Shown here in pieces: positions 1 through 44,169 of a DNA stretch of 44,169 bases. Source of the DNA: an uncultured Verrucomicrobiota bacterium (GTDB lineage Bacteria; Verrucomicrobiota; Verrucomicrobiia; Limisphaerales; CAIQOK01); NCBI GenBank assembly GCA_903873415.1, contig CAIQOK010000128.1, positions 1-44,169 on the forward strand, written 5' to 3'. How positions within the stretch are numbered: position 1 is the first letter of the stretch; the number at the start of each line of letters is the position of its first letter. A program made the position numbers and the translations under genes. The notes under the pieces were generated by a model. The model did no database searches, was not told where the DNA came from, and worked only from the letters and a program-made list of their open reading frames with translations.

Positions 1-484
1 AAAGGCGATTTTCATCGCCTGAAAAGCGCTGCCGCGAATGAAAGCCCAAAAACCGGACAGTGAAATCAAGCGTTTTTTGGTTTTATTTCGGTTTTATACT
101 CGCCGAAAACGCCCGCCTCTCTTTTTCAGACAGGCTCTTAAGATAGGCGATTTAGGATTTACCTCCACGAGCAGGAGACTCGAAAACACCCTTTTTGCAT
201 TACCCGGCAGAGGCCAAGAAGTCATTTCCAAAAAGAAGAGGCCCGTTGAAATTTGCCGGTTGCTGCCTGAACATGGAAATGACGATTAATGGATTTCACA
301 TCTTTCACGGGTTCAAGAATACCGGCTTGTCTATCACCGCGGTTGTATCAACTAATAAACGGGGGAGGACGCTCGCAGAGCGCCGCTAGAGAGGGCGGGA
401 TGCCGGAAAGGGAAAGCAAGTAAGCTTGTCAGCTGAGCGCAGCCAGGCCAGCACTTCTGTCGAATGGCCGCATGAAAAGAAGAA
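1..484. other. left-edge stretch without a recognised gene
   Basis: I find no convincing gene here. Two short open frames (about 83 and 64 codons, plus strand) overlap each other, have no recognisable motif and no clear ribosome binding site, and I treat them as chance. I looked for tmRNA, RNase P RNA and tRNA signatures and saw none. The stretch lies downstream of the minus-strand Ig-domain gene, so its 3' untranslated region and terminator fall at the right end of this stretch. Confidence 0.5.
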
Positions 485-526
485 CCCCCGCCCACCAGTT
501 CCGGGCTGGCAACTTGGGGCGAGGGG
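485..526 (-). terminator. candidate terminator of the Ig-domain gene / envelope operon
   Basis: An inverted repeat pairs C485-C493 with G517-G526 (one bulged A at 522), with an inner CCAG/CTGG stem at 495-498 and 506-509. On the minus strand the stem is followed by a T-rich run (TTCTTCTTTT). It lies about 45 bases past the stop of the Ig-domain protein, where a factor-independent terminator is expected. Confidence 0.5.
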
Positions 527-572
527 ATTTAGATAGAAGAGCAGCGGCGAGGACAAGCCCCGGTTCCGGTCG

Positions 573-3500
573 TCAGGGGGTCAGATAGACAGATCCGCTG
601 AGATGTTCATTGAGGAAGAATCCACCGCCGCTATTTTGCTTCTGCATGAGGACACCCCGGAACCAGAGGGGCTTACCGGTGGCGGGATCGACCACGCGTC
701 CTTGAACGACGCCGGAAGGACGGTTCAGGTTGACTGACATGGCGTTAGGACTCTGGTTGGAGAAAAGGTTATTGGCGCTCAGATTAAAACGGTTGGTAAA
801 GGAGGCGGCCAAAGCGCCGTCGGCAAAAGCAACCTGGCCGCCGGCCAAATTGAGAACCGGAACACCGATCGCGGGGGGGAGATATTTTGAACCGACGACT
901 TCGGAAGTCAGGACAAATCCGGGACCATAATCAAGGGACGAGGGTTGCTGGGGCTTGGACCAGGTGACGGCACCGGAGATATCACTGCCGGGGAGGTTGG
1001 TCAAACTGAGCCAACCCAGCATCAATCCGAGCGTCTGGTGGGTGCTTCCGGCGGGATAAAGCGGAAGATAAAGCGGCCACGCGCCGGTTTTGGAGAGGGC
1101 CGCGGTTTGGGTGACAGGGGTGCCATCCGCAAGCATGCCGTAGAAGGTCACCTTGCCTGCGGGGCTGATTTTCACCGTGGCATAACCGTGCCCGGCGGGC
1201 CGGTCCGTCGCACCGGGCGCTCCGGCAATCAGAACGGTATAGGAGCCCGACTGGGGCGCGCCGTTCGTTGCGGTGTAGGATGCGGCCCCATCAGCCAGCA
1301 GGGATGAGGTCCAGTTGCCATCGGTAACATGCCCGGTTATTTGGCTGGCGCCGGATAGATCGAGCTGCATTTCCACCAACAACGGAGGAACAGATTTGTT
1401 GACCCACGACCGCGAGATTTGGTTGGTGGCCCGGCCGCGGGAATCAAACTGGCCGGAGAATGCGAATTTGTTGCCCGCCACTTGGAGCGTTCCGGAATAA
1501 CCCCCGTCCCGGGTGGTGGTGGCAACAAACGAGCCGGCGCTAAAATAAGTCACTCCGGCGTCCTCATAGAAAAGCCCGCTGTAGGTAGCCTGAGCAGCAA
1601 TGAAGGGGCTCGGGACGAAGTTGGCGTGAAGCACCATTGCGTTTTGCATCACAAACGTCACCGCTGCCGAGTCGCTGTTGGTGGTGCCGGACCAGCCGCC
1701 GAACACCCAACCCGCAGCGGGCGAAGCTGTCATGGTATAAGTGTAGCCGATCCTGAGCGATTGCCCGTTGTAATTCGGGGACACAGTGCCGGTCCCACTA
1801 GAGGTCACTTCAATGAGAGATACGAGTTTGACGCTCAGCACGGCCACCTGGCTGGTCATGCTGCCGGCAGCGTTGGCAACCACCACGGAATAGCCCGCCG
1901 CGTCATTGGTGAGGAGCCCGCTGATGGCCATGGAATTGGACTGCGCGCCGGAGATGCGAAGATCCGACGCAAGGGGGATTCCATTTTTCAACCACTGATA
2001 AGTTGCTGGAGCGGAACTGGCGGCGAGCACATTGAATCCGGCTGTGGTGCCTAACGGGTTGGTTTGACCCAGGGGCTGCGTCAGAATGGCCGGAGGCAGA
2101 ATCAACGTCAGCACCGCCACCAGGCTGGTCACGCTGCCGGCAGCGTTGGTGACGACAACATCATAGTTGCCGGCCTGATTTAGAGTGGTGGCGGGCAGGG
2201 ACAGAGTGGATGCGTTTTGACCCGGAAGCTTGTTACCGGCAAAGCGCCATTGGTAGCCCAGCGGGGAACTCCCTGTCGCGGACACTTGAAAGGCGGCCGT
2301 GGCGCCGGCCACAACGCTCTGACCAACCGGGTCACTCAAGATGGCGGGCGGCACCAGCACGGTAAGAACAGCCGGGGAACTGGCAATGCCGCCGGCGGAA
2401 TTACTGACAACCACCGAGTAAGTTCCGGCATTGGTGACAGCGACCGGATTGATCACCAGATTTGACGCCGTCTGGCCTGTAATCGCTCCGCCGTTCAACA
2501 ACCATTGGTAAGTAAATGGGGCGGTGCCTCGCGCGGTCACTGAAAAATTTGCGCTCCGGCCGTTGGTCGTGGTTAAACTCACAGGCCCGGAAAGAATCGA
2601 AGGTGGAATGATAACCGAAAGGACGGCCACGCTGCTCGTAACTGCCCCGCTGACATTTGTCACCACAACCACATAGCTCCCGGCATTATTGGTGGTGACC
2701 GGATTAACAACAAGGTTGGTGGAGTTTTTACCCGTAAGATTAACACCATTCAACCGCCACTGATATCCCATGGTCAAGGAACTGGAGGCGGTGACTGCGA
2801 AGGTAGCGCTTTGCCCCTGTGCGACGGACTGGCTGGCGGGCTGCGAAAGGATGGCAGGCAACTGGGCTGGCACAACAACCGTTAAAACAGCAGGGGCACT
2901 GGTCACACTTCCCACGCTGTTACTCACGACCACGATGTAGGATCCTGCGCTGTTGGTGGTGACGGGGTTAATGACAAGGCTGGAAGCCGTCTTGCCTGCG
3001 AGGTTTGTCCCAGCCAAACACCACTGATAGGAAAGCCCCGCCCCGGTTGCCCCCACGCTCAGGGTAACCGAGCCACCCGTGGCAACCGATTGGCTGCTGG
3101 GCTGGTTTGTAATGGAAGGGGCTGCTAAGACCGTCAACACGGCCACCACGCTGGTCGCACTCCCGCCGCTGTTGTTCACGACCACATCGTATGCCCCGGC
3201 ATTGGTGGACGAGGCAGGATTGATGGTGAGAATAGAGTTGGTTTGACCGTTGACAGCGCCGCCGTTGAGACGCCATTGATAGCTCAAGGGAGACACGCTG
3301 CCGGCAGTCACAAAAAAGGCCGCAGCCGACCCCGCGTTCACTGTCAAATTGGTTGGCTGACTGGAGATAACCGGAACCGCCGCCGGCAAAGTCAGAGTGA
3401 GAGTGGCGACGGCACTTGTCATACTTCCGCCCATATTACTCACCACCACATCGTAGTTACCCGCATTGCTCGCCACCAGGCTCGAACCGGTCTGACCTGG

Positions 3501-4340
3501 CAATGCGACCCCGGCAAATCGCCACTGATAGGTGATGGGGGAAGTCCCGCTGACCGCCACCGTAAAGGTCCCAACCTGACCGCTTATCACCGATTGATTA
3601 GCCGGTTGCGTCGTTATACCAACCGGCACAATCACCGTCAATCCCGCACTTGAACTGGTGACGCTTCCGCTGGCGTTGGTGACAACCACACTGTAATTGC
3701 CGGCATTGTTTGTTGAGACGGGATTGATGACGAGGTTTGAAGACGTCTGACCGCTCAACGCAGTTCCGTTGAAAAGCCACTGGTAAACCATCGGCGCGGT
3801 TCCGTTGGCAGTCACGACAAACGCCGCGGATTGGCCGTTGGTCACAGTGAGGCTGCCGGGTTGTCCCACAACCACCGGCGGCGCAGCCGTCGACGGAGTA
3901 ACCGTGATCACCAACGTCCCTGTGGTCGTTTGATTTGCAGGGGCGTTGGCCGAGGACTTGGCCGTCAGGCCGACGTTATAAATTCCGATCGTGGTCGGGG
4001 TTCCGGACAGAGTGGAACTGGAAAGAGCCAATCCCGGGGGCAGGCCGGTGGCGGCCCAATAGCCTGCCGACATGGGTGCGGTGGTCAACCGCATGCTAAA
4101 CGCCTTACCTTGGACAATATTGGTGGCCAGCGGACTGGTAATCACGGTGGATGCCCCGGACACCGCATCCACCGCGCCCAAGCTGGCTGCCGCACCGATG
4201 GCCCAGCGGAAAATGATGGCCATTAGACTGGAGGAAGACTCCAGTATGGCCACCGCCGGCCGCGCCACAGGAAGAATCTGCAGCGCGGCCGCCAGCAGGA
4301 GAGACGGAACTCTAAGAACCTGAAAGGCCTTGGTGGACAT
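573..4340 (-). CDS. large secreted protein with eight Ig-like domains
   Basis: A 1255-residue predicted exported protein. An N-terminal hydrophobic signal (roughly residues 8-30, ending near ARPAVA) is followed by a putative Ig/cadherin-like domain with a 'GLPPGLxLSSSTLSGTPT' motif. Eight tandem Ig-like domains of about 80-90 residues follow, each opening with 'QPxxQSVxxGxxxxFxVxA', carrying a 'YQWxxNG' core Trp and closing with 'NAGxYxVVVxNxxGSxTS'. Next comes an InlB B-repeat-like module ('AGWVFGGWSG') and a roughly 330-residue C-terminal region of beta character. The second Ig copy is shorter than the others. I placed the start at the ATG before STKAFQ. A longer frame beginning 21 codons upstream would overlap dsbD and spoil the signal peptide. 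Only 10 bases separate it from dsbD, so co-transcription is likely. Such proteins are thought to act in adhesion or surface structure, but the actual function is unknown. Confidence 0.85.
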   Translation of the reverse strand: MSTKAFQVLRVPSLLLAAALQILPVARPAVAILESSSSLMAIIFRWAIGAAASLGAVDAVSGASTVITSPLATNIVQGKAFSMRLTTAPMSAGYWAATGLPPGLALSSSTLSGTPTTIGIYNVGLTAKSSANAPANQTTTGTLVITVTPSTAAPPVVVGQPGSLTVTNGQSAAFVVTANGTAPMVYQWLFNGTALSGQTSSNLVINPVSTNNAGNYSVVVTNASGSVTSSSAGLTVIVPVGITTQPANQSVISGQVGTFTVAVSGTSPITYQWRFAGVALPGQTGSSLVASNAGNYDVVVSNMGGSMTSAVATLTLTLPAAVPVISSQPTNLTVNAGSAAAFFVTAGSVSPLSYQWRLNGGAVNGQTNSILTINPASSTNAGAYDVVVNNSGGSATSVVAVLTVLAAPSITNQPSSQSVATGGSVTLSVGATGAGLSYQWCLAGTNLAGKTASSLVINPVTTNSAGSYIVVVSNSVGSVTSAPAVLTVVVPAQLPAILSQPASQSVAQGQSATFAVTASSSLTMGYQWRLNGVNLTGKNSTNLVVNPVTTNNAGSYVVVVTNVSGAVTSSVAVLSVIIPPSILSGPVSLTTTNGRSANFSVTARGTAPFTYQWLLNGGAITGQTASNLVINPVAVTNAGTYSVVVSNSAGGIASSPAVLTVLVPPAILSDPVGQSVVAGATAAFQVSATGSSPLGYQWRFAGNKLPGQNASTLSLPATTLNQAGNYDVVVTNAAGSVTSLVAVLTLILPPAILTQPLGQTNPLGTTAGFNVLAASSAPATYQWLKNGIPLASDLRISGAQSNSMAISGLLTNDAAGYSVVVANAAGSMTSQVAVLSVKLVSLIEVTSSGTGTVSPNYNGQSLRIGYTYTMTASPAAGWVFGGWSGTTNSDSAAVTFVMQNAMVLHANFVPSPFIAAQATYSGLFYEDAGVTYFSAGSFVATTTRDGGYSGTLQVAGNKFAFSGQFDSRGRATNQISRSWVNKSVPPLLVEMQLDLSGASQITGHVTDGNWTSSLLADGAASYTATNGAPQSGSYTVLIAGAPGATDRPAGHGYATVKISPAGKVTFYGMLADGTPVTQTAALSKTGAWPLYLPLYPAGSTHQTLGLMLGWLSLTNLPGSDISGAVTWSKPQQPSSLDYGPGFVLTSEVVGSKYLPPAIGVPVLNLAGGQVAFADGALAASFTNRFNLSANNLFSNQSPNAMSVNLNRPSGVVQGRVVDPATGKPLWFRGVLMQKQNSGGGFFLNEHLSGSVYLTP

Positions 4341-4350
4341 AAGATAAAAG

Positions 4351-6009
4351 CTAGTTTTTTTGGTTTTTCGAAGGATTCTCCAATGCTGCAACCGATTTGG
4401 CATTGGGCATAAGGACGATGTAAGTGGGCAGTCCCATCACACCAAACTCGTCCAGCACCGGTTTTAGCGATGCCTCGTTCAAGCGCTCGGCTTGAAATTT
4501 CACAGTGATGAAGTCCTTGGCCAGGCGATCCTGCACCTTTTTGTCGCCGAAGGTGGAGTGCTCCATGGCTTCACAGTTCTTGCACCAACTGGCCCAGAAA
4601 TCGACGACCACCGGGACGCCGGTTTGGCGGGACTGCTTCAAAGCTGATTCCAAGGCGCGAACATCGCTCTCCGCGTTACGAGCCTGCACCTGACCGGCGC
4701 CGGCCCGGCTCAAATCTGTCAGACTATACCCAATCCATCCATACCAGGCCGCAAACCCGAAGATGAACACCCCAAAGGCGTATTTGACGCGGGTCATCCA
4801 AGCACCGGGCTTGGGGAGAAAAGAGAGCCCGGCCGCCGCGAAGGGCCAGGGGATGGCCATGCCTAATCCCAGAACAAAGGGCAGAAGCAAGCCGAATACA
4901 TTGCCCTTTTGATAGAATGATGTGGCCAAGAGCAGGACTGAGATAACGACCGGCGCGACGCAGGCGCCGGCCAACAGCGCGGAAATCGCGCCCATGGTTC
5001 CAGCCGCGACAAAAGCCCCTCCGCCCGAAGACTGCCCGCCCCCGCTTTGACGCTGGAACCGTGACAAATCCACCGCGAGTTTATCAAACATCGCCAGTCC
5101 GAGAATGATAAAAACCGCCGCGATTCCGAAGTTGAACCAGGGACTGGAATTGAGCGTGCCAAACTTTGAACCGGTGAGCACCACGACAAGGCCCAAGACC
5201 CCGTAGGCCAGGGCCATGCCAGACCCATAGGTGCTCCCCAGAAGAAAACTCCGCCTGCGATTTTGATTCTTCGCCCCCGCCCCAAGGATAGCCAGGTTGA
5301 TGGGGATCATCGGCAACACGCAGGGTGTCAGATTCAGGGCCAGCCCGCCCAAGAGAATCAAACCTACCGTCGCCGCGGTGCCGAATTTGGCGAGGTTCGA
5401 AAAGAGATCCTTCGGGGCTTGGGCCAGTCCTTTGGATTCATCGAGGAACCGCAGGAACTTCTCGCTCCCGAGGTATCCGGAAGCACGGGCCGCCACGTGG
5501 AAGTCAGCGGCGAGTTTGCCGCCTCGGGCTTGAGCCGCCGCCGGCGCGGCTTCATCCTCCAACCGTGCAACAGTGCCGGCCGCCCCAATGTTCCAATTGA
5601 GGGTCTCTGGGAAATAGCATTCCGACTCGTTGCAGCCCTGATAATTGACCGTCAGTTTCAGCCCGGTGGCGCGGGAAACGGCCAGAGCATAGGTGGCCAC
5701 GAAATCCTGCTCATAGACCAGCCGTTCAGATTTGCTGAACTTGTCGGTCACCTGCCGGGCGGCGGGAAGCTGCGTGGCGATTCTTGCGCCGTCCAATTCC
5801 AACGAAATCCTGTCGGCATACAGATGGTGATGCTCCGGCACGTGAAACTTTACCGTCAAAATCGGACTCCCATTGGATGCCACCACGGCCGGTGTGACCA
5901 CAAACGGGTTGACCTCCTCCACCGGTTCGGCATGAACGGGGGAGGTAGCCCAGAGCAATTGCGCAAGCAGCAGGGTCGTGCGAAGACCAAAATATTGGCG
6001 GGTTTTCAT
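4351..6009 (-). CDS. dsbD: thiol:disulfide interchange protein DsbD
   Basis: DsbD moves electrons from cytoplasmic thioredoxin across the inner membrane to periplasmic thiol proteins. All three modules are visible in 552 residues. The N-terminal periplasmic alpha domain has its cysteine pair in GCNESECYFPET. A multi-helix membrane domain carries the two conserved cysteines in NLTPCVLPMIP and GACVAPVV. The C-terminal thioredoxin domain has WASWCKNCEAM. I start it at the ATG of MKTRQYF, which gives a normal signal peptide ending at VHA; the frame is open 15 codons further upstream without signal-like sequence. It lies 187 bases after the DUF4266 gene and 10 bases before the Ig-domain gene. With TlpA two genes upstream, it supplies the reducing power of this cluster. 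The C-terminus is a little ragged (ENPSKNQKN), within family variation. Confidence 0.95.
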   Translation of the reverse strand: MKTRQYFGLRTTLLLAQLLWATSPVHAEPVEEVNPFVVTPAVVASNGSPILTVKFHVPEHHHLYADRISLELDGARIATQLPAARQVTDKFSKSERLVYEQDFVATYALAVSRATGLKLTVNYQGCNESECYFPETLNWNIGAAGTVARLEDEAAPAAAQARGGKLAADFHVAARASGYLGSEKFLRFLDESKGLAQAPKDLFSNLAKFGTAATVGLILLGGLALNLTPCVLPMIPINLAILGAGAKNQNRRRSFLLGSTYGSGMALAYGVLGLVVVLTGSKFGTLNSSPWFNFGIAAVFIILGLAMFDKLAVDLSRFQRQSGGGQSSGGGAFVAAGTMGAISALLAGACVAPVVISVLLLATSFYQKGNVFGLLLPFVLGLGMAIPWPFAAAGLSFLPKPGAWMTRVKYAFGVFIFGFAAWYGWIGYSLTDLSRAGAGQVQARNAESDVRALESALKQSRQTGVPVVVDFWASWCKNCEAMEHSTFGDKKVQDRLAKDFITVKFQAERLNEASLKPVLDEFGVMGLPTYIVLMPNAKSVAALENPSKNQKN

Positions 6010-6077
6010 GAGACTTTGGCGAGACGGGATGGGTTCATTAGGACGGACAGTCAAGGGACGGGAACTGTTAAAAGGCC

Positions 6078-6147
6078 GCCCCCCCCCACCCGCTCTCTGT
6101 CCGCAACGCGGGGAGAAGTTATCTTGGCAGCCGGGTGAGGGGGGGGC
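6078..6147. repeat. G/C-tract hairpin with 15-base arms
   Basis: The left arm GCCCCCCCC-CACCCG (6078-6092) is matched by a right arm CGGGTG-A-GGGGGGGGC (6132-6147), one extra A apart, with a 39-base loop. It lies between the DUF4266 gene and dsbD, and on the minus strand it is followed by a short T run (CCTTTT). It may be a copy of a dispersed REP-like element, or a processing or attenuation hairpin that lowers dsbD expression relative to the genes upstream. One copy in this window cannot tell these apart. Confidence 0.55.
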
Positions 6148-6196
6148 ATTCCACTAATTCGGTCGGTTTAATTGATGAAGCAGGCGATCGGGTCGG

Positions 6197-6421
6197 TCAG
6201 TTGCAACCGCACCCGCCGCCTCCGATTCCGCGGCCGCCTGTGGCGGCTTCACGCGAAAACCACATGTGTTCGGCCATCATATTGCCAAGCGGATTGGCAT
6301 CCGCCCGCATTACCGGGTCCGCCAGCGCCCCGCGTTCCCAAGGGCTGACATGCTGACAACCGGCGCCAAGCAAAAGAACCAACGGCATTGAAGAGAGGAG
6401 AAAAATTCGGGATAGCGACAT
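6197..6421 (-). CDS. DUF4266-family small lipoprotein with Cys-Gly-Cys tail
   Basis: A 74-residue lipoprotein. The signal peptide ends in a clean lipobox (L-G-A-G-Cys22), and the mature part opens with the family motif HVSPWERGxLADPVM. The remainder is short: a Met/Asn/His-containing stretch (NPLGNMMAEHMWF), then a glycine-rich tail ending GGGGCGCN, so the only cysteines after the lipid anchor are Cys71 and Cys73. I recognise the DUF4266 pattern; its biochemical function is not known to me. The gene sits 7 bases after tlpA. The paired cysteines, the potential metal ligands and the thioredoxin-like neighbours suggest a redox- or metal-handling role on the membrane surface, which is inference. 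Confidence 0.85.
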   Translation of the reverse strand: MSLSRIFLLSSMPLVLLLGAGCQHVSPWERGALADPVMRADANPLGNMMAEHMWFSREAATGGRGIGGGGCGCN

Positions 6422-6428
6422 AATCGGA

Positions 6429-6920
6429 TTATTTCAGGAGTGCTTCAATCTCTTCGGAATATTTCTTTTTGGTTTCCTCACCCTTGAATCCCCGGTGGAA
6501 AGAGTGGATTTTCCCGCTTTTATCCAGCAGGAATGAGCTGGGCATGGTGGGGATTTTCACCTCGCGGACGAGCTTGTTGCCCGCATCCCGAACGATGGAG
6601 AAACTGGCGGCGCGGCCCTTCAAAAAGGCATCCATGTCCGCCTTGTTCTTGTCCAGATTCACCGCCACAATCACCAATCCTTTGGCGGAATATTTCTGAT
6701 AAACCTCCTCCATCACCGGGAAGGACTCCTTGCAGGGGCCGCACCAGGATGCGAAAAAGTCGACCAGCACCACCTTGCCCTGAAGCTCGGGCAGCTTGCC
6801 TTCCAGTCCGTATTTGGCCAGATCCGGGAAGGTGTCTCCTTCCTTGAGCGAGGCGCTGAAGGCAAGGGTGGTTCCAAGAAGGATGGCTGCCAGAGCAGTC
6901 GTGAGTTTTTTTGTGATCAT
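6429..6920 (-). CDS. TlpA-family periplasmic thioredoxin-like protein
   Basis: A 163-residue protein with a signal peptide (MITKKLTTALAAILLGTTLAFSA) and a complete thioredoxin fold of the TlpA/ResA group: active site FASWCGPCKES, the central KGLVIVAVNLD strand and the cis-proline segment KIPTMPSSFLLD. Such proteins reduce specific periplasmic disulfides, for example in cytochrome c maturation, and are re-reduced by DsbD or CcdA. A DsbD is encoded two genes downstream. The gene starts 32 bases after the DUF3570 stop and ends 7 bases before the DUF4266 gene, so it is almost certainly co-transcribed with both. No cytochrome c maturation genes are present nearby, so its client is more likely one of its neighbours. 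Confidence 0.93.
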   Translation of the reverse strand: MITKKLTTALAAILLGTTLAFSASLKEGDTFPDLAKYGLEGKLPELQGKVVLVDFFASWCGPCKESFPVMEEVYQKYSAKGLVIVAVNLDKNKADMDAFLKGRAASFSIVRDAGNKLVREVKIPTMPSSFLLDKSGKIHSFHRGFKGEETKKKYSEEIEALLK

Positions 6921-6952
6921 AGGTTTTATTTTAATGGAATTTGGGTTGCAGG

Positions 6953-8122
6953 CTAAAATCCGACCGTAAGGCCAATGCTGCCAACGTGGGCCTTGGGGTA
7001 TTGGGCGGCGGCGGTGAATCCGTCCGTGCCATACATTTCATAGCGCTTGTAGTCGGCACCGATCGAAACACTCTTCCAGACCTTGACGGTGGCCTCCACC
7101 CCGTAGGTGAAGGAGTTCAGAGCCGAGAGCCGGTAGTCGGCCGAGTAATAGGCCGGCATCTGAATGGGAGACGCCGGATCCGAAGGGTCGCCGGCAAAGT
7201 GCGTTCCGTAAAATGAAGCGGCCGATTGCTTGTGAAAGCGGAACATCGGGGAAAGGACCAGGCGCGAGCCGATTTTTTGATTCCACTGCAAGGATGTGGT
7301 GTGGGCCACGATGCCAAAGCTGTCGTGACTGAAGCGATAAGTCAGCTCGGCCGCCCCGCGCACCGCGTCGAAATAATGCGACAAGGAAGTGAAAACCACC
7401 TGCCGGAGTTTATGATCGGGCCGGTTTTCCGGCCAGACCGTGAAGGGATACGGCGCATAGTAGGGATAATTGTCGAAGAGAACGCGCTTGTAGGGATCGT
7501 TCAGAAAGCCACTCGCATACCCCACGGTCAGATTCAGGGTTGCGATCGTGTTGGGATCCAGCAACTGCGTCAAACCCAGCAGGACATCCGTGTCGTCTTT
7601 TCGAATGGGTGCCTCAACGGGATTCAGGGGCGAGGTGGGCGTGCTGTAATACTCACCCGGGTTTGGCAGGATATGGTCGAAGGAATGGCTCGCGCCTATG
7701 CTCACCGTGGTGTTCTTTTCATTGAAATCAATGGCATCGTTCAACGCCGCGCCGATAGACCGGTAGTCGTGCTCCTGACTGACGGAAAACTGGGGCGTCA
7801 AAGTGTGATTGGACAGCTTGATGGGCAGCTGCAGAAAGCCCCCCTGCCGCATGTCATGCATCTCGGCCATCGCAACAGAAGTCTGGCCGGGCAGAGGCGG
7901 CGCGCCCGTGGGGGTGGCCCCGGACACGGCGTCGTTCACAAAGTTGCCCTGCAGCGAAACTGAGCTGCTCAGCGCGGTATCCCAATACACACCGTGGGTC
8001 TCAATCTCGATTCGCCCGGCGTCCTCCTTGTAATAATCGTAGCGATAATCTACACGGTTTTCGCCTCTGGCCCGCAGGAAAGCGGTCAGGTAGACGAAAC
8101 CGCCCGCGAGCAGGGTGGTCAT
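6953..8122 (-). CDS. DUF3570-family predicted outer-membrane beta-barrel
   Basis: A protein of about 389 residues with alternating polar/aromatic strands throughout, ending in an aromatic C-terminal strand (HVGSIGLTVGF) as outer-membrane barrel proteins do. The stretch VNDAVSGATPTGAPP and the NRVDYRYDYYKED opening match what I know as DUF3570. I chose the ATG of MTTLLAGGFVYL as start because it gives a short signal-like hydrophobic segment directly before the conserved region. The frame stays open 44 codons upstream (to 8254) but that part has no signal character, and an AT-rich promoter-like stretch (about 8176-8192) lies inside it. The gene is first in the run DUF3570-tlpA-DUF4266-dsbD-Ig. 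A transport or envelope role is likely; the substrate is unknown. Confidence 0.82.
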   Translation of the reverse strand: MTTLLAGGFVYLTAFLRARGENRVDYRYDYYKEDAGRIEIETHGVYWDTALSSSVSLQGNFVNDAVSGATPTGAPPLPGQTSVAMAEMHDMRQGGFLQLPIKLSNHTLTPQFSVSQEHDYRSIGAALNDAIDFNEKNTTVSIGASHSFDHILPNPGEYYSTPTSPLNPVEAPIRKDDTDVLLGLTQLLDPNTIATLNLTVGYASGFLNDPYKRVLFDNYPYYAPYPFTVWPENRPDHKLRQVVFTSLSHYFDAVRGAAELTYRFSHDSFGIVAHTTSLQWNQKIGSRLVLSPMFRFHKQSAASFYGTHFAGDPSDPASPIQMPAYYSADYRLSALNSFTYGVEATVKVWKSVSIGADYKRYEMYGTDGFTAAAQYPKAHVGSIGLTVGF

Positions 8123-9027
8123 TTTGCCTGCTTGAAATGACGCCGGTCGACTGGAACTTCTGGCCGGCCCGAGATTAGATATAATATTTGTCACAGCAAT
8201 TTCCGCTTCGGGAAGCAGACCGGATGCCAAAGCCCCGCTCCCGGCCAAGCCCAAGTCGTTTCAAGCATTTATTTTCCACAGCGTTGCTTCAAAATCCGCA
8301 GCGAGGGAACGGACTGGGCTACTCCGCTCCTGAATCTGGAAGGCGCAACCCCGCTGGCGAGATCCCCCCCCTCACCGAGCTGCCTCAATTTCCGACCCCG
8401 GAAGCATGAATTGTGGACAGGGCGCTCGCCAACCGGCTGAATTGATAGACGCCCACCGCTCCTCCTCCAACACACCCAGCAAACCAAAAATTGGTTTCCT
8501 TGAGGAGAGCTGCGGGCTTGGCAACCGCGGATTTTGCTCCCCGGCTCGCGCTGTCACCGAGGAGCGCGAAGGGAAAGTTCTATAACCGCGCCGAACCGCC
8601 GGGGAATCGGTTCTCGGGGCTGCTGCTCAGAGCGACCTCCCTCATGGACCGGACCGGGCTGCGCCATGCGAACAGGAAAAAAATCCGCGAATCCTCCGCC
8701 CGGATGGAACCCCTTGAAGATTCATTAACCATTGCAGGAAAGGTTTCTAAAGATTAAACAATCCAAATGAATGGCAACGAACCCGCAGCCTGCGAGGCAA
8801 AACCCTGCTTCGCCTCGCCCCGTCCGAATGGCGCGGGGCAACTCGGGATCGACCTCCGGGTTCTCCGGAGCCAGCACCGCACCCCACGACCCGCTTGCAG
8901 AGGCAGGAAGTGTCACGCACCTCTAGGAGATCTGCCGGCCGCGAAGGCTATGGCCGGACAAATCCCGCTGGGGTTCTGACTTGAACCGTTCTGCGCGCGG
9001 CTTTAGAGTGGCGCCTAGTAACTCTTG
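8123..9027. other. 905-base divergent intergenic region before carA
   Basis: Between the minus-strand DUF3570 gene and plus-strand carA I see no supportable gene. Short frames of 60-90 codons occur on both strands but lack motifs, overlap each other and have no ribosome binding site. An AT-rich island near 8176-8192 could hold the -10 region of the envelope operon. A second AT-rich island near 8720-8770 is a possible promoter area for carA. I found no riboswitch signature that I recognise. Confidence 0.5.
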
Positions 9028-10182
9028 ATGAAAGCGATTCTGGCTCTGGAAGACGGCACTGTGTTTCACGGCGGAGGCTTTGGCGCGCGCGCCTCGGCCT
9101 GCGGCGAGGTTTGCTTCAACACCTCCATGACGGGTTATCAGGAAATCCTCACCGATCCTTCCTACAAGGGACAGATCGTCACGATGACCTATCCGCTCAT
9201 CGGAAATTACGGCGTGAACAGCCAGGACATGGAATCCTGGAGACCGCATGCCGGGGGCTTAATCATCCGGGAATTGTCTCCGGTGGTCAGCAACTGGCGG
9301 GCGGACTTTTCACTGAGCGACTATCTGAAGCAACACGGAATCCCCGGCATTCAAGGTGTCGACACCCGTGCGCTGACCAAGAAACTGAGGGTGCGAGGTG
9401 CCCTGAACGGGTTCATCACCACGGAATCCGTTTCCGAAGCGGAGGCTGTCCAGCGGGCCAAGGACTTTGTTTTCACCGGGGTGGACTATGTGAAAGAGGT
9501 CACCCATGCCGCCGCCTTTCACTGGGACGAGAAAGATGAGCAGAGCGGCGCGTTTCAACTCGTTCGGGGCGGGGAGCAGACCGACGCCCGAAACCACCGC
9601 AAACCCCTGCCACCGGCGGACATACCCATCGTGGCCTTTGATTTCGGGATAAAATACAACATCCTCCGGCGCCTGCGTCAGCATGGGTTTGCGGTTCAGG
9701 TGCTGCCGGCCACGGCCACCGCCGCGGACGCCTTGGCCTGCAAGCCGGCGGGAATTTTCCTTTCCAACGGCCCCGGAGATCCGTCCGCGCTTTCCCACAT
9801 TGTGCGTGAGGTCAAAACGCTCACCGACTCGGGCATCCCCCTGTTCGGGATCTGCCTTGGACACCAGATTCTGGCCCAGGCTTTGGGCGGGAAAACCTTC
9901 AAATTGAAATTCGGACACCGCGGGGGCAATCAGCCGGTCAAGGACCTGGAAAGCGGCCGGGTGGAGATCACCTCCCAAAACCATGGCTTTGCAGTCGATC
10001 CGTCCTCACTACCATCGGATGTGGCGGTAAACCGGATCAACCTCAACGACCAGACCGTCGAAGGTCTGAGGCACAAGTCCAAGCCGGTTTTCTGCGTGCA
10101 GTATCATCCCGAAGCCGCTCCCGGCCCGCATGATTCCACCCCGTTGTTCGCCGAATTCCGCGCGCTGATCGAGCGGCATTGA
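9028..10182 (+). CDS. carA: carbamoyl-phosphate synthase small subunit
   Basis: CarA hydrolyses glutamine and passes ammonia to CarB for carbamoyl phosphate, the precursor of arginine and pyrimidines. At 384 residues it has normal length. The N-terminal CPSase domain (ALEDGTVFHG, TSMTGYQEILTDPSYKGQIV) is followed by a class I glutamine amidotransferase domain with the nucleophile in FGICLGHQ (Cys near residue 276) and the His/Glu of VQYHPEA (near residues 360 and 362). I start at the ATG rather than the TTG one codon before it. carB is not adjacent and not in this window. The gene appears to be a single transcription unit; a separate promoter precedes the next gene. Confidence 0.97.
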   Translation: MKAILALEDGTVFHGGGFGARASACGEVCFNTSMTGYQEILTDPSYKGQIVTMTYPLIGNYGVNSQDMESWRPHAGGLIIRELSPVVSNWRADFSLSDYLKQHGIPGIQGVDTRALTKKLRVRGALNGFITTESVSEAEAVQRAKDFVFTGVDYVKEVTHAAAFHWDEKDEQSGAFQLVRGGEQTDARNHRKPLPPADIPIVAFDFGIKYNILRRLRQHGFAVQVLPATATAADALACKPAGIFLSNGPGDPSALSHIVREVKTLTDSGIPLFGICLGHQILAQALGGKTFKLKFGHRGGNQPVKDLESGRVEITSQNHGFAVDPSSLPSDVAVNRINLNDQTVEGLRHKSKPVFCVQYHPEAAPGPHDSTPLFAEFRALIERH

Positions 10183-10206
10183 AGCCCGCCCATCCAACGT
10201 TTGCGT

Positions 10207-10234
10207 TTGACTTGGGTTGAACAGAAGACATAAT
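10207..10234 (+). promoter_or_regulatory. sigma70-like promoter for the FHA gene
   Basis: TTGACT (10207-10212), a 16-base spacer and CATAAT (10229-10234) make a good -35/-10 pair just downstream of carA. The ATG of the FHA gene is 24 bases beyond the -10 box. This argues that the FHA gene is transcribed independently of carA. Confidence 0.55.
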
Positions 10235-10257
10235 CAGAACAGAATTACAACCGTGCT

Positions 10258-10800
10258 ATGGCAATACTAGTTGTCCTCACCGCAGGATTAGCCAGCCGAT
10301 CCCACGAACTGAACGTGGAGAAGACAACTATTGGCCGGCTGGATGACAACACCTTCCAAATCCCAGACCCCTCCGTTTCCAGTCATCACTGTGAAATCCT
10401 GCTCCGTGGCAGCGATGTGGTTGTAAAGGATCTGGATTCCACAAACGGCACATTCCTCAACGGAAACAAGATCACCGAAGGCGTCCTGAAGCCGGGTCAG
10501 ACCCTGCGCTTGGGCCAGATTGAATTGCGTCTGCAAACCGAGGCCGGCACGGAAATCCCCGCCCCCAGCCCGGCCGCCAAAAAGTCAGGAGAGCAAACCA
10601 CTCTGACCAAGCGCGGCGGCGGCGTCAGCTTGAACGAACTGGAAAAGGGCCCCATCACTGGAGGATTCGACACTTCCAGCAAGATCTTCGCCAAGAAAAG
10701 CAACAAGACCAACAAGCTCTTCCTCATCATCGGCATCGTCGTCTTCGTGGTGATCGGTCTGGTGATTGCCTACATTTTCACGCAGGTCAACGCACACTAG
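10258..10800 (+). CDS. FHA-domain protein with C-terminal membrane anchor
   Basis: A 180-residue protein. Residues 1-100 form a forkhead-associated domain, which binds phosphothreonine, with its signature loops GRLDDNTFQIPD, SVSSHHCEI and DLDSTNGTFLNG. A flexible Pro/Lys-rich linker follows (about 100-150), then a single hydrophobic helix (LFLIIGIVVFVVIGLVIAYI) at the extreme C-terminus. The domain is therefore tethered to the cytoplasmic face of the membrane as a tail-anchored protein. The partner is probably a Ser/Thr kinase substrate, but no kinase lies nearby. The fold is clear; the cellular role is not. Confidence 0.9.
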   Translation: MAILVVLTAGLASRSHELNVEKTTIGRLDDNTFQIPDPSVSSHHCEILLRGSDVVVKDLDSTNGTFLNGNKITEGVLKPGQTLRLGQIELRLQTEAGTEIPAPSPAAKKSGEQTTLTKRGGGVSLNELEKGPITGGFDTSSKIFAKKSNKTNKLFLIIGIVVFVVIGLVIAYIFTQVNAH

Positions 10801-10850
10801 TTGGCCACCGGTTTTTGCAGGCAGCGGGCCGCCCGCACCGGTTTCCGTCC

Positions 10851-11852
10851 CTACTTCAACCACCGCGCCGCATCCGCCGCGGCATAGGTGATCAAAATAT
10901 CCGCACCCGCCCGCCGCATGGCCAAGAGGCTCTCCAGCGTCACCGCCCGTTCATCAATCCACCCGTTGGCCGCCGCAGCTTTGATCATCGAATACTCTCC
11001 GCTGACGGAATAGGCCGCCGTGGGATAACCAAACTCGGCTTTGATGCGTTGAAGGATATCGAGATAAGGCAGCGCGGGTTTGACCATGACAATGTCCGCC
11101 CCCTCCTCAATATCCATCGCCACCTCCCGCAACGCCTCGGCGGCGTTGGCCGGATCCATTTGATAGCTGCGGCGGTCGCCAAAGAGCGGCGCGGATTCGG
11201 CCGCTTCGCGGAACGGCCCGTAAAAAGCCGAAGCGAATTTCGCCGCATAGGACATGAGCGGCGTCTCCAAAAAACCTTCCCGGTCAAGGGCGCCCCGGAT
11301 CGCCCGCACACGGCCATCCATCATGTCGCTGGGCGCCACCACATCGGCTCCGGCGGCGGCGTGGCTCACCGCGGTGCGCGCCAGCAACTCCAGAGTCGGA
11401 TCGTTCAAAACCCGCGCCCCCGACTTGCCCTGTTGGATCAGTCCGCAATGCCCGTGCTCCATGTATTCGCACAGGCAGACATCGGTGATAACCAGCAACT
11501 GGGGCAGCTCCTTTTTCAGCAAACGCACGGTCTGCTGGACAATTCCATTGGCCGCATAGGCGCCCGAAGCCTTTGCGTCCTTCCTGTCGGGAATCCCGAA
11601 AAGCAGCACCGCCGGCACCCCGGCTTCGTGTGCGGAGGCCGCTTCGCGCAACAGTTCATCGGGTGAAAGCTGGAAAACACCCGGCATCGCATTGACGGGC
11701 TTGCGCAGCTTGCGGCCCGCCCGGGCAAACAAAGGCAACACCAACTGCGCGGCGCTGAGTTGCGTTTCACTCACCAGCCGACGCAGGGCGGGCGACTGGC
11801 GCAGGCGCCGCGGACGATGGAACGGAAACGATCCCACAAAATTCAAGCTCAT
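10851..11852 (-). CDS. hemB: delta-aminolevulinic acid dehydratase (porphobilinogen synthase)
   Basis: HemB condenses two 5-aminolevulinate molecules to porphobilinogen in tetrapyrrole synthesis. At 333 residues it is full length. Schiff-base lysines are visible in MSYAAKFASAFYGPF (Lys205) and IVMVKPALPYLDI (Lys258). The metal site is DVCLCEYMEHGHCG with Cys126, Cys128 and Cys136, the zinc-dependent type rather than the Asp-rich magnesium type. No other hem gene is adjacent. The only plausible start is the ATG at 11852, and a perfect TATAAT lies just 6 bases upstream of it, raising the possibility of a leaderless message. Confidence 0.97.
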   Translation of the reverse strand: MSLNFVGSFPFHRPRRLRQSPALRRLVSETQLSAAQLVLPLFARAGRKLRKPVNAMPGVFQLSPDELLREAASAHEAGVPAVLLFGIPDRKDAKASGAYAANGIVQQTVRLLKKELPQLLVITDVCLCEYMEHGHCGLIQQGKSGARVLNDPTLELLARTAVSHAAAGADVVAPSDMMDGRVRAIRGALDREGFLETPLMSYAAKFASAFYGPFREAAESAPLFGDRRSYQMDPANAAEALREVAMDIEEGADIVMVKPALPYLDILQRIKAEFGYPTAAYSVSGEYSMIKAAAANGWIDERAVTLESLLAMRRAGADILITYAAADAARWLK

Positions 11853-11858
11853 GGCGGG

Positions 11859-11864
11859 ATTATA
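11859..11864 (-). promoter_or_regulatory. TATAAT box directly before hemB
   Basis: The minus strand reads TATAAT-CCCGCC-ATG. A weak -35 candidate TTCCCA lies 16 bases upstream of the box. If this is the -10 element, transcription would begin at or next to the A of the start codon. The same AT-rich core also reads TATAAT on the plus strand (11861-11866), toward the DUF4230 gene. Confidence 0.4.
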
Positions 11865-11946
11865 ATTTGGAATTTGAAATTGGGAATTTGAATTTGCGCC
11901 GAGACTTGCCGCTTTGCAAAAACGCCACGCCGGCTAGACTAGGCCC

Positions 11947-12588
11947 ATGGCCCGATTCAACCGCCGCCGCCTTCTCTGGGGCTTCTGCCTGTTCTGCCTT
12001 GGAGGCGTCGCGGGCCACTTCGCAACGCGCTGGGTTGGCACCCGTCTTGCCGCGCGCTTCTGGAGTTCGCCGGCCATCCTCCGCCAGGTCCAGGAATTGG
12101 CCGAGTTGGTCACCATTCAGTTCGTCATCGAAAAAGTGGAATCCCTCGAAATCCCCGCCCAAAACCTCGTCGGCCAGTTCCTCGGCAGTGAGAACCACGT
12201 CCTGCTGCTCGCCCACGGCAACGTCAAGGCCGGCATCGACCTGAAACAATTGAAAGCTTCCGACCTGCGCCGGGACGGGAAAACCCTGCGCTTGAGGCTT
12301 CCTTCACCGCGCATCACCGATGCCTATCTGGATGAAAACCTGACACGGGTGATTGACCGCAAGACCGGGCTGCTGGCGCCACCGGACAAGGATCTTGAGC
12401 AGAGCCTGCGCAAAGTGGCCGTTGAGGACATTCGGCGTGCCGCCAGAGAGGGGGGGATTCTCCGGGAGGCCGAGGTTCAAGCCCGGACCAGGCTGGGAGC
12501 GCTGCTGCTGCAAATCGGTTTCGAGAAGGTGCAATTCCAATTGGAAGACGATTTCATCGGCGCACCCGCCGCAACAGTAGACCGCTGA
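11947..12588 (+). CDS. DUF4230-family membrane-anchored protein
   Basis: A 213-residue protein with an N-terminal membrane helix (residues about 8-27, LLWGFCLFCLGGVAGHFA). The exported domain matches the DUF4230 pattern: ELAELVTIQFVIEKV, LLLAHGNVKAGIDLKQL, LRLRLPSPRITDAYLDE and a C-terminal helical part IRRAAREGGILREAEVQARTRL. The family is widespread and its biochemical role is unknown to me. It is divergent from hemB and convergent with murJ, its last 35 bases overlapping the end of murJ. Confidence 0.8.
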   Translation: MARFNRRRLLWGFCLFCLGGVAGHFATRWVGTRLAARFWSSPAILRQVQELAELVTIQFVIEKVESLEIPAQNLVGQFLGSENHVLLLAHGNVKAGIDLKQLKASDLRRDGKTLRLRLPSPRITDAYLDENLTRVIDRKTGLLAPPDKDLEQSLRKVAVEDIRRAAREGGILREAEVQARTRLGALLLQIGFEKVQFQLEDDFIGAPAATVDR

Positions 12589-14110
12589 TTTCCCGGGCCG
12601 CAGGCACCTTTATGGCGAAGGCGAATCCCAAATAGACCAACCCCGCCACCGCGGCGGGGACAAAGACGGCCCCGGCTTTTTGGAGAACCGTTTGATGCCC
12701 CACCTCGCGTTCCCAGCCCAGCAATACCACCCAAGCAACCGCCCCGGCCACCGCCGCGACGGATACCAGTTCAACCACTCTTTGGCGCATTAAAGGCATA
12801 TCGAGCGTCTTGAGCTTTCTCCTCAGTGCGTGACTTAAAAGAAAAAGGTTCAACACCGAGGTCAGACTGTTGGCCATGCCCAATCCACCCTGCTTGAAAC
12901 GCCAGACCAGAAAGACCGACAGCGGCACGTTCATCAATAGACAGAAGATGCTGATCCGCATGGGTGTCCGGGTGTCGTTGAGCGCATAAAAAGCGCGGGC
13001 CAGAATGTTCACCGTCGAGAAAGCCACCAGTCCGGGAGCCAGGCAGATCAGGGCGAAGGCGGCGCGCCCGGTGGCGCCCGGTGTGAATTCACCGCGCTCG
13101 AACAGCAGTCGAATGATGGGAGATGCCAGGACCACCAGCAGGCTGGAGGCAATGCAGTTGGCAAAGAGCATGGTTTCCAGCCCGTGGCGCAGGGTGCCGC
13201 GGAACTCATCATACTTTTTTTCAAAGGCCAGCCCGCTCAGCGCCGGAAGCAGAAAGGTGGCAAGCGAAATCCCAAACATGCCCTGCGGCAACTCCATCAG
13301 CCTGACAGCGTAATCAAACGAGGCGTTGATCTGCGGATCAAACAGGAAAGCAATATTCGTGGTCACCAGCACATTGAGCTGGAAAGCGGCAATACCGATG
13401 GCTCCGGGGATCATTTTACGCACCACTCGACGCACCATTTCATCGCGCCACGGCGAAACCCAGCGCCACTTGAAACCGTCCCGGTAAAGGGCCGGCAATT
13501 GAAAGGCGGCCTGAGCCACGCCGGCCACCAACACCCCGATGGCCAGAGCGAAAATCTGCTGCTCCTTGCCCGATCCCATATGCGGCGACAAAAAAATCAC
13601 CGATGCAATCATGACCAGATTGAGCATGGTCGAACCCATGGCCGGTATGAAAAAATGACCGCGAGCGTTGAGCATGCCCATCATCACCGCCGCCACGCAC
13701 ACCAGCAGCATGTAGGGAAACATCACCCGCAGCAGGCGCAACATCAGATCGGTTTGGGCGTCGAATTGGTGTGCCGCCAGCACAAGGGACAAGACCAGCA
13801 TGGCCAGCCCAATGATGGTTGCCGCGACCACGATAAGACCGGAAAGCACGGCGTTGGCGGCACGCCACATCTCCGCTTCCCCGGCGGTCTTCTGCTTTTC
13901 CGTGAACGCCGGAATGAACGCCGCAGTCAGAGCTCCCTCGCCGAGCAGGCGCCGAAAGAGGTTCGGAATAGAAAAAGCCAGGGTGAATGCGCCCGCCACC
14001 CACTTGTCCCCCATGAAGTTTGCATAGACCATCACGCGCACCATGCCCAGGACCCGGCTGGTAAGCGTGGCCAGCGCCATCGCGCTGGACGATTTCAACA
14101 TCTTCGACAC
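12554..14110 (-). CDS. murJ: lipid II flippase MurJ (MviN)
   Basis: MurJ flips the lipid-linked peptidoglycan precursor lipid II across the inner membrane. The 518-residue protein has about 14 hydrophobic helices and the family hallmarks near its N-terminus: TLTSRVLGMVRVMVYANFMG, AFTLAFSIPNLFRRLLGEGALTAAFIPAF. A later MVATE-type repeat carries GVAQAAFQLPALYRDGFKWR, GIAAFQLNVLVTTNIAF and ARAFYALNDTRTPM. Length is normal. It converges with the DUF4230 gene and shares its last 35 bases with that gene on the other strand. About 280 bases separate its start from divergent ruvC. Confidence 0.96.
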   Translation of the reverse strand: MSKMLKSSSAMALATLTSRVLGMVRVMVYANFMGDKWVAGAFTLAFSIPNLFRRLLGEGALTAAFIPAFTEKQKTAGEAEMWRAANAVLSGLIVVAATIIGLAMLVLSLVLAAHQFDAQTDLMLRLLRVMFPYMLLVCVAAVMMGMLNARGHFFIPAMGSTMLNLVMIASVIFLSPHMGSGKEQQIFALAIGVLVAGVAQAAFQLPALYRDGFKWRWVSPWRDEMVRRVVRKMIPGAIGIAAFQLNVLVTTNIAFLFDPQINASFDYAVRLMELPQGMFGISLATFLLPALSGLAFEKKYDEFRGTLRHGLETMLFANCIASSLLVVLASPIIRLLFERGEFTPGATGRAAFALICLAPGLVAFSTVNILARAFYALNDTRTPMRISIFCLLMNVPLSVFLVWRFKQGGLGMANSLTSVLNLFLLSHALRRKLKTLDMPLMRQRVVELVSVAAVAGAVAWVVLLGWEREVGHQTVLQKAGAVFVPAAVAGLVYLGFAFAIKVPAAREISGLLLRRVRR

Positions 14111-14390
14111 CCGCGCAGGCTACGGCCCGCCCCTCACGCTTCAAAGTCCAAAGTGGGGGATTTCCCGGCCCCCTCCGCCCACAAGCCTGCCTCAGGCCAG
14201 ATCCCCTGATTTTATTGATTTGCCCTTTTTCAAACTGCCGGATGTGCGCCGAACAAAATCCGCGCAATCCGCCATGTGACAGGCTTTTCATCGATGAATT
14301 CCGTCCTTCCCCCGCTCGGACCGCCAGCCGGCACCCGCTGCCGCCCTTTTCTCCTTTTGCCATGCGCTCAGCGTTGGCACACTTCCGCCT

Positions 14391-15005
14391 GTGGGCATCA
14401 CGCCGCAGCAATTCAAACAAATCGAGCAGCGCCTGACCCGGGGAACGCGTTCAGCCTCACGGCCACCGCCGCCCGCCGCGGAGATCCGGCCCAACACCCA
14501 AGTGCAGCAGGTCATCCTCGGGGTGGATCCTTCGCTGCGCGGCACCGGCTACGGCATCATCCGCCTGGCCCGGCCGCATCCCCAAACAATCCTCCACGGC
14601 ACCATTTCGTGTCCGAAACTCTGGCCGCGGTCGCAGTGCCTTGCTAAAATCTCCCAAACCCTCCGGGAATTGCTCCAACAACATCAGCCTACCGTGTGCG
14701 CAGTGGAGGGGATTTTCTTCGCGCAAAACCTGCAGACCGCCATTCTCATGGGCGAGGCACGCGGCGCCGCTCTATCCGTCATCGCAGAAGCGGGACTGGA
14801 CATCTACGAGATCGCCACACGCAAGGTCAAGCAGGCCATCGTCGGCTACGGCGCGGCCCAGAAAATAGCCGTCGCCAAAATGGTCCAGCGCATGTTGCAT
14901 CTGGCCGACTTGCCCGATCCCGACGCCGCGGACGCCCTCGCCCTGGCCCTCACCCACGCACAGGAAAACGGACGCTACAGCCTGGTCGCACCCAAACGGA
15001 TTTAA
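14391..15005 (+). CDS. ruvC: Holliday junction resolvase RuvC
   Basis: RuvC cuts Holliday junctions moved by RuvAB during recombination repair. Catalytic acidic residues are all present: LGVDPSLRGTGYG, VEGIFFAQN, and DPDAADALALALTH with two aspartates. The long form (204 residues) has about 38 residues before the first catalytic strand, including Pro-rich RPPPPAAE. Most RuvC proteins begin directly at the strand, and an in-frame GTG at 14502 would give that usual start. The leading part MGITPQQFKQIEQRL looks protein-like, so I keep the long version but regard the start as open. The stop is 9 bases before ruvA, so the two form an operon; ruvB is elsewhere. Confidence 0.94.
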   Translation: MGITPQQFKQIEQRLTRGTRSASRPPPPAAEIRPNTQVQQVILGVDPSLRGTGYGIIRLARPHPQTILHGTISCPKLWPRSQCLAKISQTLRELLQQHQPTVCAVEGIFFAQNLQTAILMGEARGAALSVIAEAGLDIYEIATRKVKQAIVGYGAAQKIAVAKMVQRMLHLADLPDPDAADALALALTHAQENGRYSLVAPKRI

Positions 15006-15014
15006 CCCCACCCC

Positions 15015-15620
15015 ATGATTACTTTCCTTCAGGGTAAACTGGTCGAGTCGATTCCCACTCATGTGGTCGTCGATGTCCACGGCGTCGGCTATGAAGCACT
15101 AATCCCGGTTTCTTCCTACAACAAACTGCCGTCCCCGGGCCATGAGGTGAAACTGCTCACCCAGTTGATCATCCGCGAGGATGCCCACATCCTCTATGGA
15201 TTCATGAGCGTGGAAGAGCGCGATCTGTTCCGGCTGCTCATCAACACCGTCGGGGGCATCGGGCCGAAAACCGCTTTGAATATCCTGAGCGGCGTCAATC
15301 CGGCCGCATTTCGAGGAGCGGTGGCCTCAGGCGATGTCAAAGCCTTATCCCAAATCTCGGGGGTGGGCAAGAAAACCGCCGAGCGCATCGTAGTCGAGTT
15401 GCGCGACAAAATCGGCGTGGCGGGCGCATGGGAATCATCCAGCGCCGCCCGCGGCCTATCCAAAGAGGATCAGAGATTAAACGACGCCGTGCTCGCCCTG
15501 CTGGCGCTGGGATTCAAACCGGCCGAGGCTCAGGACACGGTTCGCGCCGCCCAAGCCGTGCTGGGAACGCAAGCCACCATCGAGGAATTGGTCCGGGCCT
15601 GTTTGAAAAAAGGGAATTGA
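15015..15620 (+). CDS. ruvA: Holliday junction branch migration protein RuvA
   Basis: RuvA binds four-way junctions as a tetramer and loads the RuvB motor. The 201-residue protein shows the N-terminal OB domain (MITFLQGKLVESIPTHVVVD), then helix-hairpin-helix motifs INTVGGIGPKTALNILS and ISGVGKKTAERIVVELRDK, and the C-terminal RuvB-binding domain (LNDAVLALLALGFKPAEA). It follows ruvC after 9 bases, and its stop overlaps the next start as TGATG, so translation of the three genes is coupled. Confidence 0.97.
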   Translation: MITFLQGKLVESIPTHVVVDVHGVGYEALIPVSSYNKLPSPGHEVKLLTQLIIREDAHILYGFMSVEERDLFRLLINTVGGIGPKTALNILSGVNPAAFRGAVASGDVKALSQISGVGKKTAERIVVELRDKIGVAGAWESSSAARGLSKEDQRLNDAVLALLALGFKPAEAQDTVRAAQAVLGTQATIEELVRACLKKGN

Positions 15621-16342
15621 TGTCCGCAACCAATCCCCAATCCCCCCCCCCGCACCCGGCCCCACGAAAGCAAAGGTCTGGACCGGTGGTGCCCCATGCA
15701 CCGGTCTGGCATCAACGCCTGGCCGGAGGACTCGTCTTTGCCCTCCTGCGCGCGATCACCCTGACAATCCGCTTCCGATGGGATGACCGCTCTGAAATCA
15801 TCAATCGTCCCCCGACCGGCCCGGTCATCTTCTGCACCTGGCACAACCGTCTCGGCCTGTGCATGGAGGCCTATAGGATATTCCACAAAATCCGACCCAG
15901 CCCGGGAATGGCTGCGATGGTCAGCGCAAGCAAGGATGGAGGTTTTCTGGCGGCCATTCTGCAGTGGTTCCGGGTCCAACCTGTTCGGGGATCGAGCAGC
16001 CGGCGGGGGCCGCAGGCATTGCTGGAGCTGACCACTTGGGCCTCACGCGGCTACGATCTGGCCATCACCCCGGACGGCCCGCGCGGCCCCTGCGAAGTTG
16101 TGCAAGATGGGGTGATGTCCCTGGCTCAATTGACCGGGCTGCCCATCGTCCCCTTCTCCTACCATGCGCAATGGAAAATCCAGCTCAAAAGCTGGGACCG
16201 GTTTCAAATACCCCTGCCCTTCACCCGCTGTGAAATGAGATCCGGGGAGCCGCTCTTTGTTCCCAGGGAAACGACGGCGGCCCAGAGGGAAGTGTTGAGG
16301 CAGAAACTCGAGCAAAGACTCCGGCGCCTGTCACTCGAGTGA
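15620..16342 (+). CDS. DUF374-type lysophospholipid acyltransferase family protein
   Basis: A 240-residue predicted membrane-associated acyltransferase. Family motifs are FCTWHNRLGL (catalytic His), VSASKDGGFLAAILQWF, VRGSSSRRGPQAL, LAITPDGPRGPCEVVQDGVMSLAQLTGLPIVPF, and a KSWDRFQIPLPF segment near the end. Members transfer acyl chains to lipid or lipid A-like acceptors; the exact substrate cannot be read from sequence. The start ATG overlaps the ruvA stop by one base (TGATG), which settles it against a frame open 64 codons further upstream inside ruvA. The N-terminus is Pro-rich (QSPPPHPAPRK). It converges with sufC across a strong hairpin. Confidence 0.86.
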   Translation: MSATNPQSPPPHPAPRKQRSGPVVPHAPVWHQRLAGGLVFALLRAITLTIRFRWDDRSEIINRPPTGPVIFCTWHNRLGLCMEAYRIFHKIRPSPGMAAMVSASKDGGFLAAILQWFRVQPVRGSSSRRGPQALLELTTWASRGYDLAITPDGPRGPCEVVQDGVMSLAQLTGLPIVPFSYHAQWKIQLKSWDRFQIPLPFTRCEMRSGEPLFVPRETTAAQREVLRQKLEQRLRRLSLE

Positions 16343-16348
16343 TCCCGG

Positions 16349-16387
16349 ATGCCAGAGCGGCGGCGGCCATGACCGCCGCCGCGGCAT
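16349..16387. terminator. bidirectional hairpin between acyltransferase and sufC
   Basis: A perfect 10-base stem GCGGCGGCGG (16357-16366) with CCGCCGCCGC (16373-16382) and a 6-base loop is extended by ATGCC (16349-16353) with GGCAT (16383-16387). It lies between two convergent stop codons. There is no T run on either strand, so it may be a transcript-end stabiliser or a weak terminator. Confidence 0.5.
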
Positions 16388-16405
16388 GCCCGGCACTATT
16401 TCAGC

Positions 16406-17179
16406 TTAAACCACCGAAGCGGCTTCGCCCTTGAGGATCCAATCGTAGCCCCGGGCCTCAAGTTCCAGGGCCAACTCCTTCCCGCCGGATTTCACAATGC
16501 GCCCATCCACCAGCACGTGCACAAAGTCCGGCACAATATAGTTGAGCAACCGTTGATAATGCGTGATGACCAGCTGCGCATTGTCCGCACTCTTCAGTTT
16601 GTTCACACCTTGGGAGACGACCTTGAGCGCATCGATATCCAGACCGGAATCGGTCTCGTCGAGAATGGCCAGTTTCGGGTCGAGCACGGCCATCTGGAAG
16701 ATTTCGGCCCGCTTCTTTTCGCCGCCGGAAAAGCCCTCATTGACCGAGCGCTTGAGCAGATCATCCTTCAGCTCCATCAGCTTCATTTTTTCCTTCACCA
16801 GGGTCAGGAATTCCATGGCGTCGAGCTCTGGTTGACCATGGTGCTTGCGGACCTCGTTCAGGGCGGCCTTGAGGAAATAGGTGCTGTTCACGCCGGGAAT
16901 CTCGACCGGGTATTGGAATGCGAGAAAAACACCTTCCCGGGCGCGCTCTTCCGGGGCGAGGTCCAGCAGGTCTTTTCCCTGATACAACACCCCCCCGGCC
17001 GTGATATCATAGCCGTCGCGGCCGGCCAAGACCGCAGCCAGAGTGCTCTTACCCGACCCGTTGGGCCCCATGACAGCATGGACTTCGCCGGGGTGAATGG
17101 TCAGGCTGATGCCCTTGAGAATTTGTTTACCCTCCACTCCGGCATGGAGGTTTTTGATTTCGAGAATTGGTTTGCTCAT
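16406..17179 (-). CDS. sufC: Fe-S cluster assembly ATPase SufC
   Basis: SufC is the ABC-type ATPase that drives the SufB scaffold. It has 257 residues with Walker A MGPNGSGKST, signature-like NEGFSGGEKKRAE and Walker B LAILDETDSGLDIDAL, plus the SufC-typical ITHYQRLLNYI segment. It starts 10 bases after sufB ends. The gene downstream runs the other way, so no sufD, sufS or sufU/E follows here, unlike the usual SUF operon. Confidence 0.97.
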   Translation of the reverse strand: MSKPILEIKNLHAGVEGKQILKGISLTIHPGEVHAVMGPNGSGKSTLAAVLAGRDGYDITAGGVLYQGKDLLDLAPEERAREGVFLAFQYPVEIPGVNSTYFLKAALNEVRKHHGQPELDAMEFLTLVKEKMKLMELKDDLLKRSVNEGFSGGEKKRAEIFQMAVLDPKLAILDETDSGLDIDALKVVSQGVNKLKSADNAQLVITHYQRLLNYIVPDFVHVLVDGRIVKSGGKELALELEARGYDWILKGEAASVV

Positions 17180-17189
17180 TTGAAAATTT

Positions 17190-18638
17190 TTAGCCGACGC
17201 TCCCCTCCAGGCTCACCCCCAGAAGCTTCTGGGCTTCCACCGCAAACTCCATCGGCAGCTCCTTGAACACTTCTTTGCAGAAGCCGTTCACTATCAGATT
17301 CACCGCGTCCTGGGTCGCAATCCCCCGCTGGTTGCAATAAAAAATCTGGTCCTCGCCGATTTTTGACGTGGACGCCTCATGTTCCACGCTGGCAGTGGTG
17401 TTCTTCACCTCGATGTAGGGAAAGGTGTGCGCGCCGCATTTGGAGCCGATCAACATGGAGTCGCACTGGGAGAAATTCCGCGCATGGGTGGCGCTCTTCT
17501 GGATCTTCACCAGACCCCGGTAGCTGTTCTGGCCGTGGCCCGCGGAAATACCCTTGGAGATGATCGTGCTGCGCGTGTTCTTGCCGATATGCACCATCTT
17601 CGTGCCGGTGTCAGCCTGCTGATAGTTGTTCGTCACCGCCACGGAATAAAATTCACCCACGGAATTGTCGCCCTGCAAGATGCAGCTCGGATATTTCCAG
17701 GTGATGGCCGACCCGGTCTCAACCTGCGTCCAGGTGATCTTCGAGTTGCGCCCTTTGCACAAACCGCGTTTGGTCACAAAATTGTAGATGCCGCCCTTGC
17801 CGTTCTCGTCGCCGGGATACCAGTTCTGCACCGTGCTGTATTTGATTTCCGCACCTTCCATCGCAACCAGCTCGACAACCGCCGCATGAAGCTGGTTTTC
17901 ATCGCGCATCGGCGCGGTGCAGCCTTCCAGATAGCTCACATGCGAGGCGTCATCGGCCACGATGAGTGTGCGCTCGAATTGGCCGGTGTTGGCGGCGTTG
18001 ATGCGGAAGTAAGTCGAAAGCTCCATCGGGCAGCGCACGTCCTTTGGGATATAGCAGAACGAGCCGTCCGTGAACACGGCGGAATTCAGCGCGGCGTAAA
18101 AATTGTCCGTGTAAGGCACGACCGAGCCAAGGTATTTCTTCACCAGTTCGGGATGCTCATGAACCGCCTCGGTGAAGGAGCAAAAGATGACGCCCTTTTC
18201 CGCGAGCTGTTTGCGGAATGTCGTGCCGACGGAAACGGAATCAAAAATCGCGTCCACCGCCACGCCCGCGAGCCGGCCGCGTTCGCGCAGCGGAATGCCC
18301 AGCTTCTCATAGGTCTCAAGCAGTTTCGGATCCACCTCATCGAGGCTTTTCGGCGCGTCCTTCTTCGGCTTCGGCTGCGAAAAATAACAGATGGCTTGGT
18401 AATCAATCTTCGCGTGATGGGCTTTCTGCCAGGCCGGCTCGGTCAAGGTCAGCCAGTGGCGATACGACTTGAGCCGCCATTCGGTCAACCATTCCGGCTC
18501 GTTCTTCTTCCGCGAGATCATCCGGATGGTGTCCTCGCTCAAACCGGGCGGCGCGGACTCGGTCTCCACATCCGTGACGAAGCCGTATTTGTATTCCGTC
18601 TTGACCAGATCCTCAATTGTCTCGGTGGCTGTGCTCAT
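17190..18638 (-). CDS. sufB: Fe-S cluster assembly scaffold SufB
   Basis: SufB is the scaffold on which iron-sulfur clusters are built with SufC (and usually SufD). At 482 residues from the ATG of [10 protein letters not shown] it has the expected length. Typical stretches are [60 protein letters not shown], and a C-terminal core with [21 protein letters not shown] and [13 protein letters not shown] longer frame to 18860 lies inside the fur gene and is discarded. It starts 4 bases after the Fur-family gene stop, so regulator and scaffold form one transcript. Confidence 0.97.
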
Positions 18639-18642
18639 GAAA

Positions 18643-19083
18643 TTATTTCTTAGACTTGGCCGCGCACTCCGCGCAAAGGCCGTGAACGGCGATGTCGTAA
18701 TGATCCACTTTGAATCCCGGTGGGCGGGGCATGAGGGCTGAATCGGTCCGCAGCGCCACATCAAAGACCTCGCCGCAGTTGTCGCAAAAATAGTGGCAAT
18801 GCTCTTCCATGTTCGGGCAGAACCGGGTTGCGCCGCGCTCGAGCTGCACCTGACGAACAAGCCCGCATTTCACCAGCGCATCCAGACAGTTGTAAACGGT
18901 CGCATGCGAGATCTCCGGCATGGTCTTCTTCGTGCGGATGAAAACATCCTCCGCAGTCGGATGATCCCGCTTGTTCAGGATCACGTCATAGACATGCTGC
19001 CGATGCGGCGTGAAGCGAAAGCCGCTCGTGCTCAACCTCTCGGTCAAGTGCTGCTCGGTTTTGCTGTTGGCACTCACGCTCAT
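18643..19083 (-). CDS. Fur-family (PerR-like) transcriptional regulator
   Basis: A 146-residue Fur-superfamily repressor: N-terminal winged helix ([15 protein letters not shown], then [17 protein letters not shown]) and a C-terminal dimer/metal domain. Structural zinc cysteines are CDNC (100, 103) and CAEC (137, 140). Regulatory-site candidates by alignment to Bacillus PerR are His41, His95, His97 and Asp108. The position of the PerR key aspartate (Asp85, in 'RFDF') is Cys89 here (RFCP), which is unusual. The tail [15 protein letters not shown] resembles PerR more than iron-sensing Fur. It leads the sufBC operon and has a perfect palindrome abutting its own -35 box, indicating autoregulation and control of sufBC by iron or peroxide. 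Confidence 0.92.
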
Positions 19084-19094
19084 TACAAGTGCCT

Positions 19095-19122
19095 ACTTTA
19101 TCCCACCACCGCCACTCGTCAA
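19095..19122 (-). promoter_or_regulatory. promoter of the fur-sufB-sufC operon
   Basis: On the minus strand TTGACG (19122-19117), a 16-base spacer and TAAAGT (19100-19095) form a plausible -35/-10 pair. The start codon of the regulator is 11 bases downstream of the -10 box. The -35 box directly touches the palindromic operator. Confidence 0.5.
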
Positions 19123-19143
19123 GATTTAGAATAGTTCTAAATC
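19123..19143. promoter_or_regulatory. Fur/PerR-box-like operator, perfect palindrome
   Basis: Two perfect 9-base arms, GATTTAGAA (19123-19131) and TTCTAAATC (19135-19143), flank TAG. The core TTAGAAT-A-GTTCTAA fits the 7-1-7 layout of PerR and Fur boxes (TTATAAT-n-ATTATAA) with few differences. It lies immediately upstream of the -35 box of the regulator gene and about 150 bases before the divergent SpmAB-fusion gene. Confidence 0.75.
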
Positions 19144-19292
19144 GAAGCCGGCCCCTAATTATGATGGCGGCAAAATGGAAATGCCCCCGCCCGAGCCAAC
19201 GTGTGACACGCTCGATGGAGCGATTGTGGGGGGGGGCTGTCTATTGTCAGATTCCTTTCGCCATTCTCCAAAACACTTTGTAGCGTTTCGAC

Positions 19293-20657
19293 ATGCTCAA
19301 CCACATCTGGCTGGCGCTGATGGTATGCGCCGTGCTTGTCGGCGGCTGGAACGACCAGCTCAAGAACGTCGCCGACAAGGCGCTGGATATGGCCAACACA
19401 GCGGTGGTCGGCATCGCTATTGCCCTCATCGGTATGATGGCGCTATGGCTCGGCATCATGCGTCTGGCCGAGCGCGCCGGGCTGGTGGCGCTGCTGGCGC
19501 GGGCCTTGAAACCGATCATGCGCCGGATTTTCCCTGAAGTCCCACCGGAACATCCTGCGATGGGTTCCATGTTGATGAACATCGCCGCCAACATGCTCGG
19601 CTTGGGCAACGCCGCAACGCCGCTCGGCCTGCGGGCCATGAAGGATTTAGAATCCCTCAACAAAACGCCCGGCACGGCCACAAATGCGATGTGCACCTTC
19701 CTTGCCATCAACACCAGCGGAATCCAGCTCATCCCAGTCACGGCCATCGCGATCCTTGCGGCAAACAAATCCACGAACCCGACGGCCATTGTGGGTACGA
19801 GCATTCTTTGCACCGGCTGCGCGGCGGTGTCCGGCGTGTTGATGGCGAAACTTCTTGAGAAGCTGCCTGTATTTCGTGGAATCCCGGGCAACGAGGATCA
19901 AAATGAAAAACCCGAAAATAGCCAGAGCCTCCTGACGTCGGATGCCACCATAGAGGCCGAAAAAGCCACCCTGAAAGAAGCCGACACTCTGCGGCCGCTG
20001 AAATGGTGGGGGGCACTGATCATGGGGGCTTTCCTTTTGTTCTTTGGGTTCCTGTTTTTGCGGATGGTTTTTCCGGAGAGGTTCGGCCAGCCGGTGGCTG
20101 CCGACACGGCGGGGAAAAGTTTGTTTATTCGCAGTGTCGGCTCGGTGTCTCTCCTCTCCATTCCCTTTCTACTTTCGGCCATCCCGCTCTTCGCCGCGCT
20201 GCGGCGCGTGAAGGTCTATGAGGAATTTGTGGAGGGTGCCAGGGAAGGATTCGACGTCGCCATCCGGATCATTCCCTATCTGGTGGCGATGCTGGTGGCG
20301 GTGGGGATGTTTCGCGCGGCGGGCGGGATCGATCTGCTGAGTCGCATCCTTGCTCCTGTGCTCAACAAGGTCGGGTTCCCGACCGATCTGTTGCCCATGG
20401 TCCTGGTGCGGCCGCTGAGCGGCAGCGGCTCACTCGGATTTTTCTCGGAACTGGTCAGACAATTCGGAGCAGACAGCCTGATTGCCCGGATGGCAGGGAC
20501 GATTTACGGCAGCACAGAGACGACCTTCTATGTTCTGGCGGTCTATTTCGGATCGGTGGCGATCAAGCGGACCCGGCACGCGCTGCTGGCCGGATTGACG
20601 GCTGATTTCGTGAGCGTTGTTGTGGCGGTGATTGTCTGCCGTGCGGTGTTCAGTTGA
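19293..20657 (+). CDS. SpmA-SpmB fusion, nucleoside-recognition (Gate) domain membrane protein
   Basis: A 454-residue polytopic membrane protein with two Gate/nucleoside-recognition domains. The N-terminal half resembles SpmA (GWNDQLKNVADKALDMANTAV, MNIAANMLGLGNAATPLGLRAMK, NTSGIQLIPVTAIA). The C-terminal half resembles SpmB (EGAREGFDVAIRIIPYLVAMLVAVGMF, VLVRPLSGSGSLGFFSELV, IYGSTETTFYVLAVYFGSV). In spore formers the two halves are separate genes linked to spore core dehydration. In non-sporulating Gram-negatives, fused copies probably form a transporter or channel of unknown substrate. Its start is about 210 bases from the divergent fur gene, with the palindrome between them. Confidence 0.9.
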   Translation: MLNHIWLALMVCAVLVGGWNDQLKNVADKALDMANTAVVGIAIALIGMMALWLGIMRLAERAGLVALLARALKPIMRRIFPEVPPEHPAMGSMLMNIAANMLGLGNAATPLGLRAMKDLESLNKTPGTATNAMCTFLAINTSGIQLIPVTAIAILAANKSTNPTAIVGTSILCTGCAAVSGVLMAKLLEKLPVFRGIPGNEDQNEKPENSQSLLTSDATIEAEKATLKEADTLRPLKWWGALIMGAFLLFFGFLFLRMVFPERFGQPVAADTAGKSLFIRSVGSVSLLSIPFLLSAIPLFAALRRVKVYEEFVEGAREGFDVAIRIIPYLVAMLVAVGMFRAAGGIDLLSRILAPVLNKVGFPTDLLPMVLVRPLSGSGSLGFFSELVRQFGADSLIARMAGTIYGSTETTFYVLAVYFGSVAIKRTRHALLAGLTADFVSVVVAVIVCRAVFS

Positions 20658-21052
20658 ACCCGGAGCCCACAATAAGGACGATTGACTGCGCCAATTGAAC
20701 AAGCGGCTCGGATTCTTTGATTTTAATGAATCAGTTGGATGGCTTTTAAAGCGGGAGACCACGCGGCATCAACGGGAGTGAAGCGCCGAATCAAGGACGG
20801 GGGGGTATCGCATCTTAAAACCTGAATAGGCACTCCGAAAAACGCCATGATTCCCAGGGCGGGAGTTACTTGTAACCACACCGTTGTCCCGGGTCTACTG
20901 GTGGCTCTGCCTGGCGTTTCAGGGTGGCGGCAGGTTGGATTCTTACTGACTGCCGGCCACAGACTCCAGCAACACACCACTTCACGACACGGTTTTCATC
21001 AAAGAATGGCGGACCCTGAACTGATCGATTTGGAGTCCGGCGGGCGGCAGAC
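20658..21052. other. 395-base gap without a recognised gene
   Basis: This stretch separates the plus-strand SpmAB-fusion gene from the 3' end of the minus-strand ribosomal operon. Minus-strand frames of 62-110 codons overlap one another and the end of the SpmAB gene and show no family motif. I see no RNA gene. It is the place where rplB and the rest of an S10 operon would be expected, but nothing resembling L2 is present in any frame. Confidence 0.55.
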
Positions 21053-21086
21053 AAAAAAGGGCGCGAGATGGAATCACCTCGCGCCC
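21053..21086 (-). terminator. intrinsic terminator after rplW
   Basis: A perfect 9-base stem GGGCGCGAG (21059-21067) with CTCGCGCCC (21078-21086) and a 10-base loop is followed on the minus strand by six T's (A-run 21053-21058 on the plus strand). It lies about 25 bases past the rplW stop. This is a strong factor-independent terminator. Confidence 0.92.
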
Positions 21087-21110
21087 CGTCAAACTTGATT
21101 GGATGTGTGA

Positions 21111-21392
21111 CTAGGTAAGGACGATCTTATCGCCCTCTTTGAGGGTGACGATGGCCTTTTTCCAGTTGGAAGCCTTGCCGGCTTGGGCGGTGCGCTGACG
21201 GCGGGCCTTGCCGCGAACATTCAGGGTGTTGATTTTGACCACCTTGACCTTGAAGAGTTCCTGAACCGCTGAGCGGATCTGGATCTTGTTGGCGCGGGGA
21301 TCGGCTACGACGGTGTATTGATTGAAGCGTTCGGCCTGCTTCGTGCCTTTTTCGGTCAGGCGCACCGTTTTGATGATGTCAAAAGAATTCAT
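21111..21392 (-). CDS. rplW: 50S ribosomal protein L23
   Basis: L23 lines the exit of the peptide tunnel and docks trigger factor and SRP. The 93-residue sequence is typical: DIIKTVRLTEKGTKQAE, YTVVADPRANKIQIRSAVQELFKVKVVKINTLNV and the basic loop RGKARRQRTAQAGKASNWKKAIVTLKEGDKI. It begins one base after the rplD stop codon. It is the last gene of this ribosomal operon, followed by a strong terminator instead of rplB. Confidence 0.97.
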   Translation of the reverse strand: MNSFDIIKTVRLTEKGTKQAERFNQYTVVADPRANKIQIRSAVQELFKVKVVKINTLNVRGKARRQRTAQAGKASNWKKAIVTLKEGDKIVLT

Positions 21393-21393
21393 G

Positions 21394-22020
21394 TTAGTCC
21401 TTGTTCAAACGGGCTTCGATTTTCTCAAAGGCACCCTTGGTGAACACCAACTTGTCGGGCCGCAGCACGTCGTAGGTGTTCAACGACTCGCTGGTGGTCA
21501 AGTCCACATGGGGAATGTTGCGCGAGGCGCGATCCAGATTCGCATCCACATCCTGTGATACGAACAAGGCCGTTCCCTCCACTCCCAACACGGAGAGCAG
21601 ATTCACGAAATCCTTGGTCTTGATGGAGACGAGCTTGAGTTCGTCCACGAGGACAACATCGCCGGCCTTGAGGCGTTCGCTCAGGGCCTTACGCAGCGCG
21701 AGCTGGCGGGTCTTGTTGTTGACCTTCTTGGAGAAGTCGCGGGGTTTGGGTCCGAAAACCACGCCACCGCCGCGCCACAAGGGCGAGGCGAAGGAACCGG
21801 CGCGGGCTCGGCCGGTGCCCTTCTGACGCCAAGGCTTCTTGTTCGAGCCGGCCACGTCGCCGACGTTTTTCGTGCAAGCCGTCCCGCTGCGCTGGGCAGC
21901 CTGGTAGGCGACAACGGTATCGTGGACCGCTTGGGTCCCCTTCCCGTTTTCGACGATCTCGAATTTGACTTCGTGCTCGCCGCGGCTGGCGCCGCTGATG
22001 TCTTTAATTGAAATTTTCAT
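21394..22020 (-). CDS. rplD: 50S ribosomal protein L4
   Basis: L4 binds 23S rRNA and reaches into the exit tunnel with a long basic loop. In 208 residues the conserved parts are VVAYQAAQRSGTACTKNVGDVAGSNKKPWRQKGTGRARAGS, SPLWRGGGVVFGPKPRDFSKKVNNKTRQLAL and the C-terminal NLDRASRNIPHVDLTTSESLNTYDVLRPDKLVFTK. It lies 13 bases after rplC and 1 base before rplW. In gammaproteobacteria L4 represses its own operon; whether that holds here cannot be seen. Confidence 0.97.
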   Translation of the reverse strand: MKISIKDISGASRGEHEVKFEIVENGKGTQAVHDTVVAYQAAQRSGTACTKNVGDVAGSNKKPWRQKGTGRARAGSFASPLWRGGGVVFGPKPRDFSKKVNNKTRQLALRKALSERLKAGDVVLVDELKLVSIKTKDFVNLLSVLGVEGTALFVSQDVDANLDRASRNIPHVDLTTSESLNTYDVLRPDKLVFTKGAFEKIEARLNKD

Positions 22021-22033
22021 GGCAACCCTTCAA

Positions 22034-22756
22034 TTACTTCTTGGCTGCGGCCGGTTTTTTGTCGGCGGCAGTCTTCTTGTTGTCTTTCTTGCCAACCGCC
22101 GCAACCGGCGGCTTCCAGCCCTTCGGGCGCTTCTTGGATTCGCGGATGACGACATAGCTGCCTTCAGCGCCCGGGAACGAGCCCCGGATAAGAATCACAT
22201 TGTCGGCTTCCCGAACCTGGACGACTTCCAGATTCTGGGCGGTGCGCTGCACTTGGCCGAGGTGACCGGGCATCTTCATGCCGCGCATCACCGTTCCAGG
22301 GAACAAACGCTGTCCGATGGCGCCGGAGCGGCGATGCCACCCCTTCGCACCGTGCGTCGAGTCGCCGCCCGCAAAGGCGTGACGTGCCACCACGCCCTCG
22401 AAGCCGCGCCCTTTGGTGACGCCGATGGCGTCCACATAGTCGCCCGGCGCAAAGAGCGTCGGTCCGACGATGTCGCCGGGCTTGACGTCTTTGGAGAAGT
22501 CGCGGAATTCGCGGATGCGTTTGACGGCGACACCGTTTTGCTTCTTGATGTGCCCGAGCAGCGGCTTGGTCAGGCGCTGTTCCTTTTGGTCATCGAAGCC
22601 GAGCTGCACGGCGTTGTAGCCGTCCTTGCCCGCCTGCGTCTTGACTTGCAGAACGCGGTTGGGACCGGCGAGCACAACGGTTACAGGTGTCATTACGCCA
22701 TTCGCGTCATAGACGCGGGTATGGCCCAGTTTTTTTCCTAAAAGTCCAAGTGGCAT
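22034..22756 (-). CDS. rplC: 50S ribosomal protein L3
   Basis: L3 is an early-assembly protein near the peptidyl transferase centre. At 240 residues it is longer than the roughly 205-210 typical, owing to a Lys/Ala-rich tail ([18 protein letters not shown]). Conserved segments are [17 protein letters not shown], the [14 protein letters not shown] loop, [32 protein letters not shown] and [25 protein letters not shown]. It is preceded by rpsJ after 5 bases. The low-complexity basic tail is the only odd feature. Confidence 0.97.
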
Positions 22757-22761
22757 AAACG

Positions 22762-23070
22762 TCAGATCTTGATGGTGATGTCCACGCCCGCAGGCAGGTT
22801 GAGTTTTTTCAGTTCGTCCACCGTCTTGGCGGTCGGTTCGATGATATCGATGAGCCGCTTGTGGGTGCGCTGCTCGAAGGTTTCCTGGGACTTCTTGTCC
22901 GAGTGAGGGGAGCGTTGCACGGTGAATCGCTCGACGCGAGTCGGGAGCGGGATGGGACCTGCGACCCGGGCACCGGTTCGTTTCACGGTGTCCGCAATTT
23001 CGCGGGCGGATTGGTCGATGACACGATGGTCATAGGCCTTAAGTCTGATGCGTATTCGTTGTCCAGCCAT
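22762..23070 (-). CDS. rpsJ: 30S ribosomal protein S10
   Basis: S10 is part of the 30S head and, as NusE, of antitermination complexes. The 102-residue sequence is canonical: [49 protein letters not shown] and [32 protein letters not shown]. It is the first gene of the run rpsJ-rplC-rplD-rplW and has its own promoter region. In many bacteria tuf precedes it; here the preceding gene on this side is an unrelated membrane protein read in the same direction. Confidence 0.98.
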
Positions 23071-23136
23071 AGAAAGAACAATTGTCTGTTAATGGTCGTA
23101 CTGTTGCCGCTCTCCGTTTTTGAAAAGCGGACGAGG

Positions 23137-23164
23137 AATATAGCAACAGGGCGATTGCGTGCAA
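23137..23164 (-). promoter_or_regulatory. promoter of the rpsJ operon with upstream A/T tract
   Basis: On the minus strand TTGCAC (23164-23159), 16 bases, then TATATT (23142-23137). Just upstream is an A/T tract (TTTTTTTAAATATAAG), resembling an UP element as found at strong ribosomal promoters. The predicted leader is about 60 bases and holds a CCGCT/AGCGG hairpin. I see no gene between 23071 and 23369. Confidence 0.5.
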
Positions 23165-23369
23165 CTTATATTTAAAAAAATCACGGACACCGATTTTCCA
23201 GAGCACTTGTCAAAACCCAGGCCGCCCCCTGTCCTTTCGCCCTGCTTGCCCGCCGGGCATTTTTGACATCGGCACCTGGGAGCCGTCGCCGTCCAGACGG
23301 CAGTCCAGCTCCTCTTCATACGTTTCGCGGCTTACTCGATCAGGTTCCCTGGCGTTGCAGGCGGACAAT

Positions 23370-25079
23370 TCAGAACTCGAAATCCTTCAAAGCACGCAGC
23401 CCCAGTTTGAAGGGCGCGACCCCCACGAAAACGGACAACCCCAGGAACACCAGGACGCTCAAAACGCCCCACAGCGTGCGACCGTGAAATCCACCGGTCC
23501 CGAAAGCCAGAAGAAGCACGGAGACGAGGATGTAGACGAAGCTCAGGACCAGGCAGAGGGTGCCGCCGAAGCCGCTGACAATCTTGCTCGAATTGCATTC
23601 CTTGAAATTCGGATAGAGCACGCCCAGTCCGACGGCCAGACCGTTAAGGGCGAAGGTCATCACGGCAATCACCGCACCGAAAAAAAGAATTTGGTCCCAA
23701 GACATTTTCAGGAGCCAACAGGAAAGGGTGATCAGACTGAGAGTTGCGGCGAGCGAAGCGCCGGCGGCCAGGGCGAATTTGGTTTTAACCACACGCACCA
23801 AACCCAAGGGCGCCATTCCGACGAGCCAAACCCGGCGGCCCTCCAGTGAGAACTGGGGATAAACAAAGCGCGTGGTCAGCGTGGCAAGGTTCAGCGCGCA
23901 GGCGCCCAGATTGAGATAGCTGACCAAGATGATCCAGAAAGGACCGGACAGTTGGTGGGTGAAGTGGCGCAGGTTGAGAATGTAAACGCCCAGAAGCCCA
24001 AAGAGCATGACCGACTGGCCCCATTGCGTGGTGTCCCTCCAGAAAACCCGGGCGTCCTTGAGCAACAGGGCCCTCACATCAAACCGGCCGCGGACGATCA
24101 GACTGAGAAACCGCTCGGCCCTCCCCGCGGCAAGACCGTCGCCCCGTCGCGGCATCAACCAGGTCCAATTGGACTGTCCGTTCCCCCGGCTGTGAACAGC
24201 CGAGGCGGTATCATAAAAGGCATTGCCCAGCCGCGTCAGGGCGATAAAACCGAAAAATGTGGAGTGGCTCAGCAGCACCAGTCCGAAAAAAGCGGCGGCA
24301 GACACGGCCCCATCCGCCCAATGCAGAACGCTGGTGGAGAGCCAGTGGCTTGGAAGCCAGGCCGCCTGGGCGTAGCGGGTTTTCACCAGTAGCTGGTCTA
24401 GGACATCAAGCATGCGTGTGTCGGTGAACTCGATGATCCCCGACTGTTTTCGCCACCACCAGGCCAATCCGCCCAATGCGGCGATGGCGCTCAGGGCCAG
24501 GGCGGCCTGAAAGCTGCGCCGGTCCAGACACCGCGCCAGATAAATGGCCAGCCACAGGCCGGCCACGGCGGGTAGAATAACAAAGAGGCCGGTCAATCCC
24601 AACGTTGCGGGATAAAAACACCAGGGCGCCTCGCGGCTGAGGCCGAAGGCGGCCAGAAACGGGGCGATTAAAAACACAAAGGCCCACGAGGCGAGCAGCG
24701 CCGACTCAATAAACTTCCAGCGGAGAATGGTTTCGCGCGGCACCGGCAGGGTCAGCAGGAAGACCGTCTCTCGGTTTTGAAAAAGATTAGTATAGCTGAT
24801 GACAAGATTGCTCAGAAGGAGCATCGCAAACAAAAACGCGAAGAGCAGATAGATCAGACGATCGGTCAGCACCATCCCCAGTCCGGGGAAGGAGTTCACA
24901 AACCGCAACCCCTTGGAAAAAATCCAGAACGACAGAACCAGATAGCCCAAAACGGACAGGGCCAGCACCCCCGTGAGCAGGCGGGATTGATGCCGCAGCG
25001 ACTTGACCTGCCGCCAAGCATGGATGGCATGAATCCGCAGCAGCAGCAGTAGCGGCCGGTGAATGGAGACGACGGTCAT
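23370..25079 (-). CDS. ABC-2-like exporter membrane protein
   Basis: A 569-residue polytopic membrane protein. After a short basic N-terminus (HAIHAWRQVKSLRHQSR) there are about a dozen hydrophobic helices, with a helix-loop 'NRETVFLLTLPVPRETILRWKFIESALLASW' typical of ABC-2 permeases that handle LPVP-type coupling loops. A cytoplasmic stretch in the middle (RGRFDVRALLLKDARVFWRDTTQWGQ) also recurs in this type of permease. I read it as the membrane half of a putative ABC exporter. No ATP-binding gene is adjacent, so its motor, if any, is encoded elsewhere. The substrate is unknown. Confidence 0.7.
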   Translation of the reverse strand: MTVVSIHRPLLLLLRIHAIHAWRQVKSLRHQSRLLTGVLALSVLGYLVLSFWIFSKGLRFVNSFPGLGMVLTDRLIYLLFAFLFAMLLLSNLVISYTNLFQNRETVFLLTLPVPRETILRWKFIESALLASWAFVFLIAPFLAAFGLSREAPWCFYPATLGLTGLFVILPAVAGLWLAIYLARCLDRRSFQAALALSAIAALGGLAWWWRKQSGIIEFTDTRMLDVLDQLLVKTRYAQAAWLPSHWLSTSVLHWADGAVSAAAFFGLVLLSHSTFFGFIALTRLGNAFYDTASAVHSRGNGQSNWTWLMPRRGDGLAAGRAERFLSLIVRGRFDVRALLLKDARVFWRDTTQWGQSVMLFGLLGVYILNLRHFTHQLSGPFWIILVSYLNLGACALNLATLTTRFVYPQFSLEGRRVWLVGMAPLGLVRVVKTKFALAAGASLAATLSLITLSCWLLKMSWDQILFFGAVIAVMTFALNGLAVGLGVLYPNFKECNSSKIVSGFGGTLCLVLSFVYILVSVLLLAFGTGGFHGRTLWGVLSVLVFLGLSVFVGVAPFKLGLRALKDFEF

Positions 25080-25182
25080 GGCTCGGATTGTAATCCGTCA
25101 GGCCGCCCCGCGCAATTCCCGCTGCTTTTTTGGAGCGCAGGAACCGGTTTGAGATTCGCCCGAACCAACGGGCTGGCAAGCC

Positions 25183-26280
25183 TTAACTGAGCTTGACCCA
25201 CTTGCGTTCCCGCGAGGCTTCGTAAAGGGCTTCCATGACCACCACGCGGGATGCGGCCTCGCGCGGTGTCACCAGAGGTTGGTCTTTGGCACCCGCAACG
25301 GCGCTCAGGAACTGCTCCAGAGGCGAGGGCAGTTCCGGGGCAAGTTTTGTCCAGGGATCCTGGCTGTTGCTGCCAGGGACCTGCTTGCTTTTGTAATAGA
25401 GCTGGCCGTCAGCCATCATCGCGTGGCCTTCCGTGCCGCTGATGAGCAGCGGCACCGGGTCTTCCACATCCACCCAGCCCGCCGCCAGAGTTCCCGTGAT
25501 GCCGTTTTTAAAGCGGATCAAAGCCTCGCCGGATTCGTCGCAGCCGGGATAACGGCCCGTCACAGTCTTGATGTCAGCCGTCACACTCTCCACATCACCG
25601 AACAACCACATGAGGATGTCCAGCTTGTGGGTGCCCAGATCACCGAAAGCACCCACCCCGGAAATTTTCGGGTCCGCCATCCAACGCCATTCCGTGTCGA
25701 ACCACCCCCCCAGCGAACCGCCATGGCAGTTGGATCCCCGCACACGGGTGATACGGCCGAAGTGCCCTTTGGCGATTTCCTCCTTCAAAAAGATGTGCCT
25801 TGGATTGGTGCGCATGAAATAACCGGTGGTGAAGAGCAGCTTGGCCTTTTCAATCGCCGCCGCCATTTCCAAACTCTCCTTGCCGGTGATCCCCAAAGGT
25901 TTTTCGGCAAACATATGCTTGCCCGCACCAGCCGCGGCGAGAATCAATTCCTGGTGCCGGTTTGTCTCCGAAAAAATAACCACGGCCCCAATCTCCGGGT
26001 CCGACCAGATCTGATTCACGTCAGCCACCGTTCGGGAATTGAGTTCCCCGGCAAGCTTCTGGGCACGCACCGCGTCATGATCCCATACGGATTTGACCCG
26101 CAGGCTGGGGCGGGATTTGGCCAGCTTGACAAAACCGGGAGTGTGGATATGGCCGCCCCCAACCAGAGCGACAGTGAGGGGCTTTTGGGCCTGGGCCAGT
26201 GCGGAGGGCAAGGCTGCCACCGCGGCGGCGGCCACGGCGCTGGTGCGGATGAAATCACGACGGTTCAAAATGGAGTTCAT
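25183..26280 (-). CDS. Gfo/Idh/MocA-family oxidoreductase with Tat signal
   Basis: A 365-residue NAD(P)-dependent sugar-type dehydrogenase. The N-terminus has a twin-arginine signal (NRRDFIRTSAVAAAAVAALPSALA), so the folded, cofactor-loaded enzyme is exported. A Rossmann fold follows (VALVGGGHIHTPGFVKLAKS), then the family EKPLGIT lysine motif and GTHKLDILMWLFGDVESV. Tat-exported members of this family are common in Planctomycetes and Verrucomicrobia, where they are thought to act on sugars or polyols; the substrate is unknown. I start at the ATG of MNSILNRRDF; in-frame ATGs at 26289 and 26337 would only lengthen the region ahead of the signal. Confidence 0.88.
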   Translation of the reverse strand: MNSILNRRDFIRTSAVAAAAVAALPSALAQAQKPLTVALVGGGHIHTPGFVKLAKSRPSLRVKSVWDHDAVRAQKLAGELNSRTVADVNQIWSDPEIGAVVIFSETNRHQELILAAAGAGKHMFAEKPLGITGKESLEMAAAIEKAKLLFTTGYFMRTNPRHIFLKEEIAKGHFGRITRVRGSNCHGGSLGGWFDTEWRWMADPKISGVGAFGDLGTHKLDILMWLFGDVESVTADIKTVTGRYPGCDESGEALIRFKNGITGTLAAGWVDVEDPVPLLISGTEGHAMMADGQLYYKSKQVPGSNSQDPWTKLAPELPSPLEQFLSAVAGAKDQPLVTPREAASRVVVMEALYEASRERKWVKLS

Positions 26281-26423
26281 GGGTCCCATCGTAGCACTCC
26301 GCGAAGAATAAGTAATGGATTTTTTGAGATGCCGCATCGCTCCTTGCCCGGCCTATGGACGGCTCGGGCAAAGGGACGATTAGCCCGCAAGCCCGGCCTG
26401 GCCTGGCCTGCTTTCACGCCAAC

Positions 26424-28505
26424 TCAGGCAAAGACTATCTCGGTGGTAGCGGCGTCGGCATCCCAACCCCGTGTGGGGCCGGCGGTCACAGAGGAAATAT
26501 CTTTGATGGAGATTTGGCGGCCGAGCGTTTTCGGGGACTTAATCTCGATCAGCTCGGGGTTGCAGGTCTGTTGGCTGACTTTCTGGTGCGGTGCCGGCTT
26601 GTAGCGGACAAAGAGTTTCTTGGGGGTGCCGGGGGCCAGAAACAGCAACCGCGACTTCTCAGGAATGCAGGAATAGGTCTTGTTGAGAATGGTGCCCCCA
26701 AATTTAAACCGCTTCAGATAACTCGCATTCCGGTCGCTGTAAGCACAGGTGTAAACCTGCTCGCGATCCGGCAGCCCGCAGAAATAGACATCCGGACCGA
26801 CGAAGAGTTTTTCCGGCAGCTCGCTCACCTTGTAGGTTCCATCCTTGAAGATAAGCAGCAGTTTGTCGAACTTGGTGCACTCAAGCTTGAATTCCTCGCC
26901 GCTGACCTTGTAGCCCACATAGCCGCTTTCCCGGTCGTAGCTCACCTTGAAAGCTTTGAAAGCCACCGCCTTGACGTCGACCTCCTCGTGCCGGGAGGAT
27001 TTCGTGGTCAGGCGGGGATAAAGCGGACCATACTTGGCGAGCAGCGTCTCCAAATGCCCAATGGCATAGCGGGTCAGGTTCTTGAGATTTTTCTGCGTCT
27101 CGGCCAGATCGGCTTTGACCTTGTCCATCTCCTGCCGGTGCTTGCTGATGTCGAAGAGCGAAATGCGGCGGATGCGCACCTGAAGCAGACGTTCGACGTC
27201 CGGGTCGGTAAGGCTGCGGACCAGCTGCTTTGCAAAGGGCAGGAAGCCCTCGTAGACGGACGCCATGACCGCCTCGTTGGTCTTACACTGCTCGATTTTT
27301 TTGTAGATCCGCTCCTCGATGAAAATACGTTCCAAGGTGCGGAAATGCAGCTCATCTTCCAGCTGCTTGAGCTTGAGCTCCAGCTCCTGTTTGAGCAGGG
27401 CTACGAGCTGGGCCGTGTTGGCCCGCAACACTTCGCTCACGGTCAGTTCCACAGGCCGGTTGGCCCGGATGACGATGATGCGACTGGTGAGCGATATTTC
27501 GCAATCCGTGAAGGCGTAAAGCGCGTCCACCAACTTCTCAGCCTCCACACCGGCGGGACAGCGCACCTCGATCTCCACCGTCTCGGAGGTGAAATCATTG
27601 ATCGACTTGACCTTGAGTTTGCCTTTGCGGGTGGCGTCCTCGATCGAGGCAATCAGCGACTCGGTGGTGGTGCTGGGAGGGATCTCCTTGATCACCACGG
27701 TCGACTCGTCTTTGACCTTGAGTTTGGCGCGGACTTTGACCGAGCCTTTGCCATCCTGATAATCGCGGGCATCCATCAGGCCGCCCGTCGGAAAATCCGG
27801 CAGGCACTTGAATGGCTCGTTCTTGAGGATGGCGATCTGGGCCTGCAACAGCTCGGGGAAATTATGCGGCAGAATCCGTGCCGACAACCCCACCGCGATG
27901 CCTTCGGTGCCCAGCATCAGGGTGACCGGCAGTTTGCACGGCAGGGTGACCGGCTCGCGGTTGCGCCCGTCGTAGCTCGGCACAAACTCAGTGATCTCGT
28001 CATTGAAGAGCTCCGTGCGAGCCAACTCTGTCAGGCGGCACTCGATGTAACGCGGCGCGGCCGCAGGATCGCCGGTGTAAATATTCCCGAAATTCCCCTG
28101 CCCCTCGATGAGGTAGCGCTTGTTGGCCAGCACCACCAGCGCATCGCCAATGGAGGCGTCGCCATGCGGATGGTATTGCATCGTGTGCCCGACGACATTG
28201 GCCACCTTGATAAAACGTCCGTCATCCTTCTCATGCAGCGCCCAAAGAATGCGCCTTTGCACCGGTTTGAGCCCGTCGACCAGATGCGGGATGGCACGGT
28301 CGCGGATGACGTAGCTGGCATATTCCAGGAAGCTCGTGTTGACACGCCGGTGCAGCGCCAGCTCGATCTTACCGGGAACGAAAGGGTGCGGGGCATGGGC
28401 GGGCACCGGTTCGGCCACGATTTCGGCGTGGTTGCTGCCATTGCCCGCTTCTGCGGTAATCTTCAAATTCAACTGACCGGGATCTTTTTTTTCTTTGTCG
28501 GACAT
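26424..28505 (-). CDS. parC: DNA topoisomerase IV subunit A (ParC-like)
   Basis: The strand-cutting subunit of a type IIA topoisomerase. In 693 residues the breakage-reunion core is complete: YASYVIRDRAIPHLVDGLKPVQRRIL, ANVVGHTMQYHPHGDASIGDAL, and the catalytic tyrosine in APRYIECRLTE (Tyr153). A coiled-coil gate (residues about 370-480) follows, then a shortened C-terminal DNA-wrapping region rather than six full GyrA blades. The wording GRFIKVANVVGHTMQYHPHGDASIGD and EGIAVGLSARILPHNF matches Bacteroidetes/Chlamydia-type ParC rather than GyrA. No parE or gyrB lies beside it. A 40-residue acidic/Pro-rich N-terminal extension precedes the core. Confidence 0.9.
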   Translation of the reverse strand: MSDKEKKDPGQLNLKITAEAGNGSNHAEIVAEPVPAHAPHPFVPGKIELALHRRVNTSFLEYASYVIRDRAIPHLVDGLKPVQRRILWALHEKDDGRFIKVANVVGHTMQYHPHGDASIGDALVVLANKRYLIEGQGNFGNIYTGDPAAAPRYIECRLTELARTELFNDEITEFVPSYDGRNREPVTLPCKLPVTLMLGTEGIAVGLSARILPHNFPELLQAQIAILKNEPFKCLPDFPTGGLMDARDYQDGKGSVKVRAKLKVKDESTVVIKEIPPSTTTESLIASIEDATRKGKLKVKSINDFTSETVEIEVRCPAGVEAEKLVDALYAFTDCEISLTSRIIVIRANRPVELTVSEVLRANTAQLVALLKQELELKLKQLEDELHFRTLERIFIEERIYKKIEQCKTNEAVMASVYEGFLPFAKQLVRSLTDPDVERLLQVRIRRISLFDISKHRQEMDKVKADLAETQKNLKNLTRYAIGHLETLLAKYGPLYPRLTTKSSRHEEVDVKAVAFKAFKVSYDRESGYVGYKVSGEEFKLECTKFDKLLLIFKDGTYKVSELPEKLFVGPDVYFCGLPDREQVYTCAYSDRNASYLKRFKFGGTILNKTYSCIPEKSRLLFLAPGTPKKLFVRYKPAPHQKVSQQTCNPELIEIKSPKTLGRQISIKDISSVTAGPTRGWDADAATTEIVFA

Positions 28506-28752
28506 GGGGCGTCAGTGCTCGCCGCGGCATTCTCTGGGACCGCGGTCGGCGAAATCCTGCGAGCAACCGCCCCAAAAGAAAAGAACTCTTTAATCTAAAA
28601 ACAAAGCCACCATGGACCTCCCTGCCACACCGGTCGGCTTCCACTCCAAAATCAACCGACGATTGGCAACACCCTACATGGCAAAACCAGCCCGGAATTC
28701 GATTTTGTTCCCCCCATGAGAACCAAAAGGCCTGTGCGCCCTCGATTGGAAA

Positions 28753-29934
28753 TTATTTTGGCGCCGCGGTTTCCAGCCCGCACACCGCTTGATCCCCGCC
28801 ATTGACGGGTTTTCTGCGCAGCCGCAGCCGCCAGTTCGTGAAAACGTCATAACTCACCGAATTTTTCAACTTCGCCAGATCGTGCACCGTGATCTCCTCG
28901 CCCCCCTGACACCCCATTAAAACCGCCTCATCCCACATCTGCACCTCCGGAATGTCGGTGACGTCCACCATCAACGCATCCATGGCGATGCCGCCGACGA
29001 GCGGTGCCCGGCGTCCCCGGATGAGCGCCCCGCCAGCATTGCGGACCCGGGGGTAACCGTCACCGTAGCCGATGGGCAGCACGGCGATACGCCGGACATC
29101 TGGTGCGGTATAGCGCATGCCGTAGCCGACGACTTCGCCGGGCTTCAAGGTCTGGATCGCGGCGACCCTGGCCTTAACTGACATCACCGGTTCAATTCCG
29201 GCAATCCGCCGGCAGACCGCGGAGGGAAAAACGCCAAACATGAGAAGGCCCACACGCACCATGTCCTGATGGGCGTGAGGCAGGTCGAGAAAGCCGCCGC
29301 TGTTGCAGGCGTGTTTAAGGCGCACGGAAATTCCGGCGCGCTCCAGCGCCGCTGTGACTTCGGAAAACCGGGCAAATTGGAGGTTGGCAAAACTTTTGTC
29401 CCTCTCGTCGGATTGTGAGAAATGCGTCATCACGCCCTCCAATTGCAATGAGGGTTCGGCGCACACCCGCTCGATAAGCGGCAGCGCCTCGTCCCAGCGC
29501 ACTCCGTAACGGCTCATGCCGGTATGGACTTTCACATGCACCGGCACCCTCTTGCCGAAGAGCGCCGCGGTTTTGGCCAGCGCCCGTAACACATGGGGCT
29601 CGTTGACGCACACGGTCAGATCATGCGCCACGCACCATTCCAGCTCCTCCTCATGCCGCTGGCCCAACAGGAGCAGTGGCGCCGTAACACCAGCGTCGCG
29701 CAGCGCCATCGCCTCCTCGAGCGTGCTCAATCCGCAACCCCAGGCCCCCTCCTCCAGCGCGACTCGGGCGGCATCCAGCGCGCCATGCCCATAGGCCTCG
29801 TCCTTGACGATTGCCATCAACCGGACCTGAGGCGGCAGATCGCGCCGGATCAACTTCAAATTGCGCCGCAGCCGGCCCAGATCGATCTCGATCCAAGCCG
29901 GCCGCAGCGGGAAGTTTTGGGAATTAAAAGTCAT
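28753..29934 (-). CDS. alr: alanine racemase
   Basis: Alr interconverts L- and D-alanine for peptidoglycan, using pyridoxal phosphate. In 393 residues the PLP lysine is in AIVKDEAYGHG (Lys44; many homologues read KANAYGHG), followed by GCGLSTLEEAMALRDAG, HVKVHTGMSRYGV, LKHACNSGGFL, and the second-base tyrosine region VGYGMRYTAP. The C-terminal beta domain has VLPIGYGDGYPR and DVFTNWRLRLRRKPV. I use the ATG of MTFNSQN; 15 further codons upstream lack conservation-like sequence. It is read in the same direction as parC, 250 bases upstream of it, and probably has its own transcript. Confidence 0.96.
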   Translation of the reverse strand: MTFNSQNFPLRPAWIEIDLGRLRRNLKLIRRDLPPQVRLMAIVKDEAYGHGALDAARVALEEGAWGCGLSTLEEAMALRDAGVTAPLLLLGQRHEEELEWCVAHDLTVCVNEPHVLRALAKTAALFGKRVPVHVKVHTGMSRYGVRWDEALPLIERVCAEPSLQLEGVMTHFSQSDERDKSFANLQFARFSEVTAALERAGISVRLKHACNSGGFLDLPHAHQDMVRVGLLMFGVFPSAVCRRIAGIEPVMSVKARVAAIQTLKPGEVVGYGMRYTAPDVRRIAVLPIGYGDGYPRVRNAGGALIRGRRAPLVGGIAMDALMVDVTDIPEVQMWDEAVLMGCQGGEEITVHDLAKLKNSVSYDVFTNWRLRLRRKPVNGGDQAVCGLETAAPK

Positions 29935-30101
29935 CGCAATACCGGGGGTTGTTAAAGCATGAATCCGGGCAAATGACACGAAAAAATCGAACCTGGTTTA
30001 TATATTTCTTCCCGCCCCATTTTTTAAATCAGCACCGGAGCCGGGCGGCCGCGCACCGAAAAAACTCTGGCAGACAGAAGCAACCTTTGCCATTCTGGGA
30101 C

Positions 30102-30164
30102 ATGGTCTTACTCCTGAAACTGCTGCTGGCCTCCGCCTTTGGTTTCGTGCTGCTGGCTCTGTGA
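30102..30164 (+). CDS. possible 20-residue hydrophobic microprotein
   Basis: A 20-codon frame starting at ATG encodes MVLLLKLLLASAFGFVLLAL, a single hydrophobic helix. Its TGA overlaps the GTG start of the following membrane protein (GTGA), as in translationally coupled pairs. No strong Shine-Dalgarno sequence is visible before it. It could be a real transmembrane microprotein, a leader that sets translation of the next gene, or chance. Confidence 0.35.
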   Translation: MVLLLKLLLASAFGFVLLAL

Positions 30165-30553
30165 AACCGTTTCGATACCTCTCCGACCGCCTGTTCCTGT
30201 TATCTGGCTTCCTCTACGCTGTCAATCGCTGGCTCGTCAAACCCCACGTCCACAGCGGCTTCCTGCACGACCATTTCAACGACCTTTTGCTGATGCCCTG
30301 CGCCCTGCCTCCGCTTCTGCTGGCCCAGCGCCGGCTCAAGCTGCGCAAGCACGACCGCCCGCCCGCCACCGGCGAAATCATTCTCTACTGCGGACTGTGG
30401 TCCATCCAATGCAAAATCATCGGCCCGCATCTCACCCGGCGCGCCACTTGGGACCCGTGGGATATCCTTGCCTATGCCGCCGGCGGATTGCTCGCCGGCC
30501 TCTGGTGGCAGCGCGAAAAACGGTTTGGCACCGGCCCCGCCAATGAATTTTGA
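30161..30553 (+). CDS. small conserved-looking membrane protein, function unknown
   Basis: A 130-residue protein starting at GTG, with two to three probable membrane helices (about residues 7-22, 40-52 and 101-118). A distinctive loop reads KPHVHSGFLHDHFNDLLLMPCALP, with clustered His/Asp residues that could bind a metal. I do not recognise the family with certainty. It overlaps the downstream methyltransferase by 11 bases and the upstream microORF by 3 bases, so the three are probably one operon. The start codon choice rests on the GTGA overlap. Confidence 0.65.
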   Translation: MKPFRYLSDRLFLLSGFLYAVNRWLVKPHVHSGFLHDHFNDLLLMPCALPPLLLAQRRLKLRKHDRPPATGEIILYCGLWSIQCKIIGPHLTRRATWDPWDILAYAAGGLLAGLWWQREKRFGTGPANEF

Positions 30554-31196
30554 TCCGATCGCCCCGCATTACCGCTGGATCGAGCTGCTCGGTGCCGGCG
30601 GAACATTGCAGCGCTGCCGGACCGCCTTTCTCCAGCAAATCCCCGCCCCGAAAAACGTCCTTATTCTTGGCGAAGGGAACGGCAGATTTCTGACCGGACT
30701 GCGCCGACAATTTGCGGGAGCGGCAGTCACTTGCGTGGATTCCAGCGCCCGGATGCTAGACTTGGCCCGAGCTCGCCTGGTGCGTCACCAACTCCATACC
30801 GGCAACATCCGATTTATCCACGCCGACGCCCTGGCTTGGCCGCCGCCGCACAAAGAGTTTGATTTGATTGCGACCCACTTTTTTCTGGATTGTTTCCGAA
30901 TGGATCAAGTGGCAGCGCTGGTTGAAAAGTTGGGAGCTGCGGCGACCAGTGACGCCCTCTGGCTGCTTTCGGATTTTCAAATCCCTGCCCGGGGGCTGCG
31001 ACGTTGCCGGGCACGGCTGATTCTCTGGATGCTCTACGCGTTTTTCCGTGCCACCGCCCGGCTGCCGGCACGGAAACTTGTGTGCCCGGATCACTTCCTC
31101 AAAGAAGCCGGCTTCACACTGGCCCACCGCAGGCTCTACGAATGGGATCTGCTGCGGGCGGATTGGTGGGGGCGAAATCCGGCACCACAGCGCTGA
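30543..31196 (+). CDS. class I SAM-dependent methyltransferase
   Basis: A 217-residue protein with the class I methyltransferase fold: SAM-binding motif NVLILGEGNGRFL (residues about 38-50), acidic end of strand 2 in VTCVDSSARMLDLAR, then IRFIHADALAWP and FDLIATHFFLDCF. It lacks the NPPY signature of PrmC/HemK, so a DNA or RF methylase is unlikely; a small-molecule or quinone-type substrate is more likely. I start at the ATG of MNFDPIAPHYRW, 11 bases inside the preceding gene, because this is the typical start of such proteins. A longer in-frame start at 30468 lies mostly within the neighbour. Confidence 0.86.
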   Translation: MNFDPIAPHYRWIELLGAGGTLQRCRTAFLQQIPAPKNVLILGEGNGRFLTGLRRQFAGAAVTCVDSSARMLDLARARLVRHQLHTGNIRFIHADALAWPPPHKEFDLIATHFFLDCFRMDQVAALVEKLGAAATSDALWLLSDFQIPARGLRRCRARLILWMLYAFFRATARLPARKLVCPDHFLKEAGFTLAHRRLYEWDLLRADWWGRNPAPQR

Positions 31197-31226
31197 TTGC
31201 CGGACCCGGACCGAGGCTACGGCGTA

Positions 31227-32339
31227 TCAATAGGCGGCCTGGTCTTCCGCCGCCTCATAGGCCTTGAATTTCTTCTGCTCCAACGCCCTTTGGGCGGTTT
31301 TGGTCTGCCGCTTGTTCAGGATCGACTCGCGCCGCTGCGCGGCGCCGGTCAAACCATCGAGCTCCAACCGGAGTTTGAGATAACTGTCATAGCGTTCCCG
31401 GGTCAACCCGCCACCGGCCAAAGACTCCAACACCCGGCAACGCTTTTCGGTGGTGTGACTGCAGCTCCGGAAATGACACGTCATGCCCAATTCCTCCACG
31501 TCCGCAAACGCCTCGCGCCCCGCCTCGGCCGCCAGCCACATCTGAAATTCCCGCATCCCCGGCGTGTCGATCACCATTCCCCCGTTGCCCAGCACGATCA
31601 ACTCGCGCCAGGACGTGGTGTGCCGGCCCTTGGCATCACTCTCCCGGACCTCGGTCGTCGGCAAAACATCATCCCCGTAAAGATGATTGATCAGCGAAGA
31701 CTTGCCCACGCCCGATCCGCCAATGAACACCACGGTATGACCGGGGCGCACCCACCGCTTGAGGGCGGGCATCCCGCCCCCGGTCTCGGCACTGACCGCC
31801 AGCACCGGCGCCTGATCGGCAATGCCTGCGACCACCGCCAATTTCGCCGGAAGATCCTCGCACAAGTCTATTTTGTTGAGCACCACCACGGGCTTGATTC
31901 CCCCTTCAGCCACCATCGCCATCAACCGCTGAATCAGTCCGGGATTGAAGGAGCGGTCCACGGCTTGGACGACAAAGGCCGTGTCGACGTTGGTGACAAG
32001 GACCTGCTCCTGAGTGACACGTCCGGCCACCTTCCGCGACAATTTGGTCCGGCGAGGCAACACCAGATGAATCAGGGCCTTGTCCTCCTTGGGCACCCGC
32101 GAGAAGGCCACCCAGTCGCCCACCTTAGGCAGGTGCGCCGGGAACCGACGGGATTCATGCAGCAACCGGCCGGATACCTTGCCGATGATGGGGTCATCGG
32201 CGTTAAACAGCACGTAGTGGTGCTTGTCCTCCACCGCCACGCGCGCCGGCTGCCAGCCCTTTTCGCGATGCGGGGCGAAGCCCTCCTCCAGGGCTTCACT
32301 CCAACACAGGGTTTCCAAAGTGACCTTCGGCTTTGCCAT
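31227..32339 (-). CDS. rsgA: ribosome small subunit-dependent GTPase A
   Basis: RsgA is a circularly permuted GTPase that checks and releases late-stage 30S subunits. The G motifs appear in the permuted order: VVLNKIDLCEDL (G4), VLAVSAETG (G5), then GGSGVGKSSLINHL (G1) and VIDTPGMREFQMW (G3). An N-terminal OB domain and a C-terminal zinc-binding knuckle follow (CHFRSCSHTTEKRCRVLESL). The length of 370 residues is a little above average. I start at the ATG of MAKPKVTLET; 27 further codons are open upstream but do not resemble the family. Confidence 0.94.
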   Translation of the reverse strand: MAKPKVTLETLCWSEALEEGFAPHREKGWQPARVAVEDKHHYVLFNADDPIIGKVSGRLLHESRRFPAHLPKVGDWVAFSRVPKEDKALIHLVLPRRTKLSRKVAGRVTQEQVLVTNVDTAFVVQAVDRSFNPGLIQRLMAMVAEGGIKPVVVLNKIDLCEDLPAKLAVVAGIADQAPVLAVSAETGGGMPALKRWVRPGHTVVFIGGSGVGKSSLINHLYGDDVLPTTEVRESDAKGRHTTSWRELIVLGNGGMVIDTPGMREFQMWLAAEAGREAFADVEELGMTCHFRSCSHTTEKRCRVLESLAGGGLTRERYDSYLKLRLELDGLTGAAQRRESILNKRQTKTAQRALEQKKFKAYEAAEDQAAY

Positions 32340-32432
32340 CAATATGATTATTGCCGCATCCGCAAGGGTTTGGGCAAATGGTTTTAAAACTTCCCGCCGA
32401 TTGGCCTGCCACACCGGCATCCCGCCCCCTCT

Positions 32433-33092
32433 TCAGGGCTTGCCGGTTGGGCCGCCGGCCGCGGGCCACTGGGTGCCGCCGCTTCGCAGCCAGAGCAACA
32501 CTCCCATCCCGTAGAAGTCAGCCTCGGTTTTGATGTTCTTGAAAATCTGGTTCTGCAGGTCCAGCCGGACTTCCCGGTTGTTTCGCTTGTCGGCCAGATC
32601 AATGAACTTGGCGGAACCCAAACTCAGATTTAACACGTCAATACCGGCGAATTCGACCCCCTGCAATTCGATTCCACCCCCGCCGGCCTTTCCATAATCC
32701 CCCCCCGGCTTGCCGCCCAGTCTCATCACGTTGGTCTGTCCCAGCTCGTTTCGGACGATGTCCAGCTCGGCCAGCTTGAACCGCGCCAGAGTGACGTGGA
32801 GTTTGCCACTGGCCAGCGCCACCGGATCCAGTTCGATGTGCAGCTCGGGCATGTCGAGAAATGGTGCGCCGCCAAACGCCGGGGTGTTGTAGAGCCGAAG
32901 ATTTTCCACCGTCACCATCGGCCGGAGGATGCCGGTGGTGAACTTACCGATCTGCGCCTCCATGCCGGTCAGAGCACGAATCCGGTTTTCCACCACCACA
33001 CGCAGGATAGAATCCTTGAAAAAGATGACCAGCACGACCAGCGTCACGGTGATCAGCACCAGGCGCAGCAGCCATTTAAAAAGCCATTTCAT
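32433..33092 (-). CDS. AsmA-like envelope protein
   Basis: A 219-residue protein with one N-terminal membrane helix (FKWLLRLVLITVTLVVLVIFF) and the AsmA-type opening KDSILRVVVENRIRALTGMEAQIGKFTTGILRPMVTVENLRLYNTP. AsmA-family proteins have beta-rich groove domains and help move lipids between membranes, though many are much longer than this one. It lacks the C-terminal half of canonical AsmA and ends in a Gly/Pro-rich tail. It is read in the direction of rsgA, 93 bases upstream of it. Confidence 0.65.
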   Translation of the reverse strand: MKWLFKWLLRLVLITVTLVVLVIFFKDSILRVVVENRIRALTGMEAQIGKFTTGILRPMVTVENLRLYNTPAFGGAPFLDMPELHIELDPVALASGKLHVTLARFKLAELDIVRNELGQTNVMRLGGKPGGDYGKAGGGGIELQGVEFAGIDVLNLSLGSAKFIDLADKRNNREVRLDLQNQIFKNIKTEADFYGMGVLLWLRSGGTQWPAAGGPTGKP

Positions 33093-33105
33093 CCGGACTT
33101 GGCTT

Positions 33106-33714
33106 TCAAAGCCTTACGTCCTCCGGTCGGACCTCAAGACATTCGTCCTGGTCCTCCCAGATCAGTGCCGGATAAAACTCCAGCAGCTTCGGCGCAATAA
33201 CGCTCCCGGCTTGGGCGAGGAGAACCTCCACGTCCTTCGCCGCGTTTTCGTAAGCCGCATCATAGCTGCCGGCGCTCTTGCGCTGGCAATCATCCCAATG
33301 CGCAACGGCATGGACGGGGGCGTATTGCGCGGCCCAGGCCTCCACCTCGCCGCGCACCTCGGCGGGGATCTCCTCAAACGGAATAAGGGTCTCGTTGCAA
33401 TGCTGGCAGATCAGTCCGGCATCCCGCACATCCCGAGTGAGCAAGGGCAGCATCGGAGCCCGGCAACAGGCCGATTCCTGGTAGGCAGCAGGTGCGGTGG
33501 CTAGACGCTTGAACCAGATCTGGCGGTCATGGGCCAGCTGCGCGCCCAATCGATAGGCACCGAGGAGAGGATGGGAAAGCCGCCATGCCTTGGCCTCAAT
33601 CTGGCCAAGAGTCTGGGCCAGCCAACGCGCCAGAGTCAGATCATCAAAATCGCGAAAGGCGCGACCATACTCTTTCCATAAGGCGTCCAGCGGAGATTCC
33701 GGATTGTCAAGCAT
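33106..33714 (-). CDS. conserved-looking protein with a CxxC motif, unknown function
   Basis: A 202-residue soluble protein that I do not recognise. It is largely helical and rich in Ala, Trp and Tyr, with a CC pair (ESACCRAPML) followed by DAGLICQHCNETLIPFEEIP, which looks like a single zinc ribbon half or metal-binding knuckle. The C-terminal part is acidic (WEDQDECLEVRPEDVR). I prefer the ATG at 33714 (MLDNPESPL) over one 19 codons upstream, since the extra residues look unlike protein-coding start sequence. It starts 13 bases upstream of the AsmA-like gene and is probably cotranscribed with it. Confidence 0.6.
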   Translation of the reverse strand: MLDNPESPLDALWKEYGRAFRDFDDLTLARWLAQTLGQIEAKAWRLSHPLLGAYRLGAQLAHDRQIWFKRLATAPAAYQESACCRAPMLPLLTRDVRDAGLICQHCNETLIPFEEIPAEVRGEVEAWAAQYAPVHAVAHWDDCQRKSAGSYDAAYENAAKDVEVLLAQAGSVIAPKLLEFYPALIWEDQDECLEVRPEDVRL

Positions 33715-33833
33715 CAGACGAAGTGTTGCGCCAGACGCAAAATTTGTCGAGCGCGGGAAACACCGGGTCAAAATTCAAAATCTTGCCCCAATAACAAAAA
33801 CGGCAAAGACAATCTGACGCTCTGATGTCCCTC

Positions 33834-34553
33834 TCAAAGCGTGAATCCGGCGGCAGCGGCATCCGCGGCAAACATCCTCACTGTGTCCAGCGAGAGCACC
33901 GTCAGATCCATTCCCGCCATCTTCTGCAGCTTGCCCAAAATGTCGTGCGGCACGGTCACAATCCCGCATCCGCAGGCGTCGGCCTGGAATATGTTCAGCA
34001 CCTCCCGCACACTGGCCCACAGCAGATCCGCCTTGGGCTGGTTCACCAAAAGTTTTCCGCACTCCACCATGAGCGGCATCGGATCCACCCCGGTGTCGGC
34101 AATGCGCCCGGCAAAGACGGAGACGACCGACGGGACGGCCGGGTTGAGCGCCGCAGCCACGCCACGAACCTGTTCCAGCGTCAGCAGGGCGGTGATGTTC
34201 AACTGCACCCCGGCCTGCGCCAGCTCACGCACCAGCGGCAACGCCGATTCACTGCGGGTGTTGGTGATCGGAATTTTGACGAAAACGTTCTTCTGCCATG
34301 CGGCGATCTTCAAGGCCTGCCGGTGCATCTCGGAAAACTCGTCCGAAAACACCTCAAAGGAGATCGGCTTGGTGGTGACAGTCTGCAGGATGTCCCGGGC
34401 GAACGCCTCGTAATCCCGGATCCCCGCCTTCCGCATGAGGGTGGGATTGGTGGTCATGCCCTGGATGAGGGGATTGTCGTTGAGACTGAGGATGCCGGCC
34501 TTGTCAGCGCCATCGGCGTAGATTTTGACTTTCAACTCTTGAAGGGTGTTCAT
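33834..34553 (-). CDS. tal: transaldolase
   Basis: Transaldolase moves a three-carbon unit between sugar phosphates, linking fructose-6-phosphate and erythrose-4-phosphate to sedoheptulose-7-phosphate. In 239 residues the (beta/alpha)8 barrel motifs are GMTTNPTLMRKAG and the catalytic lysine in NVFVKIPITNT (Lys93), then GVQLNITALLTLEQV and SVFAGRIADTG. This is the short, fructose-6-phosphate-aldolase-like subtype. It directly follows the decayed gmhB gene, with gmhA one gene upstream of that. Sedoheptulose-7-phosphate, a transaldolase product, is the GmhA substrate, which explains the placement. Confidence 0.93.
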   Translation of the reverse strand: MNTLQELKVKIYADGADKAGILSLNDNPLIQGMTTNPTLMRKAGIRDYEAFARDILQTVTTKPISFEVFSDEFSEMHRQALKIAAWQKNVFVKIPITNTRSESALPLVRELAQAGVQLNITALLTLEQVRGVAAALNPAVPSVVSVFAGRIADTGVDPMPLMVECGKLLVNQPKADLLWASVREVLNIFQADACGCGIVTVPHDILGKLQKMAGMDLTVLSLDTVRMFAADAAAAGFTL

Positions 34554-34590
34554 GATATGAATTCCGTGGCTGTTGGGCCGAGGCCCGAGT

Positions 34591-35133
34591 ATTAAAGGAT
34601 ACTACCTGCGGCATCGGCAAGATTGCGAGCAGAAAATCCGGCACCTGCCTCAGGACTTCGGCTTAACCGCGGTCGATGAGCACGGTGCGGCAGCCAGCAG
34701 CATTACCGCAATCAATGTCGCGCCATCGGTCCCCCCTCAAGCTGTGGGCCATATCAATGTGCAGCTCGGCTGCAGCCTTGAGCAGCATCCCCTGATGGGG
34801 TTTGCGACAGTAACAGGCCGACGCCCGCTAACAGGGGTGGAAGCAGACCTCGACCCGGTCGATTGGCAACCGGGCCCGAATGTGGAAATGGATTTGATTC
34901 ACAACGGCGCGATCAAGAGTGCCACGTCCGACGTCGGGTTGGTTGGTGGCAACAATCAGGACGAAGCCCGCCGCTTTGAGCCGCGCGCAGGTCCCGGGAA
35001 CCGCGGGCATAAGTTCAAACTCCCCAAGGCTCACGGGCGGATAAGGCTTGCCCCCCCTCTCCAAGGCGCGGTCGATGACGCCATCGCGATCCAGAAAAAC
35101 GGCCGGCCGCAAAGCGGGAGGATTCTCGGGCAT
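34591..35133 (-). pseudogene. gmhB: decayed D,D-heptose 1,7-bisphosphate phosphatase (gmhB), two in-frame stops
   Basis: Reading the minus strand in one frame from 35133 gives about 181 codons colinear with HAD-IIIA GmhB phosphatases, which dephosphorylate heptose 1,7-bisphosphate. It opens with AVFLDRDGVIDRALE (nucleophile motif), passes FVLIVATNQPDVGRG and CFHPC, hits TAG (34828-34830), continues with CYCRKP, GDRWRDID and GCRTVLIDRG, hits TAA (34663-34665) and then AEVLRQVPDF. The total matches GmhB length of about 180. Several conserved sites are also altered (RKPHQ where RKPKP is usual, one residue missing before GDRWRD), so decay is real rather than a single error. It lies between gmhA and tal. 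Confidence 0.8.
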
Positions 35134-35332
35134 GGGATGAAAAATGTTAACGAGCAGGGCGAAACCGGCATGAAGAACAGAGTGCCAAAGGGCTGGTGCA
35201 AAACCGGCGGCTCAGGTCAAGGTTCAGACAAACCTTCAATTTCGACCTGCAAACGCACCTCGGGGCTTCGCGCAGGATCGATAGAGGATCATGAGCAATT
35301 CTGCGGCTTTCCACCAGAATTCATGGCCCTTG

Positions 35333-35932
35333 TCACTTCGTGGATTCCCATTTGGTCTGGGTCAGCTTGAGTTTCGGGTGGGAGACGAGCAGATGCCAAA
35401 CGACGGCCTGAAAAGCCTCACTATGCGGGGTGACATGGGTCGGGTTCACGGTGGGGACGATGACACACGCGGTGGATTCCCGGGCGGTGTAGCCGCCGTC
35501 GCGACCCACGATCCCGACGACATCCGCGCCGACGAACCGGGCAAGCTGGATGGCGCTGACGAGATTCGGGCTGACGTTTTTCTCGAGATTGCCGCCGCCC
35601 ACGGAAAAAATGAGCAGGCCGTCCTTGGCGGAGATGCGGCTGCCCTTGAGCCACTCGGAAAAAATGGAAGGCCAGCCGTCATCGTTGGTTCGGGCTGTCA
35701 ACTCGGAGACGTTGTCGGTGGGGGCATAGGCCTCGAAGCCGCAGATCTTTCGGAAATCGTTCACGGCATGGCCGGCGTTGCCAGCACTGCCTCCCACGCC
35801 CAATATGAATAGACGGCCGCCCCGGGCACGGATCGCAGCAAGGATAACGGCGCAGCGCTCAATTGCATTAACATCAAGTTGTGAGGTGACCTGTTGGACC
35901 TCGGCAAGGAATTGCGCTGTGAAGGTGCTCAT
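35333..35932 (-). CDS. gmhA: phosphoheptose isomerase GmhA-like SIS protein
   Basis: GmhA isomerises sedoheptulose-7-phosphate to D-glycero-D-manno-heptose-7-phosphate, the first step to LPS core heptose. The 199-residue protein has the SIS fold: GGRLFILGVGGSAGNAGHAVNDFRKICG, then DGLLIFSVGGGNLEKNVSPNLVSAIQLARF and GADVVGIVGRDGGYTA. A DiaA-like relative cannot be excluded, but the hddA/hddC neighbours favour GmhA. I start at the ATG of MSTFTAQFL; a frame open to 36307 is much too long and composed of unrelated sequence. It is divergent from hddA across about 325 bases. Confidence 0.88.
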   Translation of the reverse strand: MSTFTAQFLAEVQQVTSQLDVNAIERCAVILAAIRARGGRLFILGVGGSAGNAGHAVNDFRKICGFEAYAPTDNVSELTARTNDDGWPSIFSEWLKGSRISAKDGLLIFSVGGGNLEKNVSPNLVSAIQLARFVGADVVGIVGRDGGYTARESTACVIVPTVNPTHVTPHSEAFQAVVWHLLVSHPKLKLTQTKWESTK

Positions 35933-36170
35933 ATTCTTGTGATAAAAGCACGGGAGACTCCAAAAATGAAGCAATAATTTTCCACCACCCGATTCCACAA
36001 TCCGGACTTGGACCCGTCCCCTCCCCGGAAAACATAAAGCCCTGTAAAATAAACAACAGCCCTTTCGGTCCAATTCCCCCTGCCGTTGATTACCCAATCT
36101 TTTGGTGTGTCCGGCACGGAAGCGGCTGTGAACTGGGCCCCGCCATAAACTCCTATGCTGCCATGATTGC
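35933..36170. other. divergent promoter region gmhA / hddA, left part
   Basis: About 240 of the 325 bases between divergent gmhA and hddA. It is more AT-rich than its surroundings and should hold the promoters for both directions. I cannot fix -35/-10 pairs with confidence. No small gene is supported. Confidence 0.4.
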
Positions 36171-36218
36171 CGGGGCTTTTCGGGTTTGGAAAGCCCCGCC
36201 CCAGGGGCGGTGTTTTTT
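36171..36218 (+). promoter_or_regulatory. two mutually exclusive hairpins, terminator-like, in the hddA leader
   Basis: Hairpin 1 pairs CGGGGCTTT (36171-36179) with AAAGCCCCG (36190-36198). Hairpin 2 pairs CCGCC (36196-36200) with GGCGG (36206-36210), is further extendable with CC/GG, and is followed by TGTTTTTT (36211-36218). Bases 36196-36198 belong to both, so forming one opens the other. Hairpin 2 plus the T run looks like an intrinsic terminator 40 bases before the hddA start, an arrangement seen in transcription attenuators. Confidence 0.5.
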
Positions 36219-36257
36219 CTTTCCTGCGCCGCCCACTTCATTCTTAATTCCCCTCGC

Positions 36258-37238
36258 ATGATAATATCCCGGTCACCTTTGCGGATCACCCTGGGTGGAG
36301 GCGGCACGGATCTGCCGTCCTACTACGAGCAGCACGGCGGATTCCTCATCGCCGCGGCGATCGACCGTTACGTCTACATCACGCTCCACGAGACCTTCGT
36401 TTCCGATTTGATCGTAAAATATTCGGAGCTGGAGCGGGTGCCGGAGGCGGCGCAATTGAAACATCCTATCATCCGCGAAGCCTTTGCCCTGCTGGAGATG
36501 AGCGGGCGCTCGCTGGAACTGACCTCGATGGCGGACATCCCGGCCGGCACGGGTCTGGGCTCCTCCGGGAGTTTCACCACCGCGCTGCTCAAGGCGCTTC
36601 ATGCCCAGAAAAAAGATCTGATCCACCCCGCAGAACTCGCTGCGGAAGCCTGCAATATCGAGCTGGGCCGGCTCAAGGAACCCATCGGCAAACAGGATCA
36701 ATACATCGCTGCCTATGGGGGACTGACCTGTTTCAAATTCCTGCCGGACGGCAGGGTGGAGGCTTGGCCGCTGCGGGTTTCCGAAGAAACCCGGGACAAT
36801 CTGGAGGACAATCTGCTGCTGTTTTTCACCGGTTATTCGCGCTCCGCCTCGGCCATCTTAAAGGAGCAGGACCAAAAGTCCAAACAGGCCGATACGGGGA
36901 TGACGGAGAACCTGCATTTTGTGAAGGATCTGGGGCAGCAGAGTCAGAGGGCGCTGGAATCGGGCGACCTGCCCGGGTTCGCCCGGCTGATGGATGTCCA
37001 CTGGCAGCGCAAAAAGGAGCGCAGCGGCGGCATGAGCAATCCCAAGATCAACGAGTGGTATGATCTGGCCATGGAAAACGGGGCGCTGGGCGGCAAACTC
37101 ATCGGCGCAGGGGGCGGGGGCTTTCTGATGTTTTACGCCGAGGACAAGGCGAGGCTGCGCCACGTCATGCGCCAGAACGGCCTAAAGGAAGTGCGTTTCC
37201 GCTTCGACTTCGAGGGCTCAAAACTCGTGGCTTCATGA
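36258..37238 (+). CDS. hddA: GHMP-family sugar kinase (heptose 7-phosphate kinase-like)
   Basis: A 326-residue GHMP kinase resembling HddA, which phosphorylates D-glycero-D-manno-heptose-7-phosphate at C1. Motifs: substrate-binding SRSPLRITLGGGGTDLPSYY, phosphate loop PAGTGLGSSGSFTTALLKAL (residues about 95-114) and C-terminal GGKLIGAGGGGFLMFY. I start at the ATG of MIISRSPLR; a start 24 codons earlier lies across the hairpin region and adds sequence unlike the family. Its ATGA overlap with the next gene means coupled translation. Gene neighbours, not sequence alone, give the heptose assignment. Confidence 0.85.
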   Translation: MIISRSPLRITLGGGGTDLPSYYEQHGGFLIAAAIDRYVYITLHETFVSDLIVKYSELERVPEAAQLKHPIIREAFALLEMSGRSLELTSMADIPAGTGLGSSGSFTTALLKALHAQKKDLIHPAELAAEACNIELGRLKEPIGKQDQYIAAYGGLTCFKFLPDGRVEAWPLRVSEETRDNLEDNLLLFFTGYSRSASAILKEQDQKSKQADTGMTENLHFVKDLGQQSQRALESGDLPGFARLMDVHWQRKKERSGGMSNPKINEWYDLAMENGALGGKLIGAGGGGFLMFYAEDKARLRHVMRQNGLKEVRFRFDFEGSKLVAS

Positions 37239-37963
37239 GCGCGCCTCTGGACATTCCGGTGGCCATTCTGGCGGGCGGTCTGGCGACACGGCTGCGACCG
37301 ATCACCGAGAGGATCCCCAAATCCCTGGTGCCGGTGGCCGGGAAACCTTTTCTAGCGCACCAGCTGAACATGCTCCACACCCGTGGCATTCGTCGGGCGG
37401 TGTTGTGCATCGGGCACATGGGTGACATGATCCGACGCGATTTCGGCTCGGAATCCTGCGGCGTCCAGCTTGAGTATTCATTCGATGGCGAAAAGCTACT
37501 CGGCACGGGCGGAGCCATCCAACGGGCCCTGCCGCAGCTTGGCCGGGAGTTTTTCGTCCTCTACGGGGATTCCTATCTGCCGGTGGACTACCGGCCGATA
37601 GCGGATTTTTTCCACCGCAGCGGCAAGCCCGGCTGCATGACGGTGTATCGTAACGAGGGACTCTACGACACCAGCAATGTGGTTTTCGAGGCTGGCGAGA
37701 TCGCGGTATATGACAAAAAAGCGAAGCTGCCGGAGATGCGGCATATCGACTACGGATTGAGCCTGTTCAAGGCCTCGGTTTTCGATGCACGCACCGCGGG
37801 TCAGGCTTTCGATCTGGCGGAAGTCATGGGGGAATTAGTCCGGAGCAGGCAATTGGCTGGATACGAAGTGCCGGAGCGGTTTTATGAAATGGGCTCGCCG
37901 GCGGGGCTGGAAGAATTGGAAAGGCTGCTCAAGGCGCTGCCCGCAGGAATTGCCAACTCATAA
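37235..37963 (+). CDS. hddC: sugar-1-phosphate nucleotidyltransferase (HddC-like)
   Basis: A 242-residue nucleotidyltransferase that joins a sugar-1-phosphate to a nucleoside. Motifs: PVAILAGGLATRLRPITERIPKSLVPVAGKPFL (nucleotide loop and Mg-binding site), LGTGGAIQRAL, FFVLYGDSYLPVDY, and YDTSNVVFEAGE. In context with gmhA and hddA it is best read as heptose-1-phosphate guanylyl- or adenylyltransferase; the base used cannot be determined. The start overlaps the kinase stop by 4 bases (ATGA). Confidence 0.85.
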   Translation: MSAPLDIPVAILAGGLATRLRPITERIPKSLVPVAGKPFLAHQLNMLHTRGIRRAVLCIGHMGDMIRRDFGSESCGVQLEYSFDGEKLLGTGGAIQRALPQLGREFFVLYGDSYLPVDYRPIADFFHRSGKPGCMTVYRNEGLYDTSNVVFEAGEIAVYDKKAKLPEMRHIDYGLSLFKASVFDARTAGQAFDLAEVMGELVRSRQLAGYEVPERFYEMGSPAGLEELERLLKALPAGIANS

Positions 37964-38020
37964 ATCCTGATTTCCCGGGACCGGTCATTTGAAAATCCGA
38001 CTGCTCTCCGGACGGTTGAA

Positions 38021-38596
38021 CTATTTGCCCGCCAAGGTTCTTACATCCACCGCCTCCATCCCTGCGCTGCGGATGGCCCGCATCCCCAGGTCAGTGTCTT
38101 CATAGCCGCGGCAGAAGCGGGGTTCCACGCCGATGCGCCGGGCCGCCTCAAGGAAGATATCCGGGGCCGGCTTCTGGTTTTGAACCATCTCGCTGGTGAC
38201 GACTGCCCCGAAAAGATGCCGGATTTTGAGGTGCTCCAAAACGTCATTGATGATTTTATGGGTACCGCCGGAAGCCACGGCCATGGGCAGTTTTCCGTGA
38301 TTCGCCCGGGCCACCTCCACCACCGCGTGAATGGGTTGGACCTGGCCCATCAGCGGCAGGTAAGCCTCTTCCTTTTCGTGGGCGACGGCGATATGGTCCA
38401 GCGATCGGCCCTGCTCCAAGGCGAGCATTTTGAGGATGTCGCGCGAGGGCACGCCGCCAAGGGCGTAAAAGCGGTCCTCAGGCAGGTACAGGTTGTGTCG
38501 ATTGAGAACGATCTGCCAGGCGTGCCAGTGCAGCGGCATGGTGTCGGCAAGCGTGCCGTCGCAGTCAAAAATAAGGGCTTTAATTTGGGTTTTCAT
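38021..38596 (-). CDS. HAD-superfamily phosphatase, beta-phosphoglucomutase-like
   Basis: A 191-residue HAD hydrolase of the beta-phosphoglucomutase/phosphoglycolate type: nucleophile loop LIFDCDGTLADTMPLHWHAW (Asp nucleophile), cap with LGGVPSRDIL, AVASGG and NQKPAPDIFLEAARRIGVEP, then YEDTDLGMRAIRSAGM. It is a different HAD subclass from GmhB. Its ATG overlaps the upstream alpha/beta-hydrolase stop by 4 bases, so it belongs to the prfA operon, not the heptose operon. It is the nearest intact phosphatase to the broken gmhB and may or may not compensate. Confidence 0.85.
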   Translation of the reverse strand: MKTQIKALIFDCDGTLADTMPLHWHAWQIVLNRHNLYLPEDRFYALGGVPSRDILKMLALEQGRSLDHIAVAHEKEEAYLPLMGQVQPIHAVVEVARANHGKLPMAVASGGTHKIINDVLEHLKIRHLFGAVVTSEMVQNQKPAPDIFLEAARRIGVEPRFCRGYEDTDLGMRAIRSAGMEAVDVRTLAGK

Positions 38597-39464
38597 TGCA
38601 AAAAGGTGTTGAAGAAATTGAGGACCAAGCTGGAATATTGAGCCGGGGAAAAGGCGAGCAGATCCTGATGCCGGGCCCCGACAAAAGGCGCAAATTGTTT
38701 CGGAGCGGCGGCGCGGTTGAAAATCTCCCCGGCTTCGGCAAACTTCGTGTCACGATCCTCCGTGCCTGCCATGAACAGCTTCGGCACCCCGATCTTCCCC
38801 ACCGCATCAACCACCTGCAAATCCCCGACCCGGCAACCGATCCGCAACGGCAGCTGAAGGGTAAGCAGCGGCGACAAACAGCGGGCGAACCTACCCAGGC
38901 GGATTTCGATTCGATCCTTTGTGGCCTCCTCAATGGTGGGATAGACCATTTCCAAAACGAGGGCCTGCACCTCCAAAGCAGGGCGGGCCAAAGCGGCGGC
39001 GGCGGCTCCCATTGAAACGCCGAGCACGCCGACCGGCTTGCCAGGAAACCGTTGTTTTACAAAAGCCACGGCAGCTCGGGAGTCAAGACTTTCCAAGTGG
39101 CCAAAGATGATGCGGGCTCCTGGACTTTCTCCATGAGCCTGAAAATCAAACATCAAGACGGCATAGCCGGCCGCCTTGAGCATTTGGGCACGGGTCACAA
39201 GAGTGGTCTTGTCGGAGCGCACGCCATGCTGCAAAACCACAACCCCGCGGTTGGTCACCGAAGCCGCCAGCCAGCCGTGAATGGTCGAGCCGCTGACGCT
39301 GGGAAAAGTGACGGCTTCGACGACCAGATTGGCTGGCATCTGCGTGGCATGGTTATGGGCGCGGCAGAGATCTGCCCCAATCACCCACACTGCCACCAAG
39401 GCCGCAACCAGTAGCAGTATGGCGGCAATCCCAAAGCGCTTTCCCTGACTCAATCCCCTCCCCC

Positions 39465-39468
<4 letters not shown>
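38593..39468 (-). CDS. alpha/beta hydrolase with N-terminal membrane anchor
   Basis: A 291-residue alpha/beta hydrolase. Residues 11-32 form a membrane helix. The catalytic serine elbow is GVLGVSMGAAAA (Ser152), the oxyanion region is VVLQHGVRSDK, and the C-terminal acid/His region reads LFMAGTEDRDTKF and GARHQDLLAF. Members of this class cleave esters, amides or peptides; the substrate is unknown. It starts within the last 4 bases of prfA, so it is translated as part of the release-factor operon, where prmC is found in many bacteria. Confidence 0.83.
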
Positions 39469-40544
<1,076 letters not shown>

Positions 40545-40661
40545 GGGCAAAGGGGCTTCTCAAATTGGCTGAGGGCAGGATTACGGCCCGGGCCTGCTCC
40601 TTCTCCGCAGTCAAATGCCCGCCGGAAACAAACAAATGACCGACCCGGGTGGGGGCCGGAA

Positions 40662-40704
40662 AAGCAAGCGCCCGCGGATCCGAAGCCGACGGAACCGCGG
40701 GCGC
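40662..40704 (-). terminator. terminator after rpmE
   Basis: A perfect 10-base stem GCGCCCGCGG (40668-40677) with CCGCGGGCGC (40695-40704) is followed on the minus strand by TTGCTTTTCC. It lies just downstream of the rpmE stop and should isolate rpmE from prfA. Confidence 0.65.
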
Positions 40705-40715
40705 TGCCGGAAAAA

Positions 40716-40961
40716 CTACTTTTTCTTCTTCTTTGTCGCCGCAAACGCCTCCTGGGCAGCCTGCGTCTTGGCGGCGCGCTGCTGGAACTTGTCCACGCGA
40801 CCCGCGGTGTCGACGAACTTCTGCTGTCCGGTGTAAAAGGGATGGCAAACGTTGCAAATGCCCACGATGGTCGTGGACTTGGTGGAGCGGGTCTTGATCA
40901 CGTTGCCGCAGGCGCAACGGATTTCCGCATCCAGATATTTCGGATGAATGTCAGCTTTCAT
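40716..40961 (-). CDS. rpmE: 50S ribosomal protein L31
   Basis: L31 bridges the ribosomal subunits. The 81-residue sequence starts [20 protein letters not shown] and carries the zinc-binding (C+) form: cysteines of CACGN and [24 protein letters not shown]. The tail is Lys-rich (ATKKKKK). Position just before prfA is usual. A -35/-10 pair precedes it and a terminator follows, so it is probably a single-gene unit. Confidence 0.97.
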
Positions 40962-40973
40962 AAAAGGCCTTCC

Positions 40974-41001
40974 ATCCTACCATTCAGAGCGCCGAAGACA
41001 A
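40974..41001 (-). promoter_or_regulatory. candidate promoter of rpmE
   Basis: On the minus strand TTGTCT (41001-40996), 16 bases, TAGGAT (40979-40974). The rpmE start codon is 12 bases beyond the -10 box, so the leader would be very short. Confidence 0.35.
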
Positions 41002-41148
41002 GCAGGAAATTACAGCCGGAAGAGGATCGCCGCTCTCCACGGCAAATCCACCCGTTGAAAGATACCGAAAGGGGGAAAAGCGTCTCGAAAACCTTTGCTT
41101 CGGTTTTGCGGCGCGGTAAAACTACCCTGAAAACGGAATAGAAAACTT

Positions 41149-41757
41149 ATGCTAAATGATCTGGGTGAATTGAAAGAACTGGTCGCCGCCATCAAGGCCG
41201 ATCATCAGGCGCAAAAAGAAAAAGAACGGCGCGAATCGTGGGTCAAATACGTCTCTCTCTCGATGATTTTTCTCGCGGTGCTCGCGGCCGTCGCCACCCA
41301 GCGGGCCGGCGGCCTCTCCTCGGCGGTCATGAAACAACTCAACGAGGCAACCTTCAACCAGACCAGTGCCTCGGACCAGTGGTCCTTTTACCAGGCCAAG
41401 TCCATAAAGGAAAACCTCTATCAACTGGAGCGCGAACGCCTCTCCGCCACTGCCGGGATCGACCCCAAAACCCTGGCCACCATGGACGCGAAGCTGCTGA
41501 AGTATGCCGGGGAGAAGAAGGACATTACCAAGCTGGCCAAGGATTTTGAGGAGCGGCGAGACGAGGCTCGCGCCAAGGCCGGCCGGGCGGCAGATCTGGG
41601 CGGCAAAATGGGGCTCGTGGTTTCGGTGTTCCAGATCGCCATCGCGCTGGGCGGCATCTGTATGGTCATGAAGAAGCGCTGGCTGTGGTTCGCCTCCCTG
41701 CTGGCCGGCAGCGCGGCGGCGGCTCAAATGACCCACTTGATGCTCCTGAAATTCTAA
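41149..41757 (+). CDS. DUF4337-family membrane protein
   Basis: A 202-residue protein with an N-terminal helix after KERRESWVKYVSLSMIFLAVLAAVATQ, a periplasmic or cytoplasmic middle containing the DUF4337 hallmark SASDQWSFYQAKSIKENLYQLE, a coiled-coil-like stretch, and two C-terminal helices (LVVSVFQIAIALGGICMVM; LWFASLLAGSAAAAQ). The family is common in Gram-negatives and has no known activity. It precedes trpF by 63 bases, which may be chance. Confidence 0.8.
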   Translation: MLNDLGELKELVAAIKADHQAQKEKERRESWVKYVSLSMIFLAVLAAVATQRAGGLSSAVMKQLNEATFNQTSASDQWSFYQAKSIKENLYQLERERLSATAGIDPKTLATMDAKLLKYAGEKKDITKLAKDFEERRDEARAKAGRAADLGGKMGLVVSVFQIAIALGGICMVMKKRWLWFASLLAGSAAAAQMTHLMLLKF

Positions 41758-41820
41758 CCGCCACAGGGCGCGATACACCGTTGAGCTTCAACTCAAGTCG
41801 TGGGAGACTCGCCCGGCACC

Positions 41821-42438
41821 ATGAGCGTTCAAGTTAAAATTTGCGGCATCACCAGCATCGCCGACGCACTGACCGCTGCCCAGGCGGGTGCGGACATGAT
41901 TGGACTCATGTTTTATGAAAAAAGCCCCCGGCACATAGCGCCTGGATTGGCCGCGCAAATCGCCCGCTCCCTGCCCCCCTTTGTTGTCAGGGTGGGCGTC
42001 TTTGTCAATCCCACCGAAAACGAAGTGCTCCGCGCAATTGGCGAATGCGGGGTTTCTCTCCTGCAATTCCATGGAGACGAAACGCCTGAATTCTGCACCG
42101 GTTTTGGCATGATGAGCATGAAAGCCTTCCGTATCCGGGACGAAACCTCGCTGGCGCCCCTGCCCGTTTTCCCGACCGACGCCTATTTGCTGGACGCGTA
42201 TTCCGCCGGCGGACTGGGCGGGACGGGGGAGAAGTTCAACTGGGATTTGGCCGTTGCGGCCAAGCGTTTCGGAAAGCCCGTTTTCCTGGCCGGCGGCCTC
42301 ACTCCGGACAATGTGGCGGCCGCGGTCCGTCAGGTGCGCCCCTTCGGAGTCGATGTGTCCAGCGGTGTGGAGTCAACCCCGGGTTGCAAAGATGCCGCAA
42401 AGGTCCGGGCGTTCATCGCCGCAGCCAAGAGCGTTTAA
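41821..42438 (+). CDS. trpF: phosphoribosylanthranilate isomerase
   Basis: TrpF carries out the Amadori step of tryptophan synthesis. The 205-residue barrel has the catalytic cysteine in [12 protein letters not shown] and the aspartate in [20 protein letters not shown], with [15 protein letters not shown] and [16 protein letters not shown] at the C-terminus. I use the ATG of MSVQVKICG, which puts the catalytic Cys near residue 8 as usual. trpB follows 76 bases later. Confidence 0.96.
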
Positions 42439-42514
42439 CCCCCGCGCGGCGCTCGCGGCGTCTCCGTATCAAATAAACCTTTGCCTCGGCTCCTCTTTCC
42501 ATGAAAATCAGCCT

Positions 42515-43729
42515 ATGAGTTCAGTTGTTTCAGAAACGTTGCCCGATGCCCAAGGCCACTTCGGCCAATATGGGGGACGCTATGTCCCCGAGACCCTGAT
42601 GCACCCGCTGCAGGAACTGGAGGCCGAATATTTCCGGGCCCGGCAGGATCCGGAATTCCAGCTCGAACTCTCCTATTATCTCAAGGAATTTTGTGGACGC
42701 CCGACACCCCTCTACTTTGCAGAGCGACTGACTCGCGAACTGGGCGGAGCCAAGATCTATCTCAAGCGCGAAGATCTTCTCCACACCGGAGCGCACAAGA
42801 TCAACAACGCCCTGGGCCAGATCCTGCTGGCCAAGCGCATGGGCAAAACCCGCATCATCGCCGAAACGGGCGCCGGACAGCACGGTGTGGCTACGGCCAC
42901 GGTGAGCGCCATGTTCGGCATGAAGTGCGTCATCTACATGGGGGCCGTGGATTGCGAGCGGCAGATGCTTAACGTCTACCGCATGAAAATGCTCGGCGCG
43001 GACGTGGTGCCGGTGCAGGCGGGCCAGAAAACCTTGAAGGAGGCGGTCAACGAGGCCATGCGCGACTGGGTCAGTAATATCCGCGGCACGCATTACATTC
43101 TCGGCACAGCTTATGGCGCCCACCCCTACCCGCTCATGGTGCGGAATTTTCAGCGCGTTATTGGCGATGAAGCCCGCGCCCAGATTTTGGAAAAGGAAAA
43201 ACGCCTCCCGGATCTGCTGCTCGCCTGCGTCGGTGGCGGATCCAATGCCATCGGCCTGTTTTATCCCTTTCTGGACGATACCAGCGTGAAGATGGTGGGC
43301 GTGGAAGCGGGCGGCCTAGGAATCCAGCCTGAACAGCACGCGGCCCGATTCCAAGGTGGATCGCTGGGTGTTTTGCAAGGCACCCGCAGCTACATTCTGC
43401 AAGATGAGTTCGGCCAAATTCAATCTACCCATAGTGTCAGCGCGGGATTGGACTATGCCGCCGTGGGGCCGGAGCATGCGTTCCTTCGTGATGCCAACCG
43501 GGTGGAATACACCTACGCCACCGACGATCAGGCACTTGAGGCATTCATGAAACTGGCCCGGACTGAGGGAATCATTCCGGCGCTCGAAAGTTCCCACGCT
43601 ATTGCCGAGTGCATGGTGCGTGCGCCAAAAATGGGTAAGAACGAGTTGATCATTGTGAATCTGTCAGGCCGCGGCGACAAGGATGTGGCCCAAGTGGCAC
43701 CCAAGGTCGGGTTGCAAATGCCAAAGTAA
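42515..43729 (+). CDS. trpB: tryptophan synthase beta chain
   Basis: TrpB condenses indole with serine, using PLP. In 404 residues the PLP lysine lies in [17 protein letters not shown], followed by [30 protein letters not shown] and the potassium/PLP tail [24 protein letters not shown] and [12 protein letters not shown]. The start ATG is chosen because the extended frame upstream runs back through trpF. trpA would be expected next, but the 440 bases to the window edge hold no trpA. Confidence 0.97.
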
Positions 43730-43920
43730 CCTCGGAAGACCGATCATTCGAGTGAGCCGGCACGAAGGCGAAAACCAACCTGACTTGGTCTGGCTGAAGG
43801 ACGGCAGGATGGAAATCCGCCTCGCCGAAACGACAAAACGGCGCGCGCCAGAGCCCGTTTTCTTCCGCTTATAGTATTTGTATTGCACGCGGCTGAAATC
43901 CGCCTTTGATCACTCCTTGC
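43730..43920. other. gap after trpB, no gene supported
   Basis: A 40-codon frame from GTG at 43753 (reading HEGENQPDLVWLKDGRMEIRL) ends at 43874. It has no recognisable relative and no ribosome binding site, and I do not call it. The stretch contains no start of trpA. Confidence 0.4.
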
Positions 43921-44108
43921 ATGAACCAAATTCTCCCCTGACCACCAATCTCTTTCCGATCTGGGTGCCGACAGCCGGCGCACTCGCCCTGGCACATCCC
44001 GCCTGGTTCACCTGGTTCAGAGGTGCATTCAGTACGTGGAGTCTCGCTCCCATCATGCCCGGCATGGGGATCACACTGACGCTGGAAGATTTCAAAAGGC
44101 CGGTGTAA
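43921..44108 (+). pseudogene. remnant of a bile acid:sodium symporter-family gene
   Basis: One frame reads LTTNLFPIWVPTAGALALAHPAWFTWFRG, then APIMPGMGITLTLEDFKRPV and stops at TAA. This is the N-terminal pattern of bile-acid:sodium-symporter (BASS) family transporters, whose first two helices end in a GMGLTLTxEDF motif. A natural ATG at 43921 (MNQILP) lies in a different frame, one base off, and the stop falls after about 60 residues of a protein that should exceed 280. I read it as decayed by a frameshift and a stop. The sequence ends 61 bases beyond, so what follows is unknown. Confidence 0.55.
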
Positions 44109-44169
44109 ATTTCTTTCTGTAAATTGCTTTCTTTCCCTGCTGCTTCGCCCCTTTGGGGTGAGGCGAACC

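Follow-up and report, generated by a model that had tools for sequence, protein, structure and literature searches.

An ApbE-detached variant of the DsbD-type flavinylation cluster in an uncultured Verrucomicrobiota bacterium and its undescribed partner gene

Heme-free electron routes over the outer membrane (OM) are poorly known. The window analysed here, a stretch of 44,169 nucleotides from an uncultured Verrucomicrobiota bacterium, encodes on one strand a protein of the DUF3570 family, a thioredoxin, a DUF4266 lipoprotein and DsbD, and it raises the question of what these proteins do together and whether they could constitute such a route. We find that the locus is an ApbE-detached variant of a known cluster type, the DsbD-type flavinylation cluster, and that it exposes a partner gene that has not been described. 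The reading examined below, in which the unit is a flavinylation system that relays electrons from thiols to a flavin and so from the inner membrane (IM) to the cell surface, is one to which we give an even chance.

Gene order and membership in a known cluster type

The coordinates of the four genes on the minus strand, together with their Pfam matches (Table 1), agree with the gene set given in the preliminary description of this DNA. Its spacings of 32, 7 and 187 bases are exact, and the lipobox (LGAGC22) and tail (GGGGCGCN) that it gave for DUF4266 match the sequence. A fifth co-directional gene, encoding an Ig-repeat protein with its likely start 10 bases past the DsbD stop, belongs to the same unit. 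Promoter and terminator scans gave no excess over shuffled sequence, and an Rfam search returned no match.

Table 1. Features of the locus and of the surrounding window
Feature	Coordinates	Strand	Remarks
carA	9025	+	Divergent upstream neighbour; name taken from sequence
DUF3570 gene	8122-6953	-	PF12094, E 4.4e-66; longest ORF begins at TTG 8254
SGAT in DUF3570	7913-7924	-	Residues 67-70, inside DAVSGATPTG; FMN predicted on Thr70
TlpA/ResA-like thioredoxin gene	6920-6429	-	Leader peptide and WCGPC
DUF4266 lipoprotein gene	6421-6197	-	74 residues; PF14086, E 9.1e-20
C-terminal CGC dithiol of DUF4266	6203-6211	-	
DsbD gene	6009-4351	-	Full-length, with periplasmic N, membrane and thioredoxin domains
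Ig-repeat protein gene	573-4340	-	Longest ORF begins at 4403; likely start ATG 4340
SGAS in Ig-repeat protein	4149-4160	-	Residues 61-64, counted from ATG 4340; within DAVSGAST
747-aa ORF	26355-28598	+	Zero Pfam matches; a 693-aa ORF overlaps on the opposite strand

The preliminary description called this system uncharacterised, which has to be corrected: clusters of DUF3570, thioredoxin, DUF4266 and DsbD were already reported by Meheust et al. (2021, eLife; PMC8238504), who demonstrated ApbE-dependent FMN attachment on a Chlorobium (C. luteolum) DUF3570 at two [S/T]GA[S/T] motifs. According to that paper, 285 flavinylation clusters have DsbD, with DUF3570 in 227 and DUF4266 in 221; the conserved CXC of DUF4266 "may undergo redox cycling", and a thioredoxin/flavin hybrid supplied by DsbD is proposed. 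So far this kind of system is a prediction of which a single biochemical step, the flavinylation of DUF3570, has been demonstrated.

The window shares with the published DsbD-type clusters a DUF3570 with the target motif, a thioredoxin-like protein, a DUF4266 with C-terminal CXC and a DsbD within a few genes. The definition in PMC8238504 places PF02683 at most five genes from a DUF3570, FMN-binding, DUF2271 or ApbE gene, and the window DsbD lies three genes from DUF3570; for the thioredoxin, that paper counts PF13899, while the window TlpA matches PF08534/PF13905. The window differs from these clusters in three respects. It has no ApbE in the cluster, which is typical but not obligatory in PMC8238504; its DUF3570 carries one target motif, SGAT, the second motif of C. 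luteolum being absent; and it has the additional Ig-repeat gene.

Conserved linkage, on which the preliminary description had staked its reading, was found across four phyla. Of 241 genomes in the phylum, 25 contain DUF4266 and 26 contain DUF3570; both are present in each of the 25 with DUF4266, no more than a few kb apart, a linkage far beyond chance. Linked clusters are present in Verrucomicrobiota, Kiritimatiellota, Pseudomonadota and Gemmatimonadota, and one conserved envelope redox unit is supported. We parsed the architectures of about 100 clusters (loci labelled L); the DUF4266 profile search used a narrow alignment, as a broad one offered no sufficiently conserved stretch. The order is DUF3570-ApbE-TlpA-DUF4266(-DsbD) in Verrucomicrobiota and TlpA-DUF4266-DUF3570(-ApbE) in most Pseudomonadota. 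No natural fusion of DUF4266 and DUF3570 was found among the clusters; the long ORFs of L135, L138 and L145 were examined as candidates and are not fusions.

Some loci deserve separate mention. Two copies of the DUF3570/TlpA/DUF4266 cluster lie close together in L094, in L068/L069 (genome G170) and in L070/L071 (genome G182), and in L094 neither copy has ApbE. The records of L102, L130 and L154 bear the names Akkermansia muciniphila and Klebsiella pneumoniae, apparently in error: the cluster genes in them fall with uncultured freshwater-type Verrucomicrobiota or lie deep among diverse Pseudomonadota MAGs.

As an alternative, TlpA and DsbD could be general periplasmic reductants, acting in cytochrome c maturation or disulfide repair, that lie beside a functionally unrelated DUF3570/DUF4266 pair. 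The preliminary description had argued against such a role from the lack of any cytochrome c maturation gene. This is true of the window and untrue of the genome, and the argument is weak because cytochrome assembly proteins are encoded outside the window: contigs C60, C171 and C188 hold two Cytochrom_C_asm proteins and a second DsbD_TM protein. TlpA and DsbD may in consequence serve other clients, and these proteins are possible other clients or sources for a thiol relay. The linkage of DsbD, moreover, is limited to a minority of clusters. However, TlpA adjoins DUF4266 in nearly all clusters, in several phyla and in both gene orders, and DsbD directly follows DUF4266 in nine further loci (L091, L093, L094, L105, L111, L113, L115, L118 and L119), and we regard an accidental juxtaposition as improbable.

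Predicted barrel, lipoprotein arm and proposed thiol supply

The alignment-based AlphaFold2 model of DUF3570 (mean pLDDT 90.8, pTM 0.86) has 16 long strands and long loops on one side, and the PDB matches listed are OM barrels only, mostly with TM <0.5. The protein is predicted to be a 16-strand OM beta-barrel. As the matches are generic barrels with low TM-scores, they were not informative on function. PMC8238504 also looks for a signal peptide or lipidation on at least one target gene product. The N-terminus of the window DUF3570 is hydrophobic but, judged by eye, weak as a signal peptide; the C-terminus, GLTVGF, resembles OM beta-signals, and the barrel fold together with the C-terminal Phe argues for export.

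The DAVSGAT-type motif of the window DUF3570 is conserved in its relatives, and the protein is a candidate ApbE substrate. Loss of the motif might be expected in clusters without ApbE, but most of these, the window included, retain it; L134 has SGQT. With both termini set periplasmic, as in known barrels, Thr70 falls at the top end of strand 3, next to one of the extracellular loops. By in/out periodicity, and with strand order and topology rather than coordinates as the guide, Thr70 would face the lumen, as would almost all of the polar residues checked in the strands that are invariant or nearly so (Y31, E33, R92, E117, D149, K175, R263, D267, R295 and Q299). Mean identity rises with height toward the extracellular end (0.33, 0.37, 0.40, 0.44), and the top quarter holds 15 of the 29 strongly conserved strand positions. 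From this model we infer that, where the barrel opens to the outside, a pocket lined by Arg, Asp and Glu would house the flavin. In some DUF3570 proteins from other classes of the phylum (L077, L079, L080, L082 and L084-L086), a long Ser/Pro/Ala-rich insert follows just past the flavinylation motif and falls in a predicted extracellular loop.

In DUF4266, the residues invariant across 55 relatives are the lipid-anchor Cys22, H52, E58, G67, G68 and the final G70-C71-G72-C73-N74. CGC ends every DUF4266 listed, nearly always as GCGCN. The model has a helix at residues 44-60 and pLDDT below 50 for the tail at 66-74, so that the tail is, as modelled, a disordered yet invariant arm. A Gly-rich dithiol arm that is disordered but conserved would suit a carrier docking in two places. 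On the supply side, TlpA is ResA-like, with matches to Redoxin, Thioredoxin_8 and AhpC-TSA, and WCxPC is present in the TlpA of nearly all cluster relatives; DsbD has the domains PF11412 (DsbD_N), PF02683 (DsbD_TM) and PF13899 (thioredoxin). For a CGC disulfide the E0' is -167 mV, a value from Woycechowsky and Raines (2003) that PMC4316792 cites; for a triple-FMN protein of the ApbE type it is -184 mV (PMC12052999). Exchange between thiol and flavin is therefore energetically possible in either direction.

The same arm could instead handle metal, one of the options in the preliminary description, whose idea as a whole is partly supported. In this version GGGGCGCN would bind Cu(I), Fe or Zn and be kept reduced by TlpA and DsbD, and DUF3570 would serve as a channel for the metal. 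CxC tails are binders of soft metals, both TlpA and DsbD act as thiol reductants, and the iron transporter VIT1 is present in 25 of the published DUF3570 clusters (PMC8238504). However, a metal role leaves unexplained both the ApbE beside DUF3570 in most clusters and the conserved flavinylation motif, and in our neighbour count neither metal transporters nor genes for metal resistance recurred beside the clusters. We consider it unlikely; a tail that hands electrons to the DUF3570 flavin fits better than one reduced for metal binding.

A candidate flavin transferase on another contig

If DUF3570 carries a flavin in this bacterium, its transferase would have to come from elsewhere in the genome. 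ApbE is normally encoded between DUF3570 and TlpA, and it is missing from the window cluster, as the preliminary description had noted. The link of ApbE to such clusters that it mentioned is real; most relatives do have one there, including L091 and L093, the nearest to the window by the DUF3570 tree. The window genome encodes two ApbEs, one on contig C34 and one on C134. The C34 gene stands isolated between pgk and mlaD homologues, and its product nests among cluster-linked ApbEs with support of 100/99 and has 71% identity to the ApbE of L119. It groups with L113/L114/L116/L119/L122 and not with L091/L093, but the AU test, with p 0.06 for the latter grouping, does not reject it; the C34 ApbE may or may not be the cluster's own displaced copy. 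Neither FMN_bind nor NqrB/RnfD proteins were found in the window genome, so that of the ApbE substrates tested (FMN_bind, NqrB/RnfD and DUF3570) it has DUF3570 alone. In ten further genomes the region of the cluster yielded no ApbE; all ten carry ApbEs elsewhere, and in 8 of the 10 at least one of these belongs to the cluster clade.

A further difficulty concerns the compartment. In nearly all clusters (genes of L091-L170 and L062-L088), even the longest possible ApbE frame has no hydrophobic leader as predicted by hydropathy alone, the main exceptions being L078, L083 and L087. Leaderless ApbEs that act on cytosolic substrates are known, for example that of Klebsiella fumarate reductase (PMC12052999). 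With a leaderless ApbE and an exported DUF3570, either FMN would be added before export or ApbE would enter the envelope in some other way. The passages of PMC8238504 on these clusters do not raise this puzzle, which poses the general question of protein flavinylation prior to export. Proteobacterial genomes with a leaderless cluster ApbE also hold separate ApbEs, some with leader-like N-termini.

A second candidate substrate, the proposed relay and related systems

Clustering of the neighbouring genes gave one further conserved family beside the clusters, to which the Ig-repeat protein belongs. Its members share a hydrophobic N-terminal domain of ~75 residues, followed by Ig, He_PIG or cadherin-like repeats; the window protein has matches to Ig_3, I-set and Flg_new_2. 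The domain, common to the window protein and 66 further ORFs next to clusters, has no covering Pfam family and no PDB sequence match, and an Ig-repeat gene with such a motif-bearing domain is not mentioned in the passages of PMC8238504 on these clusters. Its final heptad is DAVSGAS in the window protein, against DAVSGAT in the window DUF3570. The 67 ORFs come from 57 loci; their motif closes with Ser or Thr in 67/67, and reads xGA[ST] in 58/67 and [ST]GA[ST] in 34/67. Thirteen of the 241 genomes have the domain, all 13 with the cluster, and none of the 216 genomes without DUF4266 has it (hypergeometric 5e-15, shared ancestry not corrected for). Second, unlinked copies are also confined to cluster-bearing genomes; one such copy, with DAVSGAST, lies in the window genome on contig C45, 12527-12736 (L203). 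The domain was not found in Pseudomonadota, nor in clusters from the phylum's other classes.

Judging by its motifs, the domain may be an ApbE substrate or a long leader ending in a signal-peptidase site, as both fit all or most of them. Under the second of these, [SATV]GA[ST] would be merely the cleavage site and the protein an ordinary secreted adhesin. All 67 motifs obey the small-residue rule at -3/-1, and in a few the G is replaced by Q, R or A (SQAS, SRAS, SAAS), a change that a flavinylation motif should not accept. On the other hand, signal peptidase requires neither the Gly at position 2 (59/67) nor the final Ser/Thr; the DUF3570 proteins of these lineages tolerate the same first-position residues (S, A, T and V), and the domain is restricted to genomes with the cluster. 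We see the adhesin as having about a one-in-two chance of being correct.

Returning to the relay, the DsbD family passes electrons from cytosolic thioredoxin over the IM, and the window DsbD would do the same. A periplasmic TlpA-like protein would accept these electrons and reduce the CGC that ends the flexible Gly-rich arm of the OM lipoprotein DUF4266. Entering the barrel of DUF3570 on its periplasmic side, the arm would then reduce an FMN esterified to Thr70, near the extracellular mouth of the lumen, and this flavin would in turn reduce an acceptor outside, possibly ferric iron. The cluster-type ApbE on C34 would attach the FMN, a step demonstrated for a homologue, and the Ig-repeat protein may be a second flavin carrier or a surface partner.

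Counted in favour of this relay are the families described in PMC8238504, their linkage, DAVSGAT, the barrel model with its lumen-facing conserved residues, the DUF4266 arm, the potentials, and the C34 ApbE in a genome that lacks FMN_bind and NqrB/RnfD proteins. Counted against it are the lack of a cluster ApbE, the presence of just one of the two C. luteolum motifs, the leaderless ApbE, the weak signal peptide of DUF3570, the other DsbD-like and cytochrome assembly genes, and the placement of Thr70 without coordinates. A fuller version, which we put forward tentatively and at well under an even chance, has the thiol relay feed a flavinylated surface protein as well as the flavinylated barrel, with the ~75-residue domain as an undescribed family of ApbE substrates and a leaderless ApbE adding FMN before export.

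Should the relay be correct, it would be a compact heme-free route, present in at least four phyla, that combines dithiol carriers with a flavin bound covalently inside a barrel. The role of DUF3570 and the crossing of the OM would become testable through Thr70, the CGC arm and the C34 ApbE, and the N-terminal domain of the Ig-repeat protein, if flavinylated, would add a new family of ApbE substrates.

Three known systems can be compared with the one proposed here. MtrCAB-type conduits are OM electron conduits that use hemes; they likewise hold a redox carrier within an OM barrel and send electrons outside, whereas the window system lacks hemes, would rely on dithiols and covalently bound FMN, and by sequence does not belong to them. 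High-Mr thioredoxin reductase has a flexible C-terminal redox arm, a Gly/Cys tail that, like the proposed DUF4266 arm, shuttles electrons between thioredoxin and a flavin site; DUF4266, in contrast, is a separate lipoprotein with the opposite proposed direction and no sequence relation. The FmnB/PplA system of Listeria (PMC9973259) is Gram-positive and has an exported flavin transferase, no thiol relay and no OM, but there too an exported protein, flavinylated in the ApbE manner, passes electrons to acceptors outside the cell.
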